From Thraustochytrium sp. TN22 (lineage: Eukaryota; Sar; Bigyra; Thraustochytrida; Thraustochytriidae), in the NCBI GenBank assembly GCA_013306675.1, contig JABLUY010000316.1, forward strand, positions 1 to 35,150: a stretch of DNA of 35,150 nucleotides. The letters are read 5' to 3'. Under the pieces are notes generated by a model, which saw only the letters and a program-made list of their open reading frames with translations, did no database searches and was not told the origin of the DNA. This document shows, piece after piece, positions 1 to 35,150 of the stretch (position 1 is its first letter; the number at the start of each line of letters is the position of its first letter). A program made the position numbers and the translations under genes.

Positions 1-1112
1 GCCGGCGCGGGGGCGGGGCTTCGTTGCGTTTCTAAGACCTGTCCATCTTTTAGCTATTCGACCGGATCAGTGCTCCCTTCACTTGTTAGGTGCAGATCGG
101 TGTTTTGCTACTACTCCAGGCGCGAATCGAACTTGCGCATGGAGGCAAGCGTAGTGTGCGTGCACGCTTGCGCCTAGCAATGAGTAGTCCGTCGGCGTGC
201 CGCTGATGTGCAGGCTGTTGTGCTCGTCGGTGCAGTGGAGAGGCTGACGTGAGGACATCAGATGCTGTGTTTGGACCTGATGTGCTTCGGCAGCCGCCGC
301 GGACAAACACGAACTCGGGCTCAAAAGGGCGCATGCGTTCCGGCCAGCTCGCACAGGCCCTTGCGCCCGCGGCTGGAGGCCGTCAGTCAGTGGGCGTCTT
401 TCAAAGTTGTCTCTCGCACAAGAAACCGTTCAGAGCGAAGCAGCTTGCTGCGCTGCGACGATGCTCTCTTTTGCTGCGCTCTTTCTTCCGTCGTCGGCAA
501 CGACAACCACTTCTTTTTTCCTGGCTCGGGCGGGCAATCAGCTTGGGACCTCATTGCCTCTGCTGCTGCCTTTGGAACAGGCTGCACGATCTCAGGGTGG
601 TGGGATGGCTGTCGATGGTCTCGCTGCATTGTTGTTGATTTGCCGCTCTTTACACTTATCCAAGGCACCAAAAAGGGACTTCAGCCACTCCCTCCGCCCG
701 AGCACCCATCCCACCTGGCCATGACCTCTTGGGAACTCTAGCAAGCATCACTTACCAAGGCCCTGGAGCGGAGGTGCATCACCGTTGGCGTGTCGTGCCG
801 GTGGTCAGCTGGCCAGTTGGATGGGTTACCGCTTGATGACTCCGCATGCTCCTACTCTTGAGCCGATGGTTGTCAGTGAGTCAGAGTTGAGCCGATGGTT
901 GAGTTGAGCCGATGGTTGAGTTGAGCCGATGCTCAGAGAATCCAAGTCCAAGCAAGGGCAAATGGATGACGATGACCAGATTGCCTGTCGGTTTGTGCGT
1001 TCTTGATTGTGAGAGCTTTCATCACATGCCTGGTCTCTCGCTCTTGCTTGAAACATATTTTCACATTTCGAGACGGTTCTGGAAAGACAGACACCCAGTG
1101 TCAAGCGCAGGT
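1..1112. other. Gene-free left end, downstream of NSF
   Basis: I see no convincing gene here. Open frames in this stretch are short, overlap each other on both strands and resemble no protein family I know. Base composition is more even than in the neighbouring coding regions. It holds a perfect 8-bp inverted repeat (GCAAGCGT/ACGCTTGC, about 144-171, 11-nt loop) and a 17-bp tandem repeat near 886-936. It begins downstream of the NSF stop codon, so its right part probably includes the NSF 3' UTR and polyadenylation region. A gene lying mostly off the left edge cannot be excluded. Confidence 0.6.
858..936. repeat. 17-bp tandem repeat
   Basis: Units GTTGAGCCGATGGTTGA lie at 886-902 and 903-919. 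A partly diverged third unit lies at 920-936, and an isolated copy of the core TTGAGCCGATGGTTG begins near 858. The array sits about 180 bp beyond the NSF stop codon, in its likely 3' flank. No function is evident; replication slippage is the simplest explanation. Confidence 0.85.
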
Positions 1113-3377
1113 TCAGCTGTAGCCGATGGAGAGAAGGCACTCCTGGAAGCGATCGACGGTGATCTCTTCGACGCCCTGGCGCGCCATTTCGAGGACGACG
1201 AGGAGCTTCTTGACGGCGATGGGCTTCTTGCAGTCGCGCGCGATCGCGGCGAGGTGGTCGGGCGCGATGCGGACGGCGGAGGCGTCGGCCTGGCTCTGAT
1301 CGATGAGATTGCGAATGACCTCTTCGACAGCCTTGTCGGAGTCGAGCAGGGGCATGGAGAGCTCGACGTTGAAGACCTGGACGAGGCCGAGGTCCTGGAG
1401 GAGGTGCGGGACGGAGGTGGTGCCGACGACCATGAGCTTGCGGTCCTCGCGCGGCGGCGGCTTGTTGATGAGCACGAGGAGGGCTTGGAGCACGAGGTTG
1501 GAGAAGCGCGGGCCGATGGGAACGTAGTCGATGAGGCGCTCGATGTCATCGAAGACGATGAGGGAGATGGGGCTCTTGTAGGCGTCCTCGAAGATGGCAG
1601 CGATCTGGGAGCACTTTTGGTTCTCGGAGTAGCCGATCATGGAGTCGGCTGTGACAACCTTGGTAAAGTTGAAGCCTGCCTCGGCGGCCATCTTGGCGAT
1701 GACGGCGGTCTTGCCACAGCCCTTCTCGCCGGCGAGCAGGACGGAGAGCAGCGGGGTGCGCGGCGAGTAGAGGCACTGGTCGGCGAGCGCGCGGAGCGTC
1801 TGGTCGACGTGACTGAAGGCCTCGTTGAAGGGGATGACGCCGTTGCGGTAGAGGCTCTTGAGCTCCTCCTCGGCCTGCACGCCAAAGGCGGGGTGGACTT
1901 CGCTGAGGGCGGCGTCAAAGTCGTCGCCCGTGACGACGATGCGGTCCGCGTCCATGAGCTTGGAGAGGTCCTCGGAGTTGACATGGCGATTGGTGGCGAA
2001 GGAGACGGCGGAGCGCACGAGGCCCTCGATCTCGGCGCCGGAGAAGTTTTTGGTGTCACGCGCAAGCGCGGGCAGGTCGACGTCGGTGCCGAGGCTGTCG
2101 GTGTCGCGCATGCTCTTGGTATGGATGTTGAGGATCTGCAGGCGGCCCTCCTCGCTGGGCAGCCCGATTTCCATCTGCACCTCAAAGCGGCCGGGACGCA
2201 GGAGCGCCGAGTCGATCATGTCGAGGCGGTTGGTCATGCCGATGAGCAGCACGTTGTTGAGCGAGTTGACGCCGTCGATCTTGGCGAGCAGCTGGTTGAC
2301 GACGGAATCGCCCACGCCCGTGCCGTCGCGCTTGCTGCCACGCTGGCGGCAGATGGCGTCGATCTCGTCAAAGATGATGACATGCAGCTCGCTGTCGTCG
2401 CCGGCGGCGGCTTGCTCCTCCTCGGCCTCGGCGAAGAGCTTGCGCACGTTCTCCTCAGCCTGGCCGACGAACTTGCTGAGCACCTCGGGGCCCGAGACGA
2501 TCTTGGGCTCGCGCGCGTTCTCGCCCCCCTGCAGCACCTTGCTGATCTGGCGCGCGATGAGCGTCTTGCCGCAGCCGGGCGGCCCGAAGAGCATGAGGCC
2601 GCGCACGTGCTTGATGCCGAGCTTGCGTACGACCTCGGGCGGCAGGATACGCGAGACAAAGGCGCGTCGGAAGATGTCGCCGAACTCCTTGTTGAGGCCG
2701 CCGATGCCGAGCTTCTCGAAGTTGGTATCCATCATCTTGCTCGCCGACTTGCGCGTGGCTTGGCCCGTGAGCCGCAGCGAGGCGTCGCCGACCTTGCTAA
2801 AGGTCCACGCCGTCGACTTGGTCAGGACGCCGCCGCCGCCGCGCCGCAGCTGATCCACGACGGCGCCTGCCGCGCCGCCTGCCGCCTCCGACTGCGCCTG
2901 CCCGCTCACCTGCGGCACGTGGGCCACGTCCCCCACGCTGATGCGCACTGGCTCACCCTTGAACTTGTAGGCCATGCTCATGCCGCGCTCCAGCACCTGG
3001 CCGCCAAAGGCCTGGCAGAGCTCCTCGGTCAGCTCGCGGCAGTCGATCACGGTCTCGCGCGCGGATGCCTTGCGCAGGAGCGCCACGCTCGCCTCCACGG
3101 AGTCCAGGTACAGCGTCTCATCGCGCGGCAGCCGGAAGGGACGCACCGCCACGCGCTGGTCCTGCTCCACGCGCAAGAAGTTCCGCTGTAGGTTGCTCAG
3201 CGCCAGCGTGCCAGGCGCCACTTCGCCCGAGCTCTTGAGCGTCAGCACGTGGCCCGTCACCTCCACGAGCTCGTTGCCCGGCGACAGCCCTGCAGCTGCA
3301 TAGTCTTGCTCGCTGCAGTACGCGCAGTTCGTGTACGCCAGCCGCACCGACGTCAGCGCCGCCACCGCGAGCTCCAT
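1113..3377 (-). CDS. NSF: Vesicle-fusing ATPase NSF/Sec18
   Basis: A 754-aa AAA+ ATPase that with SNAP disassembles SNARE complexes after membrane fusion, acting in the cytosol and on Golgi, ER and endosomal membranes. The order is an N domain (about residues 1-190), D1 and D2. D1 has Walker A GPPGCGKT at 265-272, Walker B IIFDEID at 334-340 and an arginine-finger region (LLRPGRFE near 393-400). D2 has GEKGCGKT at 550-557 and the NSF-type Walker B VFDDIERL near 608-615, followed by DYVPIGPRFSN, which separates NSF from CDC48/p97. Length matches animal and yeast NSF. The start is the first ATG that gives a complete N domain, and no intron is needed. It diverges from the RPC9-like gene. A long open frame on the opposite strand is a GC-bias shadow. 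Confidence 0.96.
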   Translation of the reverse strand: MELAVAALTSVRLAYTNCAYCSEQDYAAAGLSPGNELVEVTGHVLTLKSSGEVAPGTLALSNLQRNFLRVEQDQRVAVRPFRLPRDETLYLDSVEASVALLRKASARETVIDCRELTEELCQAFGGQVLERGMSMAYKFKGEPVRISVGDVAHVPQVSGQAQSEAAGGAAGAVVDQLRRGGGGVLTKSTAWTFSKVGDASLRLTGQATRKSASKMMDTNFEKLGIGGLNKEFGDIFRRAFVSRILPPEVVRKLGIKHVRGLMLFGPPGCGKTLIARQISKVLQGGENAREPKIVSGPEVLSKFVGQAEENVRKLFAEAEEEQAAAGDDSELHVIIFDEIDAICRQRGSKRDGTGVGDSVVNQLLAKIDGVNSLNNVLLIGMTNRLDMIDSALLRPGRFEVQMEIGLPSEEGRLQILNIHTKSMRDTDSLGTDVDLPALARDTKNFSGAEIEGLVRSAVSFATNRHVNSEDLSKLMDADRIVVTGDDFDAALSEVHPAFGVQAEEELKSLYRNGVIPFNEAFSHVDQTLRALADQCLYSPRTPLLSVLLAGEKGCGKTAVIAKMAAEAGFNFTKVVTADSMIGYSENQKCSQIAAIFEDAYKSPISLIVFDDIERLIDYVPIGPRFSNLVLQALLVLINKPPPREDRKLMVVGTTSVPHLLQDLGLVQVFNVELSMPLLDSDKAVEEVIRNLIDQSQADASAVRIAPDHLAAIARDCKKPIAVKKLLVVLEMARQGVEEITVDRFQECLLSIGYS

Positions 3378-4258
3378 CGTTGGAGAGAAAGAGAGAGAGA
3401 GAGAGTGAGTGAGGAGAAGATGAGAGAGAGTACGTGCGTGTCGTTGCTGCCGTCGCTGCAGCCGCCGCCGCGGCCGCTGCCGCCGCGACCGCTGCCGCCG
3501 CGACCGCCGCCGCCGCTGACCGCCGCTGACCGCCGCTGACCGCCGTTGCTGCGCAGCCGCGGGCCGCCGCGGATACCGTTCTGCCTCGCTGCTTCGGTAC
3601 GGTGGCCAGGCCAGGTCACCGCCGAGGCGACAGCGAAATGACTCATGCAGTGCGCGCCTGCAGTGCAGTGCCAGTGACAGGGCGGAGGATCAACGCTGCG
3701 TAGCTACGAGCGTGGGCGTAAGAGTCAGTAGAAGCACTTCGGCATCACGCACAAGAAAGGTCCTTATCTTGCCGTGGTGAGTTCCGGCGCTTGTCGCAGA
3801 GCCCGACCATGCAGCATGGCTTCCGCACGGGAACTTGTCAAGCCAACATGACGATGCAGAGCTCGAACCAATCCGAGGCATTGCCCTCTGGCTCATCCTG
3901 CCCTGATCGATCGCGCCTCTGCGTTCGCTTTCATTGTCAGGGGACGAAAGCAGGGGGGGCGGTGAGGGGGCACGATAGAGAGCATACGCAAAGCGCCGGG
4001 CTCCGGAGCCAGTCGTTGACCGTCCATCCTAGGATGTACCGCGTGTGGCGTGCCCCCCCTTCTCCAACCAGCCCGACAGAGAGGGCGCCTGGCCGTCAGC
4101 CATGGCCATCGGCAGACCCCCGACCGCTGCGGCGCGCCGCGACGCGGGCCAGCGCGGCGCAGCGCACGTGGACGGGTGCGCGGACGACGCGGCGGGCAGC
4201 CCGGGCCTGCTTGCTGGCGCCGCTCGCCTCTTCGGCCAGCGGCTGTGGCCAGGCCGGC
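3378..4258. promoter_or_regulatory. Divergent NSF / RPC9 intergenic region
   Basis: An 880-bp spacer between two divergently transcribed housekeeping genes, so it must contain both promoters and 5' UTRs. A GA-rich stretch (3383-3430) starts six bases upstream of the NSF ATG and would be a CT-rich 5' UTR on the NSF strand. From about 3459 to 3550 there are imperfect CCGCCG repeats ending in 10-bp units of the type ACCGCCGCTG. I see no TATA box or recognisable core element. Open frames here look non-coding. Confidence 0.45.
3383..3550. repeat. GA-rich and CCGCCG/ACCGCCGCTG simple repeats
   Basis: The first part (3383-3430) is a near-pure GA purine tract. The second part (about 3459-3550) is built of CCGCCGCG(A)CCGCTG-like units that grade into a regular 10-bp ACCGCCGCTG repeat near 3515-3545. 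Both lie in the presumed 5' UTR or promoter of NSF. Such tracts can form triplex or unusual structures, but nothing in the sequence proves a role. Confidence 0.75.
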
Positions 4259-4855
4259 ATGGCGACGTCCACTGGCAAGGCGAACAAGGGCACCGCGAGC
4301 GGCGAGCCGGTGCAGCTGGTGAACCGCGAGGTGTACGAGATCGTGGCGAGCCGGCTGGAGCTGTACAAGGACTACGAGGACCAGTACGGCAAGAGCAACG
4401 ACCTCAAGCATGCGCGCTGGATCTGCGACAAGGTCAAGACGACCTTTGCCGAGGAGGACGCGCACTCCTTCGAGAAGCTGCAGGCCTTTATCGAGAAGGC
4501 ACGCTCTACCTTTGATCTCTCCAAGATGACGCGGTCTGAGTGGCTGCAGCTCGTCAACCTCCGCCCGCAGGACCAGGGCACCTTTCAGGCCGTGAGTATG
4601 GGCGGACGCTCCGCGCGTTCGAGCAGTTGCTGCTGCTGCTGATGATGATGATAATGTCGCGACTGCGGCGGTGGTCGTGCATCGCATCCGCTTGTATACA
4701 TGGTTAGGACTGACGCTCTTGACGCTCTGCAGATTGTGCCCGAGGCCGCGACGCGGTTTCCAGATATTTACGACGCCGAGACCGGCGAGCAGAACCTCTT
4801 GCTGGACATGATCGTGGAGACCTTTCACGGCGCTGCGGCCGCTGCAGAATCATAA
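4259..4855 (+). CDS. RPC9: RNA polymerase III subunit RPC9-like (Rpb4/RPC9 family)
   Basis: Two exons, 4259-4591 and 4733-4855, joined across a 141-nt phase-0 intron (donor GTGAGT, acceptor CTCTGCAG), give a 151-aa protein. The N-terminal part (PVQLVNREVYEIV) resembles the RPC9 start, where a Leu-x-Asn-x-Glu-Val motif opens the fold. The LSKMTRSEWLQLVNLRPQ stretch (about residues 88-104) matches the HRDC-like helix motif of RPC9 (LTKAEKLQLLNHRP in human, from memory). The C-terminal acidic helix follows in exon 2. RPC9 pairs with RPC8 to form the stalk of Pol III, which makes tRNA and 5S RNA. Rpb4 of Pol II is the main alternative; the N-terminus and NxRP motif favour RPC9. The frame is open upstream, but sequence resemblance begins after the chosen ATG. 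Confidence 0.75.
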
Positions 4856-5516
4856 CGCGCCAGGAAGAGATACGCTTACCCAAGCAAGCGAAGTGGGCAA
4901 GGGGAAAGTCGTTGGATGCGCGTTGGGGGCAAGCCACGGCTGACTATGAGTCATGGCTGCCCTACCCTGTCCTGTCCTGTAGCGGACCTTGTACGGCGAC
5001 GTCTGGCTGATCGACCAGTGCTGCTCGAGCCTCGCTCGTCCTTCTTTGCCTTGCTCGCCTCGCTCGTACAAACTCATTCATGTTCTCTGCTGTGTGTTTT
5101 TGGTCTGGCTGGCGACGCTGTGGGCGCGAGCCCGACAGGAGCCCGGCCGGCGGTGATTTATGCGTCCGTCATCGACGTTGTGCAAAGAGCTTGGGGCCTG
5201 CGCCATGCCATGCTGCCTTTGTCAGTTTGCGCTGGGCCTGGGCAGCTCTTTCTAGCGTTTTCCGGCTCGCCGAGCCTCGCGGCGTTCACAGGCTCATCAT
5301 GGAGGACCAAGAAGACGACGGCGTCGGCGCCAGTCAGGAGCCGCGGCAGTCTGCATTCCGTACGCAGCAGGCGGGCGCAGCGCGGGCTTGTGTGCGGCGG
5401 GCGCAGGAGGGCAGCAGCGCGGGCGCTGGCGAGGGGCGGCTGCGGCGGGCGGCGACCTGCCGGAGAGCCTACGGACACGTCGGGGCGAAGCAAGGGCCAG
5501 ACCGCGAAGCATCACG
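4856..5516. other. Intergenic spacer RPC9 - BOLA3
   Basis: No gene is supported. Open frames on both strands are arginine/alanine-rich translations of GC-rich DNA without family resemblance. The stretch should carry the RPC9-like 3' UTR and the BOLA3 promoter and 5' UTR. I see no TATA box, RNA gene or repeat of note. Confidence 0.5.
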
Positions 5517-5903
5517 ATGCTGCAGCACGCTCGGAGGGCCGTCGCGGCTCAGAGCCGCGCTGCGACGCTGGCGCAGAGCCGCGCCGCGACGCTGGCACAG
5601 GCGCGGCCGCAGGTGCATGTGGAGCGCCTGGTGGCACGGGCCGTGCGGCCGCTCTCGGGCACGGCGTCCTCGGGCATCGAGGAGGACATGATGCGCCTGC
5701 TCTCTGCGGAGCTGCAGGCCAGCGAGGTGTCCGTGGCGGACGTGAGCGGCGGCTGCGGCGCGGCCTATGACATCAAGGTCACCTCGCCGCTCTTTGAGGG
5801 CAAGAACAAGGTCCAGCAGGCTCGCCTGGTGTACGAGGTCCTCGACGCGCACATTAAGGAGATGCACTCTGTCAAGGTCTCCACCTCCGTGCCGAAGAAG
5901 TAG
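5517..5903 (+). CDS. BOLA3: BolA-like protein 3, mitochondrial
   Basis: A 128-aa protein. Residues 1 to about 50 are rich in Arg, Ala, Ser and Gln with almost no acidic residues, a typical mitochondrial presequence. The BolA domain follows, with the class-3 signature DVSGGCGAAYDIKV (Cys80 in GGCG), the KVQQARLVYEVL helix and the invariant His117 in IKEMHSV, ending TSVPKK, very close to animal BOLA3. Cys80 and His117 are the expected ligands for a [2Fe-2S] cluster shared with the glutaredoxin GLRX5. The protein acts in late mitochondrial Fe-S assembly, including delivery to lipoate synthase. The ATG at 5517 is chosen because it opens the presequence; an in-frame ATG at 5388 would add an unlikely extension. 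The presequence contains a 24-bp tandem duplication (5547-5570 and 5571-5594). Confidence 0.92.
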   Translation: MLQHARRAVAAQSRAATLAQSRAATLAQARPQVHVERLVARAVRPLSGTASSGIEEDMMRLLSAELQASEVSVADVSGGCGAAYDIKVTSPLFEGKNKVQQARLVYEVLDAHIKEMHSVKVSTSVPKK

Positions 5904-7015
5904 CCGCACAAGCAAAAATCAAACAGAGAATGAGAGTCATGTTGCCTGTCGCGGGTGTGGCGGGGCGGGGGCGCTCGATTTTTTGCTGGCTGCTGGATTG
6001 TCGGACGGAACGGTTGCCAAGCGTCTTGTGCGTGCTTGCTTGCTCTTGCGTGGAGGCAAGATGCTCTTGCGCGCTGCGGCCTTGGTGGATCACCTGCGCA
6101 AGCAAAGCGCTGTCGACTGGGCAGCCTTTTTCCCCTTTCGCCAAGAGCACTCGGGCCCGAACGCTAACTGTAATTAGCAAGCAGCCAGGCAAATCTTGCG
6201 CCCGATGCCTGAAACCGCGCAGGTCTTCGCGGCACGACCCAGCTTGACTGTGAGTTCAAATACAGGCGCGCACGAGCTGCCACGTTCTCCCGGCGCCCGC
6301 CGTCCAGTGCTCAGGCTGGCTCACTCGCCACAGCCACAGCGGCCCTCACCGCCCCTCACCGTCGCGCATTGCGTTCCGCCCAGTACCTTCGAAGTTCGTG
6401 ACAGGCTCGCCCGCTGGCCCAGCGACCGCGCCTCAGGCTGGCCGCACTGGCAGGCGGCACGCGCCGTTTTGCAGCGCCAAGCAAGCAATCCATGGGCGCG
6501 CGTCGCGCGCCGACCGAATCCACGTCTCCTCCTACTAGGCTCTAGCCTAGCTCACGTCAGCCAGGCAGTGCACGCGCGCGCTCGCTCGCTCGCGCTGGCC
6601 CGCCGCGGCGCAGGGGGCGCTCCTGCAAATCCAGTTCCCTGTCCGGGCTGTCGAGCACGCCTCGCGGCGCCGCCCCTCGCGCTCCCGCATCTTCGGACCA
6701 GGGACGGCGGCGCGGCGCGGCTGCCTGGCGCGCGGGCTGCCGCAGCGCGCCGCAGCGCAGCGCTCCGAGAGTGGAAGTCGAAGTCTGCGCCACTGGCGCG
6801 CGCCGCACACACGCACGCACGCACTCGCTCGGCCCGGCTGCAGTGCAGAGCTGCCAGTAAAGTTGGCGTCCGAGCCGCCGCCGCGCGCGACCCAGGGCAA
6901 GGCCGCAGGCAAAGCAGAAAGGCCCGCCAGCGACGCCCGGAGCGCGCGTCGACGCTCGAGGCGGCCTGCGCTCGCTCGCAACTCGAGCTGAGGCCAGGGT
7001 CGCCAAGCGCGCAAG
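5904..7015. other. Intergenic spacer BOLA3 - membrane protein
   Basis: A 1.1 kb stretch without a supportable gene. The left part (5904-6200) is of moderate GC and probably holds the BOLA3 3' UTR. The right part is very GC-rich with short CG-, GCTC- and CACG-type runs (for example near 6577-6595 and 6810-6830) and probably contains the promoter and 5' UTR of the membrane protein gene. Long open frames across the right half on both strands have biased arginine/alanine composition and no motifs. Confidence 0.5.
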
Positions 7016-9169
7016 ATGTGGGATCCACGCGTGGGCGATGCGGAGGACGGCGATGAGGTGGCGCGCGAGGGCGGCGAGGAGGCCGGGGACGAGGAGAGCG
7101 TGGAGGGCGAGACGGTGGAGGAGCGCGCGGCGCGCATGCACAGGCACACGCAGCTGGTGGAGACCAAGGGCGGGCCGAATGCGGGCATCTTGTCGGCGGC
7201 GCAGATGGCGGCCTCGGTGCGGGACCTGGGCGAGGAGGACCTGGAGAGCCTGGCGTCGCAGGAGCCGAACCTGCAGCACAAGCTGTACGCGCGGCAGCTG
7301 GTGAGGCTCGGGTACCCGCTGCTGACCCGGGCGACGCTTGCGGACCTGGTCGCGTCCATCCAGAACCAAAAGGACACTGTGTGGATGCGCGGCGCCTGGG
7401 TGGAGTACATGGGCAACGACATGAAGTGGCACCTGGCCATGATCCGGCGCGTGGTGCGGCAGGCGCCAGACTCCTTCGACTGGAACGACCCGCGCACCGA
7501 AGGCATGGAGCCCGAGTGGAACTACTTTTACAACGTGGGCCAGGCGACGCTGCTGTCGAGCCGGTGGATCCGGGCGACCGAAGAGGGCCTCCGCGTGCTC
7601 TTCGGCGCCCGGCCGTGGGTGTGGCAGCAGTACGCCATGCTGCGTCTGGAAAAGTACATGCGTTTCCAGCAGGATCACGAGCGCGACTTCGCCGAGGTGG
7701 ACGCGCTGCAGTTCGCCGAGGCCCTCTTCGACGAGTGGCTCGCGGACCCGCGCAACGAGGACTTCAAGCGCCACTATGACTCCTTCCACAAGCCGGGCGA
7801 GGAGATGTGCGTGGAGCAAGTACTCCTGCGCGACCACCTGCTCCAGCCTTTCGAGTTCATCGATGACATTGTGGAGGACGTCGGCAGCTGGACCTTTGAC
7901 GAGGACGACCTCTCGTTGTACACGTACATGAGCGTGCTGGGCAGCGGGGGCTTCTTTGCGCTCTGCTGCTTTGGCATCCAGATCATCATCCCGTGCGTGC
8001 TGCTGGCCAACGCGCTGGTCAAGTCGGACCGCTTCGATACGGTGCTCACTTTCGACGACCTCCACTTGCGGACCACCTGGGACATGTTCTGCACCAACGA
8101 GGGCGAGCCGCTCGGCAAGATCATGAACATCGCGGTCATCTTCATCTACATCCTCACCGTCATTCCGGACACCTTCACCAAGTTCTACCGCACCACCGGC
8201 ACGAGCTCCACCGCGTACTCGCGGCTCAACTCGCTGCGCGCGGTGGTTTGGGACCAGAGCGACGACAGCATCTTCCAGATGATTGGCTTCAAGCTCGACC
8301 GCTACATGAACACGGCCTACGTCATCTTCCTCTACGGCGTTGTGCTTTTCATCCTCTTCAACACCGAGGAGGTCCTGGACGTCATCCTCAACGCCCTCGC
8401 AGCAGACTTTGTGCATCGCATCGACGAAAGCATTGCATCCCAGGACTGGTTCGACCCGGAGCAGCGCTGGATTCGCGCCGGCGCTGTGCAGCTCATCATG
8501 CAGAGCACACTGCGCCTGCGCGTGCTCGAAGACTCGCGCAAGTTTTGCCGCCACTTTGGCATCCGGCCTGAGGACTTCGCCAAAGCCACAACGGGCAACC
8601 CCAACGCGCCGCTCCCGCAGCTCTGGAACTTTCAACGCGCCCACGTGGACGACAACGACCCGCAGTACAAGAGCGAAGAGGACGAGCTCTTCTTCCTCTG
8701 CGCGGAGTACGCCAAGAAAACCAACAACCCGGAGGCCTGGCGCCAGTTCAAGAAGCGCCTCACCAATTTCTCTCTGTTCGACACCGTCGCCAACTTCTTC
8801 CTCCGCAAAAAGTACGGCATCTTCCACCAGTACGAGTCCTACCGCACCTGGAGCCTTTGGGACAAGATTCTCTTCATCGGCGACGTGCCTTCGCAAGAGG
8901 ACATCCAGGCCAGCCTCGACGAGCCCGGCCGGGCCAAGCTGGTGCGCCAGGAGGACCATCATGTCGTCGCCTTTGTCAAGGACGTCGTGCGCGTCCTCAC
9001 CGGCTATCAGTTCACGCGCGACATCTACTCCGCTTTTCACGAGGGCTTGTACCACCGCATCCCTTTTCACTTCATTGATTCCATCCTGCAGATTGTTGCC
9101 TACATTTTGCAGCTCCTTTTCCCGCTGCTCGTCATTTCCGGCCTCAGCCTCGTTCCTGACTGTTACTAA
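7016..9169 (+). CDS. Uncharacterised polytopic membrane protein, 717 aa
   Basis: I cannot name this family. The single-exon frame is certainly coding: even amino-acid composition, strong GC3 and a clean ATG (GCAAGATGT). Residues 1-40 are acidic and likely disordered. A soluble region (about 80-300) follows, rich in Trp and Tyr. Hydrophobic segments lie at about 308-335, 367-386 and 430-450, and a fourth lies at the C-terminus (about 688-712). Between the third and fourth is a large soluble region of some 240 residues. Conserved-looking blocks include VIPDTFTKFYRTTG, SDDSIFQMIGFKLDRYMNTA and LFNTEEVLDVILNALAADF, the last followed by an acidic IDESIA. I have an impression of similar algal and protist proteins but cannot verify it. 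The function could be channel, transporter or scaffold; the sequence does not decide. Confidence 0.9.
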   Translation: MWDPRVGDAEDGDEVAREGGEEAGDEESVEGETVEERAARMHRHTQLVETKGGPNAGILSAAQMAASVRDLGEEDLESLASQEPNLQHKLYARQLVRLGYPLLTRATLADLVASIQNQKDTVWMRGAWVEYMGNDMKWHLAMIRRVVRQAPDSFDWNDPRTEGMEPEWNYFYNVGQATLLSSRWIRATEEGLRVLFGARPWVWQQYAMLRLEKYMRFQQDHERDFAEVDALQFAEALFDEWLADPRNEDFKRHYDSFHKPGEEMCVEQVLLRDHLLQPFEFIDDIVEDVGSWTFDEDDLSLYTYMSVLGSGGFFALCCFGIQIIIPCVLLANALVKSDRFDTVLTFDDLHLRTTWDMFCTNEGEPLGKIMNIAVIFIYILTVIPDTFTKFYRTTGTSSTAYSRLNSLRAVVWDQSDDSIFQMIGFKLDRYMNTAYVIFLYGVVLFILFNTEEVLDVILNALAADFVHRIDESIASQDWFDPEQRWIRAGAVQLIMQSTLRLRVLEDSRKFCRHFGIRPEDFAKATTGNPNAPLPQLWNFQRAHVDDNDPQYKSEEDELFFLCAEYAKKTNNPEAWRQFKKRLTNFSLFDTVANFFLRKKYGIFHQYESYRTWSLWDKILFIGDVPSQEDIQASLDEPGRAKLVRQEDHHVVAFVKDVVRVLTGYQFTRDIYSAFHEGLYHRIPFHFIDSILQIVAYILQLLFPLLVISGLSLVPDCY

Positions 9170-9175
9170 ATTATA

Positions 9176-9322
9176 ACGAAGACTCGGAAGGAGAAGAAGG
9201 AAAAGAAGAAGAAGAAGAAGACAAAGAAAATGGAAGAAGAAGAAGAAGGAGAAGGAGAAGAAGAAGGAGGAAATGAAGAAGAAGAAGGAGGAAATGAAGA
9301 AGAAGAAGGAGGAAATGAAGAA
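9176..9322. repeat. Purine-rich GAA/GGA repeat with 21-bp units
   Basis: Starting about seven bases after the stop codon of the membrane protein gene, the + strand is almost pure purine (AAGAAG and GAAGGA units) for about 145 bp. Its right part is a regular 21-bp repeat, GAGGAAATGAAGAAGAAGAAG, present about three times (roughly 9260-9320). It would lie in the 3' UTR of that gene. A similar purine tract follows the F-box/WD40 gene. Confidence 0.85.
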
Positions 9323-9327
9323 GGGCG

Positions 9328-9566
9328 CTGAGAGCTAGCACCTGAGAGCCAGAACCTGCGTGTCGACGCCTGTCTGATCGATTTCTGAAAGCGATGCTTC
9401 TTGACTGGAGCCAACCAAGCGCCAGGCATGTCGATGCTTGCTTGCCAGCAGCTGAGAGCTACCACCTGGCGTGTCGACGCCTGAAAAATGATTGATTTGT
9501 GAAAACGATGCTTCTTGCTCGAGCCAACCATGCGCCAGGCGTGTCGACGCTGTTTGTCAGCAGCTG
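9328..9566. repeat. Tandem duplication of about 112-123 bp
   Basis: Unit A (9328 to about 9450) and unit B (9451 to about 9566) share the order GCTGAGAGCTA, GTGTCGACGCCTG, GATTGATTT-like, CGATGCTTCTTG, GAGCCAACCA, GCGCCAGGC, TGTCGA and CAGCAGCTG. Unit A is about 11 bp longer near its start. The end of unit B abuts the end of the MYG1-like fragment, so the duplication may be part of the event that broke that copy. Confidence 0.85.
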
Positions 9567-9567
9567 T

Positions 9568-9748
9568 AAAGGGGTCGATGCCTGTGCCAATGTGCTCGAC
9601 GAAGTTCTCCCAGACGCGCTTGTACAGAACCTCGATCGCCTCATCGCGGACACTGGCCTTGGTCCCGGTCGCCACAGAGCCCAGAATGCCCTTGCCAGAG
9701 AGCTTGTAGACGAGGCCGGCGCTGCTGAGCTTGGTCTCAAAGGCCTCG
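9568..9748 (-). pseudogene. Orphan MYG1-type hydrolase fragment
   Basis: On the minus strand about 60 codons are clearly related to the middle of MYG1 (UPF0160, DHH-like metal-dependent exonuclease/hydrolase of mitochondria and nucleus): the block ETKLSSAGLVY and, further on, LYKRVWENFVE, which match TKLSSAGLIY and LYDKMYENFVE of human MYG1 as I remember it. A good acceptor (pyrimidine-rich stretch then CTTCAG at 9749-9754) precedes it, as for an internal exon. The expected N-terminal GTHxGTFHxDE motif and the C-terminal half are absent from this window, and after FVE the usual Asp-Ala-Val-Asp-Asn-Gly motif is not preserved. SUV3 occupies the upstream side on the same strand. I read this as a broken, exon-sized remnant of a gene copy. 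Confidence 0.7.
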
Positions 9749-9979
9749 CTGAAGAGGACGCACACGCGAAGAAGAAGAGGAGACGAACGGGATGCTCCGC
9801 CGTCTGCACCGTTCTGCGAGCAGAGATGATGACCTTTATTTTGCCAATTATGGCTCTGGCTCGGCGCAGTGATGAGAGCAACGACCCTCGTTCGGCGCGA
9901 CTTAGCCAACCAGCACGATTCAACTGGCTTTCGTCATGTGTCTTTGGTTTGCTCTCTTTCATCATGGTCGACATTGACT
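9749..9979. other. Spacer between MYG1 fragment and SUV3
   Basis: No gene is seen. On the minus strand it leads from the SUV3 stop codon to a pyrimidine-rich acceptor-like stretch before the MYG1 fragment. A GTAAGT lies at 9982-9987 across the last SUV3 codons. Splicing from there to the acceptor would enter the fragment out of its MYG1 frame, so a fused protein is not supported. It probably serves as SUV3 3' UTR. Confidence 0.45.
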
Positions 9980-10167
9980 TCACTTACTAACATGGGCAGC
10001 CCTACGCCGACCTTGCGGTGGCGTGCGCGAGGGCCAATTGTGCGCCGCCTCGGCCTCGTGCATGCGAAGGCCAGAGGTGGGCTCAGTATCAGCATCACGG
10101 CCTTCCCAGCGGCTGTTGTGATCGTCCTCGCCATCCGTCTCCTCGCCGTCGTCTTGCTTGCTCTCCA

Positions 10168-10211
<44 letters not shown>

Positions 10212-12661
10212 GGCTGCTGCGGCTGCTGCTTCTTCTTCGCGTGCGGCTGCGGACGGCCGCCACGCAGGTAGCGCTGCATGCGCGAGAGGCAGTCCGCCTT
10301 GATCTGGCCGAGCCGCTGAATGTGGTTGGGCGGGTGGTCGAAGCGCAGGGCGAGCCAAAGGCTGAGGTCAATGTTGTTGTACACGAGCTCCTGCTCCTTC
10401 ATCTGCCAGTCGGTACCGCCGCCCTTCTTGTTGCGTTGGTCGCCTGTCCGCGCGGGAGGTTTGAGCGCGTCAAAGGGCCGGTCATCTGGCGCCGGCAGCC
10501 GGTCCAGCATGAGCTTGCCGTTGGTCACGTCAGCCGCCAGTTGCACGTCCTCAAAGGCGTACAGCGGTGCCAGGTAATCCTCCAGGAACGGGTCTTGCAG
10601 CGACTCAATGAGCGAGCGCACGCTGCGCTTATGGGTCAGCCGCGCATAGCGCCGCAGGTGGTAGACGAGGCCCTTGTTGTCGGCGTCCACCGGCGCGCCA
10701 CTCAGCATGAGCAGGGTGTCCACGTCAAGCGGGACGTCGCGCAGCGTCGCCACTAGTTCGCGCATGGCCTCGGTCTTCTGCACGACAATGTACTCGCCCG
10801 TGGCGTCGCCCTCGAGCTTGACGTCAAGGTCCGCCACCTCGCTGCGCGCGTTCGCCGCGCGCACCTCGGCGCGCCGGCGGTCCGCCTCCTGCAGACCGCC
10901 ATCGCGCGCCGCGGCCTCGTCGGCCTCGGCCGCCTGGAGCAGCGTGCCGCGCCGCTGCAGCAGCTCGGCGCGGCTGCGCGTGGTGGCGTCAATCTCCAGC
11001 ATCACTTCCACGAGGGCGTCGTTGAAGGCGCGCGACAGCATCGTGGACACGCTCTTCTGCGCCTCCCACACCTCGAGCCACGCGTGCCGCACGTCACGCT
11101 CGACGTTCCCGCGCAGCCTCTCCCGCAGCTGGCGCAGCTGCTGCTCGCTGCGCTTGGGCCGCTCGAACTTGACGTCATTCTCCAGGATGCGGTCCAGGCG
11201 TGCGGCCAGCTCGGCCTCGACGCCGCGCTCCAGCAGGTCGCGCTGCTTCAAAAAGTCCTCCGACTCCGACTTGGGCAGGAGCTCCTCGCGCAGTGCCTCC
11301 AGGCGGTCCACGCACAGGTTGTGGAAGCGCGCGCGGATGAACTCGCGCGGCGGGAACACAAAGGCACGGCTGATCACCGGTGCCGCGTGCGGAAGCGCCA
11401 GACGAAGGTGCGCCATATCCTGCGGCTTGAGCGTCGTCACCAGGCCCATGGCCTCCTCGGTGCGCCCGTACCGGCCGGCGCGGCCCGCGATCTGCTTCAC
11501 CTCGCGCAGTGTCAGCTGCCGCATCTGGTTTCCGTCGAACTTCTCCATGGTGCTAAACACAATGCGCTTCACACGCAGGTTCAGCCCCATGCCCACGGCG
11601 TCTGTGGCCACCAGCACATTGCACCCGCCGGCGCCCGTGTTGAACGCCGTCGCCTGCTCCTTGCGAATCTCCGGCGGGAGACTCCCGTACACCATCGCGC
11701 ACTTGTGCTTGGTGGCGCGCTCGATCTTGGTCCGGATCGTGTGGATGTCGCGCCGCGAGAACGCCACCACGCAGTCGCCTGGGCGCACCTCCGACCAGTC
11801 GCCCAGCGCCTCGGTCTCCACGCGCAGCGGCGACAGCCGCTCGTACCGGTTCACCTCCAGCTCGTCCCCGGTCAGCGCGCAGATCTTCTCCAGCAGGTCC
11901 ACGGCGCCCTCCTCGCCGCACAGGTGCAGCTCGCGCGCCGGCAGGCCCAGCACGGCGCGCGAGAACGCCCATCCGCGCGTGCTGTCGCCCACCAGCTGCA
12001 CCTCGTCCACCACCGCCACGTCCACGGCACGGTCCAGGGGTGTCATCTCCACCGTGCACGCCGTCACGTTCGATTCCGGCACCGACACGCGCTCCTGGCC
12101 GGTCACCAGCGAGCACTTGAGCTCCTGCGAGATTTGCCACGCCAACAGCCGCAAGGGCGACGCGTACACGCCCGACTCCGCGTTGCGCAGCGCCGTCAGC
12201 GCGCGGTACGTCTTGCCCGAGTTCGTCGGGCCCACGTGCAGGATCACCTTGCGCTCCAGCGCGCGCGCCTGCTTGAACCACAGGTGCGGCCCGCGGATCT
12301 CCACACGATCAAACGACGGCCTCGGCACCTCCTGCAGCGTTCCTGACGTCGACGCCTCTGTTGTCAATTCCCAGCTCCTCTTCTCGGGCGCCGCGGACAG
12401 GTCCACCTGCACGGCCTGCTGCCAAGACGAGGTCGCCGATGCACCATCCGTCGCGCTGCTCCACGGCGTCGCCTTTGTCGCCGCGCTCTCCGTCGCGCCG
12501 GCCGCCGCGCTGCTCCTCGCCTCGGCGTCGCCGCGCGCGCCCTGCGAGCTCCAGCGCTGCGCGGCCGCGACTGGCCTGCGCAGGGCGCGCAGGGCCCAGG
12601 CATCGTGCGCCGCCGCCGCCGCTGCTGCGGGCCGCAGCCGCCGCAGCCCGCTGCTGCGCAT
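9980..12661 (-). CDS. SUPV3L1: Mitochondrial ATP-dependent RNA helicase SUV3
   Basis: An 893-aa superfamily 2 helicase that unwinds RNA in mitochondrial RNA degradation, usually with a 3'-5' exoribonuclease or PNPase. Residues 1 to about 37 form an Arg/Ala-rich presequence. Walker A is the SUV3-specific GPTNSGKT (144-151), the DEVQ box lies in VVDEVQLVGD near 217-226, and motif VI is QIAGRAGRYGR (390-400), all intact. A charged helical stretch at about 480-620 looks like an insertion relative to human and yeast SUV3. The SUV3 C-terminal region (RYARLTHKRSVRSL, about 671-684) follows. The tail carries about 14 consecutive Gln encoded by CAG and an acidic Arg/Gly end. The start fits the presequence and no intron is needed. 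It diverges from the ABCG gene. Confidence 0.95.
10169..10227 (-). repeat. CAG trinucleotide repeat encoding polyglutamine
   Basis: Fourteen CTG triplets in a row on the + strand (10169-10210) continue as CTG/CGG mixtures to about 10227. On the SUV3 coding strand this is a pure CAG run for Gln, flanked by Pro-Gln-Gln units. It lies in the low-complexity C-terminal tail outside the helicase core. Purity of the codon suggests recent expansion and likely length variation between strains. Confidence 0.9.
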
Positions 12662-12664
12662 CCT

Positions 12665-12697
<33 letters not shown>

Positions 12698-13386
12698 GGC
12701 GCCCTCGCAGCCGCCTGCGCAGCCGCCTCGCAGCCGGCGCCGCTCTGCGCGGTGGCGGGGCGGCGTGCTCGCTCGCTCGCTCTGCGCCAGTGACTCGCCG
12801 ACGCAGGCCCGGCTTTGCTGGGCTCTCGCTCGCTGACAGTGACACTGGCAGCGACCACGACACAGTTCAGGTCACGGCCACGCACCGCACTGCTGCAGTC
12901 GCCGCACCGCACCGCGCCGCACCGGCAGGCACGGGCAGGCCAGGCAGCATTGCAGCATTGCAGCAAGCCCGGACTGCCGCCGTGGTGGACCGCCTGAGCC
13001 TGGGGCAGGCTCGCGGACAGCGTGAGGCTGCGCCGCAGCCGTGCCTGCCTGTAGCTAGAGCTAGAGCTAGCTAGTAGCTACAACACGTGCCCGCGCGCAG
13101 TATCGAGTTTGGCAGCGGGCTTGGACCCCTCAGAGACAGGCCCGGCTCTGGAGCAGGCTGTGACGTGACTCGGACTCTTGCCCGAGACGCGCGCCCAAGC
13201 CCAAGCCAGGCTCTGACTGACAGTGAGACTCACAGTCAGGAGAGCAAGTCTGCGCGGCCGCTGGACCGGGCATCGGCATCGACGGCAACTTCGTCTCGGC
13301 TCGCAGCTCGCCGCTCTCGTCTGCTCGCTCGCGCCGTCAGTGGCAGTCACGCTCGCTCGAGCTCCGTCGGGCGCGCCGCTCCCTGG
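12662..13386. promoter_or_regulatory. Divergent SUV3 / ABCG intergenic region
   Basis: This 725-bp region must contain both promoters. A GCCCGC hexamer array (about 12664-12705) lies directly upstream of the SUV3 ATG. A set of overlapping CTAG palindromes (GTAGCTAGAGCTAGAGCTAG and following, 13052-13081) stands out from the surrounding GC-rich DNA. Related AGCTCTAGCTCTAGAGCT sequence recurs in an intron of the GHMP kinase gene (about 21263-21280). No TATA box is evident. Open frames here are composition artefacts. Confidence 0.45.
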
Positions 13387-15432
13387 ATGGACTCCGAGGC
13401 GCTGCGCACGCCGCTGGCCGAGGCTGCGACGCGCGCGGAGGCGCGCCGGCTACGCGCAGCCGAGGCGGACTTGGCGGACCTGCGCGAGGAGGAGGAGGCG
13501 GCGCTGGAGGCCTTCGTCCTGCGCGTGCACGGCGCGGAGATCGCCTTCAAGGATGTGCGGTACTGCGTGCGCGCGCAGCGCGGCGCCAAGTCGGCGCGGC
13601 GCGAGATTCTGCACGGCGTGAGCGGCAGGGTGCACCGCGGCCGGGTCAACGCGCTCTTCGGCGCGACGGGCAGCGGCAAAACGTCGCTCCTCGAGGTGCT
13701 GGCGCTGCGCAAGAGCACCTCCAACGTGTCGGGCGCCGTCTTCGTGGACGGCAGGCCGCAGGCCGAGGACTTTCGCGCGCTGGCCGGCTTCGTGCCGCAG
13801 CAGGATGCGCTCATGCCCAGCCTCACGTGCCGCGAGAACGTCCTCTTCTCCGCGGACCTGCGCCTCCCGGCGGCCTGCTCGCGCCGCGAGAAGCTCGCGC
13901 TCGTGGAGGGCGCACTCGTGGCGCTTGGCCTTGAGACCTGCGCCGACACGCTCGCGGGCGACGTCTTCGTGCGCGGCCTCTCGGGCGGCGAGCGCAAGCG
14001 CACCAGCATCGCCACCGAGGTCGTCGTGCGCCCACCGGTGCTCTTTTTGGACGAGCCCACCTCGGGCCTCGACAGCACCACCTCGGTGGCCGTCATTGCG
14101 CAGCTGCGCGCGCTCGCGCACGCCGGCTGCACCGTGCTCATGTCCATCCACCAGCCACGCTACGCCATCTTCCGCATGCTCGACCACATCATGCTTCTCG
14201 ACGCCGGCCACATGGTGCACTCCGGCGAAGCGGCACGCGTGCTCGACCACTTTGCCTCGCTCGGCTTCCACTGCGAGCCCTTCAACAACCCGGCCGACTT
14301 CATGCTCGACGTCCTCGGCGGCCTCGTGCCGCGCCGCGCCGAAAACCCGCCTTGGCAGTCGTCTCCACACCTACCGCCCGACGCGCCGGCCGCGCTGCGC
14401 CCACCCTGGGCCGCGGCCTCCGCCGACCACACCAGCCCGGCCGCCGACGCTGCCGACACCGGCGACCCGCGCGCCTGGCTGCGCCTCGCCTGGCATCGGG
14501 ACCCAGCGCACCTCGCGCTGCTCTCCTACGTGAACTCGCTGCAGCACGCCTCGGCGCGATCGCGCGAGGTCCACGCGCCCGGCCGACACGAGTCGCGGCC
14601 CGTCTCGGCCTGGACCCAGTTCCGCGTGCTCTCCCGCAAGAACATGCTCGTGCTCTCGCGCCTCCCGGTCGTCGTGGTAATGCAATTTGTCGTCATGGCC
14701 TTCTTCGGCCTGCTCACCGGTGCCATTTACCACAACCTCCCTCTCACCGGCACCGGCCTACAGAACCGCATCGGCGCCTTTTTCTTCCTCATCATGAGCA
14801 TCGTGTTTGGCAACCTCTCCGCCATTGAGCTCTTTCTCAAAGAGAGGGCCATCTTTCTGCACCAGGCGCACAACGGCTACTACCGCACGCTGCCCTACTT
14901 TGTCAGCCTATTGCTCTGCGACCTGCTGCCACTCCGCGTGCTTCCCGTGCTTGCCTGCTCCTCCATCGTCTACCCGATGATGGGATTCCAGCCGCACGCC
15001 GCGCGCTTCTCCTACTTTATTGCCACGCTCATCCTCGAGTCTGTCTGCGCCGGCACGCTGTGCTACCTCATGTCCGCGGCCATTGGCGTCTTTGCCATCG
15101 CCAACCTCGCCGTCTCCGTCGTCTTTGTCGTCTCCATGATTTTCAGCGGCTCCATTGTCCAGCTCGCCTCGCTCCCGGCCGCCATGCGCTGGATGCAGCA
15201 CCTTTCCTTCTTTCGCTACGGCTATGAGGCGCTCGCCGTCAACGAGCTCCACGGCCTTGATTTCCACGACGTTCTCATGCCTGGCGACGCCGTCTCTGGC
15301 GACGACGTCCTATTGCAGCGAGGCCTACGGCCCGATGCCAAGCTGGAGGACCTCCTCGCCATGTTTGCCCTCGCACTTTGCTTTTCCATCGCAGCCTACT
15401 TTATGCTCGTGCGCATTGCACGTCCTGAATAA
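13387..15432 (+). CDS. ABC transporter G family half transporter
   Basis: A 681-aa reverse-orientation half transporter (nucleotide-binding domain first, then membrane domain), the ABCG/White layout. Such proteins dimerise to export lipids, sterols or xenobiotics at the plasma membrane or internal membranes. Walker A GATGSGKT is at 92-99, the Q-loop in FVPQQDAL near 135-142, the signature LSGGERKR at 198-205, Walker B with LDEPTSGLDS at 221-230 and the H-loop His255 in SIHQPR. All are intact, so ATP hydrolysis is expected. Six hydrophobic segments lie at about 427-447, 461-480, 505-528, 543-562, 565-588 and 655-675. A Pro/Ala-rich linker (about 318-360) is not typical. The start is the first in-frame ATG. 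AATAAA overlaps the stop codon. The substrate cannot be read from sequence. Confidence 0.95.
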   Translation: MDSEALRTPLAEAATRAEARRLRAAEADLADLREEEEAALEAFVLRVHGAEIAFKDVRYCVRAQRGAKSARREILHGVSGRVHRGRVNALFGATGSGKTSLLEVLALRKSTSNVSGAVFVDGRPQAEDFRALAGFVPQQDALMPSLTCRENVLFSADLRLPAACSRREKLALVEGALVALGLETCADTLAGDVFVRGLSGGERKRTSIATEVVVRPPVLFLDEPTSGLDSTTSVAVIAQLRALAHAGCTVLMSIHQPRYAIFRMLDHIMLLDAGHMVHSGEAARVLDHFASLGFHCEPFNNPADFMLDVLGGLVPRRAENPPWQSSPHLPPDAPAALRPPWAAASADHTSPAADAADTGDPRAWLRLAWHRDPAHLALLSYVNSLQHASARSREVHAPGRHESRPVSAWTQFRVLSRKNMLVLSRLPVVVVMQFVVMAFFGLLTGAIYHNLPLTGTGLQNRIGAFFFLIMSIVFGNLSAIELFLKERAIFLHQAHNGYYRTLPYFVSLLLCDLLPLRVLPVLACSSIVYPMMGFQPHAARFSYFIATLILESVCAGTLCYLMSAAIGVFAIANLAVSVVFVVSMIFSGSIVQLASLPAAMRWMQHLSFFRYGYEALAVNELHGLDFHDVLMPGDAVSGDDVLLQRGLRPDAKLEDLLAMFALALCFSIAAYFMLVRIARPE

Positions 15433-16282
15433 ATTTGAAGAAAGATTTGATGTTGGGCCCGTGCTGCAGTGCCAGTGGCTGGCTGAGAACATTGCAATCT
15501 TGCGACAGCATCCTCTTCGAGTCAGGCTGCGGCCCGATGTCAAGCGTTACTTACCTCTTCCGTTCCTGTCGTTGAAGAAAGTGATTGTCTGATGAGAGCC
15601 TCTTTTGCAAAGCCACGGCGATGCCGCTGTCGGCTTTGGCGTTGCAGTTGCGAATTCTAATCGTCCTTGCGGCGTGCAACGCCGCAAGTCGAGCCACCGC
15701 CGCGGACATGTCCTCGCCACGACCCACCGTCAGCGAATCTACTTGAGCCTGACGTCAGGCCCACTGCAGGAGAGAGAGGCGAAACGACACGAGTCGCCGA
15801 CACGAGTGAGTCGCCGCAGAGCGCCTTGCGCCGGCGCCGCGCCTCGCCATCGCGCCGCGCCTCGCGCCGCGCCTCGAGCCGCGCCTCGCGCGGCACCTGC
15901 TTGTGCCTGTGTGCCTGTGCCAGCAGCAGCAGCATCTGTCCTGTCGCCGCATCGCATCGTTGCAGCAAACCCTCTCGGGTCGTCGTCCGAGTCCGAACCC
16001 TCGCTCGAGCGAGGCGCGCGCGGGCAGGGCGAGCGCGCCCGCGGCCAGCCGCCTGGCTGCCGCCCGGCCGCGCGCGCGCGCGACGCGGCCGGCGCGGCGC
16101 GGCGCGGCACGGCGCGGCGCGGCGGAAGCGCGGCGGTGGAGCGTTCCGGCGCAGTTCGAGGGCCGAGGCGCGCGCGGCGGAGAGGCGCGTGCGAGGCGCG
16201 GCGGCGCGGCGGCGCGGCGCAGAGGCGCGGCGCGGAGCGGCGCGAAGGCGCAGGCAAGGCGAGACGAAGGCCGACGGGCGGG
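15433..16282. other. Intergenic spacer ABCG - F-box/WD40 gene
   Basis: The left 230 bp is of moderate GC and probably holds the ABCG 3' UTR. From about 15830 the DNA becomes extremely GC-rich, with repeated GCGCCTCG/CGCGC pentamer- and decamer-like units (15840-15895 and 16080-16255). The frame of the downstream gene is open through this stretch, but its translation is Arg/Ala-only and unlike the gene body, so I treat it as 5' UTR and promoter. No RNA gene is seen. Confidence 0.5.
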
Positions 16283-17421
16283 ATGGAGGAACCCTCGCCC
16301 CGCGCAGCACGAGCGCTGCCGGCGGAGCTGCTGCTCAAGGTGTGCCTGTGCCTGGAGGCGAACGACGTGCTCCGCCTGGGCGCCACGGAGCGCGGCGCCG
16401 TGGTCGTGTGCAGGAGCGACGCCGTGTGGAAACGGCTGTACGCGCGGCGCTTTCGGCGGCGCCTGGTGGACCTGGACCAGCGGCTGCTGGGCGCGGACTT
16501 CTTCCGGCTGTACCGGCAGGAGGCCTTCGCCAAGTCGCTCAGTCGCATGGGCAAGACGCTCGAGGTGGCGGCGCACCGCGGCATGGGGCTCGAGGCCGTT
16601 GGTCTCTGCGACTCGGCCGACGAGTCCAAGATCGCCGTGTACCTGCGTGACGGCTCGGTGCGCGTGCACTCGCTCGCGCTCGAGGGCCGCGTCGTTGGCG
16701 CCTCGCACCTCGGCGAGAACGCCGCCGTGATGCGCGCCGAGCGGGACCGCGAGGCGCGCCGCCAAGAGCTCTGTGCCTCGCACAAGAACGCCCTACTGCA
16801 GATGAAAATCAACGACGAGTCCAACGGCCGCGGTGGCTTCAGCCTCTGGGATGAGAACGAGGACGACCAGAACGACGAGGTTGACCAGAACGACGAGGAC
16901 GACGTCCGACACGCCAGCGCTGGTGCCGCGCCGCCCTCGCGCAGGCGCGGCCGACCCGTGCCAGCTGCGGCGGCGGCCGGCGCCGCGGCGCTCGCACGAT
17001 GCACGGCGCGCGACGACGCCGAGGCCGCCCACGTGCCACGGCGCGCCTCGGCGCCCAGCCCCATTCCAAAGAGGGCGGGCCGGGCGCCCGTGGCGGACCC
17101 GTGCCCCGTGGTGCAGATAGAGCCACACGCGTGCGACCTGGTGGCCATGGCCGGCGCGCCGTTCGCGCCGACGGGCGCCAGCGTGGACAGCGAGGCCTCG
17201 TCCTTCGCCTTTGCAGGCAGCGCCACGCTCGCGTCGCGCGCGTCTTCTCTGTGCAGCGCCGAGGGCCTGCTGAGCCGGCCCAGCTCCGTCTCGAGTAGCT
17301 GCAGCAGCGACTACAGCTGGGACAGCACGAGCTGCGGATCTGCGCCCGGCAGCCGGACCTCGCGCGGCCAGGCGAGCTCGACAAACGACTCGGCGAGCGG
17401 CGCCGACCGTGGCGGCCGCAA

Positions 17422-17455
<34 letters not shown>

Positions 17456-19027
17456 ACCAAGGCCAGGGCGAGAAAGGGGCGCAAGAGCAACCGGCTCACG
17501 CCGGCCTCGTATGGCCCGCGCAACCTGCTGAGCAGTAGCCTGGCCAGCACCGGGAGCCACACGAGCCACGGGAGCACGGGCAGCGGCGCGAGCCAGAACG
17601 GCCGCGTGCGTCGGGGCTCTTCGCTGGCCGGCGGCGAGCCGGCGCTCGTGCACCTGGACCACGAGGTGAACTTTGCCACCTTTGACGCGCAGGCGGAGGG
17701 CTGGCACGTTGTGCACTGTGGCCAGGATGGCTGCGCGCAGACGCGTCTTGAGGTCCCGCGCTGGTCGCGCAGGTCCGACGCGCCACTCACCTGCTCAGCC
17801 TTTGCGCCCTCGCTCCGGGGCGCGTCCGCCGCGTGGACCGGCGGTCGCGCCTTCGCTTGGCGGCCCGAGGGCGCTCCGGCGCCCGACCCGATCACGCCTG
17901 CGCTGGCGCCGCTTGCGTCGTCAGCGCCAAGCACCGGCGGCACCGAGCTGCTGGCGGCCACGGGCCACGCGAACGGGTCGATTCTGCTCTGGGGCCACGC
18001 CTGCGCCTTTCTGGGCGCCATACATGTACCCGATGAGGCCCCCGTGCGCGTGCTGGCCGTGCGCGCGCAGCGCGTCGTGGCGGCCTCCGGTTCCGGCCTC
18101 TCCATTTGGGAGGCACCCTCTGCGCGCCGCCTGGCCACCATGGCGGTGGACGGCGGTGTGGCGGCCATCGAGCTGCTGGACGATTACATCGTCGCTGGCT
18201 CCGCCACCGGTCGTCTGCTCATCTGGACACGCGCCGGCCGCCCGGTCTTCTCGGCCCAGGCCCACGACGGCGCCATCACCTGCCTGCGCTGCTACACACT
18301 GCGCGCCCCGGACGAGGCAGGCGCCCTGGGCGCCCCCTCGGCGCCCTCGGCGGCGCGCACGTCCTCCTTCGTCGTGGCCACGGCCGGTGGCGCAGCGCAC
18401 GAGGTGGTGCTACACCGGTTCGACGGCCAGTCTCGCGATGGTCTCCTGCGCGGCTCTGACCTGGCCTGCGCCGCGAAGCGCCAGCTGCGCGGTCACGCCG
18501 GCGCGGTGCGCGACATGCACATTGACGACTACCGGTTTATCTCGTGCGGCGACGACGGGACCATCAAGTTTTGGGACGTGGAGGGCGAGGACGCGCGCGT
18601 CCTTCGCTCACTCAAGTTCAAAAAGGCCAAGCACCGCGTGCCGCTCTGCAAGCTGCTCGTGGGCTCCACCTTCGTGGCCGCCGCGCGTCGCGACGGCAGC
18701 CTCGTGGCCTTCACGCTGCTCTCCGACTGGGCCGGCCTGGCGCCTGTCGTGCCCGATCCGGAGCTTGCGGCTGCAAACCTTGGCGACGACAGCCTGGCGC
18801 TGGAGGATGCCACGCCACCGCGCCACAAGAAGGGGACAGCGGCCTCGGTCCACGGCAGCGCCAAGAAGGCCGCTGCCGCGGCGTCTGCGTCATCGTCCAC
18901 CAAGAAGAAGCGCGCTTCGCGCCACCTTGTGCAGCGTGACGACGTGTACGAGATGCTTTTTGAGGAAACCTTTGACGCGTACGACCTCCAGGCGGCCCAT
19001 GACCTCTTTAATCAAGGCTTTTGCTAG
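16283..19027 (+). CDS. F-box and WD40-repeat protein
   Basis: A 914-aa protein. Residues 10-60 form an F-box (LPAELLLKVCLCLEANDVL, then VWKRLYARRF), the part that binds Skp1 in SCF ubiquitin ligases. Residues about 190-450 are low-complexity: an acidic DQNDE repeat, Ser-rich stretches and a run of 11 Gly. From about 455 to 815 there are degenerate WD40 blades, clearest at GHANGSILLW (561-570), GSATGRLLIW (639-648) and GHAGAVRDMH followed by SCGDDGTIKFWD (737-765). The tail is Lys/Ser-rich, then a short conserved-looking end (DVYEMLFEETFDAYDL). By family knowledge it would recruit a substrate through the propeller for ubiquitination. The target is unknown, and it is not an obvious Cdc4/Fbw7 or beta-TrCP. 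The ATG at 16283 is chosen because the F-box starts just after it. Confidence 0.88.
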
Positions 19028-19039
19028 TAGCTACTTGCT

Positions 19040-19165
19040 TGCTCGGAAGAGAAGAACAAGAACTAGAACTAAGAGAGAGGATGACGAAGATGATGAAGAC
19101 GATGATGAAAAACGAAGATGATGAAGGAATGGAAGACGATGGAGAAGAGGAAGAAGAAGGATGGT
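19040..19165. repeat. Purine-rich GAA/GAT simple repeat
   Basis: Beginning shortly after the F-box/WD40 stop codon, the + strand is rich in GAAGA, GATGA and AAGATGATGAAG units up to about 19165. It lies between two convergent genes (the stop codons are at 19027 and 19337) and is probably in the 3' UTR of one or both. Spurious Asp/Glu/Lys-rich frames read through it. Confidence 0.8.
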
Positions 19166-19336
19166 TGCAGTCTACATACTTGATATTGCGTGGCGTGGCG
19201 GGTGCGACCGAAGAAGTGCCAACATCCCATGCTCCTCGATGCGAGCGCGAGGCCGTCTCGGACGAGAGCCGCGCTCGCGCCAATCGTCGGCTTTAGCGTC
19301 GGCTTTGACGTCCAGCATCGGCGTCTAGCTTCGGCG

Positions 19337-21600
19337 TTAGCCGACGGCGTCAGCAGCCCGCGCGCGGGCCAGGTCGAGAAGGCGCTGGTTCGTCTCAATA
19401 TAGGCCTCCGGGGAATGAATCGGGAGGCGCTCGGCCTCCATGACGATGCCGGCGAGGCCCGCAGACTGGCGCAGGCGGTCCAAGGCCGGCGTAAAGGCAA
19501 TGTCACCACGGTCCGAACGCAGGTCGTGTTGAACAAAATCGTCGAGAATGTCAAAGATGGCATGGTCCAACGCGTACATGCCGAACATGGTCAGGTACTC
19601 GTTCTCCGGCATGGCATCAATATGCAGGTTCTCGCGCGCAAAGGCCTCCGTTGGCTTCTCCACGACCGAGGTGACGGTGAGGACCTGGTTCGACACACCG
19701 GGCACAGCCGCGTCCCGAAAGGCGCCCGTGGCCGTGCCGAACTTGGGGACCTCGCCGAGCGAGGTGCGCTTGAGGCCCACCACGTTGGTACCGAGCATCT
19801 TGTGCGCGTTGAGCACCTGGCCCACGCATGAGCGCACGCCACGGCCCAAGCGACCGTCCTCCTCGGGCGAAAGGTAAACGTGGTGGCCGAGCACCAAGAG
19901 AAAGGGCGCCTGGCCCACGAGGTCGCGCGCGCAGTGCACGGCGTGCCCGTATCCCTGCTGCTGCTCCTGCACCACGAAGTCGACGTGACGGCCCATGTCC
20001 GCGAGGCGGCGCGCGTACGAGGCCTGCGCGCTGGCCTTGGGCAGGCGCGACGCGTTGTTGGGCGCCAGCGGCTCCTGGAAGAGGCGCCTGAACTGCACGA
20101 GGTCGTCCGCCTGCACGACCAGCACGATGCGCTCGAGGCCGGCCTCCAGCAGCTGCTCCACCGTCCCGAGAATGAGCGGCTTGCACATGCCGTCGTTGGG
20201 ATCGTAAATAGGAAAAAGCTCCGCCTTGCACGCCTGGCTCGCCGGATACAAACTGCCAGCGAAGCCGCCCGCCGGGATGACGGCCGTCCGTATGCGGCTG
20301 CCCGGGCTGATGGTGAGCAGCAAAGGGTCCATGTGCAGCTCGTCCTTGATGATTCGCGCCGTCTCGCGCTGCGCGTCGGCGTCGCGGCACAGAAGCTGCG
20401 CCGTGCCGTCGCCGCCGGCGCCCACCCACTTGCCGCCTGTGATGAGCGGCTGCAGGCTCGGGTGCGCCAGGCAGCGGTGCAGCACTGGCGCCGTCAGCTC
20501 ACTCGGGCACAGCGGTGCGCCGTACGCGTCGAAGCCGGCCTGTGCCTCCGTCATGAGCGCGCCCAGCTTCTCGCGAACCGCCTCCGGCCCGCCCACCGAG
20601 CGCGGGTCTGCCGACATGAGCTGCAGCGCGCGATGCACCACCTCCTTGTTGCGCGCGCCCAGAAACTCCTGCAGCTGCTTTTGCTCCTCATTCTGCGCCA
20701 CCGGGTATGCGCTGCGCAGGCCGTCTAGGATGCGCACCGTCGACTTGGCTGCGCACAGGTCCACAATCACATAGTGCAGCTCCAGCCCCACCGTGATCTT
20801 TTGCACGCCGGTGAACTCCCCGTCGTACGTCATGAGCACTGGCGTGCTGCCGAACGCGCACGCCTGGTCCAGCCGCCCGCACTGCGATGGCGTCACCAGC
20901 TCGCCCTGGTACGCGTATTCCATCTCGCCGCGCGTTGTCAGCCGCAGGTCGTACAGCTTGTTGAAGGCGCGCGTCGCCAGCACGCACACCGCCGCGGACG
21001 ACGACAGCCCTTTCTTGAGCGGCAAGGTCGTCATGTGGTTGTCAATTTCCAGCCCGCCCACGACGTGGTCCTCCAGGATCTTGTATGCTACGCCTGCCAC
21101 ATAGCTGAAGAAGCCGCCTTCGCGCGCCACCTTGAGCAGCGTCTCGCGGTCCATGCTGAACTCCGCGCGGTCGCGCTTCCCATCGTTGTCCGTGCTCGTC
21201 ACGACCAGCTTCGACGGGTGCTTTTTCACGCGCGCGTACCTGGTTCGGAGGACCTGGTGCGTCAGCTCTAGCTCTAGAGCTTTCCCTCGGACTCGTAGAC
21301 AGAAAGATAAGACAGAACAACTTACAGGCCCTGATTCGTCCCGGTCACCAGCGTGTACCCTTCGCAGATGGCCGGGTTGAAGGTGCGGAACTTACCCGCC
21401 CAGTCACTGTGCTCGCCAAGCAGGCTCACCCTGCGCGCCGCGCGCCGCAGTCTTCGTCAGCGTCCTCTGCCAGCCAGCTCTCGTCGTGACCCACGTGCTT
21501 GCTTGCCTGCTCGAGCGAGCGAGCGAGCGACCCAGCCCATGACTGCCAGACCCGCGCAACCGAGCGACGCCACTCACCTGCCGGGCACGAAGAGCTCCAT
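19337..21600 (-). CDS. GHMP sugar kinase fused to GalU-type nucleotidyltransferase
   Basis: Three exons (21600-21578, 21430-21326, 21239-19337) with GT-AG introns of 147 and 86 nt give 676 aa. The first exon is only 23 nt; splicing completes the substrate-binding motif PGRVSLLGEHSDWAG (6-20). The GHMP kinase half also has LPLKKGLSSSAA (115-126), CGRLDQACAFG with the likely catalytic Asp (163-173) and a GGKWVGAGGDGTAQ loop (311-324), all intact, so a sugar 1-kinase is expected. From about 360 a GalU/RmlA-like domain begins (AVIPAGGFAGSLYPAS, then AELFPI, a KP motif, and VVEKP further on). At catalytic positions it differs: the GxGTR arginine reads Ser, the lysine before ELFP reads Ala, and the metal-binding GD reads GH (LVLGHHVYLS). 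The sugar is not identifiable; fucose, arabinose, galactose and heptose kinases are all relatives. Plant FKGP has the opposite domain order. Confidence 0.87.
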
Positions 21601-21700
21601 GCTGCCGCCGCCCCGCCCGCCACCGAGCCGCCGCCGCCCCGCGCCGCTTCGGTGCCCGAGGCGAGCGAGGCGGTTTGGAGCGGTCGGTCGCGGGCATGCC
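21601..21700. promoter_or_regulatory. Short bidirectional promoter region
   Basis: Only 100 bp separate the ATG of the GHMP kinase fusion (21600, minus) from the first candidate ATG of the IQCC-like gene (21701, plus), or 214 bp if that gene starts at 21815. The two genes must share a promoter region, or their 5' UTRs overlap. The interval is GC-rich (GCCGCCGCC-type) with no TATA box. Confidence 0.5.
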
Positions 21701-22198
21701 ATGGTAGGCACCGAAGACTCGGAGCGCCGCAGCAAAACCGGCAGGCAGGCAGCCGCCACCGCAGACCGTCAGCTTACCGGCCGCGCGAGGGCCCGCGAGC
21801 GGAGGCGCTCCGCCATGCGTGGTCGCGACGATACGCCCAACGAGGCCTCCTCGGCCGCCACCGACGCCGCCAAGGCCGCCGCCGAGGCCGCCGCTGCGGT
21901 GCAGGCGCTCTGGCGCGGGCATCGGGCTCGCGTCGTCATGGTGGCCCTCCTCCGCGAGGACTACGAGGCGCTCGTGCGTGAGGTCGAGGACCAGACCGCG
22001 GGGCAGACCGGCATTCTGTGGCGCTCATCGACCACGCTTTGCAAGCCCTGCTGGCCGGAGTGCGCCGAAGATGACTTTTTGGACGAGGATCGAGCCACGG
22101 CGATGAATCAGCTCGACCTCCTGCGTGCCGAGAAGCTTGCGCTGCAAGACGAGATCCGTCGCACGGAGGATGACTTGCATGCTCTTGATTGCAGCTGA
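21701..22198 (+). CDS. IQ-motif protein, IQCC-like
   Basis: A 165-aa frame (127 aa if translation starts at 21815). An IQ motif is visible at VQALWRGHRAR (67-77), which should bind calmodulin or a related EF-hand protein. It is followed by LREDYEALVREVE (about 84-96) and, after 10 residues, a Leu-Trp pair, the same order as the region after the IQ motif of human IQ domain-containing protein C as I remember it. The C-terminus (NQLDLLRAEKLALQDEIRRT) is a predicted coiled coil, again like IQCC. The short Ala-rich lead-in may be non-coding if the second ATG is used. A frame at about 22190-22391 encodes a further charged helical stretch (IAALRNEQKRYERAIR) and could be a 3' exon, but I find no convincing donor. 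It is far shorter than vertebrate IQCC. Confidence 0.6.
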   Translation: MVGTEDSERRSKTGRQAAATADRQLTGRARARERRRSAMRGRDDTPNEASSAATDAAKAAAEAAAAVQALWRGHRARVVMVALLREDYEALVREVEDQTAGQTGILWRSSTTLCKPCWPECAEDDFLDEDRATAMNQLDLLRAEKLALQDEIRRTEDDLHALDCS

Positions 22199-22807
22199 GC
22201 TTCGAGCTCAGGTAGCTCGAGGGAGCTCAGCGCCGCAGTCGCACGATCATCTGACGCTGCCGGACATTGCGGCCTTGCGAAATGAGCAAAAACGTTACGA
22301 GCGAGCTATTCGGACAAGCAGAACAAACAAGCGATACAAACGAGTCCACGCAACAGTGAACGTCCCAAGACAAGGCACCACCGAGGCCTAACGAGCACGA
22401 GCCTCGCCCGGGTCGAGCAAACACAAGAAGACACAAGCACTACCAGAGCCCGCGCGCCAAGAGCGCTCCCCTCTTCACGCAGCGTATGCGCTCTCTGAAA
22501 CCACCGCCACCGTCTGCCGCGTGACTGGCTAGGCCGGCCCGGGGTTGCTCAGGCAGGCTGGCGCCGCCGTCCGAGTCCCGGCGGCGTGCAGTTGGTGCCA
22601 GTTGGTTGTCACGTTTCTGTGCGCGCACACACGCACACACACGCACGCCCAACGAAGCGCGTGTCGCCCTGATCCGAAGTCAAGCACCGTGGGCAGCCAA
22701 GCAACGCGTGACGCCGGCGCGGCTCGCCGCGCCGCCTGGCACCTGTCTGCGCGCAAGCGGGGCCCGCGCGCGAGAAGGAGGCATCCGCATCTCGGCTGCG
22801 TCCTGCA
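22199..22807. other. Intergenic spacer IQCC-like - secreted protein
   Basis: A 609-bp stretch. The left part (to 22391) is of lower GC and includes an open frame whose end looks helical and Lys/Arg-rich; it may be a 3' exon or 3' UTR of the IQCC-like gene. GAGCTC/AGCTCGAG palindromes cluster at 22200-22232. The right part has a CACACACGCACGC run (22624-22648) and is the likely promoter of the next gene. No RNA gene is seen. Confidence 0.45.
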
Positions 22808-24331
22808 ATGGGACACGCGCGATGCTGCACCTGCCGGCGAGGCGCGAGGGCGGCTTCAGTGGCAGCCGTGGCGCTCGCGCTTGCCGCGAGACAGGCGTAC
22901 GGCGAGGTCGTCGTCGCCGTGGGCGAGCTCTGGCGCGCGTCGGATGCTGAGCTCTGGCGTGCCTCGGATGTCCAGCTGGATGTGTGCGGCCCGCGGCTTT
23001 TCGTGGCGACCGCGGGCGAGCTGACGGTCGTGGAGGCCGGAACGCGCGCCACCTACAAGGTGCATCTGACCGACGACGACATTGCGCGGGTCGCCTGCTG
23101 GGCACCGGACGCCGTGGTAGTGGCCGAGGCCGGGGCTCTGGCGGTCTACAAGGAGGTGTCGAACTGGACGCGACAAGAGCTGCTCGAGCTCAGGGGGGCG
23201 CCGGATGCACGCCTCGCGGCGGCCACGTCGGCCGACGGGCGCGCCTGGGCCTTTGTGGCGGAGCGGAGCAGCGCAGGGGTGCTGGCGGTGGACCGCGAGA
23301 CTGCAGCTGTGCAGATCCTGGACTCCGGCGAGGAATGCGCGATTGCGGCCAGCGAGGTCTGGGGCGGCATCGCGTGCGCCGAGTCGGCGCCGGCCGTGCT
23401 CCGCTACAATGAGAGCGCAGCTGCGTGGGAGCCCTGGGGCGCGGCGCCGCGGCTATGGGACACCGCGACGGGGCGCGTGGTGTCCGAGGGCGCAGTCGTG
23501 GGGAACACGGCCGGGGCCCAGCTCTGGTTGGGGGCGCCTCGTGTCGGCGTTGTGCTCGTGCTGGATGCGCCCACGGTCGCGCCAGCAAGCTGGGACCTGG
23601 AACTCGCGGGAGCAGGCCTCGTCACGGGCGTTGGCCTAGCGCAGGTCTTGGCACGCGACGTCATCGGCTTCGGCGCGGCGCTCGCAGGCGGCGACACCTA
23701 CCTGGTGGTGGCGAGCCTTACCAGCGTCCACGTGTATTCGCGCTCGGGTGGGCCCCACAGCGCCTGGGCGCTGGCGGCTGAGACAGATCTGAGTGGTTCG
23801 GGCGTGCGCGAGGTCGTTTTCGCGAAGCAGGGGAGCTCGCCCAAGGACTTTGTGATTGGTGCACGTGTGGACAGCGGCGAGGTCGTGGTGCTCTCGCTGA
23901 CCGTGAGTGGGGAGGCCGCGGCCAGAGCGTCCTTGTCTCTTGATGCGCCGTGGGCCGGCGCGCTGGGCGTGGGTGCCTCGCTCGCGCTGTGCTCTGCGAG
24001 CCTGCGCGTCTGGAGACGCCGGCTGCCACGCGCCGCGGAATCTGGTGATGAGAGCGACGACGACGCGGAGAGCGGATTTTCGGACCTGGATAAGTCCGTC
24101 AGGACGCGGCGCACGTCCGTTTCGTCGTTCTCCATCTCCTCGCGTACAAGCGCCACAACGGCGCGAGAGTCCTCCGTCTTGCTCAATGCGGCGTGGCTCT
24201 CCAGGTCGAAGTCTCGAGGCACCGGACTTTCGACCGCGAGAGCGACGGGAGCAATGAGCCGGCACACGGTGGAGAGCGTCAATCCATGCTACCGCAGGGA
24301 ACCCATGGTTGCGTCTGCAGCGGAGCCATGA
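22808..24331 (+). CDS. Signal-peptide protein of unknown function
   Basis: A 507-aa single-exon frame with GC-rich third positions and balanced composition. Residues 1-32 look like a signal peptide (basic start, hydrophobic Ala/Val/Leu core, AYG end). Residues about 33-380 are rich in short Val/Ala/Gly beta-strand-like stretches separated by Asp/Gly turns, as in a beta-propeller or FG-GAP-like fold, but no named repeat is clear. A weakly hydrophobic segment (about 381-400) followed by WRRR could be a single membrane anchor. An acidic, Ser-rich tail (about 409-455) would then be cytosolic. A 24-bp in-frame tandem duplication (22925-22972) repeats ELWRASDA. The last 39 or so residues lie inside a diverged 257-bp tandem repeat, so the true C-terminus may differ. 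I do not recognise the family. Confidence 0.65.
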   Translation: MGHARCCTCRRGARAASVAAVALALAARQAYGEVVVAVGELWRASDAELWRASDVQLDVCGPRLFVATAGELTVVEAGTRATYKVHLTDDDIARVACWAPDAVVVAEAGALAVYKEVSNWTRQELLELRGAPDARLAAATSADGRAWAFVAERSSAGVLAVDRETAAVQILDSGEECAIAASEVWGGIACAESAPAVLRYNESAAAWEPWGAAPRLWDTATGRVVSEGAVVGNTAGAQLWLGAPRVGVVLVLDAPTVAPASWDLELAGAGLVTGVGLAQVLARDVIGFGAALAGGDTYLVVASLTSVHVYSRSGGPHSAWALAAETDLSGSGVREVVFAKQGSSPKDFVIGARVDSGEVVVLSLTVSGEAAARASLSLDAPWAGALGVGASLALCSASLRVWRRRLPRAAESGDESDDDAESGFSDLDKSVRTRRTSVSSFSISSRTSATTARESSVLLNAAWLSRSKSRGTGLSTARATGAMSRHTVESVNPCYRREPMVASAAEP

Positions 24332-24910
24332 ACATATGTGTGTGTTCAATAAGAAATGTACGCTTCTCACGACTTGCGAGATCAGGTTGGGCCCTCGGTG
24401 ATTGGAGAGGTGGGAGGACATCCCTGAGCATGGCGCGGTAAGTCCCAGGCTGAACGCCGGGACGCCGTCGCGAGGCACCGGGATTCCGATTGCGTGAGCG
24501 TTGCAACGAGTCTTTCGAGTCGCGCGCGCGTTGGAAACCGCCCTTTTATTCTCTACAGCAAGGAGCCCATGGATGCGCCGGCATGAAGATTGGAAAGTCG
24601 TTTTCCACGTCGACGATGCTCTTCGAGATCAGGGGAAGCCCTCAGTGACAAAGAGCGTTGCGAGCACTGCCCTGAACCTGACGCGGCGCTCTCTGGTGTC
24701 TGAATGCCGTGACGCCCGGACGCTGTCACGAGGCACCGGGGTCACAGCGCTCGTTGGAAGCTATAGCTACAGCAAGCCTCACTGGCAGGAGCCCATGGTT
24801 GCGCCTGCTGTGGAGACGTGAACATAGAAACAAGGTGCGCGCTCGTTTTTTCGTCACTGGTACGTTGTTGTCGTTACCCACGTCAACGATGCTCACTTTT
24901 CCAAAACGAC
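24212..24910. repeat. Diverged tandem repeat, period about 257 bp, three units
   Basis: Units start with TCNCGAGGCACCGG at 24212, 24468 and 24726 (spacings 256 and 258). Each contains CCCATGG with GCG close downstream (24302, 24566, 24792). Units 2 and 3 share CACGTC(G/A)ACGATGCT (24606, 24879). Units 1 and 2 share CGAGATCAGG followed by CCCTC(A/G)GTGA. The ends of units 1 and 2 share a TGAA-GCCG-GACGCC-G block that runs into the next unit. Internal indels show the copies are old. The first unit overlaps the 3' end of the preceding coding frame. The right boundary of unit 3 is uncertain. Confidence 0.8.
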
Positions 24911-26401
24911 ACAAGCCTGACATCATGATGCGTGCGTTGTTGCAGATGGGCCGTTTCACTCCTGACGCGCAGCGTACATGTTGTAGAATCATGGAGCCTC
25001 GGCAAATGACCTCGCCGCGCGTCATCGCGCGGCATGCGATCGCAGGGCCGCCCCATTACAGGCCGTTTCTGCCTGGGTGGCGGGGGATGCCTGAGTCACC
25101 ACCTCCGCCGCAGCTTCGCTTTGGCATCACCAGCGGATTTGCGGTGTCATGCGCGTGCCCAATCAATCACAAGTTCGGAGCGCACCTGCGCTCGAGGCCC
25201 GGCTTCCCGGCCTCTTCTCAACGGACTTGCGTCGCGCACAACACGGTTCCTGCCCCCGGGGTTGTTCTCTTGTTCTGGGCTCATTTTGGTTGCGGCCCGG
25301 CCCATCGGCAGGCCCTGGCGGGCGGCGGTCTCGCGCTCGGCCGCCACCGCCGCCGCCGCCAGCCGGCTACGGGCGGTTGCGGCGGCTGGGAGTCGGGCTC
25401 CAAGCTCTGCCTGGCAAGTCACTTGAAATTAGCAAGCACGTTGGTCCTGCGGCGCACTACAAGCCGGTGTGGGGATGCGGGCTTGGTCCAGACTGTTGAT
25501 GGCGAGCCGTGGCATGTCTGCGGCACAAGCTCTTGGTGCCGTGGCCGGCAACCGACCAAGAGAGCGCTCATGATCACGTCTGCACTGCAAGCCTCATCGG
25601 CTTCAAGCTCGCGAATCGTGAGCTGGCCTCTTGCTGTCTGCACGCGCTGCGTCCGCGTCTTGTTGCGTGGTCGCGACCGCGGCGTCCGTCCGGCCGCCGC
25701 TGGTAGTAGCGAGCGAGCAAAAATCGGCGTGAGCCCAACTCTGTGCAGTGCGGCGCTCTGCGAGCCGGGGCTCATCTCAGCTCGCAAACCTCTGGCAGAC
25801 GGCCTCGACCAACTGCTACTGGCGGCTGCGAGACGAAGCGCTGCACGCGCCGTCTTGAGCCCAAGCTCAGCTCGGTAGCCATCATGATCATGCACGCGCC
25901 GTCACGCCGGCCACGGTCGTCGGCCAGGCTCGCTTTGCTTCGCTCGACGCTGATGATGACGGGCAGGCTGCTTGATTGACCTCGGAGGCTCGGCCGCGGC
26001 GGCGGGTCGCCGGCTCGGAGAACGCATAGTCGTGGCGGGGGGCATCTCGTGCGTCTTGCACGTTGGCCGCCGTGGCGTCGGTGCTTGCCGTGCACCGCTT
26101 CTGCCGGGACAACGAGCTGCTCTCCTTTGCTCGCTTCCGCGCCGCAGTCCGCAGAGGCCGCGGGCAAGCGTGCTCGGCGTCTTGCTCGGCCTGGCTGGTT
26201 GCCGCTTGCTCTCGGTGAGAGACCAGCATCACCAACGGGCAACCCGAGTTGGTTGCGAGCTCGTTTCGGCTCGCACAGCGCGCTGCAGAGAGCGCCAGCC
26301 TGCCAGTGAGCAGCACCGCGAGCAGGCAGGCGATCAACCGCGCGCTCCTCGGGTTCGAGGTCTCCGTCTCGGGCTCGCGCTCCGCCGCCCCAGGCCTCGT
26401 T

Positions 26402-26437
26402 TGAATTCGAATTCGAATTCGTGAATTCGAATCCAAA
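26402..26437. repeat. GAATTC hexamer repeat in an AT-rich island
   Basis: The sequence is TTGAATTCGAATTCGAATTC, then GTGAATTCGAATCC: four GAATTC units alternating with TTCGAA, followed by an A-rich stretch (AAATCGAAAAAG). Every unit is self-complementary, so either strand can fold into a hairpin. It is conspicuous because the surrounding kilobase is extremely GC-rich. No role is known. Confidence 0.85.
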
Positions 26438-26977
26438 TCGAAAAAGCAAGCCTGCGCCGTCGCCTGCGCCGCTGCGCGAGCGCGGGCGCGAGCGCGAGCG
26501 CGCGGCAGTCCTGCAAGCGACTGACCCGGAGCTGCGCAGCGCTGCAGTGCGCACGTTGCGTTGCGTGCGGGGGCAGCGCCGCGCGCGGCGGCGGGGTCCG
26601 AGCTGCCAGCAGGCTTCGAAACCGACAGCAGGCAGAGCAGCGAAGAAAGCAAGGCAAGGCAAGCCAAGGCAAGGCAAGCAAGGCGGGGCCAGGCGGCCAG
26701 CTAGACGCAGGTCGGCCAGAGGCGGCGTGCCCAGGCCGCGGCGCGAGCGAGCAGCGCGGCCAGAGCCCGCGCCGGGTCCTTGCCCCGCGCCGCGCCTCGC
26801 CTCGCCGACGCGCGCTCTGCCTCGGCGCGCGCGGCTGCGGCGGCGGCGGCTGCGGCGGGCGCGGTGGTAGCCGGGAGCGGCATCCGCGAAGCCGGAGGAG
26901 GCGGCGCAAGAGGTGCGCGGCGCGCCGACTCGGGCGCGGCGCGGCGCGGCGCGGCGAGGCGCCAGGCGGCGGCGGTC

Positions 26978-27012
<35 letters not shown>

Positions 27013-27386
27013 CGCGCGGCGGCGCGGCGGCGGCAGCGGCGGCGGGGCGACGGCAGAACTTCAACCAACGTCGCGGCGGTGCGGGCTCGAAAACAGGACT
27101 TGAGCACGCACGCACGCACGCACGCGCAGCGGCGGAAGACAAGTAAGCGGCCGGTCGGGTTGCGGAGCAGGCCGGCCGACGACGACGACGGCGACGACTC
27201 ATCTGGCAGCAGCCACACAAGCTAGCTAGCTGGCTCGTAGCCAGCAGCAAGCAAGCAAGCAAGCAAGCAGGCAAGTCGCAAGCAGCGCGCTTCAAGTCGC
27301 AGAACCCGAGCGGGCCGGTGGCTGGCTCCGCTCAGGCTGGCCAGCCAGTGAGTGAGGCAGACGGATCAGGAAGCAGCACAACAAGC

Positions 27387-27418
27387 CACCCACCCACCCA
27401 CCCACCCACCCACCCACT
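27387..27418 (-). repeat. CCCA tetranucleotide repeat (G-quadruplex motif on minus strand)
   Basis: Seven CCC runs, each separated by one A, occupy 27389-27415. The minus strand is therefore GGGT repeated, the most favourable arrangement for a G-quadruplex with single-base loops; the plus strand could form an i-motif. It lies about 320 bp upstream of the cotransporter ATG. Confidence 0.85.
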
Positions 27419-27738
27419 GCCAGGCCGCGTTGCGGTCTCGGCAAAAACAAGAGCAAAACAAGGAGCCAAGCACGCGACGCGCTCTCGGGGGCGGGCGGCC
27501 GCTTGGCCAACCGGGAGAGAGAGAAAGGCCGTAGAGCCCGAGCCTCTTCTGACAGCCTCGCGCCGCGCCGCGCCGCGTCGCGTCGCGTCGCGCCGCGCCG
27601 CGCCGCTGCGTAGCGCCGGCGTCGCCTCGCCTCGCCTCGCCTCGCCTCGCAGCGTCCTCAGGGCGTCCTGAGTCTCGGCGCGCCAAGCAGGCAGGCAAAC
27701 CCGACTCGCGTGCCGTAAAGCGCGTGAACGAGGACAAG

Positions 27739-30700
27739 ATGCTGGGCGACGAGGTGTCGCCGTCCACGGTCGTGTACCGGCAGGAGAACACTCGCACGTC
27801 GCTGCAGCAGCTCATCGACTCGGTGGCCGATGTTGGTGAGCGCAGCCCCGCTGGCTCGCTGGACGGGCTGGCGGCCAGTAAGGTGTCGCCGCCGCCCGCG
27901 GGCGAAGCGGCCGCACTAGCTGCGCACGCCGCCGCAGCAGCGGCCAGCAAGGTGTCAGACGATCCCGCCGCGCCCGCGGCGCCCGCGGCCAAGCTGACCT
28001 GGGTGCAGGGCGTCTTTATCCCGTGCCTCCTCAACATCTGGGGTGTCATCATGTTTCTGCGTCTCGGCTGGGTCGTGGGCCAGGCCGGCGTCATCCTGGC
28101 CAGCGTCATCGTCGTCGCGTCCAAGGTGGTCACCACCATCACGGCGCTCTCGCTCTGCGCCATTTGCACCAACGGCGAGGTCAAGGGCGGCGGCGTCTAC
28201 TTTCTCATCTCTCGCGCGCTGGGCCCCATCTTCGGCGGGCCCATCGGCGTGCTGTTTTTCTTGGCACAGGCCGTGGCCACCTCTCTTTACGTGATCGGCT
28301 TCGCTGAGTCGCTGTCCTCGCTGTTCGTGGACGCTGGCGTTGGATTTTTCACCGGGTCCGAGCTTAATGACATCCGCATCATCGGCCTGGCCACCACCGT
28401 CGTGCTGCTGCTCATCTCGCTGGTCGGCGTCTCCTGGTACGCCAAGTGCCAGATCGGCCTGCTTGTCACGCTGCTGCTCTCCATGGCCTCAGTCTTCATC
28501 GGCGCCTTCTTCCCGGACGTTCCGGACCACGACACCAACGTAGAGGCCGGTTTCGTCGGCCTCGCCTGGCGCAACATGGGCCCCAAGTTCATCGTCGACC
28601 CGGCTACGCCCGGCAAAGAACAGGACTTCTTCACGGTCTTTGCCGTCTTCTTTCCCGCCGCCACGGGCGTCATGGCGGGCGCCAACCTCTCGGGCGACCT
28701 CAAGGATCCGAGCTCGGCCATCCCCAAGGGCACGCTGTCCGCCATCTTCGTCACCTTCGTTTCCTACCTTGCCCTGGTCTGGATGGTCGGCACGGCCAAC
28801 CTGGTGTGCTCCGACGCCGACGGCGAGGAGTTCTGCATGAACATGGAGACGGCCGCTGCCACGGGCAACATCCCGGCGGGCGGCCTCATCTTCAACAAGC
28901 TCATCATGGAGAAGATGAGCATCTGGGCTCCGCTGCTCTACATGGGCGTCTTCGCCGCCACGCTGTCCTCGGCGCTCGCCTCGCTCGTTGGCGCGCCGCG
29001 CATCCTGCAGAGCGTCGCCTCCGACAAGCTCTTCCCGTGGCCCTGGTTCAACTACTTCGGCAAGGGCCGCGGCCCGGGCAATGAGCCGGTGCGCGCCTAC
29101 ATCCTCACCTTCGCCATCACCTGCGGCTGCGTGCTCATTGGCTCGCTCGACATCATCGCGCCCATCATCTCCAACTTCTTCATGGTCTCGTACGCTTTTA
29201 CCAACTACGCGTGCTTCGCCTCCTCCATGGCGCACTACCCGGGCTGGCGTCCCTCCTTCAAGTACTACAACAAGTGGCTCTCGCTCTTCGGCTTCCTCCT
29301 CTGCATCGTCGTCATGTTCATGATGGACTGGCTCGCCTCCATCGTCACGGTCGTCGTCGCAGCCCTGCTGCACGGCTACCTCATGTGGCTCGACCCGGAG
29401 GTGAACTGGGGCGCCGCCGGCGAGGCGCGCAAGTACTTTAGCACGCTCAAGAAGATGGAGGATCTCCAGACCGCCGGCCGCGACCACGTCAAGACCTTCC
29501 GCCCCCAGTTCCTTGTCATGTGCGGCGACCCGTACAAGCGCCAGGGTCTCGTCAAGTTCACCTCGCTCCTGAAGAAGGGCGGCGGTATCATGGTCTGCGG
29601 TGACGTCATCATCGACGACGACCTCGCCAACTCCCCGCCCCAGTCCGTCTCGGGCGCCACGCCCGCCGAGCAGCAGCATCTGCTCGACAAGTCCGGCCTC
29701 GACAACATCACCGAGGAGGCCGAGTCCGACGACACCGACTCGGAGGAGGACGACCTCTCCTCCTCCACCGGTGTGTCCACCAAGCAGCCTGCCGACGACC
29801 GGTCGCGCGAGCCCAAGCAGCACCGCGAGCTCGCCTCGCGCCTCGCCCTGCGCCTGTCCACCGTGCAGCGCCGCCGCCAGATCGGCGAGGACTTCCTCAC
29901 CGAGCGCAACACCTGGGGCGCCTCGCGCTGCCCGAACGCCTTTTTCGAGGCCATCGTCGCGGACTCCCTCCTCGACGGCTTCCAGAGCCTGCTTCAGTGT
30001 TCTGGCGTCGGCCGCATGCGCCCCAACACCGTCGTCCTCGGCTACAAGCGCCATTGGCAGACGGGCTCCGCCGCCAGCGTCCGCGACTACGAGCACATGA
30101 TCCGCGTCTCCCTTGCCTCCAACATGGGTCTCATGATCGTGCGCGACGACGACAACGTCTTCGACGTGGACACCGTCTCCCCGACCACGCAGATCTTCGG
30201 CTGCCTGCCCATCGACAACAGCTGCATCCCGCGCTCTCCGCGCTCTCAGGCCAGCCTCACGACCTCGGACCTCGAGGCCGGCCGCCCTGCCCAGCACCAC
30301 CAGGGCGACGACGCTGCCAACAGCGCCTCCCCGGCCACCATCGCCCCGGCGGGCACCTCCGGCTCGGCCATCTCCGGCGACCTCTCGCCCTCGCAGATCG
30401 CCTCCACGCCCAAGTCCACTCTTCAGGGCGACACCATCGATGTTTGGTGGGTCTCGGACGACGGCGGCCTCACCATGCTCATCCCGCACCTTCTTGTGGA
30501 GAACCGCGTGCTGCGCTCGCACCAGCGCCTGCGCGTTCTCACCGTCACCAACTACAATGTCAACGAGACCTCCAAGCTGCAAAAGACCGAGTTCCGCATG
30601 GTCCACCTGCTGCAGAAGTTTCGCATCGATGCCGAGGTCAAGGCCGTAGAGACCAACCTCGCCAGCCGTGCGGGCCAGCCAATCATTGACGAGTTTGAGC

Positions 30701-30957
30701 GCGTCTCCCGCCTCACCATTGAGGACCTCTCGCCGCAGGAGCGCGGCAAGACGCACCAGATTTTGCGCCTCGTGGAGACCATGCGCGAGTACTCTTCCGG
30801 CCCCAACACCTCCATGGTCTTTGTCACTTTGCCCATCCCCGAGACCGGCATCTCCGTCGGCCTCTACCTCGCCTGGCTTGAGATGCTCTCGCGCAACATG
30901 CCGCCAACAATCATGATGCGCGGCAACAACGAGAATGTCCTCACTTTCATTTGCTAA
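27739..30957 (+). CDS. Cation-chloride cotransporter, KCC type (SLC12 family)
   Basis: A 1072-aa electroneutral cotransporter. The cytosolic N-terminus (about 1-88) is Ala-rich and has no obvious SPAK/OSR1 docking motif. About 12 membrane segments follow, starting with VFIPCLLNIWGVIMFLRLGW (about 92-111). Hallmarks are GGVYFLISRALGPIFGG (about 151-167) and FFPAATGVMAGANLSGDLKD (about 304-323). The large cytosolic C-terminal domain starts near 570 (PQFLVMCGDPYKRQGLV) and ends with LAWLEMLSRNMPPTIMMRG and a hydrophobic tail, as in KCC1-4. Acidic Ser/Thr-rich stretches (about 655-690 and 835-885) are likely loops under phosphorylation control. It probably moves K+ and Cl- out of the cell in volume control; Na+ coupling cannot be excluded. 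ATG 27739 is the first in-frame ATG of a frame that opens at a GTG at 27724. No intron is needed. Confidence 0.94.
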   Translation: MLGDEVSPSTVVYRQENTRTSLQQLIDSVADVGERSPAGSLDGLAASKVSPPPAGEAAALAAHAAAAAASKVSDDPAAPAAPAAKLTWVQGVFIPCLLNIWGVIMFLRLGWVVGQAGVILASVIVVASKVVTTITALSLCAICTNGEVKGGGVYFLISRALGPIFGGPIGVLFFLAQAVATSLYVIGFAESLSSLFVDAGVGFFTGSELNDIRIIGLATTVVLLLISLVGVSWYAKCQIGLLVTLLLSMASVFIGAFFPDVPDHDTNVEAGFVGLAWRNMGPKFIVDPATPGKEQDFFTVFAVFFPAATGVMAGANLSGDLKDPSSAIPKGTLSAIFVTFVSYLALVWMVGTANLVCSDADGEEFCMNMETAAATGNIPAGGLIFNKLIMEKMSIWAPLLYMGVFAATLSSALASLVGAPRILQSVASDKLFPWPWFNYFGKGRGPGNEPVRAYILTFAITCGCVLIGSLDIIAPIISNFFMVSYAFTNYACFASSMAHYPGWRPSFKYYNKWLSLFGFLLCIVVMFMMDWLASIVTVVVAALLHGYLMWLDPEVNWGAAGEARKYFSTLKKMEDLQTAGRDHVKTFRPQFLVMCGDPYKRQGLVKFTSLLKKGGGIMVCGDVIIDDDLANSPPQSVSGATPAEQQHLLDKSGLDNITEEAESDDTDSEEDDLSSSTGVSTKQPADDRSREPKQHRELASRLALRLSTVQRRRQIGEDFLTERNTWGASRCPNAFFEAIVADSLLDGFQSLLQCSGVGRMRPNTVVLGYKRHWQTGSAASVRDYEHMIRVSLASNMGLMIVRDDDNVFDVDTVSPTTQIFGCLPIDNSCIPRSPRSQASLTTSDLEAGRPAQHHQGDDAANSASPATIAPAGTSGSAISGDLSPSQIASTPKSTLQGDTIDVWWVSDDGGLTMLIPHLLVENRVLRSHQRLRVLTVTNYNVNETSKLQKTEFRMVHLLQKFRIDAEVKAVETNLASRAGQPIIDEFERVSRLTIEDLSPQERGKTHQILRLVETMREYSSGPNTSMVFVTLPIPETGISVGLYLAWLEMLSRNMPPTIMMRGNNENVLTFIC

Positions 30958-31083
30958 CTCCCTTAGCAGAGCTGCTTTTGTATTTTACTTTCTTATTTGC
31001 TGACCTTGACTTGCGTGGAATGGCGCGTAGAGAGCCTTGTTCATGATGTTGGAAAGTAAGTAGTTGGACCCTTCTCATGGGTG

Positions 31084-31232
31084 GCAGGGCAGGGCAGGGC
31101 AGGGCAGGGCAGGGCAGGGCAGGGCAGGGCAGGGCAGGGCAGGGCAGGGCAGGGCAGGGCAGGGCAGGGCAGGACAGGGCAGGACATAGCAGGACAGGGC
31201 AGGGCAGGGCAGGGCAGAGCAGGGCAGGGCAC
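31084..31232. repeat. AGGGC pentanucleotide array between convergent genes
   Basis: Seventeen perfect AGGGC units lie at 31086-31170, followed by imperfect units (AGGAC, ATAGC, AGAGC) to about 31232. It lies between the stop codons of the cotransporter (30957) and the kinase (31319). The + strand has GGG every five bases with two-base loops, a long G-quadruplex-forming motif. Spurious Gly/Gln/Arg and Pro/Cys/Leu repeat frames read through it. Confidence 0.95.
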
Positions 31233-31318
31233 GGCAACAGCCAGCCAGGCAGCCAGGCCAATGTTAAGTAAGTTATGGAACAGTGTGTCCGATGATGCTG
31301 CATTCATGCATGAAAAGG

Positions 31319-34300
31319 TCAGACGTAGATATGCTTGACGGGAGCGCCCGCGTCCGCGTTCGGGTTCGGGTTTGCGTCCGCGTCCGCGTCCGCGTCCGCG
31401 TTCGGGTTCGCAGTGGCCGGATGACGATCGCGGCCCTCGTAAATGGTGCGCAACGATGACAGGGTTGCGAGGACGTCGGCCATGACGGGCCGACGAGCCG
31501 GGTCCGCGTGCCAGCAGCTATCAAAGAGCGCCACGAGCTCTGGGCGCGCGGCGCGGCGTTGCGCGTCGACGCGCGGGCGCAGGCCCTCCAGAACCTGTAG
31601 CGCCGCGGCAAAATGGTCCAGACCGGCGTACGGCTCCTCACGAACCCAAAGTTCCCAGAGGAAGACGCCGCACATGTACACGTCGGAGGCAGGCGAGTAC
31701 TTGTTCTCGCGCAGACTCTCTGGCGCCGCCCAGCGCAGCGGGTTGACGCGCGACGAGGATTCTGCGTCGGACTGCTCGAGCGAGCCCTGGCCGTTGCGCT
31801 GCTTCGGTTTGATCTTGGCCAGGCCGAAGTCGCACACCTTGACGATGCCGCGCGAGTCGAGCAAGAAGTTGCGCGCCGCAATGTCGCGGTGCACCACCTC
31901 GAGCGAGTGCAGGTGCACGAGGCCCGCGACGCCCTGGCGCGCCAGCTCCAGCGTCTGCACGAAGGAAAACGCCGACTCGCGCGGCTTCACCACGGCCTCG
32001 TACAGGCTTCCGCGCTCGCACAGCTCGCTGATCAGGAGCACGCTCTCGGGCGAGTCCACGCAGACGCCAAAGAGCGTCACCACGTGCGGGTGGTTCTTGC
32101 ACATCTCCATAGTTTCCGCCTCGCGCAAGACCACCTCGTTGGTCAGCTGGTTGCTGTCGCTGCAGCCCTCCGGGTCTCCGGGCCCGCCGCCCGGCGTGCG
32201 CCGAATCTTCTTCGCCACGCACTGCCCGCCCTGATAGTCGCACAGGTGCACGTCGCCGAAGGACCCGCGTCCGATGAGCCGGCCCATGGCGAGCGCCGCG
32301 TGTGGAATCACCTTGAAGCCGAACGGCTTCGATGAGGCCCGCCCGGGCCCGCGCGCAGCCGCCGTGACCGCCTCCTTCGCGCCGGTCCCGGCGCTGGCGG
32401 CGGCGCCGCCGGCCTCCTTGGCGCTGCTGGCAGCCGCCTGGCTGGCCAGCTGCTCCAGAGCACGCTGCAGGGATTTGATGTGACCGCGCTTCATTTTGAC
32501 GGCGGCATAGTCCTCCGCGTCCATCTCCCGTAGCCGGTCGATCGTGTCAAAGCCCTCCTCGAATAGAGCCGCTTGAAACCGGAGCAGCTCCGCGCGCGTC
32601 AGCAGCCGCAGCACCGCCTCCCACTGCTCCTCGTGCGGCGACTCGGCCAGCTCCGCCGGCAAGGACCGCGCCGTCCGTAGTGTCTGGGCGCGGACCTCGC
32701 CAGCGGCCCCAGGCCCTGTACTTGCGCGGACTGCCGACTCCGAGGCGGTGCGTTGCACGGAGCCAGTGCTGGCTGCTGCCGCGCCGGTCGCGGGAGTGGC
32801 GTCGCCAGTGGGCTCGCCCGCAGCACTACGCGGGACTGCCGCTGCTGCCGCTGCTGCTGCTCCATCTGCTGCTGTGTGCTCCTCGCCGCCCTCGGTGATG
32901 GTTGCCTCGGTCGTCGATGAGTTGACGGACGAGGTCGACGAGCCCAGGCCGCGCAGCTCTCGAACGCGCGCCGCCCGGTCCCTCGATGCGGACACCACGC
33001 GCAGCGCCGCGTCTGCGGCCAGCCCAGGCTGCCGGAGGGTCCGGAACAGCGAGCGCGCCGGGTCCGTGGGCGGTCGCGCCGGGCGGGTAGGCGGCGGCGG
33101 CCGCGGCAGCCGGATCGTCCGGCCGGTATGGCGGGTGCGGCGCATCATCCTGCGGAACCGTTCTTGCTCCTTTTGCGGCGCCTGGGACAAGGCTTGCGAC
33201 GTACGGGTGCCGTCCGCGAGATTCTTGCCCACGTCGTCCCCATCACCCTCGCCAAGAATCTCCTCCTCCTCGGGCGGGTCCTCCACCATGAGCGCAAGGT
33301 CGCGGCTTTCACGCGCTCGAAAGATGTCGAGCTGTGTTTCGACTTCCCTCGCAAATGTGTGGAGGTCCCTGTTGCTGGGCACCTTGGGCTGCGGCTGCGC
33401 CGTCGCCTTGCCGGCCAGCTGCGAGGCGTCTCTAAAGAGCTGCAGACGGTGCACGTCCACGCGGAGCGCGTCGCGCCGCTCGAGAGAGTCCTCCAGCTCG
33501 ATGAGCGAATTGACAAAGGTGCAAATGCTCAAGCTGAGTTCCACGAGCAGGCACGGCTGGTCCCGCGCCAACGGCGTGCTTGGGTAGTCGTACTTGAAGA
33601 GGAAGAGAGCGCTGCCCTGGGCCTGCCGCGTGCTGGCCACGTCGTGCGCCAGCCCCTGCCGCAGTCGCATGGCCGCCACGTCGTCCAGCGCTGCAGGTTG
33701 CCGATCGCGAAGCGCCCCCTCGTGTGAGTCCCCTACGTCTACATTTCGCCACCCCGCGCCCCACTCGCCTCTCGCCGCGCCGCCGGCCCCGATCTGCCGC
33801 CGGCACCGCCGGCACCGCAAGTTCCACCGCCCCCACTTACCATTGAGTACTTTGCGCGTGCTGCCGCGCAGGCCCCAGAGAAGCCGCACGAGGACCTCGA
33901 GCGCCAAGATGGAGTTGCGCACGCCCTGCGCATCGTTGAGCGAGCTGCGCGCGCCCGTCGGCAGGGCGCACCTGGAGCAGAGCAAGAGCGTGATGAAGAC
34001 CGTCGGAAACTCCAGCACCATGCGGATGCCGACGTTGTTGTCGGTGATGCGCTCCAGACACTGCAGGCTGCGAGAGATGACGGCCGTGTCCTCCTCGGAC
34101 CGCGGGCTGCGGAACGCGCAGTAGTTGAGCATCTCGAAGAGCGCCTGCCCGTTCTCACGCACGAAGTCCTTCATCTCCATGCGGTCCGCCGTGCGCAGGC
34201 ACACCAGCGCCTTGCACAGCGTCGTCTCCACCGTCGGCAGCGGCAGCGTGGTGTCCAGTCGCGTCAGCCCATAGGGAACGAGCGGCAGCGAGACCGACCC

Positions 34301-35150
34301 CGACTGCCCGTTCGACAGCTGGTGCCGCATCCCGCGCCGCTGCCCATCGGCCTGCGCGTGCGCGCGCTCCGTGTGCAGCTGCCGGTGCTGCCGCACCAGC
34401 GCGCGTTTCTGCGCTGCGGTCTGCGTCTCGCCCAGGCGCCGCACCACGCCGGCCGGCACCAGCATCGACTGCAGCACCAGTTCGTACAGCACGTGCACGA
34501 AGCGCTCGCGGGTCCTTTCGTCCACGAGCTCGCGCATGACGGGCACTGGCAGGATCGCTCGGGACAGGTCCTGCAGGTGCAGCGGGATGGCTGGCATGCC
34601 CACCCTGGTCTCGCTGTTCTCCCGCCACATCTTGCTCACCTGGATCACGCAGCCGATCCTGATGCCGCTGTCTGAATCCTCGTCCTCGTCCTCGTCCTCC
34701 TCGTCAGCGGCCGCCTTGGACCGCTGCCTGCTCCTGCGGCCCGTCCCCTTTGCAAACGCCGGCGCGGCGGCCATGTCCGAGTGCCTGCGCGGGCGTTGCG
34801 CAGGCCTGGCTTGGGCCGCCCCCGCGCCGTCGCCGCCCTCGCCGTCGCCGCCCGCGGGCTCCCTGAAAGGCCACGCGAACGGCCACAGCCCCTTGTGCAC
34901 CAGCAGCTTCTTCGTCAGCGCCTGCACGCCATTCGCCTGCAGCCCGTGCGCCTTGTCGCCCGCCCTGCCGTGCGGGACCTCCGCCTGCTGCGCCTTGCCG
35001 TTCCCGTCGCGGGGCCCCGCCTTCTCCCTGCTGCCGGTCCCCGCCCGCGGTCCAAGTCCCGCCGCCGCGGCCGCCGCCGCCGCCGCCGCCTCGCCCGCCG
35101 CCGCGCCGCCCGCCGCGCCGCCGGGCTCCGACTGCGCCCTGCCCGCGCGC
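31319..35150 (-). CDS. SAM-domain protein kinase, tyrosine-kinase-like, 5' end missing
   Basis: The frame is open to the right edge with no upstream in-frame ATG, so the N-terminus probably lies outside the window; the first ATG inside is at 34774. One phase-1 intron is likely at 33691-33840 (donor GTAAGT, acceptor CTGCAG). It is 150 nt and stop-free, so reading through it adds 50 residues without shifting frame. Order: low-complexity Ala/Lys start, acidic stretch, a helical region of unknown family (about 33300-34650), a disordered Pro/Ala/Ser linker, a SAM domain (about 32445-32628), then the kinase. Kinase motifs: GRGSFGDV (32249-32272), VAKK lysine, HRDIAARN (31868-31891), DFGLA (31817-31831) and WAAPESL, all intact. 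HRDIAARN is tyrosine-kinase-like; the TKL group is most likely. The C-terminal tail is an Asp/Asn-Ala/Pro hexanucleotide repeat. Substrate and partners are unknown. Confidence 0.88.
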   Translation of the reverse strand, partial: RAGRAQSEPGGAAGGAAAGEAAAAAAAAAAGLGPRAGTGSREKAGPRDGNGKAQQAEVPHGRAGDKAHGLQANGVQALTKKLLVHKGLWPFAWPFREPAGGDGEGGDGAGAAQARPAQRPRRHSDMAAAPAFAKGTGRRSRQRSKAAADEEDEDEDEDSDSGIRIGCVIQVSKMWRENSETRVGMPAIPLHLQDLSRAILPVPVMRELVDERTRERFVHVLYELVLQSMLVPAGVVRRLGETQTAAQKRALVRQHRQLHTERAHAQADGQRRGMRHQLSNGQSGSVSLPLVPYGLTRLDTTLPLPTVETTLCKALVCLRTADRMEMKDFVRENGQALFEMLNYCAFRSPRSEEDTAVISRSLQCLERITDNNVGIRMVLEFPTVFITLLLCSRCALPTGARSSLNDAQGVRNSILALEVLVRLLWGLRGSTRKVLNGKWGRWNLRCRRCRRQIGAGGAARGEWGAGWRNVDVGDSHEGALRDRQPAALDDVAAMRLRQGLAHDVASTRQAQGSALFLFKYDYPSTPLARDQPCLLVELSLSICTFVNSLIELEDSLERRDALRVDVHRLQLFRDASQLAGKATAQPQPKVPSNRDLHTFAREVETQLDIFRARESRDLALMVEDPPEEEEILGEGDGDDVGKNLADGTRTSQALSQAPQKEQERFRRMMRRTRHTGRTIRLPRPPPPTRPARPPTDPARSLFRTLRQPGLAADAALRVVSASRDRAARVRELRGLGSSTSSVNSSTTEATITEGGEEHTAADGAAAAAAAAVPRSAAGEPTGDATPATGAAAASTGSVQRTASESAVRASTGPGAAGEVRAQTLRTARSLPAELAESPHEEQWEAVLRLLTRAELLRFQAALFEEGFDTIDRLREMDAEDYAAVKMKRGHIKSLQRALEQLASQAAASSAKEAGGAAASAGTGAKEAVTAAARGPGRASSKPFGFKVIPHAALAMGRLIGRGSFGDVHLCDYQGGQCVAKKIRRTPGGGPGDPEGCSDSNQLTNEVVLREAETMEMCKNHPHVVTLFGVCVDSPESVLLISELCERGSLYEAVVKPRESAFSFVQTLELARQGVAGLVHLHSLEVVHRDIAARNFLLDSRGIVKVCDFGLAKIKPKQRNGQGSLEQSDAESSSRVNPLRWAAPESLRENKYSPASDVYMCGVFLWELWVREEPYAGLDHFAAALQVLEGLRPRVDAQRRAARPELVALFDSCWHADPARRPVMADVLATLSSLRTIYEGRDRHPATANPNADADADADANPNPNADAGAPVKHIYV

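Follow-up and report, generated by a model that had tools for sequence, protein, structure and literature searches.

Among the described proteins closest to the one reported here, zebrafish GKUP has an active kinase and an almost undetectable pyrophosphorylase activity, with a small amount of UDP-GlcA formed after 70 hours, and for Xenopus GKUP the same report gives kinase activity only, pyrophosphorylase activity not having been detected; its authors consider whether the gene is a pseudogene or whether a modification or a partner is missing, and describe the UDP-sugar pyrophosphorylase USP as apparently absent from animals (PMC3938481). The product of FKP/FKGP is GDP-fucose (PMC11982464). In the GalU family, the Vmax of GalU is reported to fall some three orders of magnitude with the substitutions T20M/R21H (the discussion of that paper puts it at about 500-fold), and E. 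coli GalF carries M-H at the T-R positions (PMC4643126). Bacterial UDP-glucose pyrophosphorylases are said to form dimers or tetramers (PMC11005391), 12 residues of YngB have been assigned to UDP-glucose or Mg2+ binding, with Lys28 as a uridine contact (PMC7961091), and the paralogue GMPPA, itself not catalytic, binds GDP-mannose and acts as an inhibitor of GMPPB (PMC11228364). The titles and abstract openings of the open-licence papers searched yielded no description or name of a bacterial fusion with the kinase first and the nucleotidyltransferase (NTase) second, or of the pseudoenzyme described below.

The gene studied here lies on the minus strand of the window, a stretch of 35,150 nucleotides of Thraustochytrium sp. 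TN22 that forms a whole contig of the 37.9-Mb assembly, and in our splice model it has three exons with GT-AG borders encoding 676 residues. The introns mark the contig as eukaryotic. Exon 1 (21578..21600), spliced in the model at a GT donor read from the sequence, opens with the ATG at 21600 and encodes MELFVPG, which is matched by the starts of Nostoc kinases. Exon 2 (21326..21430) encodes RVSLLGEHSDWAG...GL, contains the first GHMP motif and is homologous to Nostoc GRLCLFGEHSDWAG; placed upstream of exon 3, these two exons restore MELFVPGRVSLLGEHSDW. Exon 3 (21239-19337), the start of which was set by eye, is a single open frame that comprises a kinase part with the motifs GLSSSAA, CGRLDQ and GGKWVGAGGDG (20300..21239) and a GalU-like NTase domain of 320 residues without the catalytic residues (19337..20299). 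The domain order is thus GHMP kinase (PF00288) followed by NTase (PF00483), and in the 630 residues of exon 3 read from 21229 these two models score 41 bits (cut-off 22.3) and 35.3 bits (cut-off 21.2), respectively. The spliced kinase belongs to the GHMP sugar kinases (PF00288, 42.2 bits against 22.3) and retains 59 of the 62 columns that are invariant in 83 kinases (BLAST alignments of at most 340 columns excluded); the kinase is conserved. It falls outside the galactokinases proper, with 19.2 bits against a cut-off of 23.1 for the galactose-binding signature PF10509 and scores under the galactokinase equivalog cut-offs; the genome has a separate galactokinase (TIGR00131, 317 bits against 226.65). 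The best NCBIfam model for the NTase domain alone is GalU (E 3.3e-26), and by fold the domain is a GalU member; its TIGR01099 (GalU) score of 92.4 bits is under the cut-off of 326.8, as is that of an intact bacterial fusion, L034 (189 bits). At E <= 1 no second copy of this NTase was found in the genome, and the genome gave no match to the RuBisCO large subunit or the chlorophyll-binding family. Its best PF00483 match (L097, 562-2421, minus strand) is eIF2B gamma-like. The gamma subunit of eIF2B has the NTase fold but is not itself an enzyme.

A search of plasmid-record proteins recovered cyanobacterial kinases with 46-48% identity, and a scan of prokaryote genomes with the kinase alignment recovered at least 430 relatives among at least 593 stretches. 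The best 80 of these, with five plasmid and two IMG/VR loci, make up the 87 loci examined; the frequencies that follow are no census, because the set is drawn from the best 80 of at least 430. A full kinase-NTase fusion in the order of the window protein occurs at 32 of these loci (L014-L026, L032-L034, L037-L041, L047, L051, L056, L060, L073, L079, L084, L085, L088, L094 and L095) and a fusion cut by a contig end at one, while a separate NTase gene adjoins the kinase at 25 and the fetched stretch holds a kinase without an NTase at 29, some of which may be cut by contig ends. According to their record titles the fusions and gene pairs, which share the order seen in the window, come from Cyanobacteria, Poribacteria, Lentisphaerae, Omnitrophota, Phycisphaerae, Lachnospiraceae and others. 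On a Sphaerospermopsis plasmid (L009, 11974-13731) only a C-terminal part of the kinase, in a 200-residue frame, stands ahead of an NTase gene whose catalytic residues are intact. Among viral contigs the kinase search found a fused relative on two that are viral by database label, truly so or not (L094 and L095, both 4752-6707, identical in coordinates and scores), the search with the NTase found one weak NTase-only locus, and a whole-ORF search found no match. The bacterial gene neighborhoods, in which clusters were judged by eye, contain no shared pathway that would name the sugar. The window protein aligns with the L034 fusion over 614 positions at 46% identity; it shares domain order and end-to-end homology with the bacterial fusions, and because its NTase active site is not intact it is a derived homologue rather than a bifunctional enzyme of the bacterial type.

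The active site was compared in the 57 full NTases of these loci, one from a plasmid, two from IMG/VR contigs (L094 and L095) and the others from prokaryote genomes, drawn as above from the best 80 of at least 430 relatives plus the plasmid and IMG/VR loci; NTases of at most 230 columns were excluded, leaving uncounted L029, which is cut by a contig end. The loop Arg is present in 54 of them and the catalytic Lys and both metal Asp in all 57, whereas the window NTase has lost all four: where GalU has GxG(T/S)R, a catalytic Lys and two metal Asp, it reads GFAGS, Ala, His and Pro, with Ser at the Arg position. The motifs GFAGSL, CKAEL and LGHH, from which the earlier note had argued for a dead domain, are all present as it stated, and to these three losses we add a fourth, D(T/I)G to PIH at NTase residues 293-295. 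On the minus strand the changes are T15 to Gly and R16 to Ser (20252..20257; GFGTRL to GFAGSL; Thr and Arg each in 54/57 relatives), the catalytic K26 to Ala (20222..20224; KKEL to KAEL), the Mg2+ ligand D139 to His (19883..19885; LGDH to LGHH; equivalent by alignment to YngB Asp133, PMC7961091), and D293 to Pro with G295 to His in the second Asp motif (19415..19423; FDTG/FDIG to LPIH; this Gly, too, in 57/57). E266, also found in 57/57, is Asp in the window. The three NTases without the loop Arg have His (L016 and L019) or a gap (L027, with an apparent frame break). The fusions L016 (2976-4925) and L019 (4853-6802), one titled Omnitrophota and the other only 'bacterium', read P-H for T-R in GFGTR and keep the Lys and both Asp.

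Chance does not account for the losses, given how these positions are kept in the 57 NTases, and misalignment was rejected as a cause, as pairwise and multiple alignments give the same columns. The earlier note had taken a Lys to stand one place too early in the second motif: the catalytic Lys is indeed gone, but the Lys seen has not shifted, because the family motif is K-K-E (first Lys in 55 and second in 57 of the 57 NTases) and what the window keeps is the ancestral neighbor, Lys25. There is no Arg between NTase residues 4 and 57 and no Asp between 274 and 309, and the alignment offers no nearby family Arg, Lys or Asp able to replace those lost. None of the 57 relatives lacks the Lys or either Asp. 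With four catalytic positions lost that are intact in relatives of the same architecture, the second domain appears to be a pseudoenzyme, as had been proposed, and we regard the loss of pyrophosphorylase catalysis as highly probable.

Over its whole length the domain retains 24 of the 30 columns invariant in the family; a Fisher test of lost against kept invariant columns gave p 0.0005, on which we do not rely as the classes were chosen post hoc. The putative sugar and diphosphate contacts E214-K215 (EKP, 19655..19660, minus strand) and the putative uridine contacts Q111...G116 (QEQQQG, 19952..19969, minus strand) are kept, E214, K215, Q111 and G116 being present in 57/57 relatives each, and so is Y242 (57/57), which by motif corresponds to GalU Y218 (PMC4643126). 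Equivalents of the 12 YngB residues were read off a HMMER alignment (numbering in the paper is chain index +1). Seven are identical in the window (G12, E27, Q111, G116, G188, E214 and K215) and three are changed (Ala13 to Gly, Lys28 to Ala, Asp133 to His); the equivalent of Asp134 is His in the window and in 49/57 relatives, hence not conserved in the family, and that of Val204, a variable position, is Met. As only seven of the 12 contacts are identical, the pocket may bind a UDP-sugar weakly or not at all. The NTase fold is predicted with high confidence. The GFAGSL loop has a low pLDDT (54), but we did not take this to indicate decay, since the intact control L034 scores lower still there (47). 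For the structure alignment the window protein was combined with 31 full fusions (out of 32) and with 7 of the 24 remaining NTase rows. The 50 matches shown by VIA-align 2 include neither GMPPA nor eIF2B, which excludes nothing.

Taken together, these observations suggest, with moderate confidence, a galactokinase-like sugar-1-kinase fused to a dead pyrophosphorylase that has been retained as a binder of UDP-sugar or sugar-1-phosphate and tunes the kinase. The proposal is based on the architecture, the homology, the pattern of residue loss and retention, the predicted fold and the presence of two USP-type genes. The ancestor would have been a bacterial-type bifunctional enzyme converting free sugar and ATP to sugar-1-phosphate and this, with UTP, to UDP-sugar. 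In the eukaryote the second active site has lost the loop Arg, the catalytic Lys and both metal Asp, keeping its predicted fold and most other putative UDP-sugar contacts. The kinase probably still works and would yield sugar-1-phosphate, which a free USP might convert to UDP-sugar in trans; the dead domain may bind either compound without turnover and adjust the kinase, by analogy with the action of GMPPA on GMPPB. Such regulation would fit the ligand contacts that the sequence retains. The genome has four UDPGP-family matches, two of which are USP-type genes (L102, 466-2319, minus strand, E 5.6e-178 to MbUSP; L103, 1174-3108, plus strand, E 5.8e-137) and thus candidates, by sequence, for completing the pathway.

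The retained fold and invariant columns would also fit a dead domain that has no relevant ligand and is only structural, supporting the folding, solubility or oligomeric state of the kinase. This is a possible reading, though we hold it tentatively. The dimers and tetramers of bacterial UDP-glucose pyrophosphorylases (PMC11005391) and the changes at several ligand-contact equivalents speak for it. Against it, the six invariant ligand-contact residues are all retained, perhaps for structural reasons, and the bacterial kinase seems not to need an NTase for folding, because at the loci examined it is often alone (29/87) or beside a separate NTase gene (25/87).

A domain that is still catalytic through a rebuilt site, for instance a metal site of His139, His140 and His295 helped by Lys25 or Asp148, is very unlikely. 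D139H and G295H did gain His residues next to the family His140 (49/57), and Asp148 (about 19856-19858), the nearest other Asp to His139, lies nine residues on, in an insertion after LGHH where 57/57 relatives have a gap. However, the ancestral Lys25 is no gain, the segments named above contain no substitute Arg or Asp, and the T/R change alone lowers the Vmax of GalU roughly a thousandfold (PMC4643126); the suggestion in the earlier note of a chemistry with a shifted active site accordingly finds little favor.

Trees were built for each domain separately from the same 56 tips (L094 and L095 being represented by one). Both separate the cyanobacterial sequences from a group formed by the window and the 21 sequences that are not cyanobacterial (support 100 and 99), and neither the kinase nor the NTase tree resolves a donor lineage. 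The window NTase forms the longest tip branch of its tree (1.23 substitutions per site). In the free trees its ratio of NTase to kinase branch length (2.54) is the highest among the 29 tips with a kinase branch above 0.1, followed by L039 (2.53); on a fixed topology the normalised ratio is 1.64, third of 29 (1.04-2.23 in 40 bootstraps), and that of L039, the catalytic residues of which are intact, is 1.77. For this reason a raised rate was not accepted as proving a pseudoenzyme. As the normalised rate is only 1.64-fold, the loss is concentrated at the catalytic positions and does not reflect general decay. That the NTase half is turning into a pseudogene, or that its substitutions are assembly errors, is most improbable: the long tip branch would fit, but the rate is raised only mildly, the frame is stop-free over 684 codons, the NTase half has a strong codon-position bias with a G+C pattern by codon position like that of the kinase half, its fold is confidently predicted, and four separate catalytic-site losses amid conserved sequence are not error-like.

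The genome encodes a second kinase-NTase fusion, on contig C31 (L104, 1500-3641, equivalent to L005, 1003-3144, minus strand, plus an upstream exon joined by eye), in the domain order of zebrafish GKUP. From its motif we take its kinase to resemble glucuronokinase. By BLASTP it has no significant match to the window protein (best E 0.10). Its NTase has Ser for the Arg and Arg for the Lys and lacks the second Asp, so that two fused NTases in one genome look eroded; two stand-alone bacterial proteins found as weak matches (E 1.5e-5 and 2.4e-5) keep all those residues. It is tempting to speculate, though we think it rather unlikely in this full form, that a fused pseudo-pyrophosphorylase serves as an in-chain UDP-sugar sensor feeding back on the sugar-1-kinase, and that this genome arrived at the arrangement twice, in two fusions that are unrelated and opposite in order, once free USPs had taken over the second step. 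Takeover by USP cannot be the general cause, as the zebrafish fused NTase is nearly inactive even though animals seem to lack USP (PMC3938481).

FKP/FKGP, which the earlier note had chosen for comparison, likewise has a kinase and a pyrophosphorylase within one chain. Its domain order is the opposite of that in the window, and it is not the nearest comparison; the bacterial fusion in the window's order is closer. E. coli GalF resembles the window NTase as a GalU family member in which the TR of GxGTR is replaced and the activity is very low, but it is unfused, and the equivalents of E201, K202, Y218 and D265 are all present in it (PMC4643126); that of D265, assigned by motif like Y218, is lost in the window. 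GMPPA is similar as a non-catalytic NTase fold that binds an NDP-sugar and regulates a pathway enzyme; it differs in acting on a separate paralogue, whereas the window domain, with its putative ligand binding, shares a chain with the upstream kinase (PMC11228364). GKUP, like the window protein, joins a eukaryotic sugar-1-kinase to a bacterial-type NTase, with the order reversed (NTase first, glucuronokinase second), which sets the window protein outside that group (PMC3938481). The bacterial fusions with their catalytic residues and the eukaryotic relative without them, its fold kept, form a natural before-and-after pair, and regulation by the dead domain is therefore directly testable; the case may also bear on the near-absent activity of the fused pyrophosphorylases of zebrafish and Xenopus.
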